A stretch of 64,000 bases of DNA from Bacteroidales bacterium (lineage in GTDB: Bacteria; Bacteroidota; Bacteroidia; Bacteroidales; Bacteroidaceae). The stretch lies in NCBI GenBank assembly GCA_015060905.1, contig SUXQ01000004.1, positions 1 through 64,000 on the forward strand, given 5' to 3'. The notes under the pieces are model-generated. The model saw nothing but the letters and a program-made list of their open reading frames with translations, had not been told where the DNA came from and searched no databases. Positions 1-64,000 of the stretch are shown here, in pieces. Position 1 is the first letter of the stretch, and each line of letters opens with the position of its first letter. The translations under genes and the position numbers were made by a program.

Positions 1-1488
1 TACGTTTGTTGTTGTTGAGCCTGTGATAGTGTCGCTGCGGTTTATCATAAAGCCTTGAACGGTGCTAAGGCCGGGGAGGTAGTTTTCTGCATCTTCTTCG
101 GTGTCTGCTGTGAAGATGGGGATTATACTCTCACCAAATTTGCCGTCGGTGTCAAAAGTTGCAATATTGTTCTTTACGCTTGTGTATTTTTTGTTCCATT
201 TTCCACCACCGGCTTCAAATACAAGGCGACGTGTGGGCTCTGTGGGTGTCAGACGACCTACGGGGTGTATGTTTATATATACGGTCATGCTGTTGGCAAA
301 TGCTTGATTTGCGGGTACAGGGGCTACTTCGTAGTATCCGTTGCTGCTGCCGTCCCAACCGAGGTTGAAGTGGAAGAGACCGTTCATGTCAAAGCCGTCA
401 ATGACGTATGCGTGACCATTGTATTTATCGGGGTCGTTACTTCCTTTACCGAGCATGGGGCGTCCCTGACTCAATTCGTCGGCGAGCCATGAACGAAGAA
501 GTTCGGGCTTGTCGAGGTAGTTAGAGCATGTGATATGTGAAACTCCGGGGTCGTAACCAAAGTATGTTGCATATTTGTAGCCGTCGGTAACTGCTCCTGT
601 TCCGCCGTGGCCGTATCCTGCGCCAAGAGCAATACCTACATGGGCAAGAAGTTTGGAAACTGCTGCTGCCTGTACTTCGTTGTATTCAGTACCGCTTTTG
701 TATGTGGGTAGCATGTTGTCCCAATCGTAGGTTCCTGCGTTGTCAAAGTCGCCTACAAGGGTCATTTTTCCGGAGATTTTTGTAGCTTCGCCTTTCGCGT
801 CCAGGGAGTCTTTATTGACAATTGAATCGTAGGAGAATGTATATTCTTTGTAGCCATTGGGACGCTCGGGGTGTTTCCAATAGCGCATAATCATTCCGAA
901 TGCGGTAGAGGAGCAACCAACAAGTCCGTTGTCGGTTTTTACAGTTTCTTTTCCGTCCTTGATTGTTTTAGTTGTCAAAATAGGGCATTGGTCGTTGTAA
1001 GGGTGACCTTGGTTGAACTTAATTTGGCCGAGCAAAGGGTTTACGTTCTTGCGTACTGCAAAATTGCTGTTTACGAATGCTTTTGCTGCTGCTTTTTTCT
1101 CGGCTTTTGACTCTTCGGGGTAGTCGGCTGCCTTTTTGGCAACTGCAGCGTAGTAGTCGAGCCATGCTGCTGCCGAAGGAGGTGTGTCGTCAACGTTGAA
1201 ACACTCTTCGTCTGAGTAAGCGAGAATGTCGCTCATGCCTTCCTGACCGCCGACAATGACAAAGCCGCCATTTTGTGTGTCGTTGAAGATGTAGTAGGGG
1301 ATGATTTCTCCTGCTTTCTCGGCACGTACTTTTTGGATTTTTGCCGACTTTGTTGAATTAAAGTCGTAGCCGTTGTTTTGCATGAATGCTTTAGCAATGG
1401 CCTGGGCTTCTGCTTCTGAGCGTTGTTGTGCCGCACTTGGTAAAAGTACCATGATTGACAACAACATCGTGAGTAGTGATTTCTTCAT
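1..1488 (-). CDS. C10-family (streptopain-like) secreted cysteine protease, partial
   Basis: Secreted cysteine protease of peptidase family C10 (SpeB/interpain type). The frame runs from an ATG at 1488 off the left edge, so 496 codons are visible and the C-terminus is missing. A Sec signal peptide (about residues 1-21, ending PSAAQ) is followed by a propeptide-like segment rich in Ala and Lys, then the catalytic domain. The nucleophile lies in VGCSSTAFGM (Cys192) and the catalytic His in NGHAYVIDGF (His359), followed by HFNLGWDG with the conserved Trp. Order and spacing match known C10 enzymes, which degrade host or dietary protein outside the cell. The missing C-terminus probably carries an extra domain; that is inference. 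No partner gene is visible. Confidence 0.9.
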   Translation of the reverse strand, partial: MKKSLLTMLLSIMVLLPSAAQQRSEAEAQAIAKAFMQNNGYDFNSTKSAKIQKVRAEKAGEIIPYYIFNDTQNGGFVIVGGQEGMSDILAYSDEECFNVDDTPPSAAAWLDYYAAVAKKAADYPEESKAEKKAAAKAFVNSNFAVRKNVNPLLGQIKFNQGHPYNDQCPILTTKTIKDGKETVKTDNGLVGCSSTAFGMIMRYWKHPERPNGYKEYTFSYDSIVNKDSLDAKGEATKISGKMTLVGDFDNAGTYDWDNMLPTYKSGTEYNEVQAAAVSKLLAHVGIALGAGYGHGGTGAVTDGYKYATYFGYDPGVSHITCSNYLDKPELLRSWLADELSQGRPMLGKGSNDPDKYNGHAYVIDGFDMNGLFHFNLGWDGSSNGYYEVAPVPANQAFANSMTVYINIHPVGRLTPTEPTRRLVFEAGGGKWNKKYTSVKNNIATFDTDGKFGESIIPIFTADTEEDAENYLPGLSTVQGFMINRSDTITGSTTTNV

Positions 1489-1610
1489 AAATAAATTTTT
1501 AGGTTAATAGTATTTTTGATTTTTTGTTTGCTAATGCCATACTGTGGCAAAGATATTAATTTTATATTAATATCTTGTCCTTTTTTGTGAGTATTTTTTA
1601 TTGTTGGCTT

Positions 1611-2069
1611 TTATTGCGAGATTATTGTTTGATAATCGGGGATTTCTTGCATGAAGGTGTAGCTGTTTGCTGTGTAGTCCATTTTGCAACAGTAGTGCTT
1701 AAGGCCGTTGCTTACAATGAGATAGTCTACTTTTAGTACAAGATTGTATCGGGCTATTTGCGAGAATGTGTTTTTGTTGATGGTTACACTTGGGGCTTTG
1801 TATTCGATTATGGCTCGGGGGATTAGGTTTTTGTCGTATATTACTGTGTCGCATCTTAGTTTGATGTTGTTTAGGGTGATTGCTGTTTCATTTGCCATCA
1901 GTGATGCGGGGTATCCTTTTGTTGATATGAGGTAGTGTATAAAGTGTTGGCGCACCCATTCTTCGGGGGTGAGGGCTACGTGGGATTTGCGTAGTATGTC
2001 GAAAATGCGGGTTTTTCCGTTTTCTGTTGTTATTTTTGTGTCGTATGGGGGTAGGTTTAATCTTTGCAT
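1611..2069 (-). CDS. Stand-alone HsdR_N-like nuclease-fold protein
   Basis: Small protein of about 152 residues resembling the N-terminal nuclease-like domain of type I restriction HsdR subunits (HSDR_N_2 type). A candidate PD-(D/E)xK core is visible: CDTVIYD supplies the Asp and AIIEYKAP supplies the ExK. No helicase or translocase domain and no hsdM/hsdS lie nearby, so it is not a complete restriction subunit. From general knowledge, such short proteins are common next to holA in Bacteroidetes and their role is unknown. An upstream ATG at 2126 would add 19 residues, but that extension crosses the likely divergent holA promoter, so the start at 2069 (MQRLNLPPYD) is preferred. Confidence 0.75.
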   Translation of the reverse strand: MQRLNLPPYDTKITTENGKTRIFDILRKSHVALTPEEWVRQHFIHYLISTKGYPASLMANETAITLNNIKLRCDTVIYDKNLIPRAIIEYKAPSVTINKNTFSQIARYNLVLKVDYLIVSNGLKHYCCKMDYTANSYTFMQEIPDYQTIISQ

Positions 2070-2089
2070 TTTGTATCTTTGCGGAGTAG

Positions 2090-2097
2090 TATCTTTG
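2090..2097 (+). promoter_or_regulatory. Candidate -7 box of the holA promoter
   Basis: TATCTTTG matches the Bacteroidetes -7 consensus TAnnTTTG and lies 48 bases before the holA ATG. A second identical TATCTTTG lies at 2074-2081. TTTG-like -33 boxes upstream are not at the ideal distance, so only the -7 boxes are called. Confidence 0.45.
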
Positions 2098-2145
2098 CAA
2101 AGATACTGTATTTTTGAATTTTGCATAGTTTATTTTGACGATTTT

Positions 2146-3159
2146 ATGGCTAAGCATACGTTTGATTCGGTTTTTTCGGAACTGAAAAAGGGGAAATTTC
2201 ATCCGGTGTATTATTTTATGGGTGAGGAGTCTTTTTATATTGACCGTCTTACTGATTATATTGCCGAGAATGCTCTTCCCGAGGAGGAGCGTGGATTTAA
2301 TCAGACGGTTCTTTATGGACCGGATACTTCGATGGATGCGGTGGTTAATGCCGCGAGGAGTTTCCCGATGATGGCCGAGCGACAGGTTATTATTGTTAAG
2401 GAGGCGCAACATATTAAGAATCATGATGCTTTGTTGGCTTATTTGAGACATCCGCAGCCGACGACTGTGCTTGTGTTTGCTCATAAGAATGGGTCGCTGG
2501 ACAAGAGGAAAAAGGTTGCTGCCGAGCTTGAGAAGGTGGGCATTGTTGTTGAATTTAAAAAGGTTAGGGATGAACAGTTGCCGACGTTTGTGAATAATTA
2601 TTTGCGTGGTAAGGGTGCGGTGGCCGATTCTAAGACTGTGGTAATGATTTGCGAGGCTGTGGGTGCGGACTTGAATCGTTTGGCGGGGGAGATTGATAAG
2701 CTGATGTTGGGTGTTCCTGCCGGTAGTGTGATGATTACTCCGGAGATGGTGGAGGAGAATATCGGTATCAGCAAGGAGTATAATAATTTTGAGTTGCAGA
2801 GTGCTTTGGTGAATAGGGATGTTTATAAGGCTAATAAGATTATCGGCTATTTTGCGAATAATCCTAAGAAGAATCCTATTCAGCTTACGTTGTCTGTTTT
2901 GTTCGGATTTTTCTCAAATGTGATGATGGCTTATTATGCTCCCGACAAGAGTGAGAGGGGGGTGGCTGCTTTCTTGGGCTTGAAGTCTGTGTGGGGTGTT
3001 GGGGATTATCTGACTGCGATGAAGAATTATAGGGCGGTGCATGTGATGGAGATTTTGCATGAGATTCGTTTAGCTGATGCGCGTTCGAAGGGTGGTGATG
3101 CTGTCGTTGTTCCGGATAGGGAGATTATGCGTGAGTTGTTGTATAAAATTTTGCACTGA
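2146..3159 (+). CDS. holA: DNA polymerase III subunit delta
   Basis: Clamp-loader delta subunit, which opens the beta sliding clamp during replication. The protein is 337 residues, the usual length. It begins MAKHTFDSVFSELKKGKF and shows the family's N-terminal PVYYFMGEESFYIDRL and the FVFAHKNG-like region, without a Walker A motif, as expected for delta. The frame is open further upstream, but the extra 59 residues cross the promoter and are unlike the family, so the ATG at 2146 is used. It is transcribed away from the HsdR_N-like gene and ends in a terminator hairpin. Confidence 0.93.
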   Translation: MAKHTFDSVFSELKKGKFHPVYYFMGEESFYIDRLTDYIAENALPEEERGFNQTVLYGPDTSMDAVVNAARSFPMMAERQVIIVKEAQHIKNHDALLAYLRHPQPTTVLVFAHKNGSLDKRKKVAAELEKVGIVVEFKKVRDEQLPTFVNNYLRGKGAVADSKTVVMICEAVGADLNRLAGEIDKLMLGVPAGSVMITPEMVEENIGISKEYNNFELQSALVNRDVYKANKIIGYFANNPKKNPIQLTLSVLFGFFSNVMMAYYAPDKSERGVAAFLGLKSVWGVGDYLTAMKNYRAVHVMEILHEIRLADARSKGGDAVVVPDREIMRELLYKILH

Positions 3160-3187
3160 TTTTTTTCTTTTAGTGAAATATTGCTTG

Positions 3188-3224
3188 GAGCTTGTGAAAT
3201 TTGTGTTTCGCAGGCTCTTTTTTC
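3188..3224 (+). terminator. Rho-independent terminator after holA
   Basis: A 12-bp stem (3188-3199 with 3206-3217, two G-T pairs) with a 6-base loop is followed by a T-run. It lies 28 bases after the holA stop codon. Confidence 0.75.
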
Positions 3225-3397
3225 TATTTTTATAAATTGTTGGCAGGGTGGGGTGTTGTTTTATTGCTTTGTTATTCAGTATTTTAGGCTGATTTTTCTT
3301 TCCTTTTGACCCTCTGAGATTTTAATATTTGTTTCCGTTCCGAGGGTAGGGCGGGAATTTTTGAATTTTGTCGCATTGTTCCGGTGGTTTTTTGAGT

Positions 3398-3915
3398 TTT
3401 GTAAATAGTTGTGGACTTAATTTACAAAAGTTTAATTGTAACGTTTGTAAAGAGGGTGGTGTGCGCTGATTTTTTACCCTGTTAGTTTTGTATATTGCAT
3501 AAAGATTCAAGAAACGGCTCTTTGCGGATGAAAAAATGTATATTTTATATGCAGAATTTATTCATAGCGTTTGAATGATTCGTTATGCGTTGAAAATGAG
3601 CGTGTTTGTGTTTGTTTTATAAAGTTGTGGTTTAATGTATTGATGGGTGGTTTTTGTATATATGTGCTATTTACTTCATTTTTGATTTATGTGATAGGCT
3701 TACTACTCTGATTGTGAATGTATTACGCGTGTAAATTAAAGTTGTTTATAGGTATTTGCTCTTTTTTTGTGTATAATTTTTTATGAAATTCACATAATAA
3801 ACGCGTAAAAACATTTGTAAAATTGAAAATTTACAAAAATTATAGTCTATGGTGTTTGCTACTTTCATAAATAGTTGTTACATTTGTATAGTTTTTCATA
3901 AATGATATTTGTAAA
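3398..3915. promoter_or_regulatory. Six TTTGTAAA/TTTACAAA motifs upstream of the XRE regulator
   Basis: This 757-base gap (3160-3917) has no convincing gene. It holds six copies of one 8-base motif in either orientation: TTTGTAAA at 3398-3405, 3444-3451, 3814-3821 and 3908-3915; TTTACAAA at 3421-3428 and 3830-3837. The first three starts are exactly 23 bases apart, about two helical turns. The fourth and fifth form an inverted pair with an 8-base spacer. The last ends two bases before the regulator's ATG. This is the pattern expected of operators for a dimeric helix-turn-helix protein, most simply the XRE protein acting on its own promoter. That link is inference. Confidence 0.55.
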
Positions 3916-3917
3916 TT

Positions 3918-4454
3918 ATGAATGAGCGTGACAGAATTGAATATTTGATGAATTTGTATGGATTGACTCCTTCGCAGTTTTCTGATAGGACAGGGATACA
4001 GCGTGCGTCGGTGTCGCATATTTTGAGCAATAGGAATAAGCCCAGCTTGGATATTTTGCTTAAAATTTATCATGCTTTTCAGGGAGTTGAACTTGCGTGG
4101 TTGGTTGCCGGTGAAGGAAATCCTCCTACGCTGAATAGTGAAGATGTTGATATTCAAGAGACTGAGACGGTTAATGCTGTTGATGGTGCTCAACGAACTA
4201 CTAATATGCTTTTTTCGTTTATGGAGGAGGATGTTAAGTCGCAAAAGGATACGAATAAACAGAGTGTAAATGCTCCTGCACATAAGGCCGTCGAGGCGGT
4301 AGGTGCGGCCGAAACTGTTGCGTCTGAGCTCTCTGATGACCGGCCGAAAAAGGTTGCTTCTTTTTCGGCTGACGCGGGTTCTGATAAAAGGATAAAGGAG
4401 ATAAAGATATTTTATAATAATGGTACTTATGAGACTTTTTTCCCCGAAAAGTGA
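3918..4454 (+). CDS. XRE-family helix-turn-helix regulator
   Basis: DNA-binding protein of 178 residues. An HTH_3 domain occupies about residues 5-62: NLYGLTPSQFSDRTGIQRAS is the helix-turn-helix, followed by VSHILSNRNKPSLDILLKI. The remaining two thirds is polar and Ala/Glu/Lys-rich, apparently disordered, and ends in a short motif NNGTYETFFPEK. From general knowledge this architecture is frequent in Bacteroidetes and the ligand is unknown. The gene stands alone between a long regulatory gap and pyrK. TTTGTAAA motifs reach to within two bases of its start, suggesting it represses itself. Confidence 0.85.
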   Translation: MNERDRIEYLMNLYGLTPSQFSDRTGIQRASVSHILSNRNKPSLDILLKIYHAFQGVELAWLVAGEGNPPTLNSEDVDIQETETVNAVDGAQRTTNMLFSFMEEDVKSQKDTNKQSVNAPAHKAVEAVGAAETVASELSDDRPKKVASFSADAGSDKRIKEIKIFYNNGTYETFFPEK

Positions 4455-4505
4455 TTCTTTGTGTTTGTGATTCACTTTGTTTAGGTGTTATAAGTTTTTG
4501 GGTGT

Positions 4506-4541
4506 AAAGACTGTGGCAGTGTTTGTCCGGTCTTTTTTTTT
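4506..4541 (+). terminator. Weak terminator after the XRE gene
   Basis: A short stem (AAAGAC at 4506-4511 with GTCTTT at 4530-4535) is followed by a run of Ts to about 4541. It lies about 50 bases after the XRE stop codon and before the pyrK promoter. Confidence 0.5.
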
Positions 4542-4581
4542 ATTGTTGGTCGAATGTGAAATTAATTTATATAGGTGTTAT

Positions 4582-4612
4582 TTTGCTTTTTGAAGGCTTT
4601 GTGTTATCTTCG
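4582..4612 (+). promoter_or_regulatory. Promoter of pyrK-pyrD
   Basis: TTTG (4582-4585) and TATCTTCG (4605-4612) are separated by 19 bases, a near-perfect Bacteroidetes -33/-7 pair. It lies about 78 bases upstream of the pyrK ATG. Confidence 0.75.
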
Positions 4613-4689
4613 CATGTGCGGATTGTTAATATCTATTTTATTTGTTTATTAAGGAATCTTATTATTTAATTATTAATATATTAAGGCGT

Positions 4690-5457
4690 ATGAAAAAGTA
4701 TTTGGTCGATTTGACGGTAAAATGTGTGCAGCAGGTTAATGCCACATGTGTACTGTTGGTTATGACTGACGACAAGCCTCTTCCCCCTTGCAAGCCCGGC
4801 CAGTTTGCCGAATTGCGTATCGATGATACTCAGGGGATTATACTTAGAAGGCCTATTTCTATCCATTATCTGGATGTGGAGAAGAATGAGATTGGTTTTC
4901 TTGTTCAGGTTGTTGGGGAAGGTACTAAATGGCTTGCTTCCGTTGAGCCGGGGGATAAGGTTAATACTCTTTTCCCTCTTGGTAACTGTTTCGGCATTGA
5001 TGGTGATAAAAGTAAAAAGTTGCTCCTTGTGGGCGGTGGCGTAGGCTGTGCTCCTCTCTATTATTTGGGGGCGGAACTGAAAAAGGCCGGCTATGATTTT
5101 ACTTTCCTAATAGGTGCCCGTAAGAAAGAGGATTTGTACAGACGCGATGAATTTGAGGCTTTTGGGCGTGTGGAATATACTACCGAGGATGCTTCGCTTG
5201 GCGAGAAGGGGTTTGTGACGAATCACTCTGTTCTGAATGAGAAATTTGATAAGATTTATACGTGTGGTCCTAAGCCTATGATGATGGCTGTTGCCGCTTA
5301 TGCTAAGCAAAATAATATCGCGTGCGAGGTTTCGCTTGAGAATAAGATGGCGTGTGGTCTTGGTGCTTGTCTCTGCTGTGTGGAAGATACAAAGGAGGGG
5401 CATCGCTGTGTTTGTACTGATGGTCCTGTATTTTCAATTGATGAATTAAAATGGTAA
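4690..5457 (+). CDS. pyrK: Dihydroorotate dehydrogenase B electron-transfer subunit
   Basis: FAD/[2Fe-2S] subunit that passes electrons from dihydroorotate oxidation to NAD+ in pyrimidine synthesis. The protein is 255 residues, the usual size. An RRPIS FAD-binding motif lies at residues 53-57 and a GGGVGCAP nucleotide-binding loop at 115-122. Near the C-terminus CGLGACLCC and a further Cys in HRCVC supply the [2Fe-2S] ligands. The frame is open for 16 residues upstream; the ATG at 4690 starts at the usual [10 protein letters not shown]. The stop overlaps the pyrD start by 7 bases, so the two subunits are translationally coupled. Confidence 0.95.
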
Positions 5458-6362
5458 AGACTGATGTTAAAATAGGTGGATTGCACCTTAAAAATCCGGT
5501 AATGACCGCTTCGGGAACTTTTGGTTACGGCCTTGAGTTTGCCGATTTTGTGGATCTTGAGAAATTAGGCGGTTTTGTTGTTAAAGGTACTACTTTGAAG
5601 GCGAGAGAGGGTAATCCCTATCCGCGCAGTGCCGAGACGCCTATGGGTATGCTCAACGCTGTGGGATTGCAGAATAAGGGTGTCGATTATTTTGCCGAGC
5701 ATATTTACCCCGAACTTAAGGACTTGAATACTAATGTTATTGTTAATGTTTCGGGTGCTTGTATCGAAGATTATGTTGCTACGGCCGAAAAAGTGGCTGC
5801 TCTGGATGGTATTCCCGGTATTGAGCTGAATATTTCTTGTCCCAATGTGAAACAGGGAGGAATGGCTTTTGGTGTTCAGGCGGCGTCGGCTGCCGAGGTT
5901 GTGTCGGCTGTGCGCAAGGTGTATCCTAAGACTCTGATTGTTAAGCTCTCGCCGAATGTTACTGATATAACAGAGATTGCGCGTGCCGTTGAGGGTGCGG
6001 GTGCCGATAGTGTTTCGCTTATAAATACGCTGTTGGGCATGGCTATCGACTCGGAGAAGCGTCGTCCTATTCTTTCTACTGTTACAGGTGGTATGAGCGG
6101 CCCTGCTGTTAAGCCTATTGCTTTGCGCATGGTGTGGCAGGTTGCTAATGCTGTGAAGATTCCTGTTGTGGGTATGGGTGGTATTACCAATGGTAGGGAT
6201 GCTGTGGAATTCTTGCTTGCCGGAGCGTCGGCCATAGAGGTTGGTACTGCTAATTTTATGAATCCTGCTGTAACGGGTGAAATTGTGGACTATATTGAGG
6301 ATTATTTAGTGCGTCACAATTTCTCTTCTGTTGATGAAATTATAGGCGGTTTACAGTTGTAA
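5451..6362 (+). CDS. pyrD: Dihydroorotate dehydrogenase, class 1B catalytic subunit
   Basis: FMN subunit of dihydroorotate dehydrogenase, converting dihydroorotate to orotate. Class 1B is shown by its length (303 residues), by the catalytic Cys130 in [13 protein letters not shown], and by pyrK directly upstream and overlapping. Other family motifs are [11 protein letters not shown] near the N-terminus, the NTLLGMAID phosphate region and the GMGGI barrel motif. It works as an NAD-linked heterotetramer with PyrK in the cytosol. A strong hairpin terminator follows. Confidence 0.96.
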
Positions 6363-6376
6363 TGCTGATTTTGTAA

Positions 6377-6416
6377 TAACAGCCCAATGTTACATTTGTA
6401 ATATTGGGCTGTTATT
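6377..6416 (+). terminator. Terminator after pyrD
   Basis: An 18-bp stem (6377-6394 with 6400-6417, one G-T pair) ends in a T-rich tract. It begins 15 bases after the pyrD stop codon. Confidence 0.75.
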
Positions 6417-6519
6417 TTATTGATATTTAGGTGGTTGTAGTTAATTTACAAAAATAGCTCATTCTTTTACGTACGTGCTTGAATTTTTTAGTTTACAAAT
6501 GTGACTTTCTTGAATTTTG

Positions 6520-6571
6520 TTTTATACAAAAATACACTGCAAGGCGTATTGCAGTGTATTTTTGTATAAAA
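6520..6571. terminator. Perfect 23-bp inverted repeat between convergent pyrD and trmD
   Basis: Arms 6520-6542 and 6549-6571 are exact reverse complements around a 6-base loop. Each arm's outer part is T-rich on one strand and A-rich on the other, so it can terminate transcription in both directions. It serves trmD on the minus strand and backs up the pyrD terminator. Confidence 0.75.
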
Positions 6572-6595
6572 TTTGCTATTTGTATGAAAAATTTA

Positions 6596-7270
6596 CTATT
6601 TTAATAGGTCGGGGCGCAGTAATTTTGTGCGTTCGAGTGACTGTTCAAACTCCCATTTGCGGATATTTGCTTCGTGGCCCGAGAGAAGAACATCGGGAAC
6701 TTTCCATCCGTTATACTCTGCAGGGCGTGTGTATACGGGCGGGGCAAGCAAATTATCCTGAAACGAGTCGGATAAAGCTGATGTTTCGTCGCCTAATACC
6801 CCCGGAATTAGGCGAATAACCGCGTCGCAGATTGTCATTACTGCCAATTCGCCACCTGTAAGAACAAAATCACCAATGCTTATTTCTTTGGTTATCAAAT
6901 GTTCACGTATTCTGTGGTCGATTCCTTTGTAGTGACCGCACAAAAATATGAGATTTTGCTTCATTGAGAGGGTATTTGCCATTGGTTGGTCCAATTTTGC
7001 TCCATCGGGCGAGGTGTAGATGACCTCATCGTACTCTCTTTGCGATTTTAGATGGGTTATGCAACGGTCGATTGGCTCGATTTTCATTACTAATCCTGCG
7101 CATCCTCCGAAAGGATAGTCGTCGGTTTTGTGATGTTTGTCGGTTGTATAATCTCTTAAATTGTGTAAAATAATTTCAGCGTGCCCCTTTTTTTGTGCTC
7201 TGCCGAGGATGGAGGTGTTGAAAAAGCTCTCCATCATTTCAGGAAATGTTGTTAAAATATCTACGCGCAT
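6596..7270 (-). CDS. trmD: tRNA (guanine37-N1)-methyltransferase
   Basis: Methylates G37 next to the anticodon in several tRNAs using S-adenosylmethionine, preventing +1 frameshifts. The protein is 224 residues, usual for Bacteroidetes. It starts [17 protein letters not shown] and shows the family motifs [30 protein letters not shown] and [13 protein letters not shown], the last two from the SPOUT knot that binds the methyl donor. The Cys in FGGCAG sits where a Gly is common. It stands alone, convergent with pyrD. Confidence 0.96.
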
Positions 7271-8084
7271 ATTATTTTGTGTTGTTTTTCTGCTTTATTA
7301 TGCAAATGTAGAATTTTATTTTATTCTTCACAAATTTGTAACTCCTTTTAGTCTCTTTTCTATTTTCTGCGAGAATCGAATATTTGGATTCTTTTCGTGT
7401 GATTGATGGGAATTTTTAATTCTCGCAGAATTTCTCCTTATTATATATACGCCGAATTTCCTTGCGGCTTGAATAAATGTAAAGAAATATTACTTTTATA
7501 ATAATACCTATTATTGCTCATACTGTTGAGTGTAGCCAAAAATGTCTAAAGAGGGGCGGCGTAATTTTTGCGAAAAAATAGAATTTTTTGTGAGAATTGC
7601 AGGTGAGTGTGGTTCTATAATGTAGAAGTTGCATACTCGTTGTTAAAATGTAAATTTCACATTTTCTATATTTTGTGTTAATTCTGCAGCCTTAACTTGT
7701 AGAATCGTTGCTATCTTCGCGTTTGAAATAACGTGCATTGTAAAAAATTACTTGCTTTAACAAACGCTTTTTTGTACCATCGCAGCAATTCCGCGCATTG
7801 TGGATGCGGGAAGGACATATTTTAAGAGCGTTTGAAATTATCTTTGTTCAGAAAATCGCCAATTTAATGAACAACTCAAAGATAATGAGCAAGGCGCTCA
7901 CGTCAGTGTTATATATATGCCCGGTAGGGTGTACTATATATACATTTGGCGTGGGTTATTGTTTGTTACTTGATGATGGGCAGTCCAGAGCCTCAATGTT
8001 GTAATTAACAATAGTTCTCACGCCCTGTTTCTTTATTATCGCACTCATCGGGGAATTGTGAGGGCAAAGAAAAAAGTTTTTTTT
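7271..8084. other. Long non-coding leader region before the BspA-like gene
   Basis: About 810 bases without a convincing gene. TATCTTCG at 7712-7719 is a possible -7 box with no well-spaced -33 box. The part nearest the gene has paired segments: a perfect 10-bp inverted repeat (7837-7846 with 7877-7886) and an interrupted stem of 6 plus 7 bp (7948-7963 with 8007-8024). This suggests a structured 5' untranslated region of about 350 bases. A decayed match to 7815-7846 lies before the broken paralogue at about 12935-12970. Confidence 0.4.
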
Positions 8085-8732
8085 ATGCTAAAATTTTACT
8101 TTAAAAAGATGCTGATGGCAGTGGTTGCGCTGCTGTGCAGCTTAACTGTGAGTGCCCACGACTTTGAGGTGGACGGAATTTATTATAATTTAGCCTCGGT
8201 GTCGGATTTAGTTGTACAGGTTGCTTTTGAAGGAGAAAAGTATAATACGTCCAATGAATACTCGGGTAGTGTTGTAATTCCTGAAACAGTTGCATACAAT
8301 GGAAATAGTTACAGCGTTATAGGCATACATCGTGAAGCGTTTTCAGGTTGCAGCGGCCTTACAAGCATCTACGTATTAAATGAAACTCCGATTAGTGTTA
8401 AATCCGATATTCTTGGAAATTACGATACTACTTTATATGTTCCGCAAGGGGAACTCGAAGTTTATAAAGCTGCCGAGGGTTGGGGATATTTTGCAAATAT
8501 CGTAGAATTTGACCCGACAGGCATTGAGGATGTAACGGAGGATGCTCCTGCGTTTAAGGTTACAGCCGGCGGTATTCAAATGACTGCTGCCGAGGGTAAG
8601 GCTGTTGCTGTTTATTCTGCCGGCGGTGCGCTTGTGGAAAAAATTGCTGTTTATGAGGGCGAGGAAATTGCGCTCGACAAGGGTGTTTATATTATCCGCG
8701 TGGGCGAGAAGGCTGTGAAAGTGAAATTGTAA
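8085..8732 (+). CDS. BspA-like leucine-rich-repeat surface protein
   Basis: Exported protein of 215 residues. A signal peptide (MLKFYFKKMLMAVVALLCSL, cleavage near SAH) is followed by a BspA/LRR_5-type unit with GIHREAFSGCSGLTSIYV and the strand TTLYVPQGELEVYKAAEGW. The C-terminal 70 residues form a beta-rich domain ending GVYIIRVGEKAVKVKL, which resembles sorting domains of secreted Bacteroidetes proteins. A GTG at 8058 would add nine charged residues before the signal peptide, so the ATG at 8085 is chosen. BspA proteins are adhesins in related species; the role here is inferred. Two fragments of a close paralogue flank the island at 13.0 and 21.6 kb. Confidence 0.75.
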   Translation: MLKFYFKKMLMAVVALLCSLTVSAHDFEVDGIYYNLASVSDLVVQVAFEGEKYNTSNEYSGSVVIPETVAYNGNSYSVIGIHREAFSGCSGLTSIYVLNETPISVKSDILGNYDTTLYVPQGELEVYKAAEGWGYFANIVEFDPTGIEDVTEDAPAFKVTAGGIQMTAAEGKAVAVYSAGGALVEKIAVYEGEEIALDKGVYIIRVGEKAVKVKL

Positions 8733-8754
8733 GATTTTGTGATTCTATTTTATT

Positions 8755-8788
8755 GGTTGCGTCCTTTACTTCGGGCGCAACCTTTTTT
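8755..8788 (+). terminator. Terminator after the BspA-like gene
   Basis: A 10-bp GC-rich stem (8755-8764 with 8773-8782, one G-T pair) is followed by six Ts. An almost identical hairpin follows the paralogous fragment at 22.0 kb. It also lies just past the end of convergent hydF. Confidence 0.85.
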
Positions 8789-8800
8789 GTTTATTATACA

Positions 8801-9988
8801 CTAATAGGAAACATTTTCGGATATTCCCGTCAGGGTAGCAATGGCAATTCCATAATTAGTTATCGGCACATTCTGCGCTTTTGCCTGACGGATACGGGTA
8901 AGCACGTGGCGACGAGTGAACATACATGCGCCACAGTGTATTATAAGATTATAAGGCGTAAGGTCGTCGGGAAAATCGTTGCCCGAAACAATATCAATAT
9001 TTATATTTTCGCCTAATTTGTTACGTAACAGTCGGGGGAGTTTCACACGTCCAATATCTTCATTTTGCGGAATGTGACTGCACGCCTCGGCTATGAGTAT
9101 GCGGCCGTCGGTAGGCATATTTTGCAGAATTTTTGCGCCGTTGCGGAAGGTGTCAATGTCGCCTTTGTGACGAGCCATAAGTATGGAAAAGGATGTCAGG
9201 CGGCTCTCTTTGGGTGCGAGTTTCGCAACCTGCGGAAATATTTGTGAGTCGGTGATTATAAGCGAGGGGGCACACTTAAGGCTGCCGAGCATTTGCGGAA
9301 GTTCTTCGAGGGCGCAACAGAGAGCAAGGCAATGTTTGTCGAGCAGGTTGCGCAGCGTCTGAACTTGTGGTTGTATCAGGCGTCCTTGCGGGGCCTGGGC
9401 ATCTTGCGGCATTACAAGCACCACTGTGTCGCCGCTTTTTACAAGGGTGTGGGTAATGTCGCTGATATTGTCGCCTGTGACGTAAATTTCGGCCATGCGG
9501 GCGAGCAGTTTCTCTTTTCCCTCGCCTGTCTTTGAGGATACAGGAAGGATTTTGGCGTCTAATAGTTGTTCCCACGCATCTTTTAAGGCGAGATTTTCGG
9601 GAGTGTCACTTTTTGCGAGCAGGGGAATTACGGGAATATTGAGCGATGAGAAAAGTTTCATCCACTCTTTCTCGAAGGTCGCATCTTTTGGCGAGCCGTC
9701 GAGCAGCAGTAGAGCGAGGTCTATACGCGCAGCCGATTGACGGGTGCGCTCGACACGCTTTTCTCCAAGCTCGCCGCAGTCGTCGTACCCGGCAGTGTCG
9801 GCAATCACCGCCGCGCCTACCCCCGGAAGTTCTATATTTTTCCACACTGTGTCGGTGGTTGTTCCTGCAACGTCCGAGACGATGGAGGTCTCTTGCCCTG
9901 TTATTAGATTTATCAACGAGGATTTTCCGGCGTTGCGTCGGCCGAAGATGCCTATGTGGTAACGGTTGGAGCGTGCTGTCTGGTTCAT
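8801..9988 (-). CDS. hydF: [FeFe]-hydrogenase maturation GTPase HydF
   Basis: Scaffold protein on which the 2Fe subcluster of the H-cluster is assembled before transfer to HydA. The protein is 395 residues, the usual length. The N-terminal G domain has Walker A GRRNAGKSS at 16-24, the G2-like AGTTTD and G3 DTAG. The C-terminal part carries the [4Fe-4S] ligand region IHCGACMFTRRHV, with ligands His and Cys, and the motif TNYGIAIA. It is the last gene of hydE-hydG-hydF and is separated from hydG by a repeat element, which may insulate it or carry its own promoter. Confidence 0.96.
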   Translation of the reverse strand: MNQTARSNRYHIGIFGRRNAGKSSLINLITGQETSIVSDVAGTTTDTVWKNIELPGVGAAVIADTAGYDDCGELGEKRVERTRQSAARIDLALLLLDGSPKDATFEKEWMKLFSSLNIPVIPLLAKSDTPENLALKDAWEQLLDAKILPVSSKTGEGKEKLLARMAEIYVTGDNISDITHTLVKSGDTVVLVMPQDAQAPQGRLIQPQVQTLRNLLDKHCLALCCALEELPQMLGSLKCAPSLIITDSQIFPQVAKLAPKESRLTSFSILMARHKGDIDTFRNGAKILQNMPTDGRILIAEACSHIPQNEDIGRVKLPRLLRNKLGENINIDIVSGNDFPDDLTPYNLIIHCGACMFTRRHVLTRIRQAKAQNVPITNYGIAIATLTGISENVSY

Positions 9989-10003
9989 TGTTCCTGTTTT
10001 TCT

Positions 10004-10197
10004 AAGAAGCTGTTTTAAATTTCTTTCTAAAAAGTATATTACATTACTCGCAAGTTATGCTTGCTTTTTTATGCTCTTTTTTGCCTGTTTTTCCCTTTTT
10101 CGCAGTTACATAGCCCGCTATGCGCCTTTAAAAAATGAAAAAACATTCTAAAAAAGACCTATAAAAATTTCAAGGACATAAATTTAAACAACTTCTA
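10004..10197. repeat. MITE-like inverted-repeat element, copy 1
   Basis: About 194 bases between hydG and hydF, matching copies at 53958-54151 and 58500-58694 (which lie in the opposite orientation). The ends are inverted repeats built on AGAAGCTGTTTAAATTT; the centre contains a CATAGC/GCTATG mini-hairpin and A- or T-rich tracts. Both ends begin with TA, consistent with a TA target duplication. The last three bases on the hydG side (10195-10197) are the hydG stop codon TAG. No transposase is encoded; short frames inside are not conserved genes. Confidence 0.85.
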
Positions 10198-11613
10198 AAA
10201 TCTGAAGTCGCGTTCGCCTTGTTCTATTGCGTCAAGGTATTTTGCAGCCGTTGCGCGTGCCTTTTCGTTGGGAATGTCGGCGAGCAGGCGTTTAATCATT
10301 GCTTCGGCCTTTTCGCGGGTCGCGGGCGAGGCGTAGTCTTTTATATACTCTTTAAGGGTAAGTAATGCGTTTGGCAGACAGCAGTTGGCTATCTGTCCGT
10401 TCTTCAGCAGTGTCATGAAACGGTCGCCGGTGCGACCCTCGCGGTAGCAGGCTGTACAGAAGCTGGGAATGTGGTCAAGGTCGAGCAGCCAGCCTACAAT
10501 TTCGTCGAGCGTGCGACGGTCGGAGAGGTCGAACTGTGCAGAATTTTCCTCTTCGCTCTCTTCGGTGACGTAACCGCCGACGCTGGTGCGCGAGCCTCCG
10601 CTTATCTGTGAAATTCCAAGCTCGAGGACTTTTTCGCGGCTCGTGGCACTCTCGCGGGTGGAGATTATCATGCCTGTGTAGGGGACTGCTATTCTTATTA
10701 TTGCCACTATGCGGTAGAAAATTTCATCGGGGACGCAGTTTTTAAAGTCGGCAGTGTCAATGTCATCGGCCATGCACAGACGGGGCACGCTTATTGTGTG
10801 AGGGCCGACGCCGTAGGTTGCTTCAAGATGCTCGGCGTGCATCAACAGGCCTATAAAGTCGTAACGATAGGTCTCGAGGCCGAAAAGCACTCCTATGCCA
10901 ACATCGTCGATGCCTCCTTGCATGGCGCGGTCCATTGCCTCTGTGTGGTAGGCGTAGTCTTTTTTGGGGCCGGTGGGGTGCAGTGCCTCGTAATTGGTCT
11001 TGTTATATGTCTCTTGAAAGAGTATATATGTGCCGATGCCTGCGTCTCGCAGTTTGCGGTAATTTTCGACGGTGGTTGCCGCAATGTTCACATTCACGCG
11101 ACGGATGGCCCCATTCTTGTGCTTGATGCTGTAAATGGTCTTTATACTCTCGAGAATATACTCTATGGGGTTGTGCAGCGGATGTTCACCCGCTTCGAGT
11201 GCCAGACGTTTGTGTCCCATATTTTGCAGAGCAATAACCTCGTCGCGTATCTCCTCCTGCGTAAGTTTTTTGCGACGAATATTTTTATTCTTGGCATGGT
11301 AAGGACAATATACGCAGCCGTTTACACAGTAGTTCGATAGATATAGTGGGGCAAACATCACTATGCGGTTGCCGTAGAAACGTTTTTTTATTTCGCGGGC
11401 AAGATTGTACATTTCCTCGACAAGGTCGGGCTGGTCGCACTCGAGAAGAAGGGCTGCCTCGCGGTGGGAAATTCCCTTACAGTCGCGTGCTTTTTCTATT
11501 ATTGCCTTTATAAGCTCGCGATTGTTGCGATTCTCGTGAGCATACTGCATTGTGTCGCGAATCTCGCTGTCGCAGATGAACTCTTCGGCTTTTGTGGATT
11601 TTGCGTTATACAT
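10195..11613 (-). CDS. hydG: [FeFe]-hydrogenase maturase HydG (radical SAM tyrosine lyase)
   Basis: Radical-SAM enzyme that cleaves tyrosine to make the CO and CN ligands of the H-cluster. The protein is 472 residues from MYNAKSTK. The radical-SAM cluster motif CX3CX2C is Cys96, Cys100 and Cys103 in NYCVNGCVYC. The C-terminal auxiliary cluster motif CX2CX22C begins at FCTACYREG, as required for HydG. The ATG at 11613 lies 4 bases after the hydE stop; a longer start at 11643 would overlap hydE. The protein ends GERDFRF, then a TAG formed by the end of the neighbouring repeat element. Confidence 0.96.
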   Translation of the reverse strand: MYNAKSTKAEEFICDSEIRDTMQYAHENRNNRELIKAIIEKARDCKGISHREAALLLECDQPDLVEEMYNLAREIKKRFYGNRIVMFAPLYLSNYCVNGCVYCPYHAKNKNIRRKKLTQEEIRDEVIALQNMGHKRLALEAGEHPLHNPIEYILESIKTIYSIKHKNGAIRRVNVNIAATTVENYRKLRDAGIGTYILFQETYNKTNYEALHPTGPKKDYAYHTEAMDRAMQGGIDDVGIGVLFGLETYRYDFIGLLMHAEHLEATYGVGPHTISVPRLCMADDIDTADFKNCVPDEIFYRIVAIIRIAVPYTGMIISTRESATSREKVLELGISQISGGSRTSVGGYVTEESEEENSAQFDLSDRRTLDEIVGWLLDLDHIPSFCTACYREGRTGDRFMTLLKNGQIANCCLPNALLTLKEYIKDYASPATREKAEAMIKRLLADIPNEKARATAAKYLDAIEQGERDFRF

Positions 11614-11617
11614 AATT

Positions 11618-12670
11618 CTATATTTTGTAGTCGCCACGAGCATAATTAATATGGTAGCCTATGGCGTTTAGTTCTTTTTCGAGTTTTTCTATATCTTCGG
11701 CCGACTCGCTGCCGCCGGTCGCCTTATTGTCGTATATTGAGTATTTGCTGCGCACACTGCGGGGCGAAAGATTGGGCATTATCACATTTGCTCCGGCGAG
11801 GATAGCGCGTTTGCGTCCCTCGGGGTGCAAGGTTGCAAGGGCAGTCGTTGCCGGGATTAGTGTCGAGGGGAAACGCAGACGCAGTAGTGAAATGAGCAAA
11901 AGGGTAGTGTCGATGCTGCCGGCAGGCTCGCCTGCAAAAGGTGTTCCGGCGGCTGGGATAAACGGCCCGATGCCTATCATTTCCGGTTGCAGCTCTTCGA
12001 GGAATTGCAGGTCGTCTATCAGATGCTCGGTTGTCTGTCCCGGCGAACCTATCATCATGCCCGAGCCCGTCTGAAAGCCTGCCCGTTTGAGGGCTGAAAG
12101 GCACTCGCGACGGTTGCTTGCGCTCATCGTCCGGGGGTGCAGAAGAGAATAATGTTCGTCGTTGCGCGTCTCGTGACGCAAAAGGTATCTGTCGGCCCCT
12201 GCCTTGCGAAAAGCATGGTAGGCTTCTTCGCCGCGCTCGCCCACCGACAGGGTTATTGCCTTCTCGGGGTGTGCGGCGCGAATGGCGCGAACAACGTCTG
12301 TCAGCCACTCGTCATTTTGCACAGCATCCTCACCACCTTGTAGCACAAAGGTGTTAAAGCCGAGACGCGAGCCTTGTTCGCAACATTCGAGAATATCCTC
12401 TTTCGTCAGGCGGTAGCGTTGCGCCAACGCGTTGCCGGCACGCAGCCCGCAATAATAGCAGTTGTTGCGACAGTAGGAACTTATTTCTATAAGCCCGCGA
12501 ATGTATACGCCCCTGCCGAACTTTTCCTCGGCAACAGAGGCAGCCATAGAACGAAGAGCCTCTTTCTCGTTGGCAGTGAGGGCAGTGAGTAGTGCGTACC
12601 ACTCTTCGCGACGAATAGCCTTTCCGTCGTAAAGCTTTTTTATCAATTCCCTATTATCGCGCAATTTCAT
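11618..12670 (-). CDS. hydE: [FeFe]-hydrogenase maturase HydE (radical SAM)
   Basis: Radical-SAM enzyme acting with HydG and HydF to build the 2Fe subcluster, thought to act on the HydG product on the way to the dithiomethylamine bridge. The protein is 350 residues, the usual length. The CX3CX2C motif is Cys67, Cys71 and Cys74 in SSYCRNNCYYCGLR. The family pieces ETRNDEHYSLLHP and GSGMMIGSPGQT are present. It is the first gene of hydE-hydG-hydF. The hydrogenase itself lies 11 kb away at 23.7 kb, on the other side of the insertion. Confidence 0.95.
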   Translation of the reverse strand: MKLRDNRELIKKLYDGKAIRREEWYALLTALTANEKEALRSMAASVAEEKFGRGVYIRGLIEISSYCRNNCYYCGLRAGNALAQRYRLTKEDILECCEQGSRLGFNTFVLQGGEDAVQNDEWLTDVVRAIRAAHPEKAITLSVGERGEEAYHAFRKAGADRYLLRHETRNDEHYSLLHPRTMSASNRRECLSALKRAGFQTGSGMMIGSPGQTTEHLIDDLQFLEELQPEMIGIGPFIPAAGTPFAGEPAGSIDTTLLLISLLRLRFPSTLIPATTALATLHPEGRKRAILAGANVIMPNLSPRSVRSKYSIYDNKATGGSESAEDIEKLEKELNAIGYHINYARGDYKI

Positions 12671-12865
12671 TTTTTCACTGCATTTATATACAAATATGTT
12701 GCAAATTTTTTAACGTAAACCCACTTGCAGTTATTCAACTAGTGTAGCCTATGTTCGCAACGCAATTGCAAAATTACAAAAATTTCATTTATCGACCATT
12801 ATGCGGCGAGATTTTCGAATGTAAGAAAGTAATCAATGAAAAAACGCCCGATAATATATCACCCA

Positions 12866-12897
12866 TTTGCTTAGTTATAAGCTTTTAACTACTTTTG
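12866..12897 (+). promoter_or_regulatory. Promoter left in front of the broken BspA-like gene
   Basis: TTTG (12866-12869) and TACTTTTG (12890-12897) are 20 bases apart, matching the Bacteroidetes consensus. It points into the left gene fragment, and through it toward the Abi RNA and gene. Confidence 0.65.
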
Positions 12898-12993
12898 CAT
12901 AGTTCTTAGGGCGAATAGTCCTTTGAGCAGACATACTTTAAGGTGTTATTGAAATTATCTTCTTAGATTAAACTTCGCACATTTAATTTTAGC

Positions 12994-13190
12994 ATGAAGA
13001 TGTCACAAGCATAGAATTCGGTGCGTTCGAGGGTTGTATCAACCTTACAAGTATCTATTTATTAAATAAGGCCCCGCTAAGTTTAAGATATCCTTTTAGT
13101 AATTATGACGCCACTTTATACGTACCTCAAGGGTCACTCGAAGCCTACAAGAAATCAGTTGCACAGCAGATGGAAGTTAGCATCCCGTAG
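12994..13190 (+). pseudogene. Left fragment of a disrupted BspA-like gene
   Basis: Remnant of a paralogue of the BspA-like gene at 8.1 kb. A start-like ATGAAGATG at 12994 is followed by a TAG after six codons. A second frame then gives IEFGAFEGCINLTSIYLL and continues through TLYVPQGSLEAYKK, collinear with the intact protein's repeat unit, and ends at a TAG (13188-13190). The signal peptide and N-terminal domain are missing. From 13026 to 13138 it is 98% identical to the right fragment at 21595-21707, and homology fades at about 13153. The remainder overlaps the Abi-associated RNA. Confidence 0.75.
13026..13138 (+). repeat. 113-bp direct repeat, left copy
   Basis: Identical to 21595-21707 except for two bases, in the same orientation. 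Both copies encode the same BspA-like segment and they bracket the 8.46-kb insertion. The intact gene at 8.1 kb is far less similar here, so the two copies are each other's closest relatives. Confidence 0.9.
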
Positions 13191-13214
13191 AACTGCTGGC
13201 GGGTCGCTTTTTTT
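13160..13214 (+). ncRNA. Abi-associated structured RNA with terminator-like T-run
   Basis: A short structured sequence ends in seven Ts (13208-13214), only 6 bases before the Abi start codon. CAGCAG (13164-13169) pairs with CTGCTG (13193-13198), enclosing a possible GATG/CATC helix (13169-13172 with 13181-13184). CCCG (13184-13187) can pair with CGGG (13200-13203), which lies outside the first stem, giving a pseudoknot. Abi_2 (AbiF-type) genes are known to have conserved structured RNAs upstream (the abiF RNA motif), proposed to act as RNA antitoxins for the HEPN RNase. Assignment to that class is inference from position, size, pseudoknot potential and T-run. The 5' end is uncertain. Confidence 0.5.
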
Positions 13215-13220
13215 ATAACT

Positions 13221-14144
13221 ATGAACCTGCGCCCACGCACAATAGAAGAACAGGTCTTATTGCTCAGAGCAAAAGGGATGGAATTTGAAGATTTAGGTGA
13301 AGCAAAAGCTTTGCTTGCTCGAATCAGTTATTTCCGGTTGAAGTATTTTTGGACAGACCTGATTGATGACTCTACAGATGGTGATTTCTTGCCTGATACA
13401 TCTTTTGATATGGTCATGAAACGCTATAATTTCGACCATAACCTACGATTGGTGTTGTTTGATGCAATAGAAATGATCGAAGTAGCTTTTCGTGCTAAAA
13501 TCATCAATCATATGTCAAAAGCAGCAGGCAATGGACTTTGGTATCTTGATGCATCATTGTTTGAAGATGCCGACAGACATCAAGAGTTTGTGCTTAACTT
13601 GAAATATGAGTTTGAAAGAAGTACTGAACCGTTTGCTAAGAAGTACATTGAGAACCATCCCAATTGGCAAGGGGATAGTTTTGAGGGTGATAACCCTGAT
13701 GCTTGGATGATAATTGAGGTGGCTACTTTCGGCACACTGTCGAAGATGTATAAGAACTTGAAGAATCAATTGCCTCAAAAGTCAGCCATTGCAAATGATT
13801 TTGGACTTTACTCATCGAGAGAGTTTTCCAACTGGATAGAGATAATCTCGTTAATGCGAAATATCATAGCACACCATTCTCGTCTATGGAACAGAGCACT
13901 CAGCAAGAAAATATCAAACATCAAAGGATATAAGCATCCTTGGCTGAATAACAATTTCTCAGAAATGCAGAAGAAAAAGCCTTATGCAGTGGCTTGTGCC
14001 TTGGTTTATCTTTGCAAAACAGTTAGCGGTAGCAACTCTATTCGAGATAAGGTAAAAGCCTTGTTTGACTTCTGCTCATCCTCTATACCTATATATAAAA
14101 TTGGTATTCCTACCAATTGGAAGAATGAGCCACTTTGGAGGTAA
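13221..14144 (+). CDS. Abi_2 (AbiF/AbiD-like) HEPN RNase
   Basis: Abortive-infection family protein of 307 residues. The opening LRPRTIEEQVLLLRAKGM and ARISYFRLKYFW match the Abi_2 N-terminus. The HEPN catalytic motif is LMRNIIAHHSRLWNR, with Arg213 and His218 in Rx4H spacing; RAKIINH (Arg91 to His97) is a second R-x-H pair in the early conserved block. Abi_2 proteins are thought to cut RNA and stop growth of phage-infected cells, and some are held in check by a small RNA. The structured RNA just upstream fits this. No phage or replication genes surround it. Confidence 0.88.
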   Translation: MNLRPRTIEEQVLLLRAKGMEFEDLGEAKALLARISYFRLKYFWTDLIDDSTDGDFLPDTSFDMVMKRYNFDHNLRLVLFDAIEMIEVAFRAKIINHMSKAAGNGLWYLDASLFEDADRHQEFVLNLKYEFERSTEPFAKKYIENHPNWQGDSFEGDNPDAWMIIEVATFGTLSKMYKNLKNQLPQKSAIANDFGLYSSREFSNWIEIISLMRNIIAHHSRLWNRALSKKISNIKGYKHPWLNNNFSEMQKKKPYAVACALVYLCKTVSGSNSIRDKVKALFDFCSSSIPIYKIGIPTNWKNEPLWR

Positions 14145-14405
14145 GCAGCGAGTTGATTAAGAAGGCTCTGCTAATAGACATTGTAAATGGTCGTATAAAT
14201 GACGTCCTTGAAATTATTAAGAATAGTCCGAAAATATAAATACAGCCATATGAATTCATATAGGGAAAAGCTATACTACTATATTTTCTGTTAGGTCGCA
14301 AATTACAGCCTAAGATATAAGATGAGTTAGTGGGGTACACTGAATATGCCGTGGGGAGAGAAGAATAAAGGACGGCTGTGTTAAGTGGTGAAATATATTT
14401 TTGTG
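14145..14405. other. Gap after Abi with a 34-codon orphan frame
   Basis: A frame from a TTG at 14135, overlapping the Abi stop, to a TAA at 14237-14239 encodes 34 residues with a helical, protein-like stretch (ELIKKALLIDIVNGRIND then VLEIIKNSPKI). It could be a small coupled gene or the tail of a lost gene. A 14-bp perfect palindrome lies at 14248-14261. Nothing else is recognised before the tRNA-like sequence. Confidence 0.3.
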
Positions 14406-14489
14406 TGCCGATGGCAGGATTCAAACCTGCATCTCCCATACTCGTTCACGTGTATGAAGTATGGTTGTTCTATATTGAACTACATCGGC
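14406..14489 (-). tRNA. tRNA-like sequence with abnormal anticodon arm
   Basis: An 84-base sequence that folds partly like a tRNA on the minus strand. The acceptor stem is 7 perfect pairs (GCCGATG with CATCGGC) followed by a discriminator A; the D-stem is GTTC/GAAC; the T-arm is GCAGG/CCTGC with loop TTTGAAT. Departures are clear: the D-loop lacks GG, the T-loop lacks the canonical C, and the anticodon region is a long hairpin (CCATAC/GTATGG plus TTCA/TGAA) with no standard 7-base loop, so no anticodon can be assigned. It may be a degenerate tRNA, an atypical element-borne tRNA or another tRNA mimic. It lies 19 bases after tolC on the same strand. Confidence 0.45.
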
Positions 14490-14508
14490 TAAACAGAATG
14501 AAGAACAG

Positions 14509-15774
14509 TTATCGTCCAGTCGCTTGCAAATATTCGGTTTTGCTTATCTCATATTTAGAGTAGGCTTCAGCATAATTGTCACGGCTTTGTTGGTAGAGTT
14601 GTTGTGCTTCCAATAAGTCACTCATGCCGGATGTTCCCGCTTTATAATATTGTTCGTTCAAACGAAGGTTTTCTTCCGATTGCTCAATGCTGTTCAGAGC
14701 AATAAGTGCTTGTTGATAGGCATTGCTCAAGTCGATTTGTGCTTTCTGCATCCTTATCATCAATTGCTCGCTGCCGTTATTGAACTCGGTTACGGCATTT
14801 TGGTGACGGAGTTTGTATTTCCGTACGCTGAATGGTGCTTTCCAAGAGATAGGAATCGATACATTCAGCATGCCGACGAATGAGTTTTGGGAAGGTCCCA
14901 TAAAATCATTGTACAGATAACCGCCTTGAAGAGCCACCGTAGGTAGGAATTGTCCTGTATTCAGACGTTTTTCCAGTTTGGATGCATCTACAGCTTTGCT
15001 CAATAGCTGATACTCGACGGTCGTTTCCAGACGTTCGTTGTGATTCACATAGAGATGTTCCGGAGAACGGAGTTCTGTACTGACAGCTGTCTGTACATCG
15101 AAGCTGTTCATGTCGGTCCCGATGTATTGAGCCAATAACATTTTACAGATTGCGATGTTGTTCTGTATGTCTATCACTACGCTTTGTGTTTCGTTCTTGC
15201 GCAGTTCTACCTGCAGCAAGTCGTTTCGGTTCTTGATACCTGCATCTACGGCAGCTTTCGCATCGCTACATATTTTTTCAAGCAATGCTGATACATGTTG
15301 TAGTGTCTTCAATTTTTCGTTTAGTACCACGATGTTCCAATAATATTGGTCAACGGTGAGTGTCACTTCGTTCCTTGTTTGACGGAGTTGCAGTTCACTG
15401 AGTTCCACTCCCAGCTTAGCCAACTTGTTGCCATGATAAATCTGTCCACCGGCAAAAATGGGCATGGTCACCATGGCTCCGCCGAACGTACCTTCGTCCA
15501 GCAATTTCATGGTTTGTTCTCCCATGGGCATCCGAATCAGTCCGTCATCGGCATTCATGGCACCTCCTGTCAGGGAGATGGAAGGGAAGAAATTCGTTAC
15601 GGCTTCACGCTTTTCTTGTTTGGCCATTTGTGCCTTGTTGGCTGCCACTTTCATTTTGGCATTCTGTTCCAGTGCCATCTGGCGGCATTCTTCCAGTGAA
15701 TATAGCTGCTGGGCTTTCATGGGCGATTGGAATACCAATGCAACCAGACAAATGTATAATGTTCTTTTCATCAT
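14509..15774 (-). CDS. TolC-family outer-membrane efflux protein
   Basis: Outer-membrane channel of a tripartite efflux pump, 421 residues. It has a signal peptide (MMKRTLYICLVALVFQSP) and the two long helical repeats of the OEP family, opening YSLEECRQMALEQN and again SVEQSEENLRLNEQYYKAG near the end. It is the last gene of the operon and starts 3 bases after the RND gene stops. It is somewhat shorter than E. coli TolC, common in Bacteroidetes. The substrate cannot be read from sequence. It ends close to the tRNA-like sequence. Confidence 0.93.
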   Translation of the reverse strand: MMKRTLYICLVALVFQSPMKAQQLYSLEECRQMALEQNAKMKVAANKAQMAKQEKREAVTNFFPSISLTGGAMNADDGLIRMPMGEQTMKLLDEGTFGGAMVTMPIFAGGQIYHGNKLAKLGVELSELQLRQTRNEVTLTVDQYYWNIVVLNEKLKTLQHVSALLEKICSDAKAAVDAGIKNRNDLLQVELRKNETQSVVIDIQNNIAICKMLLAQYIGTDMNSFDVQTAVSTELRSPEHLYVNHNERLETTVEYQLLSKAVDASKLEKRLNTGQFLPTVALQGGYLYNDFMGPSQNSFVGMLNVSIPISWKAPFSVRKYKLRHQNAVTEFNNGSEQLMIRMQKAQIDLSNAYQQALIALNSIEQSEENLRLNEQYYKAGTSGMSDLLEAQQLYQQSRDNYAEAYSKYEISKTEYLQATGR

Positions 15775-15777
15775 TTC

Positions 15778-18700
15778 TTATCCTTTAATGGTTTGAGAAA
15801 TCGAAGTTTGATGTTTTTTGTCATCGTCTTTCTTTTCGTATAGTTTCCAATAGATTACAGGCAGCATGGTTACTACCAGAATTAATGAGCCGATACCTCC
15901 GGCAAAGATGCTTACCCCTACCGGCATCCAGAAACTGGTAGCTGCCACAATCATAGGTACTACACCTACAGCAGTAGTAGCCGTTGTCAAGAAAATAGGT
16001 ACCATGCGTCGGCGCCCAGCATCGTAAGCAGCATCACGAGCTGACCAACCTTCTTTACGGAGTCCTTCGGCATGCTCGAAGATGAGGATTTCGTTACGCA
16101 TAATCATGCCCATCAGCGTAATGAGACCGAACATAGCCGTTACACCTACCGGACGACCTGCTATCCACAACCCAATCAGCATACCCGGGAAGCAGAATGC
16201 AATGGCTGCAATACTTACGAAGGTAAGCTTGTAAGTACGGAAGTTGAAGAGCAGGAAGAAGAAGATGATGACCAATGCAACCAACAGTGATTTTTGGATA
16301 GTTCCGGAGGTCTCTGCATCGTCTTCCGGCTCACCGCCCACTTCAAAGCGTACACCTGTAGGTATGTCTATTTCGTTTTCGATTAATTCACGGAAGTCTG
16401 TCTGCAAGCCATTGGAATACACACCGAATCTTGGTTCCAAGTTCACGGTCATGCAACGCACACCGTTGCGGTGCATGATGCGTGTTTCTCCCCATGCCGG
16501 TTCCGCACTACCTACGTGGCGCAGAGGTACTGATGTATTACCAGCCGATAGATAGATGTTGTTCACTCCTTCGTAATCCAGTTCCTCGTTGTGGGCATCT
16601 TTCAGGATGAGCGGTACTTGATAGTCTCCTTCCCAAATTTGGCCGACCTGCATTTCACCCGTATTGAGCATCAGTTCTAGTTCGGCAAGGGTGCGGTTCA
16701 TGCCCAGCTGCGATGTCGTGACAGGATCCAACTCCACTTCTACATACGGACGGGGGTCATCCCAGTCGGTCTTTACGTTCATTACGCGGGAATCCTGACG
16801 CATCAATTGCATCACGTCGTTGGCTACCCGATGTAATGAATCGATATTCTCGCCATAGAAGCGGAATTCAAACGGGGTGAAGATTTGATAGTCCAACTGC
16901 TTGAACTTCACGAAACCATTCGGGAAGCTATCGCTCATCGGTTCGAACTTCTGCAAGACATCTTCGGTGGCGTGAATCGAAACGGTGTTTACAATGAGCT
17001 GTGCATAATGACGGCCTCCTGCTTTAGGAGCATAGGCAGCATGGAAACGGGGCGATGAAGTGCCCACGAACGATGTTACGCTCACTACACGTTCGTCTTC
17101 ACGGAGCAAGGTAGCCACAGAGTCAGCAATCGCTTTTGTTTCGGCCAGACCTTTTCCTTCGGGCAAGGTGATTTCGACGGCAAATTGGTTTCTGTCCGCT
17201 ACGGGCAACATACGTATCTTGATGTTGGGAGCAGCAAAGACAAAAGTCAATATAACGGACAAGATACCGATGCCTACTGTCATCCACGGGTGTCGGAATG
17301 TCCAGGCTAACGCTTTGTTATATCCCTCCTGTACATAGTCTGTAATCGACTTCTTATCAGGATGCTCCTCATAGGACTCTTCTGTTACATCTCCCACACG
17401 ACTTGTAGGTTTCGATACATTTACGTGCTTGTTCTTTGTCACTTTACGCTTCTTGATGAACGCTGCTTCCCAGATAGGCAATACTACAACTGCCAAGACA
17501 AGTGACACGAACAGGTTGATGGCCAGTGTCCATGGCATGTAGAATGTCATGTCGTTCACCAATCCCGTAGTGATGAAGATAACCGGGAAGAAGATGGCAC
17601 ACAGACAGATGGTAGCCAGTGCCATCGGCATGAAATATTGTTCTACCGACATGCGGGCAGCATGCCATCGGCTCATACCCTTGTTCAGGAATTCCAGATA
17701 ACCGTCGAGTACCACGATGGCATTGTCCACCACCATACCCAACACCACGATAAGCCCTGCCAATGTAATGGTATTGAGCGGAATTCCGCACAAATACATC
17801 ACGCCTACCGAGCAGAAGGTGGAAAGAGGTACGATGGCACCGGCTACCAATGCCGTACGCCACGGGAAGAGGATGAGCATGACGAGGACGATGATAATCA
17901 TCGACTCGAATAGGTTCTTCAAGAAGTCCTTCACCGAACGGTCCACCACCTGGCTTTGGTCGGTGATGCACTGGATGGTTACATCATCGGGTAGTGAAGA
18001 CTCGATATAGCTGTCTATAATCTTTTGAACATCCCGTCCATAATGCACGATGTTGTTTCCTGCCAACATTTCCACCGAGAGAATGACGCAGGGGTGCGAA
18101 TTGAATTCGATGTAGGATTCCGATTTGTCATATTCACGCTTTACTTCGGCAATGTCCTTCACACGTACCACATCGCTTCCGTTACTGAAGATGACCGTGT
18201 TTTCAATTTCTTGTTCACAATTGGTCAGCGGCTTGATATGAATCGGTGTATTCTTCTGCCAATTGGTGATGCTTCCCGACATGGTAGTCAGGCCGGCATT
18301 GTTGAGTGCCTGTATTACCTGCATTTGTCCGATGCCATAGGCTGACAAGCGTTCTCTGTCCACATAGATGCTGATTTGTTCGGTGGTTTCACCGTACATG
18401 GTTACGTTGTCGATGGTTTCCAACCGGCGCAATTCATCGGCCAAATCATCGGCATAGTCTTTCAGTTCCCGATAAGAACGATACTCGCTTTTCAATGCAA
18501 TCAGTGTCGAGCTGGTAGCACCGAAATCATCGTTTACGGCAATGGCCAGTACCCCTTGTGGTAGTTCGCTCTTGAAGTTGTTGAGTCCGTGCCGGATTTT
18601 CGACCACACTTCATCCATGTTGTTCACTTCGTCGTGCAGTTCCACCATCATCATACACATTCCGTTGGAAGAAGTCGATGTAGTCTTTCTACGTTTTACT

Positions 18701-18939
18701 TCCTCGAACGTAAAGAGATAGCGTTCCAACGGGCGTGCCACCTGCATCTCCACTTCCTCGGCTGTAGCTCCGGGGTAAACGGCTACTACCAATCCCTGAC
18801 GGATGGTAAAGTCTGGAAATTCGGCCTTGGGCATCATATCCACTCCGAATATCCCCAATAGGAACGCGACTCCTACCAGCAAAAAGGTCAGTCGGTAGTT
18901 GTGCATCAACCACGCGACCCAATTCTGTTTCTTACTCAT
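15778..18939 (-). CDS. RND efflux transporter permease (HAE1 type)
   Basis: Inner-membrane proton-driven pump subunit, 1053 residues, the full length for AcrB-type proteins. It shows the first transmembrane helix near the N-terminus, the porter-domain opening VYPGATAEEVEMQVARPLE, and the transmembrane-4 motif VVDNAIVVLDG, in which one of the usual paired Asp residues is Asn. The second half repeats the fold, with ITLMGMIMRNEILIFEH in transmembrane 10. The start overlaps the stop of the adaptor gene by one base, so the two are coupled. Drug, bile-salt or toxin export is likely; the substrate is unknown. Confidence 0.95.
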   Translation of the reverse strand: MSKKQNWVAWLMHNYRLTFLLVGVAFLLGIFGVDMMPKAEFPDFTIRQGLVVAVYPGATAEEVEMQVARPLERYLFTFEEVKRRKTTSTSSNGMCMMMVELHDEVNNMDEVWSKIRHGLNNFKSELPQGVLAIAVNDDFGATSSTLIALKSEYRSYRELKDYADDLADELRRLETIDNVTMYGETTEQISIYVDRERLSAYGIGQMQVIQALNNAGLTTMSGSITNWQKNTPIHIKPLTNCEQEIENTVIFSNGSDVVRVKDIAEVKREYDKSESYIEFNSHPCVILSVEMLAGNNIVHYGRDVQKIIDSYIESSLPDDVTIQCITDQSQVVDRSVKDFLKNLFESMIIIVLVMLILFPWRTALVAGAIVPLSTFCSVGVMYLCGIPLNTITLAGLIVVLGMVVDNAIVVLDGYLEFLNKGMSRWHAARMSVEQYFMPMALATICLCAIFFPVIFITTGLVNDMTFYMPWTLAINLFVSLVLAVVVLPIWEAAFIKKRKVTKNKHVNVSKPTSRVGDVTEESYEEHPDKKSITDYVQEGYNKALAWTFRHPWMTVGIGILSVILTFVFAAPNIKIRMLPVADRNQFAVEITLPEGKGLAETKAIADSVATLLREDERVVSVTSFVGTSSPRFHAAYAPKAGGRHYAQLIVNTVSIHATEDVLQKFEPMSDSFPNGFVKFKQLDYQIFTPFEFRFYGENIDSLHRVANDVMQLMRQDSRVMNVKTDWDDPRPYVEVELDPVTTSQLGMNRTLAELELMLNTGEMQVGQIWEGDYQVPLILKDAHNEELDYEGVNNIYLSAGNTSVPLRHVGSAEPAWGETRIMHRNGVRCMTVNLEPRFGVYSNGLQTDFRELIENEIDIPTGVRFEVGGEPEDDAETSGTIQKSLLVALVIIFFFLLFNFRTYKLTFVSIAAIAFCFPGMLIGLWIAGRPVGVTAMFGLITLMGMIMRNEILIFEHAEGLRKEGWSARDAAYDAGRRRMVPIFLTTATTAVGVVPMIVAATSFWMPVGVSIFAGGIGSLILVVTMLPVIYWKLYEKKDDDKKHQTSISQTIKG

Positions 18940-19964
18940 TAGATAACCTCCATTCCTTCACTAAGTTTCTGATAGCCTTCGGTAATGACCACATCGCCTT
19001 GTTGCAAGCCGGTCAAGACAACGATTCTGTTGCCTGTGGCATCGCCTGTCGTAACGGTAGCCCGATGTGCTTTACCTCCCTTGTTGGTCCATACGAAATA
19101 TTCTCCGTTTGCATTCTTGCGGACGGATGTAATGGGTACGGTGATGACTTCATGCTGAGTGGCATGATGTATCTGTACATGAGCCACCATACCCGGTAAG
19201 AGTTGGCGTTCGCTGTTCTTCACGTTTACTTTGATGTCGTAAGTATGTGTGGAGTTGTTGGCGTCAATACATTTTTCAATCTTCCCACCTTCGAAGGTTT
19301 GACCGGCAAGTGCATCCAGTGTAATTTTTGACGAAGAGGCCGATGTAATGCCTGCAATTTCTTTTTCAGGAATGCTTGCCCGTACCTTTACATGATTGAT
19401 GACGAGAATCTTCGCAACGGGCAGAGCTGGCAACACCACTTCGCCCACATTCATTACACCCTTACCTATAATTCCATTTTCGGGCGCATAGATACTGCAA
19501 TCGGCCAACGATTTCTTGGCCATTTCGAGTGATGCTTCGGCTTGTTGTACTTTGCTTTGCACCTCTACCCATTCCATTTCCGGGAGAGAATTGTTGTCAT
19601 GGAGTTGTTTCAGACGTTTGTAGGCATCGCCAGCCTGCTCCATTTGAGCCTTTGCTGCAATAAGCATGTTTTCTGCTTGTGTCTTGTCTATTTCAGCAAT
19701 AAGTTGTCCTTTCCTGACCATTTCTCCTTCGCTGACACAAACCTTACTGATAGTTCCGCTACCGGTAAATCCTACCGATATGGCCGATTCTTCTTCCACG
19801 ATACCAATATAGCTTTTTGTGTCTATATCCGAAGACGGATGGACAACTTCACTTCGCACACTCATCGGAGCTGCATTCTTCGTTTTTTCTTCTTGATTGC
19901 TACATCCTGTTGATAGTGGCATCATGGCTACGGCAATCAGTGTTAAAAGTACATTCTTTTTCAT
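18939..19964 (-). CDS. RND efflux periplasmic adaptor lipoprotein (HlyD/MFP family)
   Basis: Membrane-fusion subunit of the pump, 341 residues. It is a lipoprotein with lipobox LSTGC at about residues 17-21. A biotinyl-lipoyl half-motif (FTGSGTISKVCVSEGEMVRKGQLIAEID), a coiled-coil hairpin (about 95-160) and a second lipoyl half (YAPENGIIGKGVMNVGEVV) are followed by beta-barrel and membrane-proximal domains. It is the first gene of the operon. On the minus strand TAATTTTG (20009-20016) is a possible -7 box. The divergent AraC gene is the likely regulator. Confidence 0.94.
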   Translation of the reverse strand: MKKNVLLTLIAVAMMPLSTGCSNQEEKTKNAAPMSVRSEVVHPSSDIDTKSYIGIVEEESAISVGFTGSGTISKVCVSEGEMVRKGQLIAEIDKTQAENMLIAAKAQMEQAGDAYKRLKQLHDNNSLPEMEWVEVQSKVQQAEASLEMAKKSLADCSIYAPENGIIGKGVMNVGEVVLPALPVAKILVINHVKVRASIPEKEIAGITSASSSKITLDALAGQTFEGGKIEKCIDANNSTHTYDIKVNVKNSERQLLPGMVAHVQIHHATQHEVITVPITSVRKNANGEYFVWTNKGGKAHRATVTTGDATGNRIVVLTGLQQGDVVITEGYQKLSEGMEVI

Positions 19965-20038
19965 TCGGTTTTTATTTTACTGTAAAATATGATTTGCTTT
20001 TAGACGTGCAAAATTAGAAAGTGATTTCTGATTGTTCG

Positions 20039-20093
20039 TGTCCTGATAGGGCAGCAGAATTGTCCATTATTCTTCGCGAAGCTTATCAGGACA
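20039..20093. promoter_or_regulatory. Inverted repeat between the efflux operon and the AraC gene
   Basis: TGTCCTGATA (20039-20048) and TATCAGGACA (20084-20093) are a perfect 10-bp inverted repeat 35 bases apart. A 10-bp palindrome CTTCGCGAAG (20072-20081) lies between them. They sit upstream of both divergent promoters, as expected for AraC-type operators or looping sites. Binding is inference. Confidence 0.45.
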
Positions 20094-20114
20094 TAAACTA
20101 AGTACATTCGGACA

Positions 20115-20143
20115 TTTGAATTGTACCAAAATAGCTACCTTTG
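20115..20143 (+). promoter_or_regulatory. Candidate promoter of the AraC gene
   Basis: TACCTTTG (20136-20143) matches the -7 consensus. TTTG (20115-20118) lies 17 bases upstream, slightly closer than ideal. The AraC start is 28 bases downstream. Confidence 0.45.
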
Positions 20144-20171
20144 CATCGTTGTAATTCAAAAAGAGCTTCAG

Positions 20172-21074
20172 ATGAAACAGTCCAACTTTACCGAAATAGG
20201 CTTTGAGCATATACCTGACTGGATAGATTTTGACTATATAGACAATGACTTGATCATCTATTCGGATGTCAAGGATTTGCCATTCAAGGAAGATGTATTG
20301 AAGACAGCGATGGTGACCATTGGCGTGTGCTTTAAAGGAAGAATGCAATTGGACATCAATGACAGTCCGTATCAAGTGAAGCCAAACGACATTCTGATTT
20401 GTCCTCCCAATGCTTATATCAAGAATGCGTGGTTAAGTCCGGACTTTGAATGTGACATCCTCTGTCTGTCTCCTCGTGTTGTTACGGATTTCATCCCGAA
20501 AAACAGGCTCTGGGACAAAATCAATATGCTATCTGCTTATCCCATCATTCACGTGGACAATGAAAACCGGCATATCTTCGAACTTTGCATGAAGATGTTG
20601 AAGGAAAAGCTTCGGGCATCTTCATCCAAATACAAGAAGGAGATTGTCTATTCCATTGTCAAGACTTACCTGCTTGAATTGTTAGAGAATATCAATTTGG
20701 ATGAAGTTCCTCAAAAGGATTTTAGCCGGAAAGAAATCCTATATAAGAATTTTATGAAACTGCTTTCATCGCAAACTATAAAACCTCGCTCTTTAACTTG
20801 GTATTCAAACAAACTCTGTGTTTCCCCAAAATATTTGTCGGCGATATGTAAGGAAATCAGTGAGAAGACAGCCTTTGCTTGGATTAATGAATTTGTTCTT
20901 AATGATATCAAGCATTTACTATTAAACACCGACAAATCAATGAAAGAGATTGCTGATTATTACAATTTTCCAAACAGCTCATTCTTTGGAAAGTATATTA
21001 GACATCATACAGGATATTCTCCTGGAGAATATCGTAGGTTTCTTATTGATGACAGAAATGCGTCACAAATTTAA
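20172..21074 (+). CDS. AraC-family transcriptional regulator
   Basis: Regulator of 300 residues. The N-terminal two thirds resemble an AraC-type cupin ligand domain (MQLDINDSPYQVKPNDILICPP), and the C-terminal 100 residues carry two helix-turn-helix units with SPKYLSAICKEISEKTAFAW and SMKEIADYYNFPNSSFFGKY, ending HHTGYSPGEYR. The start at 20172 gives MKQSNFTEIGFEH; the open 17 upstream residues cover the promoter. It is divergent from the efflux operon and probably controls it, perhaps in response to a pump substrate. Confidence 0.9.
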   Translation: MKQSNFTEIGFEHIPDWIDFDYIDNDLIIYSDVKDLPFKEDVLKTAMVTIGVCFKGRMQLDINDSPYQVKPNDILICPPNAYIKNAWLSPDFECDILCLSPRVVTDFIPKNRLWDKINMLSAYPIIHVDNENRHIFELCMKMLKEKLRASSSKYKKEIVYSIVKTYLLELLENINLDEVPQKDFSRKEILYKNFMKLLSSQTIKPRSLTWYSNKLCVSPKYLSAICKEISEKTAFAWINEFVLNDIKHLLLNTDKSMKEIADYYNFPNSSFFGKYIRHHTGYSPGEYRRFLIDDRNASQI

Positions 21075-21159
21075 GATTAGTGACATTTGCTATAATTAAG
21101 AATTATTGTTATATAAGCCAGTAACAATCCAGCCCCTTTCGATCATCTAAAATCAATCC

Positions 21160-21203
21160 TTTATCTCCTTTGTCAGATGCAACGGAGATAAACGACTGAC
21201 AAA
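21160..21203. other. H-type pseudoknot-like double inverted repeat
   Basis: Two perfect inverted repeats interlock: 21160-21168 pairs with 21184-21192 (9 bp) and 21169-21176 pairs with 21196-21203 (8 bp). The order stem1, stem2, stem1', stem2' with loops of 0, 7 and 3 bases is that of an H-type pseudoknot in RNA, or of paired recombinase or operator sites in DNA. Function unknown. Confidence 0.5.
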
Positions 21204-21365
21204 ATAGTAGAAACAAAGAATAGCATAAATAATAGGTCATTACTTGAAAACCAATCATTCAAAATGTTCTCAAATCTTTCAGAGGCTTATTATTTTAGAC
21301 AGAGAGAAATTTGGCAAGCGGCAGATTTCACTCCCTCCAAAATAATAGATTGATAAGAGTGTGCT

Positions 21366-21396
21366 TTTGCCGTTCTTGGAAATTGTCGTACCTTTG
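21366..21396 (+). promoter_or_regulatory. Orphan consensus promoter
   Basis: TTTG (21366-21369) and TACCTTTG (21389-21396) are exactly 19 bases apart. No intact gene follows before the BspA-like fragment at 21595, so the original downstream gene seems to be lost, or the promoter makes an RNA. Confidence 0.6.
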
Positions 21397-21594
21397 TGCC
21401 GAAAACGTGGAATGATGGAAACATCAAACTGCAAATAGCACTGAAAAGAGAAGAAACACCCTTTATTGACACGCTTTGAGCGTTAAGAAACAATAAAAAT
21501 GTTAAATCTTCACCTTTTATAATGCACCGTTAAAGGTTATGACCATATTTCTGACTTATTACTCGCAAAATATTGAGTAATAACTGGTTGTAAA

Positions 21595-21707
21595 TTCGAG
21601 GGTTGTATCAACCTTACAAGTATCTATTTATTAAATAAGGCCCCGCTAAGTTTAAGATATCCTTTTAATAATTATGACGCCACTTTATACATACCTCAAG
21701 GGTCACT
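21595..21707 (+). repeat. 113-bp direct repeat, right copy
   Basis: Partner of 13026-13138 with two mismatches, same orientation. The boundary on the left is sharp: similarity begins exactly at TTCGAG in both copies. Confidence 0.9.
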
Positions 21708-21984
21708 AGAAGCAAATAAGAATGCCAACATTTGGAAAGAGTTTAATAATATCGTTGAATTTGACCCAACAAGCATTGAGGATGTAACAGAGGATGTTCC
21801 CACCTTTGAAGTAACTGCCGGTGGCATTCTGTTTACCGGTGCCGAGGGCAAGGTGGTTGCTGTTTACACTACCAGCGGTGCGCTTGTTGAAAAGATTAAC
21901 GCATACGCAGGCGAGGAGATTACGCTCGACAAGGGTGTTTATATTATCCGCGTGGGTAACAAGGCTGTGAAAATAAAACTATAA
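21595..21984 (+). pseudogene. Right fragment of the disrupted BspA-like gene
   Basis: An open frame of 129 codons without a start codon at the fragment boundary. It encodes FEGCINLTSIYLL through TLYIPQGSLEANKNANIW, then EFDPTSIEDVTEDVP and the sorting-domain-like end GVYIIRVGNKAVKIKL. This is collinear with residues from about 85 to the end of the intact BspA-like protein at 8.1 kb. Signal peptide and N-terminal domain are absent. The coding frame is undamaged, so the break is recent or still under selection. Confidence 0.8.
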
Positions 21985-22000
21985 GTAAAATATTGATGTT

Positions 22001-22041
22001 AAAAAGGTTGCGCCCGAAAAAAGCAGGCGCAACCTTTTTTA
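22001..22041 (+). terminator. Terminator after the right BspA-like fragment
   Basis: A stem (AAAGGTTGCGCC with GGCGCAACCTTT, about 22003-22014 and 22026-22037) ends in a T-run. It is nearly the same hairpin as the one following the intact BspA-like gene at 8755-8788. Confidence 0.85.
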
Positions 22042-22083
22042 TATTATGGAATTGAAGAAACAGTCCGTTAATTTCTTCTAAAA

Positions 22084-23046
22084 TTATTTGACAGACGGTA
22101 GTTCATCAAGGGTTATTACGTCGGGATGATGGTATATGCGACGCAGCTCTTCCTTGTTGTGTTTTTGGACGTACGAGGTATGCCAAAGCATCCACCAAAG
22201 CCATTGCGTACCGTTCTGCTTGCATTCTTCGGGATTTGGTAGCGTGCCACATTCGTGCAGGGGTATCATGTTGCCCTTTCCGTACATAGACTCAATGTCA
22301 TAGTAGAGCCCTCGCTGTGCTTCTTTTGAATAGGTGTCCGGCCCGCAAATGTCGAAGTATTTCTTGTCCACAATGTATTCCTTGTCCAGCTCGCCACTAT
22401 GGCAGAGCACCCAAATAAGGTTGTTCAGCTTTCGTTCCTTAGTGAAGTAGTCGTACATGGTGGTCCACAATTTTACAAAGAGTGCTCCGCCACCCTTGCC
22501 GTACCAGAACCATTTGCCGTCAAACTCGTGCATGGGACGCCACAGCACAGGCACCTTAGCATCTCGCAAAATGGTGAGCCAGTCGGCTACACGTTTCAGG
22601 TCGGCCCACATTGCGGTGTGTTCGGGAGTACCTTCCACAAAACATTGCGCCACGTCAATGGTCATCTTGCTCTGTTCGTAGCCCTCACCCTTTGTGGGTG
22701 CGCCCCAATGCCACATGAGAGTGGGGATTCCACCTTTGCGGTACCATTCTATGAGCAGGTCTATCTCGCGTCTGTTGCTACGGTCGTGAATGAGGTCGTG
22801 TCCTCGCACAGCCGGATATTTCCCTGTTACTTTATATACAAATTCAATTTCGTCTATACCCCATGGAGCCCACATCTGCCCTGAAAGGGTTTTGCCCTGA
22901 GCATGAAAGCGATGAAGGGTCTTGTACAGTTTTCGGGCTTCCTTGCTGGCCTTTGGGTTGGATAGTTTCGGACTTTTGGCATATAGGTTGCTGTATGCAA
23001 GTCCAAACACCAAAAGAATTGTGGCGATAAAAGTAAACTTTCTCAT
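22084..23046 (-). CDS. GH26 beta-mannanase-like glycoside hydrolase
   Basis: Secreted or periplasmic glycosidase of family GH26, which cuts beta-1,4-mannans. The protein is 320 residues with a signal peptide (residues 1-23, ending LYA). The acid/base Glu174 lies in VLWRPMHEFDGKWFWYG and the nucleophile Glu265 in IPLHECGTLP, at family spacing. Substrate-cleft motifs RGHDLIHDR and PTLMWHWGAP are present. No SusC/SusD or other mannan genes are next to it, so it is not part of a full utilisation locus here. Confidence 0.92.
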   Translation of the reverse strand: MRKFTFIATILLVFGLAYSNLYAKSPKLSNPKASKEARKLYKTLHRFHAQGKTLSGQMWAPWGIDEIEFVYKVTGKYPAVRGHDLIHDRSNRREIDLLIEWYRKGGIPTLMWHWGAPTKGEGYEQSKMTIDVAQCFVEGTPEHTAMWADLKRVADWLTILRDAKVPVLWRPMHEFDGKWFWYGKGGGALFVKLWTTMYDYFTKERKLNNLIWVLCHSGELDKEYIVDKKYFDICGPDTYSKEAQRGLYYDIESMYGKGNMIPLHECGTLPNPEECKQNGTQWLWWMLWHTSYVQKHNKEELRRIYHHPDVITLDELPSVK

Positions 23047-23667
23047 AATCTTAGAAACTGTTTATAATTTATAAAAAAACAGCATTATGCTGTTTGGTAA
23101 CATATTGGATATCTACAAATTAATTGAACCGCGCTTTGGATATTATAAGTACCAATCAATTAAACTTATGACTAAATATTCAACCAACCTTACTGATAAA
23201 CATACGCAATGTTATAGAAAAAATCATTAATATACAAGAAAGAAGGCGAAAACATTCTCTCAATAATATTATAAATACAAGTATTTTCATTCCTGCATAG
23301 TGTGATAAGTATAGGGAAAAATTATTTGAAGATTGCAGCAATCTTGTAAGATTTACAATTATTCTATTCAGCAAAATGAATAAAAATTTCTACATTTTAA
23401 ATGAAAGTGACGACAAAAAAATGCTATTTGCAACTATTCGACTAAAGAAGATTGTAAAAATTGTAAAAGATAGCTCGATTTTTATTACTTTTGCAGTAAA
23501 CAACGAACAGAAGCTGCGCTAAATGCAAAATAATCAGGCTTGCTTGATATTATTTGGCTTCGCCGAAATTCAAATGTGCTCGTTGCGTGTATAATTAAAA
23601 TTATATCCACTCGCTTATTTGAATATTCGCTCGTTTGTTACTATATTTACGGCAAAATTCAAAAAAC
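23047..23667. other. Intergenic region between GH26 and hydrogenase genes
   Basis: About 620 bases without a convincing gene. A perfect 8-bp hairpin (23077-23084 with 23088-23095) lies 31 bases before the GH26 start on its upstream side. TACTTTTG at 23486-23493 with TTG 22 bases upstream is a possible hydrogenase promoter, followed by a leader of about 170 bases with a small GGCTTCGCC hairpin. Confidence 0.4.
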
Positions 23668-25107
23668 ATGGCATATAACAATAATATGATGTTTGTGCGC
23701 TACCGTCTTTTAGCGCAATTGGTAAAAATGTGGAAGGAAGATGTTCTTGTAGAAAAAATCGACCGTCTTCCAATTGAATTACACCCGCGTACACAAAAGC
23801 CTCAGGGTCGTTGCTGCGTGCATAAAGAGCGTGCTGTAACAAAATATAAGACTATGGCGATGCTGGGCTTTGACATGAGCGACGAGGTTGACGAGACAAC
23901 TTCATTGTCGAGCTATGCACAGCGTATGCTGGACCGTGAAAATATCAACCCCGAGAAAAGCATCCTCAGCGTGATGGACGAGGCTTGTTCGTCGTGCGTG
24001 AAGATTAATTATGAGGTATCGAATCTTTGTCGCGGTTGTGCTGCGCGTCCTTGCTACAATAATTGCCCCAAAGATGCAATTTCGTACGACAAGGATGGCA
24101 AGGCTGTTATTGACCACGATAAATGTATAAGCTGCGGAAAGTGTCATCAGGCGTGTCCTTATCATGCTATTATCTATATGCCCGTTCCTTGCGAGGAGGC
24201 GTGCCCCGTAAAGGCAATTTCTAAAGATGAGTATGGAGTGGAGCACATTGACCCTGCAAAGTGCATCTACTGTGGAAAGTGCTTGAACGCTTGTCCTTTC
24301 GGCGCCATTTTCGATAATTGCGCAGTGTTTGACGTACTCAAACGTCTGCGTGAAGGCAAAAAGGTGGTGGCAATGGTTGCGCCTGCTGTGCTTGCACAGT
24401 TCGGAAAGCCCATAGAACAGGTATTCGGCGCATTGAAGGCTGTGGGCTTTGACGATGTTATTGAGGTTGCCTACGGTGCCGAAGAGACTACCCGTCGCGA
24501 GTCGGCCGAACTTATCGAGAAGATAGAGGAGGGTGCTCCTTTTATGACTACAAGCTGCTGTCCGGCATATGTGAACCTTGCGCGCAAACATATTCCCGAC
24601 CTATTTAAATATGTGTCGAGCACAGGCTCGCCCATGCATTATACAGCAGAGTATTCCAAAGAAAAACACCCCGACGGAATTACAGTATTCATTGCTCCCT
24701 GTGCTGCCAAAAAAGCCGAGGGTCGCGAAGATGCAAACGTAGATTTTGTGTGGACTTTCCGCGAGCTTGATGCGGTGATAAAGGGAATGGATATTGACAT
24801 TGACACTTGCGAGCCGTTTACCCCCGCAGAGAGTGCCGGCAAGGATTCTTACGGATACGCAAAGACAATGGGTGTGTTTACCGCCGTAAAGAACAAAATA
24901 GGCGACCCGACTCTGCAAGGCACTGTTATTGCAGACCTTAACAAAAAGAACATTGCGCTTCTTCGCGGATGGGCAAAAACCGGAAAATGTCCCACACGAA
25001 TGATAGAAGTAATGTCCTGCCCCGGTGGCTGTATTTCGGGTCCATGCGCATGTACCGAAGGTAACGAAGCGATTAAACAATTTGATGTTGAAATGAAAAA
25101 GAAATAA
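23668..25107 (+). CDS. [FeFe] hydrogenase, monomeric group-B-like
   Basis: Hydrogenase of 479 residues. Ferredoxin-type Cys motifs fill residues 107-209 (for example CISCGKCHQACP at 153-164 and CIYCGKCLNACP at 199-210). The H-cluster motifs follow: L1 TSCCPAY (Cys297, Cys298), L2 APCAAKKAEG (Cys345) and L3 EVMSCPGGCISGPC (Cys451, Cys455). The TSCCPAY form and the lack of HydB/HydC partners fit group B enzymes of Bacteroides and Clostridia, whose physiological role is not settled. The ATG at 23668 (MAYNNNMMF) is chosen; 11 upstream residues are open but unlikely. Maturases hydEGF lie at 8.8-12.7 kb. Confidence 0.93.
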   Translation: MAYNNNMMFVRYRLLAQLVKMWKEDVLVEKIDRLPIELHPRTQKPQGRCCVHKERAVTKYKTMAMLGFDMSDEVDETTSLSSYAQRMLDRENINPEKSILSVMDEACSSCVKINYEVSNLCRGCAARPCYNNCPKDAISYDKDGKAVIDHDKCISCGKCHQACPYHAIIYMPVPCEEACPVKAISKDEYGVEHIDPAKCIYCGKCLNACPFGAIFDNCAVFDVLKRLREGKKVVAMVAPAVLAQFGKPIEQVFGALKAVGFDDVIEVAYGAEETTRRESAELIEKIEEGAPFMTTSCCPAYVNLARKHIPDLFKYVSSTGSPMHYTAEYSKEKHPDGITVFIAPCAAKKAEGREDANVDFVWTFRELDAVIKGMDIDIDTCEPFTPAESAGKDSYGYAKTMGVFTAVKNKIGDPTLQGTVIADLNKKNIALLRGWAKTGKCPTRMIEVMSCPGGCISGPCACTEGNEAIKQFDVEMKKK

Positions 25108-25149
25108 CAGAATAACAGCCTCGAAAAAATCGAGGCTGTTATTCTGTTT
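25108..25149 (+). terminator. Terminator after the hydrogenase gene
   Basis: A perfect 17-bp stem (25108-25124 with 25130-25146) with a 5-base A loop begins directly after the stop codon and is followed by a short T-run. Confidence 0.8.
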
Positions 25150-25189
25150 GTGCCAATCTACGTTGAAACAATTATAAACAATTTATTAT

Positions 25190-26593
25190 ATGAAATTAAA
25201 ATCACTATTGGTAGCTATTATGCTTTTTGCATTAATAGGTATCACACCTTGCGTTGCTGCGAACATAATCCCTTATCCCCAATCAGTAGAGCTGAATGAG
25301 GTAGTTTTTAACAAGGCCAAGCTCCATAAAGTAAAGTATGTAAAGGATAAAAAAATGGCTCCCGAAGCATACGAACTTCAGATTAAGAAGAATAAGATTA
25401 TCATAAAGTCGGCCGATGCAGCCGGTCGCTTTTATGCCGAGCAGACTCTTGCCCAGCTTGCAAGCGACGATGTAATGTACTGCGGTGTAATAAAAGACGA
25501 GCCGCGCTTCCAATGGAGAGGCCTGATGCTCGATGAATCGCGCCATTTTTTCGGTAAGGAACAGGTTCTGACAATCCTTGACCTTATGGCGCGCTACAAA
25601 CTGAACCGTTTCCATTGGCACCTTTCAGACGACCAGGGCTGGAGAGTAGAAATTAAGGCATATCCTAACTTGACAAAGATTGGAGGCATAGGATGCAACA
25701 CCGATAGCAAGGCTCCTGCAAAATTCTACACACAAGACGAGATTCGTGAGATTTTAGCATACGCAGCCGAAAGACATATTATGGTTATTCCCGAAATTGA
25801 CATGCCCGGACACGCCTCGGCCTTCGTAAAAGTATTTCCCGAATTTGACGGCAAGAACCGCACTGTTAACCCTGCCAACGAAGAGCTTTATAAAGTTCTC
25901 GAAACAATATATAAAGAACTAGCCGACCTGTTCCCCGGAAATTATCTTCACATTGGTGGCGACGAGGTAAGCAAAAGAGGTTGGAACGACCTTGCAGGCA
26001 TGAAAGAGCTGTTAGAGAAAGAAAATCTTAAATCAATGAACGAGGTTGAAAAGTACTTCAACCGCCGTCTATCTGACATAATTGTTGCCACCGGCAAGAG
26101 GGTGGTTGCATGGGATGACCTTATTGACTGCGGCACAAACCCCGAAGGAAAGACAATAATGTGGTGGCAGTGTGACAAACCTCTACTGTTGGCCGAGGGA
26201 GTAGAGAAGGGCTTTGACATGGTTGTGTGCCCAAATGACCCATTCTATCTTGATTATGTTCAAGATATTAAAGATAAGGTAGGCCACCTTGTACACAGAC
26301 AATGGGTAAATGAAATGAAAGAGATTTACGAATATCCCATCATTGACAATCCTAAGATAATTGGTACACAAACTAATATTTGGACCGAAAAAGTAGTTAC
26401 TACCGACCGTTTGGAGTATATGCTTTTCCCTCGAGTAGTTGCACAAGCCGAGAAAGCATGGACAAAGAGCAAGAATTTAAACTACAAGAATTTCTTGGAG
26501 CGTTTGGAGAATGAGTACAAGTACCTCGACTCTGTCAATATTTATTATTATGATTTTCGCGAAGATAAACGCCGCGAGGAGCCTCAGAGATAA
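25190..26593 (+). CDS. GH20 beta-N-acetylhexosaminidase
   Basis: Exported glycosidase removing terminal N-acetylhexosamine from glycans, 467 residues. A signal peptide (1-23) is followed by a small GH20b-type domain and the GH20 barrel: GLMLDESRHFFGKEQV, FHWHLSDDQGWR and the catalytic pair Asp258-Glu259 in YLHIGGDEVSKRGW. At the C-terminus it stops soon after the barrel, so it lacks the extra domains of larger Bacteroides homologues. Mucin or host N-glycan use is likely. It starts 40 bases after the hydrogenase terminator and is probably transcribed separately. Confidence 0.93.
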   Translation: MKLKSLLVAIMLFALIGITPCVAANIIPYPQSVELNEVVFNKAKLHKVKYVKDKKMAPEAYELQIKKNKIIIKSADAAGRFYAEQTLAQLASDDVMYCGVIKDEPRFQWRGLMLDESRHFFGKEQVLTILDLMARYKLNRFHWHLSDDQGWRVEIKAYPNLTKIGGIGCNTDSKAPAKFYTQDEIREILAYAAERHIMVIPEIDMPGHASAFVKVFPEFDGKNRTVNPANEELYKVLETIYKELADLFPGNYLHIGGDEVSKRGWNDLAGMKELLEKENLKSMNEVEKYFNRRLSDIIVATGKRVVAWDDLIDCGTNPEGKTIMWWQCDKPLLLAEGVEKGFDMVVCPNDPFYLDYVQDIKDKVGHLVHRQWVNEMKEIYEYPIIDNPKIIGTQTNIWTEKVVTTDRLEYMLFPRVVAQAEKAWTKSKNLNYKNFLERLENEYKYLDSVNIYYYDFREDKRREEPQR

Positions 26594-26676
26594 ATGCGCA
26601 ACAACAGAGTAATATAAATATAAAATAGTCTTTATTCTTAGTTAAAAAGATTTAAAGAGACAGACAAGTGATTAGA

Positions 26677-26726
26677 CAAACTACGGAATTATCAACCTTA
26701 ACAATTGATAATTCCGCAGTTTGTTG
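26677..26726 (+). terminator. Terminator after GH20, overlapping the next promoter
   Basis: A 19-bp stem (26677-26695 with 26705-26723, one mismatch) with a 9-base loop. Its right arm begins with TTG, which is also the -33 box of the following promoter. Confidence 0.65.
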
Positions 26727-26734
26727 TAACTTTG
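26705..26734 (+). promoter_or_regulatory. Promoter of the TonB_C gene
   Basis: TTG (26705-26707) and TAACTTTG (26727-26734) are 19 bases apart, a good Bacteroidetes promoter. The -33 part lies inside the terminator stem. Confidence 0.6.
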
Positions 26735-26778
26735 CAGAGTATTTTACTATAAAATGTACAAACACATAATTTAATATT

Positions 26779-27282
26779 ATGATTAAAAGATACTTTATTT
26801 TTGCGTTTCTCTCTCTATTCATGCTGCAAGGTGTAACTACCGACGTTTATGCTCAAAAAAAGAAGAAAAAAGAGGATGTTATTGTAATGGCTCAGTTCAA
26901 AGGAGGACAAGAGGCATTGATTGATTACCTTTTACAGCATACAAGGTATCCGGCCGAGGCTATGAAAGAAGAGATTACCGGCGAAGTAGTCGTAGAATTT
27001 GTTGTTGAGCGCAACGGAATGATTACAAATGCAAAGATTGTAAAGTCGGTGGCTCCATCGCTCGACCAGGAAGCCCTTCGCGTGGTACGAAATATGCCTA
27101 ATTGGGAGCCGGGAACAAAAAACGGATTGCGCATGAGGTCGCAACTGACAATTCCCATTAACTTTAAGGTTATTCGGGAGCATGGGAAATATGTAGACCC
27201 CGAAACGATGGATGATGGTATTCAGAAAAAGTCGAAGAAAAAAAGAAAATTGAAACGTAAAGGAATGGGTAAAGAATTTTAA
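26779..27282 (+). CDS. TonB C-terminal-domain protein
   Basis: Exported protein of 167 residues with a signal peptide (1-25, ending VYA) and a Lys-rich stretch (QKKKKKED). Residues 35-135 form a TonB_C domain: QFKGGQEALIDYLLQHTRYP, GEVVVEFVVERNGMI, DQEALRVVRNMPNWEPG. It lacks the N-terminal transmembrane anchor and Pro-rich rod of true TonB and ends in a Lys-rich tail, so it is better described as a periplasmic TonB_C protein. The related Bacteroidetes family is large and of unclear role. It is a single gene with its own promoter and terminator. Confidence 0.85.
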   Translation: MIKRYFIFAFLSLFMLQGVTTDVYAQKKKKKEDVIVMAQFKGGQEALIDYLLQHTRYPAEAMKEEITGEVVVEFVVERNGMITNAKIVKSVAPSLDQEALRVVRNMPNWEPGTKNGLRMRSQLTIPINFKVIREHGKYVDPETMDDGIQKKSKKKRKLKRKGMGKEF

Positions 27283-27290
27283 AATATGAA

Positions 27291-27328
27291 AAGGATGATT
27301 GTTTTTTGCAATCATCCTTTATTTTTTC
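27291..27328 (+). terminator. Terminator after the TonB_C gene
   Basis: An 11-bp stem (27291-27301 with 27309-27319) is followed by a T-rich tract. Confidence 0.85.
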
Positions 27329-27397
27329 GTTTTTAATGGCTATCTTAGCAAAGATATTGTATAGTTCGTAACTATTCTCGAAAAGAAAATAATAAGC

Positions 27398-29173
27398 ATG
27401 AAAAACTATATTCTTGATAGGATTGAGGCGATGCGAGACTTTTTGCGCAGGAATGGCCTTGCGGCATATATTGTTCCCAGTACCGACCCTCACAGTAGCG
27501 AGTATGTTGCCGATTGCTGGAAGGCGAGGGAGTGGATTTCAGGTTTCGACGGCTCGGCAGGAACTGTGGTAATTACTCTTGAAGGGGCAGCCTTGTGGAC
27601 CGATTCGCGCTATTGGCTCGCTGCCGAGGAATTACTTGACGGCAGTGGAATTGCACTGATGAAAGATGGCCTTGCCGACACTCCCGGAATTGTTTCGTGG
27701 GTAGCAGGGAACTTGTCAGCCGATGACGTTGTAGGCGTTGATGGCAAAGTGTGCAGCGTAAGTGAGGTTGAGGCGTGGAAGGCCGACTTTGCGGAATATA
27801 ATATTAAGGTAGATGCTTCGCGCGATGCGTTTGAGGAACTTTGGAGCGAGCGTCCGGCACTGCCAATGAGCCACGCTGAAATTATGCCATTAGAGAGGGT
27901 CGGGGAGGCTGCCCGCGAGAAGATTGCGCGTCTGCGCAGCGAACTTGCGTTGCAGGGTGCCGATGCAATGGCGGTAACAATGCTCGACGAAATTGCGTGG
28001 CTGACCAACCTGCGTGGCGAGGATGTGGAATATAATCCTGTGCTTGTTGCGTACATGCTTGTTACAATGGAAAAAGCCACTCTGTTTGTATGTTCGCAGA
28101 AAATAACGGAAGAGGTTCGCGTGTATTTGCAAAAGGAGAATATAGAGATTCGTGAGTATAATGATTTTTTCGGCGCACTCGCCGAGTTTGACGGGAAGCT
28201 GCTGCTGAACCCTGCAAAATGTTGCTACGCTGTGCTCGAGGCTGCAAAAAATGCTAAGATTGTGCGCCTTGCGTCACCTGTTGCCGCAATGAAGGCTGTA
28301 AAGAATGCTGCGGAAATTGCAGGATTCGAAGAGGCTATGCTGTGCGAGGGTCGGGCTATGGTAAAGTTGCTATATTGGTTGCGCGATGCGGTGAAGAAAG
28401 AAAATATTACAGAATTGTCGGTAGACAGGAAACTTACAGAGCTGCGCAGCGAAGATAAGAGTTTCAGAGGGTTGAGCTTTTCTACAATTTCGGCCTATGG
28501 CGAGCATGCGGCTATCGTACACTATGAGCCTACGGAAGAGAGTGACAAAAAGCTCGAAGAGCGTGGTTTTCTGCTTCTCGACTGTGGCGGGCAGTATGAG
28601 TGGGGCACCACCGACGTTACCCGCACAATTCCTTTGGGCACATTAACACAAGAGGAGAAAGAGGATTATACCCGCGTGCTGCGCGGACATATTTCGCTTG
28701 CAATGGCGTGTTTCCCCAAAGGCACTTGTGGCACGCAGCTTGATGTGCTTGCGCGTCAATGGCTGTGGAGGGCCGGCGAGAATTATTTGCATGGAACGGG
28801 ACACGGAGTGGGGCACTACCTGAATGTTCACGAGGGGCCGCATCAGATACGCATGAACAATATGCCTGCGCCACTGTTGCCGGGTGTTACTGTCACCAAC
28901 GAGCCGGGACTTTACAAGGCGGAACGTTTCGGCATACGCATTGAAAATACTATGCTTGTGGTACCTTACGCAACCACCGAATTTGGAGAATATTGCGAAA
29001 TGCGACCTTTGACTGTGTGCCCCATAAGCAAAGAGCCTATAATCCCCGAACTTTTGGGAGAGGAAGCTATTGCTTATCTTAATGAATATCACAGCCGAGT
29101 GTACGAAAAACTCGCAAAATATTTCTCGGGCGAACTTTTGGAGTTTCTAAAAGAGGCATGCGCGGCTTTATGA
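27398..29173 (+). CDS. Xaa-Pro aminopeptidase (M24B family)
   Basis: Cytosolic metallo-aminopeptidase that removes an N-terminal residue preceding proline, 591 residues. Two creatinase-type N-terminal domains (about 1-310) precede the pita-bread catalytic domain. Metal ligands are visible in LLDCGGQYEWGTTDVTRT (two Asp), GTGHGVGHYLNVHEGPH (His), TNEPGLYK (Glu) and IRIENTM (Glu). The length matches the large aminopeptidase P of Bacteroidetes rather than the E. coli enzyme of about 440 residues. Its last codon overlaps the next gene by 4 bases (ATGA), so the two are co-translated. Confidence 0.94.
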   Translation: MKNYILDRIEAMRDFLRRNGLAAYIVPSTDPHSSEYVADCWKAREWISGFDGSAGTVVITLEGAALWTDSRYWLAAEELLDGSGIALMKDGLADTPGIVSWVAGNLSADDVVGVDGKVCSVSEVEAWKADFAEYNIKVDASRDAFEELWSERPALPMSHAEIMPLERVGEAAREKIARLRSELALQGADAMAVTMLDEIAWLTNLRGEDVEYNPVLVAYMLVTMEKATLFVCSQKITEEVRVYLQKENIEIREYNDFFGALAEFDGKLLLNPAKCCYAVLEAAKNAKIVRLASPVAAMKAVKNAAEIAGFEEAMLCEGRAMVKLLYWLRDAVKKENITELSVDRKLTELRSEDKSFRGLSFSTISAYGEHAAIVHYEPTEESDKKLEERGFLLLDCGGQYEWGTTDVTRTIPLGTLTQEEKEDYTRVLRGHISLAMACFPKGTCGTQLDVLARQWLWRAGENYLHGTGHGVGHYLNVHEGPHQIRMNNMPAPLLPGVTVTNEPGLYKAERFGIRIENTMLVVPYATTEFGEYCEMRPLTVCPISKEPIIPELLGEEAIAYLNEYHSRVYEKLAKYFSGELLEFLKEACAAL

Positions 29174-29976
29174 AAAAAACAAAGATAATTTTTCTGATTA
29201 TTTTCATGCTCACACTCGTTGCTTGTACCAAAAGCAACGAGTGTGGGAGTATCAATATTATCGCTCATGCGGGAGGAGCCATCGACGGCGTTTCGATGAC
29301 AAACTCACGCGAGGCTCTTTTTGCCGCTCGCGACAAAGGGTATAAATTTATAGAATTTGACCTTCTTTTTACAGCCGACAGCATGCTTGTTGCCTGCCAT
29401 TCGTGGGAAGAGTACAACGCTGCAACAGGCGCAAGCGAGAAAGGCAACGTTGCGCCCACACTCGAAGAGTTTCTCGCGCGTCCGCTGCCCGGAGGTTTTA
29501 CGCCCCTGACAGCGACAGAAATAAACGATTTTTTCTTGTCGCACGATTCACTTTACCTTGTAACCGACAAGGTATCTGATGCAAAAGTTCTAAATAAATT
29601 CTTTCCGCTATTGAAAAAACGGATGATGGTGGAAGCCTTTAATTACAAAGATTATACCGAACTATTGCAACAGGGCTATGCACATGTTGCATACTCGTGC
29701 ATGGCCACAGATATTGATTCGGCCCCTATAAAGCATTTGGTTTTTCATTGGCTTTTTCCGGGGGAGAAGATAAAATGTGTGGCACTGCACACGTCAGCCT
29801 TTGATTATACTTATCTGAAAATTTTACGAGCGGTCGCCGATTTTAAAATTGCTCTTTTCACAGTAAATAAATTGGATGAAATTCCCGAGGAGTATATAAA
29901 AGATATTTCATTTTTGTACACAGACTCACTGCCGCCAACCGTAGCAAAGAGATTAAAAGAGTGCATAATTAAATAA
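29170..29976 (+). CDS. GDPD-like phosphodiesterase lipoprotein
   Basis: Lipoprotein of 268 residues (lipobox LVAC at 19-22) resembling glycerophosphodiester phosphodiesterases. The fold markers are IIAHAGGAIDG (first His), TNSREALFAARDKGYKFIEFDLL (Glu and Asp metal ligands) and VACHSWEE (second His). The usual HRG and PENT motifs are HAGG and TNSR, so substrate preference may differ. It starts within the stop codon of the aminopeptidase gene (ATGA overlap). The substrate is not known. Confidence 0.75.
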   Translation: MKKTKIIFLIIFMLTLVACTKSNECGSINIIAHAGGAIDGVSMTNSREALFAARDKGYKFIEFDLLFTADSMLVACHSWEEYNAATGASEKGNVAPTLEEFLARPLPGGFTPLTATEINDFFLSHDSLYLVTDKVSDAKVLNKFFPLLKKRMMVEAFNYKDYTELLQQGYAHVAYSCMATDIDSAPIKHLVFHWLFPGEKIKCVALHTSAFDYTYLKILRAVADFKIALFTVNKLDEIPEEYIKDISFLYTDSLPPTVAKRLKECIIK

Positions 29977-30006
29977 TATTCAGAGTTTCTATAAAAAAGC
30001 CGGTAA

Positions 30007-30567
30007 CTAACATTGTGGCAAGCTGACACGTTCTAATTTATATCCCAAACGCCTTAATTCCATAGCCGCCCCTATGCGGTACATTGTTTTTATGGCGCGA
30101 GTAAATATGTAAAAAGCCGCCGGACTCTGAGGCTCAACCTGTTCGTGACGAATCATACTCACAGTTTTTTCTGCGCAACGACGTATCATTTCTTCAAAAT
30201 CCTTAGAGTCATTATCACTCGGGATTAAACGCAAAATCTTATACATTATATGCTCGTCCATGTCATCGAATCCATTTTCGCCATAGAAAGAGGTATATTT
30301 GATAATTTTGAAAAGTTCCAGATTAGAATCCCAATAATGTGCAACTGCCAATCCTATGAATGCTGCCCACGCAACAGAAACAGTAGGGTAGCTTGCAACC
30401 TCTTTTATTGCGTCGGCAATATATTCGGGTGCAAAATCGTTCCATCGTTCCTCAACATCTGACGATAAAAGAAGATTGCCGTCGAGCATGCTATATGATG
30501 TACATAAATTTACAAGTTCTTCTTTCAGTTTCTCCTCAAATTTATCGTAATATTCTTTGTCATTCAT
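30007..30567 (-). CDS. Conserved hypothetical protein
   Basis: Unrecognised protein of 186 residues with no signal peptide or membrane segment, Glu/Lys-rich and predicted largely helical. Notable stretches are YPTVSVAWAAFIGLAVAHYWD and FYIFTRAIKTMYRIGAAMEL. It reads left from an ATG at 30567 and converges on the GDPD-like gene, with 30 bases between stops. Codon use looks like its neighbours. It is taken as real because of its length, composition and tidy fit between neighbours. No function is proposed. Confidence 0.7.
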   Translation of the reverse strand: MNDKEYYDKFEEKLKEELVNLCTSYSMLDGNLLLSSDVEERWNDFAPEYIADAIKEVASYPTVSVAWAAFIGLAVAHYWDSNLELFKIIKYTSFYGENGFDDMDEHIMYKILRLIPSDNDSKDFEEMIRRCAEKTVSMIRHEQVEPQSPAAFYIFTRAIKTMYRIGAAMELRRLGYKLERVSLPQC

Positions 30568-30716
30568 GGTGGTGGATATTTAGCGTGATAAAGTTAGTTA
30601 TTTGTATTGACTTACGCAAACTATAGAGTTTAAATATTTTTCATCGTCTCCTTTGTTTTTTATGAACACTTTATAAAAAGGAGTGTTAAATTGATAAACT
30701 ATTTAATGTTTATCTT

Positions 30717-31181
30717 ATGAAAAAGAGTTTTTCTATTATTATTTCCGTTGTTATCTGCTTATTGGTTGGATGGGTTTCGGGTTTGATGAACAGCGCGTCA
30801 ATAGAAACATGGTACCCGATGCTTGAAAAATCATCTTTCACCCCACCGAGTTATGTTTTTCCCATTGTGTGGAGTGTGCTGTATGTGCTTATGGGTATTT
30901 CTGCCGGATTGTTGTATAATGTTCATAATATTTCGAAACGCCCATTATTGATTCTTTTTGCCGTACAACTATTGTTTAACGTATCGTGGAACTTCTTTTT
31001 CTTCTCAATGCAAAGCCCTATTCTCGGGTTTGTAAATTTATTAATTCTTATAGCTTTGGGGGTTGCTTATTTTGTTGGCACATTATGGATTAAACGTTCG
31101 TCGGCATTCTTTTTTCTGCCTTATTTAATTTGGATTCTCTTTGCAACGTATTTGAACTTTTATATTGTTGTTTACAATTAA
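30717..31181 (+). CDS. TspO/MBR family membrane protein
   Basis: Tryptophan-rich sensory protein homologue of 154 residues with five membrane segments. The family motif [21 protein letters not shown] is followed by LYVLMGIS and the later Trp-rich [12 protein letters not shown]. Bacterial TspO binds porphyrins and is linked to stress and photosensing in other species; its role in anaerobes is unclear. The stop overlaps that of the convergent cbpA-like gene by 4 bases, so no separate terminator exists between them. Confidence 0.93.
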
Positions 31182-32071
31182 GTTGCTTCCTCACGCATTT
31201 GACGCAATAGTTCTTTTTGACGCTCGTTGAGCGCAGGAAACTCTACTTTTACATTTACAATAAGGTCGCCACGAGAATTTTCATTTTTATATTCCGGCAC
31301 ACCTTTTCCACGTAAACGCAGTTTACTGCCGGGAAGAGTTCCGGCCTTTATTTGCATGCGCACATTACCCTCGAGGGTGGGAACAATTGTTTCACCACCC
31401 AAAAGGGCTGTGTAAAGGTCTGTTTTTATCTCGGTGTAAAGATTATTCTCTTTGCGGGTAAATATATTGTCGGGCTCTATGCGGAATGTTATATAAAGGT
31501 CGCCACTCTCCGTCCCGTCGGGCGAAGGTGCGCCGTATCCTTTCAGACGTATTTTCTGCCCGTCGGCAATGCCTGCAGGAATGGTGATGCGTATATTTTT
31601 ACCGGCTACATTTATTACCTGTTTGTGGGTTGCGAGAATATCGTGCAAGGTGAGGCTTAATGTACTTTGATAATCTTGCCCTCGCTGCCTTCTTTTTTGT
31701 CGCGAAAATCGGTTGCCGAAAAGTTCCTCGAAGAAACTGCTAAAATCACCACCCGATGAAAATTCCCCAAATTCGTAGCCGTCGAAACGGTCACTGCTTC
31801 TTGCCTGTGACTCGTAGTTGCGCCGCTGAGCTTCATACTCCTCGGCGTGTTTCCAATTTTCGCCATACTCGTCATATTTTTTTCGTTTCTCAGGGTCGCT
31901 TAGTACTTCATTAGCCTCGTTTATTGCTTGAAATTTTTCCTGTGCATGAGGGTCATCCTTGTTAATATCGGGATGATATTTTTTTGCTTGTTTGCGAAAG
32001 GCTTTTCTTATTTCTTGCTGAGTAGCGTTTTTCTCTACTCCCAGAATTTTATAATAGTCTATAAATGCCAT
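31178..32071 (-). CDS. CbpA-type DnaJ co-chaperone
   Basis: Hsp40 co-chaperone of 297 residues. The J domain (1-70) has the essential HPD in [13 protein letters not shown] Gly/Phe-rich linker (about 85-130) and two C-terminal substrate-binding domains follow, the first starting [20 protein letters not shown]. The DnaJ zinc finger is absent, which defines the CbpA (class B) type. It stimulates DnaK ATPase. It stands alone and converges with tspO. Confidence 0.93.
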
Positions 32072-32264
32072 AATTTTATATTTTTGTTTATAAACAACTA
32101 ACTGATTGATAAAGTTGTCACTTTAAAAAAAACAAAAATCATTTAAGTTTCGCAAGAATTCTGTATATTTGCAGAATGGGAAATTATGTAGTGGCAAAAA
32201 ATAACACATACAGTAATTTCTATGGGATTGAATATGTATAATTTAAAAAATAAAAAACGATAAA

Positions 32265-34040
32265 ATGAAACGTGGATTTTTATGGATGATGCTTGGCGTT
32301 GTCATGCTTTTTGCATCGTGTCAGAAGGAAACTGTTAGGGTTTCGGTTGTTGCAACCTCGGACTTGGAAACAGCCTTGTTTGCTAATGATTATAAGTATT
32401 CTATGGATGCTCGCGGAGGTTGTGCCCGCATTGCATCTTACCTGCGAACATTGAAAGGCGAAATAGGTGAACAGAATGTTGTTTATGTAGACAATGGTGA
32501 CATTCTTCCCGGTTGGCCTATCAACTATTACATGAAAAATGAAGAAAAGAGCGACACTACTTTGGCTGCAGCAGTGATGAACCTGTTGGGTTGTGAGGTT
32601 TATGGTATTGGAGAGGGGGATATTGCTCAGGGTAAGGAGTTATTGTCGCGTCACACAAAATCGATGAAAGGTAGCGCTGTGTGTGCCAACCTTGTAGATG
32701 CCGAAAGTGGCGAACTTATCTATAAGCCTTATGCAGTAGTAGAGCGCGGGGGCATGAAAATTGCTTTCCTCGGCCTTATTACCGAGTGGGCAGATAAGTA
32801 TATGAGCAAAGAAGATTTTGCAGGTCTGAGGGTTGAGAATGCCGAAATGGCCGCTAAACGCTGGATCGGGGAGATTATGAAAAATGAGAATCCTGATGTT
32901 GTGATAGGCCTTTTCCATATGGGTGTATCTTCTGTATCGAAACGTACAAAGTCGCGCGAGGATATGGCTGTTACTATTGCACGTAACGTTCCGGGCTTTG
33001 ACGCAATCATTTGTGGTCACGATGGTATCCGTCGTTCAAAAACTGTGGATAATATCAGTGGCAATAAGGTAGCATTGGCATCGCCCGGTCGTCGTGGTCT
33101 TTACGCTGTAAATGTTACAGTAACTGCCGAACGTGAGAAGAATGGCTTTAAGAACAAGATGGTGGATGTTAACATAAAATCAATCGCTTTACATGAGGTA
33201 AGCCAGGAATATAATGTCGCTATGCGTTCTCGCATAATCGACCTTAGACAGACCTATAATAGGCAAATTACAAATATCAAAAATAATGTATTCTCGGCCG
33301 ATGCTCTTTTCGGTCCTTCGGCTTACGTGGATTTTGTTCATAAGGTACAATTAAAGAATACGGGTGCAGATTTTTCATTTGCTCACCCTTATGAGTTTGA
33401 CGAATTTTTCCCTGAGGGAAAATTTTATCTTTCAGAAGTTAATCGCCTATGTCCCTACGACGGGAAATTATATACTATAAAAATGACAGGCGAGGAGATT
33501 CAGAAAATGCTAAGATACAGCGTTTTACATTTTTACAACATAATAAAAACTGAAAATCAGTTGCTTCTTAAATACGACGAAAAGAATAATAGACTTAAAG
33601 AAAATTGTAAATCTTTAGAATCTGTTGCCGGATTGCGATACAATGTAAATGTAAACAAAAGTATTAGAGATGGTAAATTGCAGATATTGAGCCTTGCAAA
33701 CGGCCGAGCTTTTGACCCCCAAAAAGAGTATACTGTTGCTGTTGCTCAAGAGTATGTATTGAAAAGCAATCTTGCAATGAACATTGGTGCAGGCATCAAA
33801 AAACATGAAATGCCTGAGCGCGTGATTGCTGTCAGCCAAAAGGACCTTGCCGAACTTGCACTTGAGTATTTAACAGAGGAAGGTACAATGGAAATGAAGC
33901 CTTTGAACAATTGGAGACTTCAACCCGCTGCATGGATAAACACTATTAAAGAGAATGAAATTAAAAAGTTAATGAACGTATCAAACGTGCCCGAGGCGGA
34001 AGTTGATGCAGAAGATGAGCCTGCCACCGCTTCGAAATAA
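32265..34040 (+). CDS. 5'-nucleotidase/UshA-like lipoprotein with altered metal ligands
   Basis: Lipoprotein of 591 residues (lipobox LFASC at 15-19) with the two-domain layout of UshA-type nucleotidases: a metallophosphatase domain (25-320) and a 5'-nucleotidase C domain (340-570). Several metal ligands differ from the family. The usual DxH is Asp33-Leu-Glu35; the GNHE block is GEGD at 116-119; GHTH is GHDG at 251-254. Asp79 in DNGD and His218 in LFHMG are kept. The enzyme may use another metal arrangement or be inactive. It is the first gene of an operon with a lipoprotein (24-base gap) and a TIR protein. TATATTTG at 32164-32171 is a possible -7 box. Confidence 0.85.
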   Translation: MKRGFLWMMLGVVMLFASCQKETVRVSVVATSDLETALFANDYKYSMDARGGCARIASYLRTLKGEIGEQNVVYVDNGDILPGWPINYYMKNEEKSDTTLAAAVMNLLGCEVYGIGEGDIAQGKELLSRHTKSMKGSAVCANLVDAESGELIYKPYAVVERGGMKIAFLGLITEWADKYMSKEDFAGLRVENAEMAAKRWIGEIMKNENPDVVIGLFHMGVSSVSKRTKSREDMAVTIARNVPGFDAIICGHDGIRRSKTVDNISGNKVALASPGRRGLYAVNVTVTAEREKNGFKNKMVDVNIKSIALHEVSQEYNVAMRSRIIDLRQTYNRQITNIKNNVFSADALFGPSAYVDFVHKVQLKNTGADFSFAHPYEFDEFFPEGKFYLSEVNRLCPYDGKLYTIKMTGEEIQKMLRYSVLHFYNIIKTENQLLLKYDEKNNRLKENCKSLESVAGLRYNVNVNKSIRDGKLQILSLANGRAFDPQKEYTVAVAQEYVLKSNLAMNIGAGIKKHEMPERVIAVSQKDLAELALEYLTEEGTMEMKPLNNWRLQPAAWINTIKENEIKKLMNVSNVPEAEVDAEDEPATASK

Positions 34041-34063
34041 TTAATAACACATAATAAAAAAGC

Positions 34064-34906
34064 ATGAAAAACACTTTTTTATATTTTATATTTTTATCTT
34101 TCTTCATCTTTGCTGCAACCGGTTGCAGCAAAGATGAAGAGGATTATAATGCCGACACAGCACCATCGTATTACAAGCCTTTGGAATATGAAAAAATGGT
34201 TGCTTCCATTGCAATTACCAGCACCGTAGATAAAAAGGACTATTCGTGGACCTACAATTTTGTTTACGACGCACAGAATCGTATAAAGGAGATTAACGGT
34301 ACATCAAAATTCTATGAAAATAAAATAAAGCAATTCTGCGAAGGAACAATTCAAACAAATTACTATTACAACAATGAGACTTTGAAAATAGAATATGTGT
34401 ATGATATTTATGTTCCAAGAACCGGAGAAAGTAAAAATATACCGGGAAAGTATTACGGATGTTTCGACAAAGAGGATGGAAAGTTAATTCAATTTGACGC
34501 GTTCGACTGTGAATATGAGGGATTGATGCTGAGCAAAGTTTATACAGATTATGGTACATCATTCGGTCTTGAATATGATAGAAACAACAATATTATAAAA
34601 ACTTATCAGTTTGATAGTATGGGCTATAAGCCCGTAGAAAAAACTATTCAAACGTATAAGTACAGTTTCTATAAAAACAAGACTAATATAGACTTTGCAT
34701 CATTCTTGGGATACAATATTGCCGAACGCATTACTGCATGCAATACTCTTCATCCGTATGAACTGTTCCATTTGGGTGCATTTGAAATGTTAGGTGCCAG
34801 GGGCACTTACCTTCCTGAAGGAGAATGGGAATTTGACACTGAGGGCTACCCTATAAAATATGTTTCGCCAAAAAACAGAACATACATTATAACATACAAA
34901 GAATAA
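34064..34906 (+). CDS. Lipoprotein of unknown function
   Basis: Lipoprotein of 280 residues with lipobox AATGC at 17-21 followed by an acidic tether (SKDEEDYNAD). The mature part is rich in Tyr, Asn and Lys and contains repeated strand-turn units such as YNFVYDAQNRIKEI and GLEYDRNNNIIKTY, like the YD-type beta units of Bacteroidetes surface lipoproteins (DUF4595-like). It lies between the nucleotidase-like gene and the TIR gene, one base before the latter, so all three are very likely one operon. The role is unknown. Confidence 0.75.
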   Translation: MKNTFLYFIFLSFFIFAATGCSKDEEDYNADTAPSYYKPLEYEKMVASIAITSTVDKKDYSWTYNFVYDAQNRIKEINGTSKFYENKIKQFCEGTIQTNYYYNNETLKIEYVYDIYVPRTGESKNIPGKYYGCFDKEDGKLIQFDAFDCEYEGLMLSKVYTDYGTSFGLEYDRNNNIIKTYQFDSMGYKPVEKTIQTYKYSFYKNKTNIDFASFLGYNIAERITACNTLHPYELFHLGAFEMLGARGTYLPEGEWEFDTEGYPIKYVSPKNRTYIITYKE

Positions 34907-34907
34907 T

Positions 34908-35537
34908 ATGATGTACGACGTTTTTATATCTTGCACCGGGACCGACGTAAAAATTGCCGAGCGTCTGGCGGCCTATCTTAAATATTACAATGTGGAGTGC
35001 TTCGTTGCACACAGAGATATTCCTGCCGACGTACCTTGGGCGCATGGTATTGCCGAAGCGATAAGAAACAGCAAGATAATGATAGCTCTCTTCTCGGAGG
35101 ATTTTAACACCGGCGTTTGGATGGACGATGAACTGAAAACTGCAAATACATCAGGCGTACCCATTTTAACGTTCCGCTTGTGCGATACTCCCTTTGGCGA
35201 GACAAAGGCTGTATTCCTGAGAAACACTGTCTGCGTGGATGCGGGCGATGATGCAGAGGGCAAATTTCCTGCAATGTACGAAGAGGTGTGCAATATGCTG
35301 GGAATGCCCATAGAAAATGCGCTGCCGGTAGAAGAGGTTTTAATAGAAAAGCAACCGGAAACCACCACAGTTTCGCAAGAGACAGAAATTGCCCCGGAGA
35401 AGCAGGAGGCGGATGTTAAAAAAGAAAAAAGCGTAACTAAAAATTCCGCGCGCAGCCTGCTGCCGGCAATAATAATAGGAGTAGTGCTGATGCTTGTAGT
35501 AAAGTTGTTTTTAGATTGGATTTTAGAAGCTGTTTAA
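34908..35537 (+). CDS. TIR-domain protein with C-terminal membrane anchor
   Basis: Protein of 209 residues. The TIR domain (2-130) opens YDVFISCTGTDVKIAERL and contains FVAHRDIPADVPWAHGIAEA. The position of the catalytic Glu of NAD-cleaving TIRs is occupied: Glu75 in FNTGVWMDDELK. A charged linker (140-182) leads to one membrane helix at about 183-205 (SLLPAIIIGVVLMLVVKLFL). Tail-anchored TIR proteins are candidates for defence or stress effectors; NADase activity is inferred. The last residues LEAV and the stop TAA are encoded by the end of a repeat element (35524-35543), so the original C-terminus may have differed. Confidence 0.87.
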   Translation: MMYDVFISCTGTDVKIAERLAAYLKYYNVECFVAHRDIPADVPWAHGIAEAIRNSKIMIALFSEDFNTGVWMDDELKTANTSGVPILTFRLCDTPFGETKAVFLRNTVCVDAGDDAEGKFPAMYEEVCNMLGMPIENALPVEEVLIEKQPETTTVSQETEIAPEKQEADVKKEKSVTKNSARSLLPAIIIGVVLMLVVKLFLDWILEAV

Positions 35538-35560
35538 ATTTCTTTCAAAAAGTAATTATA
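35524..35560. repeat. Solo end of the MITE-like element
   Basis: TTAGAAGCTGTTTAAATTT followed by CTTTC and AAAAAGTAATTATATTA matches the outer end (CTTTC end) of the elements at 10.0, 54.0 and 58.5 kb. The rest of the element is missing. It forms the last codons and the stop codon of the TIR gene. Confidence 0.75.
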
Positions 35561-35575
35561 TTAAATTATCGAATC

Positions 35576-35610
35576 AAGCGTATGTTTTTTGCAACATACG
35601 CTTATTTTTT
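35576..35610 (+). terminator. Terminator after the TIR operon
   Basis: A perfect 11-bp stem (35576-35586 with 35593-35603) is followed by a T-run. Confidence 0.85.
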
Positions 35611-35663
35611 CATTTTAAATTCGTACCTTCGCACGACGTGAATAAAATAAAAAATATATAATT

Positions 35664-36086
35664 ATGAAAAAGATTTTTACCTTATCGTTAGTGGCTTTTA
35701 TGATGGTTGCCACAATGTGTGTATCTTCTTGCAGCACAGCAAAGTCTGTAAACAAGGCATTTGAGAAGAATGGCTATGTACTTACAGCACTTACCCCTGC
35801 ACAGCAGATTGAAGTTTGTCCCGTTGTTGCAAAATTTCCTTCATTCCCTGTTGAAGCAATGGGTTATTTGACTTTGGGAAATTCATGCACCTTTATTTAT
35901 GCTATCGACCAGGCTACATGGGACAGCTACGCTGCTCAGTTGCAGAGTGCTGGATTCTCGAACATGGGTATCGGCTATGTGAAGGCTGACAAGAGTGCCG
36001 GCGTTACATACAATGTAAGCGCAAAAGCTACTACAATCTACAAACAGGACTTTATGTTGGTTACATTTACATCAGCAGCATTCTAA
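35664..36086 (+). CDS. Small lipoprotein of unknown function
   Basis: Lipoprotein of 140 residues with lipobox VSSC at 20-23. The mature part contains NGYVLTALTPAQQIEVCPVV and a Ser/Tyr-rich second half, with one further Cys pair. I do not recognise the family. TACCTTCG at 35624-35631 is a -7-like box 33 bases before the start. It has its own strong terminator and is probably transcribed alone, and possibly at a high level. Confidence 0.75.
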   Translation: MKKIFTLSLVAFMMVATMCVSSCSTAKSVNKAFEKNGYVLTALTPAQQIEVCPVVAKFPSFPVEAMGYLTLGNSCTFIYAIDQATWDSYAAQLQSAGFSNMGIGYVKADKSAGVTYNVSAKATTIYKQDFMLVTFTSAAF

Positions 36087-36105
36087 TTTAATCAGATATT
36101 TGTGT

Positions 36106-36143
36106 GTCGGTGCATCAAAAAAAATGGTGCACCGACTTTTTTT
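36106..36143 (+). terminator. Terminator after the small lipoprotein
   Basis: A perfect 9-bp GC-rich stem (36106-36114 with 36128-36136) is followed by seven Ts. Confidence 0.9.
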
Positions 36144-36146
36144 ATC

Positions 36147-38196
<2,050 letters not shown>

Positions 38197-38287
38197 TTTG
38201 AGATTTAAAGGTTATTAAAAACTCTCTTAATTTCTTTAAATGAAAATATTAATGTAAATTTGCAGCCGATTTTAATAGAATATTTTT

Positions 38288-39175
38288 ATGACGCAAAAAA
38301 GAATGAGAGGTATGGGTGTTGCAATAATTACACCTTTTACCGAGACAAACGAAGTTGATTATGCGGCACTTGAAAGATTGGTAGACTTGCATCTTAACAG
38401 TGGCACCGATTTTTTGTGTGTGCAAGGTACAACGGGAGAGACTCCCACACTTTCAATCGACGAGAAGCGTAACATTCGAAAGCGTGTAATAGAGCAAGTG
38501 AACGGACGCATGGGCATTATGCTCGGTTGCGGTGGTAACAATACTCAAGCAGTTATAAACGAGTTGCAGACAGAGGATTTTACCGGTGTTGATGGCATTC
38601 TGTGCGTTGTTCCATATTACAACAAGCCCAATCAAGAGGGAATGTACCAACATTTCAAGGCAATAGCCGACTCGACGGCTCTACCTATATATCTTTACAA
38701 TGTTCCCGGACGTACAGGTGTAAACATGCACCCCGAAACAACCGTCAGACTTGCAAAAGAGTGCAGCAACATCATAGGATTCAAGGCTGCATCGGGCAAT
38801 ATTGAGCAGATTAAAAGATTGATAGCCACAAAGCCCGATACTTTGGATGTTCTTTCGGGTGACGACGGCCTTACATACGACATAATGAAAGCCGGTGGCG
38901 TCGGTGTTATTTCCGTATTTGGAAATGTCTACCCCAAAGAGTGTGTGGAACTTGTTCGTCTGTTACAACAAGAGAAATACGACGAAGCAAAAGTGTTGAG
39001 CGACCGTTACTCGGAAATGTTCAGACTGTTGTTTGCCGATGGTAACCCGGGAGGCGCAAAAGCACAGTTGAGCAATATGGGTTATATAAAGAATATACTT
39101 CGTCTGCCGTTGGTGCCTGTAAGCGATGATGTTCGTGAAGCATTAAGGATTGAGGGCGAAAATTTTAAAAAATAA
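38288..39175 (+). CDS. dapA: 4-hydroxy-tetrahydrodipicolinate synthase
   Basis: Condenses pyruvate with aspartate semialdehyde in lysine and diaminopimelate synthesis. The protein is 295 residues, a TIM barrel. The Schiff-base Lys166 lies in IIGFKAASGN and the catalytic Tyr137 in YLYNVPGRTG; the pyruvate-binding GTTGETPTL motif is at 47-55. TAAATTTG at 38255-38262 is a possible -7 box. It follows ligA by 91 bases and has a hairpin after it. Confidence 0.96.
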   Translation: MTQKRMRGMGVAIITPFTETNEVDYAALERLVDLHLNSGTDFLCVQGTTGETPTLSIDEKRNIRKRVIEQVNGRMGIMLGCGGNNTQAVINELQTEDFTGVDGILCVVPYYNKPNQEGMYQHFKAIADSTALPIYLYNVPGRTGVNMHPETTVRLAKECSNIIGFKAASGNIEQIKRLIATKPDTLDVLSGDDGLTYDIMKAGGVGVISVFGNVYPKECVELVRLLQQEKYDEAKVLSDRYSEMFRLLFADGNPGGAKAQLSNMGYIKNILRLPLVPVSDDVREALRIEGENFKK

Positions 39176-39192
39176 AAGTAATATATATTCTG

Positions 39193-39232
39193 ACAAAGAC
39201 AACAACCTATAAAAAAGGATTGTTGTCTTTGT
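39193..39232 (+). terminator. Hairpin after dapA
   Basis: A perfect 13-bp stem (39193-39205 with 39220-39232) without a clear T-run. It may be a weak terminator or protect the 3' end of the dapA message. Confidence 0.5.
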
Positions 39233-39251
39233 GTAGTTTAAGAAATATAAC

Positions 39252-40214
39252 ATGAAGCCTAGAGTTCTTATTACATACAATATTTATCGCGACGTGTATA
39301 AAGAGGTGTTGAAGGATTTTGACATCACAATGCCTGCCGAGGGGATGGAAACATTCACTTACGAAGATGTGCTGCCCGTTGTCGATTCATTCGACGCTAT
39401 TTTGTCAATGTGGAATTTCCCCATCGACAAACAGTTGCTCGATGCTGCAAAAAGGCTTAAGATTGTATCGAACTATGCTGTCGGCTATGATAATATTGAT
39501 GTTGTTTATGCCACTCGTTGCGGGGTGGCTGTTGCAAACACTCCCGACCCTGTTACCGAGCCTACCGCAGATATTGCTATGGGACTGATGCTCTCGTTGA
39601 TGCGTCGCATTGTAGATTGCGACAATATGTTACGCGCAAAAAAATTGAAGTGGGGTATAATGAATAATCTTGGTACATCACTGTCGGGTAAACAGTTGGG
39701 TATCATAGGAATGGGGCGCATAGGCAAGGCTGTTGCTCGCCGTGCGCTTGCGTGCGGAATGAACATTGCCTACCATAATCGCAACCGTCTGGGGGCTACC
39801 GACGAAAAGTTGTATGGTGCAAAATATATGGCACTCGACGAGCTTATTGCAACTTCGGATGTTGTGTCGCTGAATGCTCCGCTGACAAGCGAAACGTATC
39901 ATATTATAGACGCCGAGCGTCTTGCGCAGATGAAGCGCGACGCTTTTCTGATAAACACTGCGCGTGGACCTCTTGTGGATGAAAAAGCCCTTATCGAGGC
40001 TCTGAAAAATGGCACGATAAAGGGTGCGGGACTCGATGTTTTTGAGACGGGCGACTCGGTGTGTGACGAATTGCTTGCGTTGCCAAATACAGTGCTTGTG
40101 CCACATATTGGTACTCAGACTGTGGAGGCGCGCAGGGAAATGGCTGAATTTGCTGCAACGAACATTGTGAATTTTTTCAATGGTGGAAAAGTTGCGCAAG
40201 TGAATAAATTTTAA
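39252..40214 (+). CDS. D-isomer-specific 2-hydroxyacid dehydrogenase
   Basis: NAD(P)-dependent dehydrogenase of 320 residues. The dinucleotide-binding loop is GIIGMGRIGKAVARR at about 150-165; the substrate Arg lies in INTARGPLVDE; the catalytic His lies in LVPHIGTQTVEAR. Members of this group reduce glyoxylate, hydroxypyruvate or other 2-ketoacids; the exact substrate cannot be read here. It starts the run 39252-46552 of closely spaced plus-strand genes and is 19 bases from the next one. Confidence 0.88.
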   Translation: MKPRVLITYNIYRDVYKEVLKDFDITMPAEGMETFTYEDVLPVVDSFDAILSMWNFPIDKQLLDAAKRLKIVSNYAVGYDNIDVVYATRCGVAVANTPDPVTEPTADIAMGLMLSLMRRIVDCDNMLRAKKLKWGIMNNLGTSLSGKQLGIIGMGRIGKAVARRALACGMNIAYHNRNRLGATDEKLYGAKYMALDELIATSDVVSLNAPLTSETYHIIDAERLAQMKRDAFLINTARGPLVDEKALIEALKNGTIKGAGLDVFETGDSVCDELLALPNTVLVPHIGTQTVEARREMAEFAATNIVNFFNGGKVAQVNKF

Positions 40215-40233
40215 GAGATTAGGGGGATAGGGA

Positions 40234-41001
40234 TTGAATGTGAATCTTGCAGCTTTCTTGAACGAGAAGGCCGATAAATATAATTGTATCGAATTTATAA
40301 AAAACGACCCGGTACAGTTTCCTCACGCATTCGGCGAAAAGCGCGACATTGAGATTGCTGCTTTTCTGGCGTCGGTTATTGCGTGGGGCAACAGGCGGAT
40401 GATTATAAATTCCGGAAAAAAGTTGTTCGGCGAAATTATGGGTAACCGCCCATACGAATATGTGATGCGCGGAGAGTGGGAGAGGGCCGAGGGCTCGATA
40501 AATATCCACCGAACATTTTTCATGCGCGACCTTGTATATTTGTGTCGTGGATTGCGATATATTTATTCGGGTTACGATAGTTTGGAAGGTATTTTTGTTG
40601 CCGAGGATGTGTGGAGGGGAATAGAGGCTTTTCGTTCTATACTTATAGATGCGAACGAGGGGGAAACGTCGCGGCATATTTCTAATCCCGTGAGTGAGAA
40701 GGGACGTGCGGCGTCGGCGTGCAAACGTCTGAATATGATGCTTCGTTGGCTGTGCCGCAAGGATGGAATTGTAGACTTGGGAATTTGGGAAAATATTTCG
40801 CCCGATAAGCTGATGATTCCTTTGGACGTGCATGTGGCTCGCATCAGTCGCGAACTTGGACTTTTGCAACGTAAGCAGAATGATAGAAAGAGTGTTGAAC
40901 AGCTAACTGCGCAGTTGCGCGAACTTTCGCCCGACGACCCTGTAAAATATGACTTTGCCTTGTTTGGCATTGGAGTTGAAGAGAAAAGTGTAAATATGTA
41001 A
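40234..41001 (+). CDS. TIGR02757 family protein
   Basis: Protein of 255 residues of a family conserved in Bacteroidetes (TIGR02757, DUF2400) with no known activity. Characteristic stretches are DIEIAAFLASVIAWGNRR, NPVSEKGRAASACKRLNMML and KLMIPLDVHVARISRELGLL, the last resembling helix-hairpin-helix glycosylase-like folds. The start is either TTG at 40234 or GTG at 40240; no ATG fits. The downstream gene begins 4 bases after its stop, so it is operonic with the tricorn-like gene. Confidence 0.85.
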   Translation: MNVNLAAFLNEKADKYNCIEFIKNDPVQFPHAFGEKRDIEIAAFLASVIAWGNRRMIINSGKKLFGEIMGNRPYEYVMRGEWERAEGSINIHRTFFMRDLVYLCRGLRYIYSGYDSLEGIFVAEDVWRGIEAFRSILIDANEGETSRHISNPVSEKGRAASACKRLNMMLRWLCRKDGIVDLGIWENISPDKLMIPLDVHVARISRELGLLQRKQNDRKSVEQLTAQLRELSPDDPVKYDFALFGIGVEEKSVNM

Positions 41002-41005
41002 TTAT

Positions 41006-44000
41006 ATGGATTTTATGAAGAGATTTTTATTATCTGCATTAATGTCGGTGGCAATGTGTGCTGCATTGTCGGCCGAAGAGGCGCGTCTGTTGCGTTTTCC
41101 GGCTGTTGGTGGCGAAACTATTGTTTTTGGCTATGCAGGCGACCTATATTCTGTTTCTGTAAACGGTGGCGAGGCAAAGAAACTAACATACGGCGACAGC
41201 TATGATATGTTTGCGAAAATTTCGCCCGATGGAAAGACTATTGCTTTTACCGGTCAGTATGATGGAAACACCGAGGTTTATACAATGCCTTTGACCGGTG
41301 GCGAGCCTAAGCGCGTGACATATACTGCAAAGGTCGAGCGCGACAATGTTGGCGACCGCATGGGTCCCAATAATATAGTCATGGGGTGGTCGCCCGACGG
41401 AAAAGAGATTATTTTCCGTTCAAAGTGGTACGCTTTTTGCGGTACACGCGGATTGGTATTCAAAGTAAATGCCGAGGGAGGCTCGCCTGTTCAGATTCCA
41501 ATGACTGAGTGCTCGTGGTGTTCTTACTCGCCCGATGGCAAGCAGTTTGCCTTTAACCGTATGTTCCGCGAGTTCCGCACATGGAAACATTATGCGGGTG
41601 GTCAGGCTGATGAAATTTGGCTGAACAAGGTGGGAACGACCGAAATGAAGAAACTCACTGAAAATAGCAATCAGGACCTGTTCCCAATGTGGATAGGCGA
41701 CTGTATTTATTTTATAAGCGACCGCGATTATACAATGAATCTCTTTAAATACGATACTAAGAGTGGCGCAACAACCAAACTTACCGACTTTAAAGAGTAT
41801 GATATAAAATTCCCCGCAGCATCGGACAAATATATTGTCTTTGAGAATGGCGGATACATTTACAAATATGTTGTTGCCGACAGCAGTTGTTCGAAGGTAA
41901 ATATTTCGTTGAGTGATATTAATCTTGCGGCACGTCCCGAATTTCGTACAGTAAGCGGACGCGCCTGCACAATGTCGCCTGACGGCGAACGTGCCCTTGT
42001 GGTTGCACGCGGAGAGATTTTTTCGGTTCCTGCACAGAAGGGTGCAGTTTACAACCTTACAAACACCCCCGATGGTCACGAGCGTGACGCAGCATGGTCG
42101 CCCGACGGAAAATGGATTGCATACTTTTCGGACAAAAGTGGAGAGTATCAGCTATATATGCTCGACACAGAAAAGCTCAACGACCCTGCATCGGCAAAGG
42201 CTGTAACATATTTCAAGGATGGTTACCCATCGTCGCCCAAATGGAGCGGCGACAGTCGTTTCCTGCTTTTCAGCACCGACAAACGCGAGGTTTATCGTTA
42301 CGACGTATCATCAAAGACACTCACGCGCATACTCGCAAGCAACGAGGGTAATATATATGATGTAAACATTTCGCCCGACAATAATTGGGTAGCTTACACC
42401 ACCGCCGGCGAAAATAATATGAATCGTGTATATATTTACAGCATGATTAACAAAAAGAGCGTGCCCGTTACCGTCAAATGGTTCGACGCAAATGCTCCCC
42501 GTTGGTCGGATGATGGAAAATATCTCTTTTTTGTTTCTTATCGCAAATATGATATAAACTATTCATCGGTCGAGTGGAACACAAGCTTCTCGAAGCGTAA
42601 CTATATGTTTGTCCTTCCCTTGAAAAAGGATACTCCGCTGCCCAATGAGTTTAAGGCCGACGAATTTGCAATGAACAATAAAGTCGAGGAGAAAAAGGCC
42701 GAAGAGAAGAAGAAAGAGAATAAAAAAGCAGATAAGAAAGAGGAAAATAATTGCATAGAAATTGACTTTGACGGAATTGAGGAGCGTGCGGCAGTTCTTT
42801 TCGATGAAGAGGGTGGATACTCGCTCAACGGATGCTTCGACGGCAAGCTCTACTATTCGCATAATGGAAAGAACAAAAGACTCGACCTTGCAAGCATGGA
42901 GAGTAAGGATTTTGACGTGAACAGCGTCATCTGTTACTTCCCTGCAACTAAAAAAGCCCTTCTCTCGGGCAGCAAAATTGCCGACATTAACAACCCCGGT
43001 GGAGCAAAAAAGGTAAAAACAGATAATCTGCCCATGATAATCGACCACCGTAAAGAGTGGAAACAGATGTTCGAGGAGTCGTGGCGCGTATTCCGCGATT
43101 GTTTTTACGTAAAGAATATGCACGGTGCCGATTGGAAGGCTATGCACGACCGCTACGCGGTGATGCTGCCGTATGTGAACCACCGTCACGACCTTACCTA
43201 TCTTATCAGCGAATTGATAGGCGAGGCAGGCGTGGGACACGCCTATATTACTTCGGGCGAGGCTCCTGCTCCAAAGGCAGTGCCTGTGGGCTTGTTGGGC
43301 GGAAAATTTTCTAAAGATAAAAATGGTAATTATCGCATCGACTATATTTTCGAGGGCGAGGATTGGAACAGTGGCGTAAAATCGCCGTTGCGTGCCCCCG
43401 GAATAAATGCAGTCTGCGGCGATTATATTGTAGCCATCGACGGAGTGCCTGCAAAGAATTTCAGCGAGATTTACGAAGCTCTCGTGGGGAAAGTAGGAAT
43501 GACAGTCGCGCTCGACATTAATAAAAAGTCGTCGAACGATGGCGCGCGTCGCGTATATGTGAGCCCTATTGCATCGGAGCAGGGGCTTGCTTACCACGAT
43601 TGGGTTACCCGCAACATTGCAATCGTCGATTCTCTCTCGGGAGGAAAAGTAGGTTACGTTCACATTCCGGACATGGGCGCGAACGGAATGACCTTCTTTA
43701 CAAAATATTTTTATCCGCAGCTCGAGAAGAAGGCCCTGCTCATCGACGACCGCATGAATGGCGGAGGTAACGTTTCGCCCATGATTCTCGAACGTTTGCA
43801 GCGCGAGGTTTATCGCATCACTATGGGACGCAACCGCAAGGGTGGAGTAGTACCCGCACAGGCCCACTATGGTCCCAAACTGTGTCTGATGGATAAATAT
43901 TCAATGTCTGACGGCGACCAATTCCCTCATGGATTCCGCAAGCTGGGCATAGGCAAACTTATGGGCTGCCGCTCATGGGGAGGCATCGTAGGAATAACAG

Positions 44001-44251
44001 GCTCGCGCCCTTACATTGATGGTCAGGACATGCGCACGCCTTTCTTTACGTCATACTCGACAGAGGGCGAGTGGCTTATTGAAGGTACAGGCGTTACACC
44101 CGATTTTGAAGTTGATATTAACCCCTTCGAGGACTATCTGGGCAACGATAATCAGCTAAACAAGGGTGTTGAGTATTTGTTAAAGGAGATAGAGAAATAC
44201 CCGGCTCTGCCCGGCGTCCCCGAAGCTCCTGTGAGAGTTAGAAAGAAGTAA
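41006..44251 (+). CDS. Tricorn-type S41 protease
   Basis: Large exported peptidase of 1081 residues related to archaeal tricorn protease. A signal peptide (1-23; an alternative ATG at 41015 removes three residues) is followed by a six-bladed then a seven-bladed beta-propeller region with WSPDGK-type repeats, a Lys/Glu-rich linker (about 565-590), a C1 domain, a PDZ domain (APGINAVCGDYIVAIDG) and the C2 domain. Catalytic residues fit: His745 in GVGHAYI and Ser968-Asp969 in YSMSDGDQF. It probably trims peptides in the periplasm. It is in an operon with the preceding and following genes. Confidence 0.92.
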   Translation: MDFMKRFLLSALMSVAMCAALSAEEARLLRFPAVGGETIVFGYAGDLYSVSVNGGEAKKLTYGDSYDMFAKISPDGKTIAFTGQYDGNTEVYTMPLTGGEPKRVTYTAKVERDNVGDRMGPNNIVMGWSPDGKEIIFRSKWYAFCGTRGLVFKVNAEGGSPVQIPMTECSWCSYSPDGKQFAFNRMFREFRTWKHYAGGQADEIWLNKVGTTEMKKLTENSNQDLFPMWIGDCIYFISDRDYTMNLFKYDTKSGATTKLTDFKEYDIKFPAASDKYIVFENGGYIYKYVVADSSCSKVNISLSDINLAARPEFRTVSGRACTMSPDGERALVVARGEIFSVPAQKGAVYNLTNTPDGHERDAAWSPDGKWIAYFSDKSGEYQLYMLDTEKLNDPASAKAVTYFKDGYPSSPKWSGDSRFLLFSTDKREVYRYDVSSKTLTRILASNEGNIYDVNISPDNNWVAYTTAGENNMNRVYIYSMINKKSVPVTVKWFDANAPRWSDDGKYLFFVSYRKYDINYSSVEWNTSFSKRNYMFVLPLKKDTPLPNEFKADEFAMNNKVEEKKAEEKKKENKKADKKEENNCIEIDFDGIEERAAVLFDEEGGYSLNGCFDGKLYYSHNGKNKRLDLASMESKDFDVNSVICYFPATKKALLSGSKIADINNPGGAKKVKTDNLPMIIDHRKEWKQMFEESWRVFRDCFYVKNMHGADWKAMHDRYAVMLPYVNHRHDLTYLISELIGEAGVGHAYITSGEAPAPKAVPVGLLGGKFSKDKNGNYRIDYIFEGEDWNSGVKSPLRAPGINAVCGDYIVAIDGVPAKNFSEIYEALVGKVGMTVALDINKKSSNDGARRVYVSPIASEQGLAYHDWVTRNIAIVDSLSGGKVGYVHIPDMGANGMTFFTKYFYPQLEKKALLIDDRMNGGGNVSPMILERLQREVYRITMGRNRKGGVVPAQAHYGPKLCLMDKYSMSDGDQFPHGFRKLGIGKLMGCRSWGGIVGITGSRPYIDGQDMRTPFFTSYSTEGEWLIEGTGVTPDFEVDINPFEDYLGNDNQLNKGVEYLLKEIEKYPALPGVPEAPVRVRKK

Positions 44252-44272
44252 AAAGTTTTTATTTATATATTT

Positions 44273-46552
44273 ATGACAAAGATTACAAAAGAAGAAGCTC
44301 TAAAGTATCATGCCGGGAAACGACCCGGTAAGATTGAGGTTGTTCCTACAAAACCCTATTTCACACAGATGGATTTAAGTTTGGCTTACTCGCCCGGAGT
44401 AGCCGAGCCCTGTTTGGAAATTCAGAAAGACCAGGAAAATGCTTATAAATATACCGATAAAGGTAACCTTGTTGCTGTTATTTCAAACGGTACTGCTGTT
44501 CTTGGCCTTGGTGACATTGGTGCACTCAGCGGTAAGCCTGTGATGGAGGGTAAGGGATTGCTTTTCAAGATTTATGCAGGCATTGACGTATTTGACATAG
44601 AGGTAGACGAAAAAGACCCCGATAAGTTCATCGAAGCTGTTAAGGCAATTTCGCCCACATTCGGAGGTATAAACCTCGAGGATATTAAGGCCCCCGAGTG
44701 TTTCGAGATTGAGCGTCGTTTGAAAGAGGAACTTGATATTCCTGTAATGCACGACGACCAGCATGGTACAGCTATTATTTCGGCGGCCGGATTGTTGAAT
44801 GCTCTTGAGGTTAATGGCAAAAATATTGAGGATGTTAAGGTTGTCGTGAACGGTGCAGGTGCTGCCGCAATATCTTGCGCACGACTCTATGTGTCGGTAG
44901 GTGTTAAGAAGGAGAATGTGGTAATGCTCGATAGTCGTGGCGTAATTTCTACCGAGAGAGCCAACCTTACTCCCGAGAAACAGGAATTTGCAACCACACG
45001 CACAGACATTCACACTCTCGAAGAGGCGATGGTTGGTGCCGATGTATTCTTGGGACTTTCCAAAGGAAACGTTCTTTCGCAGGACATGATACGCTCGATG
45101 GCAAAAGACCCTATCGTATTTGCACTTGCAAACCCCGTACCCGAAATTACTTACGAGGAGGCAATGGCGAGCCGTCCCGATGTTCTTATGAGTACCGGTC
45201 GCTCGGACTATCCTAACCAGATTAACAACGTTATCGGATTCCCCTATATTTTCCGCGGTGCGCTCGACACTGCAGCAAAAGCTATCAACGAGGAGATGAA
45301 GATTGCTGCGGTACGTGCCATTGCAGCCCTTGCGAAACAGCCTGTTCCCGAAATTGTGAACAAGGTGTACCACGTGAGCAATCTTTCATTCGGACGCGAC
45401 TATTTTATTCCGAAGCCTGTAGACCCTCGCTTGCTTACAGAGGTTTCCACAGCTGTGGCAAAGGCTGCCATAGAGAGTGGTGTTGCGCGTAAAAATATCG
45501 AGGATTGGGGTAAATATAAGGAACATTTGCTTGAACTTATGGGACGCGAGTCGAAACTTACTCAGCAGATACACGATACTGCACGCACTAACCCCCAGCG
45601 TGTGGTTTTTGCCGAGGGTACGCACCCCACAATGCTTAAGGCTGCCGTAGAGGCAAAGGCTTTGGGTATATGTTACCCCATTCTTTTGGGTAACGATGAA
45701 CGTATCGAAAAACTCGCGGCTGAACTTGACTTGAGCCTTGATGGTATAGAAATTGTAAACTTACGTCACGACCGTGAGTCGGCGCGTCGAGAGAAATACG
45801 CAAAGATTCTTGCAGAGAAACGTCGTCGCGAGGGTTACACTTACGAAGAGGCGAAGGATAAGATGTACGAGCGTAACTACTTTGGAATGATGATGGTTGA
45901 AGTGGGCGACGCTGATGCGTTTATCACAGGTGTATACACAAAATACTCAAATACCATAAAGGTGGCACGCGAGGTTATCGGCCTGCAGCCGGGATTCGAC
46001 AATTTTGCGACCATGCACATTCTTAACTCTAAGAAGGGAACATATTTTGTTGCCGATACATTGATTAACCGCCATCCTACAAAGGCAATAATGAAAGACA
46101 TTGCCCGCTTGTGCGAAAAATCGGTACGATTCTTCAACCACACTCCTATTATGGCTATGGTGTCTTACTCGAACTTCGGTACAGATAAAGGCGGCAGTGC
46201 CGAGGCTGTGCATACTGCTATCGAAGAGTTGCAGCGTGAATACCCCGATTGGGCAATCGACGGCGAAATGCAGGTAAATATTGCAATGGACAAAGAGCTA
46301 CGCGATACAAAATATCCCTTCACACGCTTGAAAGGACTCGACGTTAATACTCTTGTATTCCCCAACCTGACCTCGGCAAATGCGTCGTATAAGTTTGTGC
46401 AGGCTATGAGCCCCGACACGGAGGTTATCGGCCCTATCCAGATGGGATTGAACAAGGCTATTCACTTTATAGACTTTGAAAGTTCTGTTCGTGATATTGT
46501 GAATGTTACTGCCGTTGCTGTTATCGATGCAATGGTTAATAAGAACAGATAG
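44273..46552 (+). CDS. maeB: NADP-dependent malic enzyme with phosphotransacetylase-like domain
   Basis: Oxidative decarboxylation of malate to pyruvate with NADPH formation, 759 residues. Residues 1-425 are the malic enzyme, with [23 protein letters not shown] for the metal and [13 protein letters not shown] for the nucleotide. Residues 430-759 form a phosphate acetyltransferase-like domain ([16 protein letters not shown]), which is regulatory in the E. coli homologue. The architecture matches MaeB. It starts 21 bases after the tricorn-like gene and is followed by a bidirectional terminator. Confidence 0.95.
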
Positions 46553-46576
46553 GAAAATATTCTTATTATATATTAT

Positions 46577-46617
46577 TCGCTCCAACATCCTTACGAGAAT
46601 GTTGGAGCGATTTTTTT
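46577..46617. terminator. Terminator between maeB and the ThuA gene
   Basis: A perfect 12-bp stem (46577-46588 with 46599-46610) is followed by seven Ts on the plus strand. The genes on either side converge, so it may act for both. Confidence 0.9.
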
Positions 46618-46653
46618 GGGCATTATTACCTAAATTTTCGGACGTAAAAGATT

Positions 46654-47580
46654 CTATTTTCCGGACTTGCCTTTTCCGTAATCTTTTCTTAGAGATACTG
46701 CCTTTTCGGTGGGAAAGTCGTCGGGCACTTTCTGAGTTACTTTTCCTGTTGCCGTCCACTCGGCGCCGCGCAGGAGCAGTGTCTGAAAGCCTGCGCACTG
46801 CATTGCGGGATTATTCTCTAACGTGGGGCCACAGTGACCTAACATTATGTGGAAGATGCGTGCCTTGCCGTAATCTACCGTAAAGACCAATGGCTCTTCG
46901 CGTCCCGAGCCGCCGGTATTTCTGTCGGCTGCTCCCGAGTAAAGTAGATCTTTGATGTTTGCAGGGCCGCGCATACGGTCGTACATTTCGTCCTGTGCGT
47001 GCATCCAATTGTCGGGGAGGTCCTTTGTTATCGGGTGTCGGGCGTTGCGACAGTGCATGGGATATTCGCGCTGCATTCCGTGCGAGCCGCCGTGTCCGGG
47101 AGAGTGGTCGAGTTTCAATTTTCCATTTTCAAGGTAGCAGTAGGGACCCGACTTTTCGTTGCGTCCCTCCCATCCGCCGAGGGCTATTATCTTGTTAAAT
47201 TCGTCCCACCCGGCAAAGGCATTGTCGGCTGCGTGGTACACAATTACTCCGCCGCCTTTTTGCACATAGTCGAGAAATGCACTGTCGGTAGTTGCCGACC
47301 ATCGGTCACCATTGTAGTCGAGTACAACAACGTCGTATTTGTCGAATTGTGGATTGAAACTGTTCATATTGCCTCCGGCGGGTGGCGTGAGAGCAATATC
47401 CGTTGCAAACATTTTGGAATTTTCGAGAATTTCTTTTATTGCCAGATGGCTGACCGGCCAATTATGGTTATTTTGCCCCGAAACTATCAAGGCTTTTAGT
47501 GGCTTGTTGCTGCAACCGAAAAGTGTTGAAATTAGCGCAACGATTAATAAAAATTGTATCGGCTTTATTCTGTTTCTCAT
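46654..47580 (-). CDS. ThuA-domain lipoprotein
   Basis: Lipoprotein of 308 residues (lipobox LFGC at 20-23) with a ThuA/trehalose-utilisation domain, a glutaminase-like fold. Motifs include KALIVSGQNNHNWP, GGGVIVYHAADNAFAGW and RIFHIMLGHCGPTL. In Bacteroidetes such proteins are periplasmic and often linked to sugar or glycan use; the reaction is unknown. It is 22 bases downstream of the S9 peptidase gene on the same strand and probably in one transcript with it. Confidence 0.88.
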   Translation of the reverse strand: MRNRIKPIQFLLIVALISTLFGCSNKPLKALIVSGQNNHNWPVSHLAIKEILENSKMFATDIALTPPAGGNMNSFNPQFDKYDVVVLDYNGDRWSATTDSAFLDYVQKGGGVIVYHAADNAFAGWDEFNKIIALGGWEGRNEKSGPYCYLENGKLKLDHSPGHGGSHGMQREYPMHCRNARHPITKDLPDNWMHAQDEMYDRMRGPANIKDLLYSGAADRNTGGSGREEPLVFTVDYGKARIFHIMLGHCGPTLENNPAMQCAGFQTLLLRGAEWTATGKVTQKVPDDFPTEKAVSLRKDYGKGKSGK

Positions 47581-47602
47581 AATTGTAGTTGTTTGTGGGT
47601 GG

Positions 47603-50308
47603 TTAGTATCCTAATTCGTATGGTTGTTTGACGGCGGGGACTCCTTCGCTCATCCATTTGGGCATTGGTGCGCCTTTAAGATAGTGGTCGAAGAATTGTT
47701 TCATGCGTATTTGAAAATCCATTGAGTTTGGGTATTTTGTGGGCCAATGTGGCTCGCCTGTGTAGTTGAGCAGCCATGCGGGCTTTCCCAATCGTTTGAG
47801 TGCCACAAAATATTCGATGCCTTGGTACCAGGGTACGTGGCCATCTTGGTCGTTGTGCATGATGAGTATGGGAGTGTTTACTTTGTCCATGGCAAAGAGG
47901 GGCGAGCTTTCGTGGTAGCGTTCGGGGTGACTCCACGGGGTTCCTCCCAGACGACTTTGTGTATGTTCATATTGAAAAGAGCGTGCGCGACCGCTGCCCC
48001 AGCGTATGCCGCCATACGCGCTGAACATGTTTACTACCGGTGCGCCGGATTCTATGGCTGCGAAGCGATCGGTGCGTGTGGCAAGGTAGGCTACCTGATA
48101 GCCACCCCAACTGTGACCTTGTGCGCCGATGCGGGTGGAGTCTATATAGCCACGAGTGAGCAGTGTATCGATGCCTGACATTACGCAGTCGTAACAATTT
48201 TTACCCGGGTAGCCGCCACCGTAGCGTACGTCGGGGTTGAAGATGATGTATCCGTCGCTAAGGTAGGTGCTGTAATCTACCGTCGAGCGGTTGGGGCGGG
48301 GAATTATATAGTCGCGCATTTCATGCGAGCTGCGCTCGTAGAAGTTTACTATCATGGGATATTTTTTACTCGGGTCGAAATTGGCGGGTTTGTAGAGCAG
48401 GCCTTCCAATTTTACTCCGTCGTAGGAGGTCCACGAGATTAGTTCTACGTCGTTCCAGATGAATGGCTTTTGTTGCTCAATGCCTTGTGTCAGTTGTCGG
48501 CTCTTCTTGAGCGAGGCGTCGGCTATCCATACGTCGGGGAAGGTTTTTGTATTTTCGCGTGTGTAGATGTATTTGTCGGCTTTGCGGGCTTTTGTGATAT
48601 TGCCGTAGCGATACGTTCCCTCGGTTAGCTGTTTGGGTGTAGAGGGCGAGGAGAGTTTCACGCTGTAATATTGTGTGGTTTTGTCACTCTCGTTGAAGCC
48701 TGTGAGTATTGATGGCTTTTTAGCGTCGATGAATGTTTCGTCGTTGTCTATGCGTTGACGGCGGTATCTGACACGATTGGTGCGTCCGTTTTTTGTGAGG
48801 TTTACGGGCTTTTCGCTGCCACAGGGGTGGAACTGCCAAATGTCGTAGCGGTCGTAGAGGAGTATGTATGCGTCGTCTTTTGTCCATCCTGCGTAGCCGT
48901 ATGGCGCGGGGTAGTCGGGGACGTCATTATCTTCGTCCCAAGCGATGAATGTGTCGGGGGTTGTCAGACGCGTTAATTGGTTTTTATCTGTTTGCAGGTC
49001 TACTGTGTACCAGCAACTGTCGGTGGGATTGTAGCCTATTGCATATTTGTTGCTTGATGATAGTCGGTAGCTTGTGTAGTCGGCGGCGACAATGGGGGTG
49101 CGCTCGCCTGTTGTGAGCGACACTTTGTAGTAGTCGCTGCGGGTGCGTCCCTCCCACATTGAGGATAGTGAGTAGGGGCGGGTGGTTGAGAGTATTGCCC
49201 ACTCTCCAATGCCTTTTGTGGGTAGCTGAATATTTGGCAGGGCAGTGTCGGATATTTGTATCAGTTTGTCTGTGTCGATATTATAGATTGCGACGTAACT
49301 GCGCTTAAGGTCGCTGTTGAGGTTGTACTTTTGTACTGTGTATTGCACAGGCTCGTCCCAGCTCCACACTTGAACATTGGGGCGGTTGCTCTCTAAAATG
49401 GTTGTGTCTTTTTCGAGGGGGCGTGGGGCTGTTCCCAGAAATATGCGTTTGCAGTCTTTGGAGAGCCACGGGTGGTAGTTGGGACTTATTATCCAATCGG
49501 CGGGAAGGCCGGCGGTTGCGCGTGTGACTATCCTGCGAGCAGTGTCGCCATTTTCGAAGAGCCATAAGCTCATTGTGTTGTTACTGTTTTTAGGAGCATC
49601 GGCGTACAGGAAAATTACCTTTTGCCCATCTTCGCTGATGCTGATGTTTGAAAAGTTTTCTTTACCGGCTTTTATCATCACAGGCTGCGATTGACCACTG
49701 TGCCACAGATAAAGGCCGGGCTTTGTGCCACCGACAGTATCTTTTGTCACATAGTACAGCGTCGCGCTCTTTTTGGCAAAAGAGTAGTTTGTTACCTTAG
49801 GCAGACGGATTGTTTCTTTGCCGTTCAAAGTGGAGACAATAAGCGCAGAATCTTTGTGCTGACGCTGGTAGGCTATAAGGTCGTGCGACTCGGCGAGGCG
49901 ATAGCCGATGAGCGAGTCTATCTGCCATTCGTTGCCATCGACGAGGTTAAGAATTGTGAGTTTGTCCATAGGCATATTCTTTGCCTTTTTCAACTTGAGC
50001 GAATCGGTAAGCTGAAGCGCAGGTACCTCTTTTACGAGAATATATTGCGAGGAGTTTGAGAAACGACAATCGTTTGCCGGAGAGAAGGATTTTTTTTCTT
50101 TTCCGTCGGCGGAGTATAGTTCTACACGCGAGTCGCCGCGCCACGGGGTGAAGATTGCCGCCACCCATTTTCCGTCGTTGGAAATGGTGCGCGAGGTTAT
50201 TCGTTGCCACTTTTCAACATCCTCGAAGGTGATGCTTCTTTGCGCGTGCGTTGCAAGAAGTGCTACCGATAATAAAAGCCCTAAAAGCAGTAATTTAATT
50301 TGTTTCAT
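47603..50308 (-). CDS. S9 prolyl-oligopeptidase family peptidase
   Basis: Exported serine peptidase of 901 residues. A signal peptide (MKQIKLLLLGLLLSVALLAT) precedes a long beta-propeller domain with TolB-like blades and an alpha/beta-hydrolase domain. The nucleophile Ser lies in GAQGHSWGGYQVAYL, the Asp in MHNDQDGHVPW and the His in GEPHWPTK. The start at 50308 is chosen over an ATG at 50341 because it begins the signal peptide. The enzyme is probably a periplasmic dipeptidyl or oligopeptidase. It shares a strand and probably a transcript with the ThuA gene. Confidence 0.92.
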   Translation of the reverse strand: MKQIKLLLLGLLLSVALLATHAQRSITFEDVEKWQRITSRTISNDGKWVAAIFTPWRGDSRVELYSADGKEKKSFSPANDCRFSNSSQYILVKEVPALQLTDSLKLKKAKNMPMDKLTILNLVDGNEWQIDSLIGYRLAESHDLIAYQRQHKDSALIVSTLNGKETIRLPKVTNYSFAKKSATLYYVTKDTVGGTKPGLYLWHSGQSQPVMIKAGKENFSNISISEDGQKVIFLYADAPKNSNNTMSLWLFENGDTARRIVTRATAGLPADWIISPNYHPWLSKDCKRIFLGTAPRPLEKDTTILESNRPNVQVWSWDEPVQYTVQKYNLNSDLKRSYVAIYNIDTDKLIQISDTALPNIQLPTKGIGEWAILSTTRPYSLSSMWEGRTRSDYYKVSLTTGERTPIVAADYTSYRLSSSNKYAIGYNPTDSCWYTVDLQTDKNQLTRLTTPDTFIAWDEDNDVPDYPAPYGYAGWTKDDAYILLYDRYDIWQFHPCGSEKPVNLTKNGRTNRVRYRRQRIDNDETFIDAKKPSILTGFNESDKTTQYYSVKLSSPSTPKQLTEGTYRYGNITKARKADKYIYTRENTKTFPDVWIADASLKKSRQLTQGIEQQKPFIWNDVELISWTSYDGVKLEGLLYKPANFDPSKKYPMIVNFYERSSHEMRDYIIPRPNRSTVDYSTYLSDGYIIFNPDVRYGGGYPGKNCYDCVMSGIDTLLTRGYIDSTRIGAQGHSWGGYQVAYLATRTDRFAAIESGAPVVNMFSAYGGIRWGSGRARSFQYEHTQSRLGGTPWSHPERYHESSPLFAMDKVNTPILIMHNDQDGHVPWYQGIEYFVALKRLGKPAWLLNYTGEPHWPTKYPNSMDFQIRMKQFFDHYLKGAPMPKWMSEGVPAVKQPYELGY

Positions 50309-50460
50309 ATTGTGTTTGTTTAATATCTGTACGAGTTTCACAAAGATAGTAACAAACGAGCGAGAAATATGAAGCTTGCTTAATATTTTTCAAAACGAGT
50401 GCAGTATATCTTATCTAAAGATACGCTATTTTTATTACTCCTGTTCATACAGATTGCAAA

Positions 50461-50500
50461 AGTCATATAAGGTACATCGCGCGATGTACCTTATATGACT
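50461..50500. terminator. Perfect 40-bp palindrome after aspD
   Basis: Bases 50461-50480 and 50481-50500 are exact reverse complements with no spacer. It starts 6 bases after the aspD stop codon and is followed on the minus strand by a short T-run. As RNA it gives a stem of up to 18 bp with a tight GCGC loop, so it most likely terminates aspT-aspD; a DNA-binding role is possible. Confidence 0.6.
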
Positions 50501-50506
50501 ATACTA

Positions 50507-52165
50507 TCAAACCTCTACCGGAAGTGAATTTTTCCACTTTTCGGCGTAATTTTCGAGAATACTGCGAATGTTCCTGCCAATGGTTGAATAATCCTGTTCG
50601 TTGAGGTTGGCAAGAGAGACGCGTATGCTCCATTCGGGGCCGTCGAATCCTCCGCCGTTCAGCACCACCAGCGATGTTTCTGTAGCCAGCCTGAATACTA
50701 CATCCAAAGGGCTGTAGTTGAATTTCAGATAATCGACAAAATCTTCGCCGTAATATTTCTTTGCCCACACAAGAAGGTCAATTTCCGAGTAGTAGCCGGC
50801 GCGGGTGGGGTCGGGCAGCAGTGTGAATCCCATACTCTCCCACAATGTTTGCAGGCGCGAATTTATTATTTCGTGCATTCCCTCGCGGAATTTGTCGCCC
50901 GAGCGACTGTCGAGAATGGAGTATAGTGCAAACAGATTCATCTGGAACTGTTGGGGCAGCGAGAGGCCGCTTGTGTGGTTGAGTGCCACCTGACGGCTGT
51001 CGGCAACCATGCGGTCGATGAAACGCATATTTTCTACGTCGCTGCGTATGCTACCGTATCTTTTCTGAAGCTCGCTCTTGCGCTTGCGGGGGAGACGTTG
51101 CAAAAGCTCGTCGAAGATGTTGTCGCGGTGCAGGGCGGCAACTGCGAGCCGCCATCCTGTTGCGCCGAAATATTTCGAGAATGAATAGACGCAGATGGTG
51201 TTGTGTGGCAGTTGTGCCATCAGCGACTGGAAGCCCGGGACGTACGTGGCGTATACGTCGTCGGTTATTATCATCAGATGGGGGTTCCAGCGTTTCACAA
51301 TGTCCACAATCATTGCGACGCTCTTTTCGTCTATCATGTAGCTGGGTGGGTTGCTGGGGTTTACCACAAAGAGGGCTTTGTAGGATGGGTCGCGCAGCTT
51401 GTTTATTGCCTTTTCGCTGTATTGCCACAGATGCAGCCCATCCTCGCTCATGCGGTCGGCGGGAATGTTTGTTACTTTGAATTTGTATCTTTCAAGTTCG
51501 GGAATTTCAATGTAGGGGGTAAAGACGGGGGTCATTAGTGCTACCTGGTCGCCTTTGTGCAGAAGGAAATTCTGCTCGAGTGAGTCGAATATGTAGCACA
51601 TTGCCGCAGTTCCGCCCTCGGTGGCGAATAGGTCAAATTCTCCTTGCGGGGGACGTCCCGCGCACAATTCCTGTGCCAGATAGTCGCGGATGATTATTTC
51701 GGTGTATTTTAGTATGCGGTCGGGGACGGGATATTGGTTGCCGACGACACTCTCGGCCCACTCGTGCACAAGTTCATCGGGGTTTACTTTATGCTCGGTG
51801 GTCATATAGTTGTAGCATTGGGCAAGGAATTTTCCCTCGGGCGTGCGGTTATTCTCTTCGAGAAACTCCTCGAAACGTTTGGCAATACCATCTTTTTGCG
51901 GAACGCCGGCAATTCCGTCGCTCCTGTCAAAATTGCGTTTGCACTCGCGTATTCCGAACTTTCCGAATGTAAAAAATGCCTCGCGTGGCAGGGTTGCTGT
52001 CCAATTAGGGTTGCCGCGACCGGCATTGAGCATCATCTTCATGCTCTTTTTTATTCTCTCGTCGGCAAGCTCTATCAAGCGGTTTTTAAGTTCAAAGGGG
52101 CTTATCTTTTCCATCTCTTTTCCGAAAGAGGGAACCTCGCTTTTGTCTCTAAGTAATTTATTCAT
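50507..52165 (-). CDS. aspD: Aspartate 4-decarboxylase (aminotransferase fold)
   Basis: PLP enzyme of 552 residues that removes the beta-carboxyl of aspartate to give alanine and CO2. The PLP Lys lies in VYSFSKYFGATGWR, with ATEGGTAAMCY and FVVNPSNPPS for cofactor and substrate binding. The long N-terminal segment (1-100, with NAGRGNPNW) and overall length separate it from ordinary aspartate aminotransferases. It follows aspT by 13 bases on the same strand. Together they exchange aspartate for alanine and consume a cytosolic proton. Confidence 0.93.
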   Translation of the reverse strand: MNKLLRDKSEVPSFGKEMEKISPFELKNRLIELADERIKKSMKMMLNAGRGNPNWTATLPREAFFTFGKFGIRECKRNFDRSDGIAGVPQKDGIAKRFEEFLEENNRTPEGKFLAQCYNYMTTEHKVNPDELVHEWAESVVGNQYPVPDRILKYTEIIIRDYLAQELCAGRPPQGEFDLFATEGGTAAMCYIFDSLEQNFLLHKGDQVALMTPVFTPYIEIPELERYKFKVTNIPADRMSEDGLHLWQYSEKAINKLRDPSYKALFVVNPSNPPSYMIDEKSVAMIVDIVKRWNPHLMIITDDVYATYVPGFQSLMAQLPHNTICVYSFSKYFGATGWRLAVAALHRDNIFDELLQRLPRKRKSELQKRYGSIRSDVENMRFIDRMVADSRQVALNHTSGLSLPQQFQMNLFALYSILDSRSGDKFREGMHEIINSRLQTLWESMGFTLLPDPTRAGYYSEIDLLVWAKKYYGEDFVDYLKFNYSPLDVVFRLATETSLVVLNGGGFDGPEWSIRVSLANLNEQDYSTIGRNIRSILENYAEKWKNSLPVEV

Positions 52166-52178
52166 GGTAAATATATAT

Positions 52179-53900
52179 TTAGTGGATTAATAATACAATG
52201 ACTACTCCCCATAGTATGAGCAAGGTGTTGCCCACTGCGTATGTTACCGTATAGCCTAAGGCCGGAGTTTCGCTGCCTATTGCTTCTTGAACGGCACCGA
52301 TGGCCGCAGTTGTTGTTCGCGCGCCGCAACAACAGCCCAATGCTATCGCCGGATGAAATTTGAACCAACGTGAGGCAATGTATAGTCCGAAAATAAGGGG
52401 CAGACTGGTAGCCACAATACCGGCACAAAAGATAGAAAGACCTATTTCGCGAAAGCCTTGCACAAACCCCGGACCTGCACTTATTCCCACTATTGCAATG
52501 AAAATATTGAGTCCCATGTTATTAAAAACCCACAAAGCAGCTTCGGGAATTGCGCCCATCGTGGGGCGTCGCGAGTGCCACCATCCGAAGAAAAGGCCGG
52601 CAATAAGCGCACCGCCGCTGGTGCTAAGGCTTATGGGTACTCCGCCAATGTGAAGAGTAAGTACCCCCACCAGACAACCAACAACAATGCCGGCTGTGAG
52701 AAATACAACGTCTGTGGTATTTGTGGCAGGGTCGGGGTAACCGATGGCTTTTGCTGCCGGCTGAACATCGAACTTTTTACCTACAAGTTCTATTGTGTCG
52801 CCTGCATTTATTATAGTTGCAGGAAAGACCGGAATATTTACACCTATTCGGGTTATGCTGCGTATGCTGACGCCGTGCATAAATTTTTCCTGTCGCAACT
52901 GCGACACACTTTTACCGTCGTACGAGGGGCGGCCGCTTCTCTTCTTGTTTCCCGTGACAAGCACCCGCAACTGCATGACGGGGAAGTCGAGCAACGCTTC
53001 ATCGTCTACCTCGTTACCTATCCACTCCTCCTCGCCAATGGCATATTCGCGTCGTCCGGTGAGGACAACCTCATCGCCCGGAACGAGAATAATATCGGGG
53101 GTAACGTCATTTACTATTTTTGTAGCCTTGCGTATGCGCTCCACAAAAAGACGCTTCTCTTGCGAAGCAAAAAGCTCTTCAAGCTCGCCCACTGTGCGAC
53201 CATCCTCGAACCAAGCATTTGTTATTTTATAGGCGCGAAAAACAACAGGACGCTCAGCGGTAGATACTCCCGGCTCCTCGCCAATATTACTGCCCATCTT
53301 TTTCTCAAGTTCTTTGCAGGCAGCCTTCACCTTTTCTATTCCTCCCAGCATTTTAGGGCCTATGCTCGACATTATCCATGCAGAGCCGGCTGTTCCGTAA
53401 ATATAAGTAACAGCATAAGCGACAGGAATAATATTAATTAAATTTTGTTTATCGGCAGCCGAAAGTGAAAGCCCGTTGATAGTGTCGTCGGCAACGCCAA
53501 TAACCGCGCTTATAGTTTGCGCACCCGATAGCAATCCGGCAGCCTCGCCCACATTGTAGCCCATAATTAAGGCAGTTACCCACGTAACGGCGAGTATGAA
53601 AATGCACATTACAATAGCAAAATAGACCTGCGGAAGGCCATCTTTTTTAAGCCCTCTGAAAAACTGCGGCCCCACCTTGTAGCCAATGGCAAAGAGAAAC
53701 AGAAGAAAGGCAACAGGCTTAAGAGTGCTGCCGATAGATATTTTCAACTGCCCGACAAGCACTCCCACAAGCAACACACTTGTTACTACTCCCAGGCTGA
53801 AACCTTTTACACGTATACGACCGATGAAAGTTCCCAGCCCCAGCGTCAGAAAGACTGCAATTTCGGGGTGCGAGCGCAATACATTAATAAACCATTCCAT
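52179..53900 (-). CDS. aspT: Aspartate:alanine antiporter
   Basis: Membrane exchanger of 573 residues of the AspT/YbjL family. Two blocks of membrane helices (about 10-175 and 390-573) flank a cytosolic region with two RCK_C (TrkA_C) domains (about 205-370), as in AspT. The electrogenic swap of aspartate for alanine, coupled to AspD, creates proton-motive force in lactic acid bacteria; the same job here is inferred from the gene pair. It is first in the operon. A MITE-like element lies 58 bases upstream of its start. Confidence 0.93.
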
Positions 53901-53957
53901 ACAATCTCTTTTTTTGTATGGATAACAATGGCAACAATATTTTGTTTGTTAATTGTT

Positions 53958-54151
53958 TAGAAGCTGTTTAAATTTATGTCCTTGAAATTTTTATAGATCT
54001 TTTTTAGGATGTTTTTTCATTTTTCAAAGGCGCATAGCGGGCTATGTAACTGCGAAAAAGGGAAAAACAGGCAAAAAAGAACATAAAAAGGCAAGTACAA
54101 TTTGCGCGTAATGTAATAAACTTTTTCGAAAGAAATTTAAACAGCTTCTTA
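53958..54151. repeat. MITE-like inverted-repeat element, copy 2
   Basis: A 194-base copy with perfect 17-bp terminal inverted repeats AGAAGCTGTTTAAATTT. It is in the opposite orientation to copy 1 and the same as copy 3. It lies between aspT and the TPR gene and ends 1 base before the TPR stop codon (54153-54155). Confidence 0.9.
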
Positions 54152-54152
54152 A

Positions 54153-56360
54153 TCAGCCGACAATATCCCTTATGAGTATAAGGTCATTAAAGGATACTCC
54201 TTTGGCAAGCAGCACCTTCTTGTCACCGAAAAGATTGGATGAAAATTCATCGCCATCTTTGCACAATGCGGCAGCTTTTTGGTAAAATTCAATAGCCGGA
54301 TTGTTGTTACCGCGAACAAGCTCCACGTGTCCGGCATTCAACCAATCCTGCATATTGCGTTTGGGCGATGCGTGCAGACGCGAATAATATTCTGCTGCCT
54401 GCTCATATTTTTCCACCATGAAAGAGCACCATGCTATTGCTCGCCACGAACGTATGGAGTCGGGCTCGAGATATTCTACTTTGAAAAAACGGTTAAAAGC
54501 CTCGTCGAATCTTTTAAGTGCCACAAGGCATTCGCCCGTCTGCATCAATATTGCACGATTGTCGGGCGCAAGTTGCTCGGCCTGAAGATAATAGGGCAGG
54601 GCACTCTTGGGGTCACGTTTCAGTCTGTGGCATTGGGCAATGTGGCGCACTGTCCACAATGTATCGGGCTTTACAATATCTGCTTTATTATAGTATTTCA
54701 GTGCAGCATCATATTCGGCAGCCTTTTGCTTGCAGTAGCCCATTTCCTGATAAAACTGTGCGTCGCAAACATTTTCTTCTTTAAGATGCTCTATGCTGCT
54801 GCCAATTTCCGAAGCCTCGGTGTAATACTCTTTCTGCAAAAGGTATCTGAAGATGCGCAACATACTCTGAGGTGTCCTTAAAAGGTTACCCGGAGATTCA
54901 CTCTCGAGCAGATTGAGCGAAAGTGTGAAAGGGTCGGTAAACTCGTTTCTGAAACTCGAGAGTTTAAAGAAACGGTAGAGGTCCTGAATATATTGGTTAC
55001 TTTGCAACTCCTCTTCGACCTTGCGGGGGATTGAGGGCTGTTCAGTATCGGGGTCGGCAATATCTTCACCATGCTGTTCACCCAACTGTCCCATGAGCAT
55101 ACTGCGTTGTTCCTCGGGAACCTGCTGAAGAGTGAAACAGAATGAGTATTTATCGCTGTTGCAAAAGAATTTTGATGCAAAAAGTGTTTTTAGAACATTT
55201 ATTTTGTTTGTATCGGCCGAAGAGGGTATTATTCCCGCAACAGCGGAATTATTAATATCAAACGGACGGAACCAATTGGGCATTTCGTTGAAGAAGGGGT
55301 AGTGTTTCAGTTGCGAGAATGTGCTCATGTAAACATCCGCTCCTTCTGTCTGCCACTGTGCCATTTCGTCGAGTTTGTTTTTTATGCCATCGTCGTCAAT
55401 CCACGCCTGCCACTCGGGGTTTTTATCATCCTGTTCAAGTTCTTTTTCAAGGTCGAGGCCTAATTTTGCGTTGCGGATGTTGGGATTTTTGAGCATGGCG
55501 GGTATAATCTCTTCGCGCATCTTGCGGTCGATTTTTTGTGTCTCGCGCGTACGAAGAAGTTGTAACTGCATAATCAGCAAGCGATTTTCAAAATCCGGAG
55601 TTTCGCACAGTTGTTCTATTCTTCTTTTAAGCTCGGGGTAATACTCTATGCGGTGATTGTTAATAAATGTTGTAATAAAGAGTCCGACAAGGGCACGCTG
55701 AGATATTGCAACCTCTTCGTGGGTGGCTGCGTCACACAGAAATATTGCCTTCAAAGGGTCGAATATTTTAAAAAGGCTGATGGTTATTGCACTTACAAAC
55801 ATTGCCTTGTCGTTATTATCAACCTCAAGGTCGCTCAGCATTTCTTGTGCTTCGCCACGTTGCTTTTTGCTCCACGAGCCTTCGCTCCACAGTTGCATGA
55901 AAAGTTCGCCGCTCTCTTGCTCGTGACGTTTGGCAACCTCTTTTATTTTTTCTTCGTTGCCGGGCATCAATTGCATCATTGCCATATTTATGGAGTGTTC
56001 GCGCAATCTATGGTGATAGTCGCTTATTGCCGCTTCGCCTTTATATTTTCGGCGCATTTGGCAGTAGACGCTTATCGAATGTTCGGCGAGGCGTGAGATT
56101 GCAATTTCATCGTTCAAAAGGTAGGCTTTTCCTATAAGCTCGCTGTGCATAAGTGCGCGATTGGGGTCGGGCATTCCTTTGCACATATATTCGAGCATAT
56201 AATTATATGCAGTAGTTACCTCGGAGTAGCGCGTGCGAAGCTCCCAACTGTTCAAGGAGTCAATTTCTTCGCCCAGCCTTTCGAGTGCGGGTTTTAAGCG
56301 TTTTTCGCGCAGCAGAATGTTCACTTTGCGCTGTATTTCGTTTATACGTTTCTCTTCCAT
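54153..56360 (-). CDS. TPR-repeat protein
   Basis: Cytosolic protein of 735 residues with no signal peptide. The N-terminal 450 residues are helical without a recognised domain. The C-terminal part has tetratricopeptide repeats at about 530-710, for example FYQEMGYCKQKAAEYDAALK, WTVRHIAQCHRLKRDPKSAL and SWRAIAWCSFMVEKYEQAAE. These arrays mediate protein contacts. The start is an ATG at 56360 (MEEKRINEIQ). It lies between pgk, 79 bases upstream, and a MITE-like element. The partner is unknown. Confidence 0.85.
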   Translation of the reverse strand: MEEKRINEIQRKVNILLREKRLKPALERLGEEIDSLNSWELRTRYSEVTTAYNYMLEYMCKGMPDPNRALMHSELIGKAYLLNDEIAISRLAEHSISVYCQMRRKYKGEAAISDYHHRLREHSINMAMMQLMPGNEEKIKEVAKRHEQESGELFMQLWSEGSWSKKQRGEAQEMLSDLEVDNNDKAMFVSAITISLFKIFDPLKAIFLCDAATHEEVAISQRALVGLFITTFINNHRIEYYPELKRRIEQLCETPDFENRLLIMQLQLLRTRETQKIDRKMREEIIPAMLKNPNIRNAKLGLDLEKELEQDDKNPEWQAWIDDDGIKNKLDEMAQWQTEGADVYMSTFSQLKHYPFFNEMPNWFRPFDINNSAVAGIIPSSADTNKINVLKTLFASKFFCNSDKYSFCFTLQQVPEEQRSMLMGQLGEQHGEDIADPDTEQPSIPRKVEEELQSNQYIQDLYRFFKLSSFRNEFTDPFTLSLNLLESESPGNLLRTPQSMLRIFRYLLQKEYYTEASEIGSSIEHLKEENVCDAQFYQEMGYCKQKAAEYDAALKYYNKADIVKPDTLWTVRHIAQCHRLKRDPKSALPYYLQAEQLAPDNRAILMQTGECLVALKRFDEAFNRFFKVEYLEPDSIRSWRAIAWCSFMVEKYEQAAEYYSRLHASPKRNMQDWLNAGHVELVRGNNNPAIEFYQKAAALCKDGDEFSSNLFGDKKVLLAKGVSFNDLILIRDIVG

Positions 56361-56388
56361 AGGTAATGTTACTGCTCATTAATTTATA

Positions 56389-56420
56389 TATAAACAGCGC
56401 GGATTGCCGCGCTGTTTATA
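56389..56420 (-). terminator. Terminator after pgk
   Basis: A perfect 14-bp stem (56389-56402 with 56407-56420) with a 4-base loop, 19 bases after the pgk stop codon. The following T-run on the minus strand is short. Confidence 0.75.
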
Positions 56421-56439
56421 CTATTTTATGCAGAATGGA

Positions 56440-57693
56440 TTATTCACCTTTTATTGCTGCAACTCCGGGGAGCACCTTGCCCTCGATAGCCTCCAAGAGT
56501 GCACCACCACCTGTTGAGATGTATGATACTTTGTCGGCCATTCCGAATTTGTTGATACATGCTACAGAGTCACCACCACCGATGAGTGAGAATGCACCCT
56601 CGGCTGTAGCCTTTGCGATAGCCTCGGCGATAGCGCGTGAGCCTGCTGTGAAGTTGTCAAACTCGAACACACCAGCGGGACCGTTCCAAAGGATTGTCTT
56701 TGCACCCTCAATGGCTGCTGCAAATGATGCCTGTGTATTGGGACCTGCATCGAGACCTTCCCAACCTTCGGGAATTGCACCTGCGGGAACTACCTGTGTG
56801 TTTGCATCGTTAGAGAAGGCGTCAGCTGCTACACAGTCTGTACCAAGCACAAGGTTTACACCTTTTGCCTTTGCCTGCTCAATGATGTTGAGAGCGAGGT
56901 CGAGTTTATCATCCTCAACGATAGAGTTACCAATCTGACCGCCTTTTGCCTTTGCAAAAGTGTAGGTCATACCACCACAAAGGATAAGGTTGTCTACCTT
57001 GTCCATAAGATTCTCGATGATTCCGATTTTTGTAGATACTTTAGAACCACCCATGATTGCTGTGAAGGGGCGTTTGATATCTTTGAGGATGTTGTCTACT
57101 GCCTGTACCTCTTTCTCCATCAAATAGCCCAACATTTTGTTGTCTGCGTCGAAGTAGTCGGCAACAACGGCTGTTGATGCGTGACGACGGTGAGCTGTAC
57201 CGAATGCATCGTTAATGTAGCAGTCTGCGTATGATGCCAATGTTTTTGCAAACTCTTTCTGAGACTCTTTCATAGCCTTCTTTGCGTCGTTGTATGCGGG
57301 GTCCTCTTTGTCGATGCCAACGGGTTTACCCTCTTCCTCGGGGTAGAAACGGAGGTTCTCGAGCAAAAGAACTTCGCCTGCTTTAAGAGCCGCAGCAGCC
57401 TCTGCTGCTTTTGCGCAGTCGGGTGCAAACTGTACGGGTACGCCCAATTTCTCTGATACTGCATCAACAATCTGACTCAATGAGTATTTTGCGTTTACTT
57501 TGCCTTTGGGCTTGCCCATGTGTGACATGATGATAAGTGCGCCACCGTCTGCCAATACTTTTTTAAGTGTGGGAAGTGCGCCACGGATACGTGTGTCATC
57601 TGTGATTTTACCCTCTTCGTTCAAAGGAACGTTGAAGTCTACGCGAACGATTGCCTTTTTTCCGGCAAATTTGTAATTGTCAATTGTCATCAT
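56440..57693 (-). CDS. pgk: Phosphoglycerate kinase
   Basis: Glycolytic kinase forming ATP from 1,3-bisphosphoglycerate, 417 residues, the usual length. Motifs in order: [34 protein letters not shown]-type [28 protein letters not shown], and [16 protein letters not shown] for the nucleotide loop. A second ATG directly after the first could be the true start. It has its own terminator and lies between nth and the TPR gene on the minus strand. Confidence 0.97.
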
Positions 57694-57814
57694 TGCTTTG
57701 TTATTATGAATAGGATTAATAATTTCTATTTTTATTTACCTTATAGCTTTATTGCAACATTTTGCAAATATAACTTTTTATGTTTAAGTATCGACCTTAT
57801 TTTATAAAAAATAT

Positions 57815-58489
57815 CTAAATATTTTTATCTGCCACTTTTTTACCCGTTGGGTTGCGTCGGGAATACTCTTTGCAGATTTTTGTGAGTCCGCACGAAGAGC
57901 ACTCGGGATTGCGTGCCTTACAGGTGTATCGGCCATGCAGTATCAGCCAATGGTGGGCCCGGGGGATAAGATGCTCGGGTATATACTTAATGAGCCTTTT
58001 TTCCACGCTGTATGGAGTGGTGCAGCTTTTCGGCACAAGGCCTATTCGGTGACTTACGCGAAAGACGTGTGTATCTACCGCCATTGCCGATTTATTGAAT
58101 ACAACAGCCTGTATTACATTGGCTGTTTTGCGACCGACGCCCGGAAGGGTTATCAGCTCTTCGAGGGTGTCGGGTACATTGCCTCCGAAATTGCTACATA
58201 ATTTTTGTGCCATGCCTACAAGGTGTTTGGCCTTGTTATTGGGGTAGGATATGCTTTTTATGTAGTTGAAAATTTCGTCGGGATGGGCTTGAGCAAGCTC
58301 CTCGGGGGTGTCGTATGCGGCAAAAAGGTCGGGGGTGACCATATTTACACGTTTGTCTGTGCATTGTGCCGACAATATTACAGCAATAAGTAGCTGAAAC
58401 GGATTTTCGTAATGTAGCTCCGTCTCGGCTACCGGTATTGCTTTTTCAAAATATTCGAGTACTTTTTTATATAGTTCCTCGTTTTTCAT
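57815..58489 (-). CDS. nth: Endonuclease III
   Basis: DNA glycosylase/AP lyase removing oxidised pyrimidines, 224 residues. The helix-hairpin-helix LITLPGVGRKTANVI carries the active-site Lys just before the Asp in AVDTHVFRVSHR. The [4Fe-4S] loop C-X6-C-X2-C-X5-C is present as CKARNPECSSCGLTKIC. It is 10 bases downstream of a MITE-like element, which separates it from pheS. Confidence 0.96.
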   Translation of the reverse strand: MKNEELYKKVLEYFEKAIPVAETELHYENPFQLLIAVILSAQCTDKRVNMVTPDLFAAYDTPEELAQAHPDEIFNYIKSISYPNNKAKHLVGMAQKLCSNFGGNVPDTLEELITLPGVGRKTANVIQAVVFNKSAMAVDTHVFRVSHRIGLVPKSCTTPYSVEKRLIKYIPEHLIPRAHHWLILHGRYTCKARNPECSSCGLTKICKEYSRRNPTGKKVADKNI

Positions 58490-58499
58490 GCTCGCTTTT

Positions 58500-58694
58500 T
58501 AGAAGTTGTTTAAATTTATGTCCTTGAAATTTTTATAGGTCTTTTTTAGTATGTTTTTTCATTTTTTAAAGGCGCATAGCGGGCTATGTAACTGCGAAAA
58601 AGGGAAAAACAGGCAAAAAAGAGCATAAAAAGGCAAGCACAACTTGCGCGTAAAGTAATATACTTTTTAGAAAGAAATTTAAAACAACTTCTTA
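58500..58694. repeat. MITE-like inverted-repeat element, copy 3
   Basis: A 195-base copy closely matching copy 2, in the same orientation. The TA at its right end (58693-58694) plus the base before it form the pheS stop codon TAA (58692-58694 on the minus strand). Its left end is 10 bases before the nth start codon. Confidence 0.9.
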
Positions 58695-59711
58695 GTTTGC
58701 ACTCTCGAACAGTTTAAGGAAACGTATATCATTCTCGCTGAAAAGACGCAGGTCTTTTACCTGATATTTGAGGTTGGTGATGCGCTCTATTCCCATTCCA
58801 AGAGCGTAGCCCGAGTATTCCTTGCTGTCTATTCCGCAAAGTTCGAGTACATTGGGGTCTACCATTCCGCAGCCCAAAATTTCCACCCATCCTGTGCCTT
58901 TGCAGAAGGGACAGCCTTTTCCACCGCAGATGTTACAGCTTATGTCCATTTCGGCCGAAGGCTCGGTGAAGGGGAAGTATGAGGGACGCAAACGTATCTT
59001 TGTGTCGTTGCCGAACATCTCTTTTGCAAAGAGCAAAAGCACCTGTTTGAGGTCGGTGAATGATACATTTTTGTCGATGTACAATGCTTCTAACTGATGG
59101 AAGAAGCAGTGCGCACGGTAGCTGATGGCCTCGTTGCGGTACACGCGTCCCGGAGCAATAATGCGGATGGGAGGCTGTGTTGTTTCCATCACTCGGCTCT
59201 GAACGCTGCTTGTGTGTGTGCGCAGAATAATGTCGGGATGAGCCTCGACGAAGAATGTATCCTGCATGTCACGGGCAGGGTGGTCGTCGGCAAAGTTCAT
59301 TGCCGAGAATACGTGCCAATCGTCCTCAACCTCCACTCCGTTGGCAATGGAGAATCCGAGACGAGAGAATATGTCGATTATTTCGTTCTTGACGATTGAG
59401 AGGGGGTGGCGGGTACCCAATTTGCCGGGGTAACCGGGACGTGTAAGGTCAAGCTCGCACTGTTCCTCTTCTTTACTTTCGAGACTCTCTTTAAGTGAGT
59501 TTATTTTCTCTTGTGCCGCAGTCTTAAGTTCGTTGAGTTTCATTCCGAACTCTTTCTTTTGCTCGGCGGGTACCTCGCGGAACTGTGCCATCAGATTATT
59601 GATGATTCCTTTCTTGCTGAGGTATTTAAGGCGCAAGGCCTCTAGCTCTTCGGCATTGCTCGCTGTGATGCTTTTAATCTCTTCAAGCAATTTTTCTATC
59701 TGCTCTATCAT
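58692..59711 (-). CDS. pheS: Phenylalanyl-tRNA synthetase alpha subunit
   Basis: Catalytic alpha subunit that, with PheT, attaches phenylalanine to its tRNA. The protein is 339 residues, the normal size. Class II motifs are visible: HPARDMQDTFFV (motif 1 region), YRNEAISYRAHCFFHQLEAL (motif 2), SYFPFTEPSAEMDI and GMGIERITNLKY (motif 3). Ahead of the last is a Cys cluster CNICGGKGCPFCKG, a zinc-binding insertion found in many Bacteroidetes PheS. pheT is not in the window. The stop codon is formed by the MITE-like element. Confidence 0.96.
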   Translation of the reverse strand: MIEQIEKLLEEIKSITASNAEELEALRLKYLSKKGIINNLMAQFREVPAEQKKEFGMKLNELKTAAQEKINSLKESLESKEEEQCELDLTRPGYPGKLGTRHPLSIVKNEIIDIFSRLGFSIANGVEVEDDWHVFSAMNFADDHPARDMQDTFFVEAHPDIILRTHTSSVQSRVMETTQPPIRIIAPGRVYRNEAISYRAHCFFHQLEALYIDKNVSFTDLKQVLLLFAKEMFGNDTKIRLRPSYFPFTEPSAEMDISCNICGGKGCPFCKGTGWVEILGCGMVDPNVLELCGIDSKEYSGYALGMGIERITNLKYQVKDLRLFSENDIRFLKLFESAN

Positions 59712-59774
59712 ATTTCTTTGATATATTATTTCTTTATTAATCGTGCAAAATTAATAATTTGTAATGATTGTACC

Positions 59775-59797
59775 TAAGAAGTTGTTTCAATTTTTTT
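59775..59797. repeat. Degenerate end of the MITE-like element
   Basis: TAAGAAGTTGTTTCAATTTTTTT resembles the outer 20 bases of the repeat elements, with changes. It lies upstream of pheS and overlaps the region before the murB promoter. Confidence 0.45.
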
Positions 59798-59803
59798 AAT
59801 AAT

Positions 59804-59836
59804 TTTTGTTTCTACTGCTTATTTACGCTATCTTCG
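59804..59836 (+). promoter_or_regulatory. Promoter of murB
   Basis: TTTTG (59804-59808) and TATCTTCG (59829-59836) are 20 bases apart, a near-perfect Bacteroidetes promoter. The murB start lies 24 bases downstream. Confidence 0.75.
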
Positions 59837-59860
59837 CGATTATTTTATGAATTTTAGTAT

Positions 59861-60868
59861 ATGATTAAGCATTTTACCTCTTATTCGCTGTTGCCGCACA
59901 ATACATTTAGAATGAATGTTAAGGCTGCTGATTTTGTGGAATTTACCACGCTCGAGGATGTTGTTTCCATTGCAAAGGAGCTTGGTGATGTTCGTCGTCT
60001 GGTTATTGGCGGGGGTAGTAACCTGCTTTTTATGGGCGACTTTGAGGGTGTTATTTTACATTCGGCAATAAAGGGTATTGAGCTTATTGATGAGAATGAA
60101 GATGCTTTTTTTGTACGTGTGGGCAGCGGTGTAAATTGGGACGGATTTGTGGCTCACACTGTAGAAAAAGGATGGCAGGGGCTCGAGAATCTTTCGGCAA
60201 TTCCCGGCGAGGTTGGCGCAAGTGCCGTGCAGAATGTTGGTGCTTATGGCGTTGAGGCAGGGGATTTTATAGAGAGGGTAGAGACTGTTTCTTTGACCGA
60301 TGGCTCTGTAAAGGTGTTTACAAAAGAGGAGTGCGAATATGCCTATCGTGACAGTATTTTCAAGCGTGCCGAAAAGGGCAAAAATGTAATTACGCACGTT
60401 GTTTTTAAACTGAACAAAAAACCGAATTTTGTTCTTTCGTACGGCAATTTGAAAGAGCAGTGCGAGACGATGGGGGGCGTAACGGCAAAGAATATTCGTG
60501 CGGCCGTCAGCAACACTCGCGCGGCAAAATTGCCCGACCCTGCGGAGATTGGAAGCGCGGGCAGTTTCTTTATGAACCCTGTTGTTGATTCGGAAAAGGC
60601 CGAGAAACTAAAAAAACTTTATCCGGAAATGCCTATATACCCTGCACCGGGCGGCGTTAAACTGTCGGCCGGATGGCTCATCGATCGCTGCGGATGGAAA
60701 GAGAAAAGCAGCGAGCGGGTGGGAGTTTATCGCAATCAGGCGTTGGTGGTAGTGAATCTGGGTGGTGCCACCGGAAAAGATGTGATGAATTTTGCCACAC
60801 TTATTCAAGAATCGGTAAAGGAAAAGTTTGGAGTAAACATTTCCCCCGAAGTTAATGTGATAGATTAA
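59861..60868 (+). CDS. murB: UDP-N-acetylenolpyruvoylglucosamine reductase
   Basis: FAD enzyme completing UDP-N-acetylmuramic acid synthesis with NADPH, 335 residues (type I size). Motifs: VIGGGSNLLFMGDF for FAD, NLSAIPGEVGASAVQNVGAYG, the catalytic Arg in YAYRDSIFK, Ser in GSAGSFFMNP and Glu in NISPEVNVID at the C-terminus. It starts a two-gene unit with the MBL hydrolase, 9 bases downstream. Confidence 0.96.
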   Translation: MIKHFTSYSLLPHNTFRMNVKAADFVEFTTLEDVVSIAKELGDVRRLVIGGGSNLLFMGDFEGVILHSAIKGIELIDENEDAFFVRVGSGVNWDGFVAHTVEKGWQGLENLSAIPGEVGASAVQNVGAYGVEAGDFIERVETVSLTDGSVKVFTKEECEYAYRDSIFKRAEKGKNVITHVVFKLNKKPNFVLSYGNLKEQCETMGGVTAKNIRAAVSNTRAAKLPDPAEIGSAGSFFMNPVVDSEKAEKLKKLYPEMPIYPAPGGVKLSAGWLIDRCGWKEKSSERVGVYRNQALVVVNLGGATGKDVMNFATLIQESVKEKFGVNISPEVNVID

Positions 60869-60877
60869 GACAATTAT

Positions 60878-61633
60878 ATGAAAATCACAATATTAGGAAG
60901 CGGAACTTCAACCGGGGTACCCGAGCTTGGATGCGGGTGCGAGGTGTGTTGTTCGACCGACCCTCGCGATGCACGTTTACGTTCATCGGCCATTGTCGAG
61001 GAGGGTGACAGTAGATTGCTTATAGACTGCGGGCCCGACTTTAGGACACAGATGCTGAACAGGCCTTTTCGCAAAATTGATGCTGTATTACTTACTCACA
61101 AGCATTATGACCATGTAGGCGGGCTGGACGACCTTCGTCCTTTTTGTCGCAAAGGAGATATTCCCGTCTATGGCAACGAGGATACTGTCAAGCATGTGAA
61201 AAATGCGTTGCCTTATTGCTTTTCGGATGTAAAATATCCGGGCGTTCCCAATTTGATGCTTCATATAATTGATGGTAATTTTCGTATAGGAGATTTTGAG
61301 ATTCAACCTATACGGGTTTTTCATGGGCGGTTGCCAATCTTGGGCTATCGTATGGGTGACTTTGCCTATATTACGGACATGAGCTTCATAGAGCCCGAAG
61401 AATTGAACAAACTTACAGGCATTGACACGCTGGTTATAAACGCGTTACGTTTCTCGAAGCCTCATGGGTCGCATCAAACTGTTCTTGAGGCGTACAATGT
61501 AATTAATCGCATTAAGCCGCGAGTAGTTTACTTTACTCACATGATGCACCATATTGGGTTACACGCAAAGATAGAGAAGGTGCTTCCCCCTAATATGCAC
61601 CTTGCATACGACGGCCTTGAATTTTTCGTTTGA
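60878..61633 (+). CDS. MBL-fold metallo-hydrolase (PhnP-like)
   Basis: Metal-dependent phosphodiesterase-type hydrolase, 251 residues. The metal motif is THKHYDHVGGLD (HxHxDH), with further ligands in RVFHGRLP, YITDMSF and THMMHHIG. The N-terminal Cys-rich GCGCEVCCSTDPRDAR is the zinc loop typical of PhnP-related proteins. No phosphonate genes are near, so the substrate may be a cyclic phosphodiester. It follows murB by 9 bases and converges with the ADP-ribosylglycohydrolase fusion. Confidence 0.88.
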   Translation: MKITILGSGTSTGVPELGCGCEVCCSTDPRDARLRSSAIVEEGDSRLLIDCGPDFRTQMLNRPFRKIDAVLLTHKHYDHVGGLDDLRPFCRKGDIPVYGNEDTVKHVKNALPYCFSDVKYPGVPNLMLHIIDGNFRIGDFEIQPIRVFHGRLPILGYRMGDFAYITDMSFIEPEELNKLTGIDTLVINALRFSKPHGSHQTVLEAYNVINRIKPRVVYFTHMMHHIGLHAKIEKVLPPNMHLAYDGLEFFV

Positions 61634-61643
61634 CGCCGGCAGA

Positions 61644-62966
61644 TTAACGAGAATCATGCGAAGCAACATAATCGGCGTATCGCATGATAAATTGAGACTG
61701 CTGCAATGTTTCGGGCGTGCGACGGAAGGTGGATTTTGGAGACGCCGAGAATTGTTTTTGCAACAAGTTATTTGCAAGGGTGTAATTTTTCAGCAAAAGT
61801 GCATAGTAGCATCCGACTATTGTTCCTGTGCGTCCTATTCCGCCGCGACAATGAATGTAGATTTTTGCTTTTTCATCGCTCTTTATTGTGGACATAATCG
61901 TTTCAAGTAATTCTGTAACCTCGTGCATGGAACGTGGTACGCCACAATCTTTTATGCCGAATCGTGTATAGCTGCATTCGCCCGTTAGCCATTGGGAGTA
62001 AGGCGAAAGTTCCCCTCGTTCGGTAAGGTCTACAAAGTGCGTAATTCCGAACTTTATGAAACGGGATAATTCCTTGCGACCCAATGTTTCGTTTGAGGTT
62101 GCAGGGTATTCTCCTGCATATATTCTGTCGTCCACTTTGTAAGAATTGCGTATGGGAGCGTCGATTATCGGGTGGGCAAGAAAATGAAAAAATGCGTACA
62201 TTCCGTTTATCATTCTTGCGGGCATCAGCGACAGACAATGTTGTTTTATATTTTCGGGGACTTTATATTGTGCAGAGGGGGTGGCTGTGGCTATGGAGCC
62301 GGCTATTGCCGCCTGTGTATCAGCGTCGCCACCCAAAGAAATAGCCAAACGAATAACATCCTCGAAACTTTCGCCCTCTAAATATGCGATTATAGCCTCG
62401 GGGACGCTGCCTGCACTTGTAACGTCGAAGCTGTACGATTCTCTAATATCTGCAATTTTTCTATTCAGATTGTAGCCGAATGTATCCTGAATATAATCGC
62501 GGATTTTATCTTTTTCCTCGCCACTTTTCGCCAACCGGACGGCCGCCGCAACCGCCTGCGCACCTTTTATCGCATCGGGGTGATTATGAGTAATTTCGGC
62601 CGATATTTTTGCCAACTGCAGAGCTTCTTCGAGCGACGAAGCATACAGCCCCACAGGACTTACGCGCATTGCGGCACCGTTGCCGTAACTGCCGTAAGGC
62701 GTCGCCTTTTCGTCGTTCAGCCACCGGTGGAACATTCCCCCGTAGCCGGCATTTGGGAATTTGCGTCCCCACTTGCGCATATATTGCGAGAGGCCTTCGT
62801 GCGTATGCTTTTCGTCCTCGACGAGCCACTCGGCAACCGCTAATGTCATCACTGTGTCGTCGGTGGGGCGCGCCTCTTTGCATAAAAGTTCAAAATTATA
62901 TTCCTTTGTGGGACAATGCTCGTAACAAGAGCCTAAAATATCCCCGGCAATGGCACCTAACATCAT
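61644..62966 (-). CDS. ADP-ribosylglycohydrolase fused to a protein phosphatase domain
   Basis: Two-domain protein of 440 residues. Residues 1-265 form an ADP-ribosylglycohydrolase (DraG/ARH) with metal ligands in RPTDDTVMT (Asp36, Asp37) and SLGGDADTQAAIAG (Asp214, Asp216, Thr217). Residues 275-435 form a dual-specificity phosphatase domain with the signature HCRGGIGRTG (Cys373, Arg379) and a candidate general acid in the DCGVP region. Both active sites appear intact. The fusion suggests removal of two marks, or processing of ADP-ribose phosphates. The start ATGATG overlaps the stop of the upstream lipoprotein gene, so translation is coupled. Confidence 0.88.
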   Translation of the reverse strand: MMLGAIAGDILGSCYEHCPTKEYNFELLCKEARPTDDTVMTLAVAEWLVEDEKHTHEGLSQYMRKWGRKFPNAGYGGMFHRWLNDEKATPYGSYGNGAAMRVSPVGLYASSLEEALQLAKISAEITHNHPDAIKGAQAVAAAVRLAKSGEEKDKIRDYIQDTFGYNLNRKIADIRESYSFDVTSAGSVPEAIIAYLEGESFEDVIRLAISLGGDADTQAAIAGSIATATPSAQYKVPENIKQHCLSLMPARMINGMYAFFHFLAHPIIDAPIRNSYKVDDRIYAGEYPATSNETLGRKELSRFIKFGITHFVDLTERGELSPYSQWLTGECSYTRFGIKDCGVPRSMHEVTELLETIMSTIKSDEKAKIYIHCRGGIGRTGTIVGCYYALLLKNYTLANNLLQKQFSASPKSTFRRTPETLQQSQFIMRYADYVASHDSR

Positions 62967-63319
62967 TTATTGAAACTATTGCTGACACCTTCGACGAATC
63001 CTTTAAGAGCGTCGCCAAATGCGCCAAAGATATTTCCTAAGTTTGTTGTAGCCCTTGCAGTGATTGCTCCAACGTAACGACCTTTAAGCTGTGAAAGTTC
63101 CTCTGATTCTTCGCTGTTGAGGTTACGCGATTCAAGTTCTTTGACAATTTCGGTGAAACGTGTGTGCATTTTTTCATATTCATCTTCTGTATATTCATTC
63201 TTTCCCTCTATTTTCTCGCATATTTTTCGCATTTCGTTGAATTTACAGGAGGTGGTTGCACAAGAGATAAAAGTGAGAGATATTAGTGCTGCAAAAATAA
63301 AAAATGCTATTTTTTTCAT
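62963..63319 (-). CDS. Small lipoprotein coupled to the ADP-ribosylglycohydrolase fusion
   Basis: Lipoprotein of 118 residues with lipobox FISC at 17-20. The mature part is a charged helix (MRKICEKIEGKNEYTEDEYE and onward), with a C-terminal Gly/Phe segment GNIFGAFGDALKGFVEGVS that may be amphipathic. The family is not recognised. The stop TGA lies inside the ATGATG start of the next gene, implying a joint transcript with a cytosolic enzyme, an unusual pairing. Confidence 0.75.
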   Translation of the reverse strand: MKKIAFFIFAALISLTFISCATTSCKFNEMRKICEKIEGKNEYTEDEYEKMHTRFTEIVKELESRNLNSEESEELSQLKGRYVGAITARATTNLGNIFGAFGDALKGFVEGVSNSFNK

Positions 63320-63458
63320 ACTGATTAATTTTTATTGATAACTATTTGACAAATGTAGTCAATTTGAAATTATTTTCAATTACTTTTGCAGATGAATTTG
63401 CTATTCTATATTAGCAGAGAAACAATTTTGCAGATGTTTAACATTTAAGAATTTTACA

Positions 63459-64000
63459 ATGCCTTCTTTTGTAGACATTTTGGAGTTTGCCGGTACTTTT
63501 GCTTTTGCCATCAGTGGTATACGATTGGCGTCGGCAAAAAGATTCGATTGGTTCGGTGCTTACGTCGTTGGAGTGGTGACTGCTATCGGTGGCGGTACTA
63601 TTCGTGACGTATTGTTGGATGTTACTCCATTTTGGATGACAAATTCCATGTATCTTTTATGCTCGGGCCTTGCACTTTTTTGGGTTATTCTTTTTGGGAA
63701 GTATCTTATTCACTTGAATAATACCTTTTTTATATTTGACACGATAGGTCTTGCACTTTTCGTGGTTGTGGGCGTGGAAAAGACTTTGGCACTCGATTAT
63801 CCAATATGGGTGGCGGTGGTGATGGCTACGCTTACAGGCTCGGCAGGTGGTGTGATGCGTGATATATTCATCAACGAAGAGCCGCTGTTCTTCCGTAAGG
63901 AGATTTATGCAATGGCGTGTGTCATTGGCGCGCTTGTATATTGTCTTTGCGACAAAATGGGCATGGAGGTTCATATGACACAGATAATGTGCGGTATTGC
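63459..64000 (+). CDS. Trimeric intracellular cation channel-like (YadS/UPF0126) protein, partial
   Basis: Membrane protein of at least 180 residues cut by the right edge. Six hydrophobic segments and the repeated motif GGGTIRDVLL (about 49-58) and GSAGGVMRDIF (about 128-138) identify the UPF0126/TRIC family, which forms cation channels or small-substrate pores. The start MPSFVDILEFAGTFAFAISG is typical. TACTTTTG at 63381-63388 is a possible -7 box. Nothing more can be said of its neighbours to the right. Confidence 0.88.
   Translation, partial: MPSFVDILEFAGTFAFAISGIRLASAKRFDWFGAYVVGVVTAIGGGTIRDVLLDVTPFWMTNSMYLLCSGLALFWVILFGKYLIHLNNTFFIFDTIGLALFVVVGVEKTLALDYPIWVAVVMATLTGSAGGVMRDIFINEEPLFFRKEIYAMACVIGALVYCLCDKMGMEVHMTQIMCGI

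Follow-up and report, generated by a model that had tools for sequence, protein, structure and literature searches.

Does the abi gene in this stretch of DNA, together with the sequence immediately before its start codon, constitute an RNA-based toxin–antitoxin unit? Such a unit had been proposed from the letters of the window (the whole 64,000-nucleotide stretch analysed). Relatives do carry a conserved, covarying RNA upstream of abi, but it is one hairpin, and in the window it is truncated and promoterless. We conclude that the window probably holds (probability about 0.76) a decapitated AbiF-like, type III-like toxin–antitoxin unit, a remnant from a mobilisable element.

The abi gene and its product

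The gene and its catalytic motif are as follows.
13221..14144, + strand: abi gene, predicted HEPN ribonuclease of the Abi_2/AbiD-F family (307 aa, intact ORF)
13857..13874, + strand: HEPN motif R213-N-I-I-A-H218, aligned with R210/H215 of PbAbiF

The abi product matched PF07751 with an E-value of 1.2e-52 and 179.4 bits against a curated cut-off of 25.6, which places it in Abi_2, and it matched the PADLOC AbiD model with an E-value of 3.5e-64. It contains the R-polar-x3-H pattern of HEPN ribonucleases, and R213 and H218 were invariant in 15 of 15 aligned Abi proteins. Hence the sequence-only reading was right to describe an Abi_2 protein with an intact HEPN motif (Arg213, His218). In a PDB sequence search, the sole significant relative of the window Abi was 8VZ6 (E 1.8e-40). 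By homology to this dimeric structure, the one basis for the prediction, the window Abi may be an RNase and a homodimer. Its own genome (31 contigs, 87.5% complete) contained a single match of this protein, the window Abi itself.

The dN/dS of the window abi against L001 was 0.147. In codons 1–236, where the window differs from L001 by three amino acids and from G277 by two, there were six synonymous and no non-synonymous changes unique to the window; codons 237–307 had 11 synonymous and 13 non-synonymous ones, and residues 237–292 hold 13 amino-acid changes of the window branch. Over the whole branch, non-synonymous to synonymous changes were 15.5:20.5 for the window, 3:10 for L001, and 12:44 for L003; the non-synonymous share is higher on the window branch than on the other two because of the second block (codons 237–307). 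Since L044 and L055 share the C-terminal variant (compared by eye), this block looks like an exchanged allele, and its changes could also reflect damage to the window Abi protein. Overall, abi appears to be under constraint, with no clear sign of decay.

A conserved hairpin precedes abi in intact relatives

One scan of genome contigs yielded 58 abi loci, and the gene start could be placed in 46 of them. A conserved hairpin followed by a T-run was located directly upstream of abi in 40 of the 46 loci. The six exceptions were L002 and L005, in which the sequence was replaced, L032 at a contig edge, and L049, L051, and L052, which encode more distant proteins. The consensus of the upstream RNA was AACAGWACYCGYYNGCAUMCCRUARGAWCUGCNGGCGRGUCAY-U(n).

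Stem statistics were obtained from 28 copies chosen for diversity, 22 of which precede an ORF of 298–309 aa. In the 11-pair stem, 98.7% of the cells were paired and 28 cells were compensatory, and neither value was reached in any of 500 shuffles; when the stem was slid by 1–3 columns, 22–46% were paired. RNAalifold, unaided, returned the identical 11 pairs, and three pairs changed on both sides. Four covarying pairs were counted, a number reached by 70 of 500 shuffles; six of the eleven stem pairs never vary and are therefore uninformative on covariation. Covariation among homologues, which the sequence-only reading had named as a check on its RNA, is present in this stem by its 28 compensatory cells. 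Stem, loop, and T-run before an Abi_2 gene, which together define the RNA that we designate R1, all occur in the relatives.

Six loci were tested for a promoter before the RNA. TTTG-N20-TACCTTTG was found in L001, L003, and L004, a looser form in L007 and L038, and none in L044. A tree built from 48 selected proteins placed the 21 linked to R1 on one side of a branch with support 100/99 and the RF03085-linked proteins outside it. Among 47 viral-contig loci, R1 preceded abi in three (L176–L178, E<1e-10), and the other 44 gave weak matches or none. The upstream structure of the relatives is one conserved hairpin, linked to Abi_2 and not caught by the Rfam abiF model where tried.

Differently truncated versions of the R1–abi unit occur in L002, L006, L044, L045, L055, L057, L141, and L143, all in draft assemblies. 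The rearrangements in L002, L044, L141, and L143 break abi near codons 8–12, as if the RNA and the first codons formed a module.

The window copy is truncated and has lost its promoter

Three features precede abi in the window.
13176..13207, + strand: truncated R1-type hairpin (inner 5′ arm GUUAGCA, loop UCCCGUAGAAC, complete 3′ arm UGCUGGCGGGU)
13208..13214, + strand: T-run of the former intrinsic terminator
12866..12897, + strand: candidate promoter-like match, Bacteroides-type TTTG-N20-TAnnTTTG, ~280 nt upstream of the half hairpin

The T-run consists of seven Ts six bases ahead of the ATG, just as the sequence-only reading had placed it. Similarity to the intact RNA starts at 13176. Seven of the eleven pairs of the stem are kept in the window copy, together with the complete loop and the T-run; the outer 5′ arm (ACCC) is absent, three outer C-G pairs are gone, and the leader and promoter of the intact relatives are missing. 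The R1 covariance model scored 42.7 bits for the window and 79.0 bits for the intact G030 copy, a loss of 36 bits. The intact hairpin folds at −16.9 kcal/mol (z −3.1), whereas the equivalent window stretch (13165–13207) folds at −10.0 (z +0.14). Folding of 13150–13220 was shuffle-like (z −0.18), and a terminator scan over 12700–13260 found none; the compact structured sequence described from the letters was not confirmed. Measured by the 11-pair stem, conserved loop, and T-run before an Abi_2 gene, the window copy is not an R1-type RNA, and the window has no antitoxin RNA with its own promoter, which marks an AbiF-like type III toxin–antitoxin system. The RNA being truncated and the promoter gone, the window therefore holds a broken unit. 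When the own genome was scanned with the R1 covariance model (150 of 988 first-look candidates scored), no second match below E 0.1 was obtained, the next having an E-value of 0.25.

The Bacteroides-type promoter pattern matched six times in the window on both strands, against a shuffle mean of 2.0, and at least six matches occurred in 2 of 100 shuffles. The site at 12866–12897 could drive a long leader into abi. A sigma-70 consensus scan gave three matches against 1.8 expected, with a consensus that is not informative for this phylum.

Could the unit still work, the shortened hairpin being transcribed from 12866 or another site and binding and restraining Abi? The retained pairs, loop, and T-run, the promoter-like match, and the intact and constrained abi ORF are consistent with this, as is the interval 13173–13215, whose fold, with the T-run included, is slightly better than that of its shuffled versions in general (z −1.42), 20 of 200 doing as well. 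However, the stretch equivalent to the intact hairpin has lost its folding and the copy 36 bits, and stem-destabilising changes abolish antitoxin function in RCd22, where, according to PMC12373285, removal of one stem pair per motif abolished neutralisation and pair-keeping changes did not. As one pair per motif is enough for RCd22 to lose neutralisation, the window hairpin should not protect, and we consider a working unit quite unlikely.

The proposed pseudoknot

The sequence-only reading had interlocked CAGCAG with CTGCTG and CCCG with CGGG as a pseudoknot. These stretches are present (CAGCAG 13164–13169, CTGCTG 13193–13198, CCCG 13184–13187, CGGG 13200–13203), and their letters are complementary. 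However, when the 44 nt upstream were dinucleotide-shuffled, 22.5% of the shuffles, like 27.7% of 44-nt windows from the donor gene, also matched the 3′ part over at least 6 nt; the pseudoknot thus stands at chance level. The CAGCAG arm derives from a mobilisation gene, and CAGCAG was absent upstream in seven of seven homologues checked. Across 23 homologues, 87.0% of the cells of the CCCG/CGGG helix were paired, above the slid controls (4–65%) owing to the conservation of each stretch. Of the four pairs of this helix, however, three are disrupted in some homologues (2, 5, and 5 sequences, respectively), and changes on both sides occurred at one pair only (2 cells). The pseudoknot was rejected on an outer helix that is at chance level and unconserved and an inner helix that breaks in up to 5 of 23 sequences. 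That it is a true, newly formed antitoxin structure is barely credible.

In ToxIN and other type III systems, an RNA antitoxin precedes an RNase toxin, and the antitoxin RNA of ToxIN-like systems is tandem-repeated and pseudoknotted. The abi unit shares the order of RNA antitoxin before RNase toxin; unlike those systems it has neither tandem repeats nor a conserved pseudoknot and lies outside their definition. To our knowledge, the ToxIN toxin family is unrelated to Abi_2.

Relics at the junction and in the flanks

The hairpin and abi are bordered by the following sequences.
13026..13153, + strand: BspA-like gene fragment (named by eye), 128 nt, 95% copy of window 21595–21722
13137..13174, + strand: relic of a mobilisation-gene interior, 38 nt, 97% to L001 4365–4402
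14182..14282, + strand: relic of the 3′ part of an SLFN_AlbA_2 gene, 78% to L166 2804–2905
14406..14489, − strand: tRNA-like element (Rfam RF00005, 48.6 bits) at the island edge, inside the flank shared with L168

The label BspA-like refers to the look of the translation, and Pfam gave no match on 13026–13153. The stretch 13136–13175 resembles the mobilisation-gene interior in six related elements, and in L001 its source lies ~530 nt upstream of the intact RNA. The mobilisation gene took its name from annotated plasmid genes, which align with half of it at ~79% identity; it had no match in Pfam, NCBIfam, or the PDB sequences. Phage records gave no match at the DNA level. The RNA had been thought to overlap the tail of a broken BspA-like gene; the overlapping sequence is the mobilisation-gene relic, and the BspA-like copy ends at 13153.

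The junction was seen in one assembly, and none of the 43 other genus genomes contains it in full. This absence, the division of the genome into 31 contigs at 87.5% completeness, and the repetition of the BspA-like piece within the same contig would suit an assembly chimera, in which the contig was misjoined and the real genome has an intact promoter and hairpin. On the other hand, adjoining alignments share 17 nt (with mismatches) where the BspA-like and mobilisation pieces meet and 0–1 nt at the other join, which would be shorter than usual assembler words; the two BspA-like repeat copies differ by 5%; and the R1–abi unit is truncated in the eight further loci named above, which are draft assemblies too. 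We regard a misjoined contig as very unlikely and a broken unit as the better reading of the junction.

From 14368 on, the chromosomal flank is 95% identical to that of G020 (L168), the site of another hairpin-bearing island. As G020 shares this flank and has its own island there, the locus looks like a shared insertion spot. ARAGORN called no tRNA at 14406–14489; by appearance, this sequence on the − strand has a very long anticodon loop. Genes for the [FeFe]-hydrogenase maturases HydF, HydG, and HydE lie directly left of the island (window 8801–12670, − strand).

R1 compared with Rfam abiF and characterised systems

The Rfam abiF model (RF03085), a search proposed along with the original claim, found nothing in the window at gathering or at E≤10, and a relaxed E-value gave only a chance miRNA match. 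It had no match in the own genome (87.5% complete) or, at E≤10, on the intact members L038 and L043. Over 14 homologous loci it matched only L051 (distant, Polaribacter), and over 20 viral-contig relatives it matched L183. Among 251 family genomes, RF03085 was found in 87 and R1 in 24, under different E limits. Among canonical RF03085 RNAs of the family (RF03085 loci include L110, L111, and L112), 11 of 30 examined lacked an ORF of at least 200 aa with its start no more than 400 nt away; some of these lie where a contig stops, and others may be orphan antitoxins.

The layout of RF03085 is CCCGCC-A-AGC-loop(11)-GCU-CAAAUC-GGCGGG, and that of R1 in the window's group is CCCGUC-AGC-loop(13–14)-GCU-GGCGGG. 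Both have an outer stem CCCGYC/GGCGGG, an inner AGC/GCU (in the window's own group), and a U-rich tail, whereas R1 is without the 6-nt bulge on the 3′ side and its loop measures 13–14 instead of 11 nt. R1 can be read as a sister variant of the AbiF–RNA pair, and R1 and abiF RNAs likely share descent.

8VZ6 is the PbAbiF–ncRNA complex (PMC12737573; also described in PMC12373285). PbAbiF, with its AbiFr ncRNA (Zilberzwige-Tal et al.), is a homologous HEPN toxin with matching catalytic R and H, numbered R210/H215 in PMC12373285, and the relatives of the window Abi likewise have a cis ncRNA upstream. PbAbiF scored 322 bits with L117, the one RF03085-linked protein tried, and 142 bits with the window Abi; therefore, it probably belongs to the Rfam-abiF side. 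Two bulge nucleotides, C32 and U38, are reported to inhibit the RNase of PbAbiF (PMC12737573), and the R1 hairpin lacks a 3′ bulge of this kind. AbiFCd/RCd22 of C. difficile (PMC12373285) resembles the R1 type in having an RNA upstream of abi, a shared promoter, read-through, and a stem on which function depends. In RCd22 the abiF motif occurs twice and the terminator stands apart, whereas R1 is one hairpin with the T-run directly after it; the window R1 copy is broken.

The upstream hairpin of the relatives might be a terminator or attenuator only, never binding Abi. It is indeed a hairpin with a T-run, and R1 copies are also located 3′ of other genes. Against this, the loop UMCCRUARGAWC would be conserved past terminator needs, the RNA type follows one Abi protein clade, and R1 stems match abiF RNAs, whose relatives bind their toxins according to PMC12373285 and PMC12737573. 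A terminator-only role is unlikely, and we retain the antitoxin reading below.

Hairpins beside other cargo in mobilisable elements

At E≤1e-4, R1 gave 38 distinct matches. The genus sample contributed 15, spread over 12 of its 44 genomes, and the family sample another 23 from 18 additional genomes. All were classified by hand, with gene names in relatives based on sequence. Fourteen, the window included, precede an abi start (L141 and L143 retain ~12 codons of abi, and L155 a short ORF), and eight follow abi, the tail of abi, or the spacer 3′ to it. Six follow SLFN_AlbA_2 genes (five of six tested by Pfam), two follow AbiEii (both Pfam-tested), three copies, of leader type or mid-element, have no abi, and five fall in none of these classes.

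R1 stood shortly after the cargo stop codon in L165–L169 (SLFN_AlbA_2), L170 and L171 (AbiEi–AbiEii), and L164 (DUF3307), and the order in L161, L164, L165, L166, L171, and L173 was mobilisation gene, cargo, hairpin. Among the eight hairpins after other cargo, pairwise identity averaged 0.90 within the hairpin and 0.43 and 0.26 in the flanking sequence. The hairpin value is high partly by construction, the hairpin having been the means of finding these loci; the dissimilar flanks are the informative part of this comparison. Terminator duty, recombination, recent spread, or a selected antitoxin function could each account for hairpin retention on cargo.

In some loci, abi lies between two hairpin copies ~1.06 kb apart: in L173 (G030; 4939–4979 and 5998–6038), in L161 (G277; 8332–8372 and 7274–7314), and also in a genome from another genus that is a single 5.6-Mb contig. 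A downstream hairpin copy is likewise present in L002. The downstream hairpin was tried as the exact end of the mobile element and does not always serve as one, for in L161/L159 and L055 the same sequence continues beyond it.

A broader idea, which is unlikely, is that the AbiF-type hairpin forms the 3′ end of a family of mobilisable elements and is kept after unrelated defence cargo without a full abi, where it would either confer a portable immunity to AbiF toxins resident in the host or mark a shared boundary for cargo swapping; the window would then be one product of such swapping.

Proposed origin of the window unit and its meaning

In intact relatives, a Bacteroides-type promoter would be followed by a short RNA, ~50–90 nt if its start lies just after the promoter, ending in the hairpin and U-run just before abi. 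As in characterised AbiF systems, the hairpin would bind the HEPN dimer and block its RNase; because the same hairpin would also terminate transcription, most transcripts would be antitoxin and few would read through into toxin mRNA. In the window genome, a rearrangement would have swapped the promoter, leader, and outer 5′ arm for the mobilisation-gene relic and the BspA-like fragment. No cognate antitoxin and weak or no termination are predicted, the intact toxin ORF being either silent through loss of its promoter or read at a low level from the promoter-like site at 12866. Either the loss of promoter and antitoxin was recent, or abi is expressed from elsewhere, or its toxicity is low; the undamaged ORF fits an active gene as well as a recent decapitation.

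The intact relatives define an abi-linked RNA that the Rfam abiF model missed where tried and that lacks the bulge by which PbAbiF is reportedly inhibited. Since R1 has no inhibitory bulge, the question is by what means AbiF-like toxins, which have been proposed as ancestors of Cas13, are silenced in its absence. The stem-breaking mutation made in RCd22 has a natural counterpart in the window, and hairpins that remain beside other defence cargo suggest a testable idea, that antitoxin RNAs may travel without their toxin.
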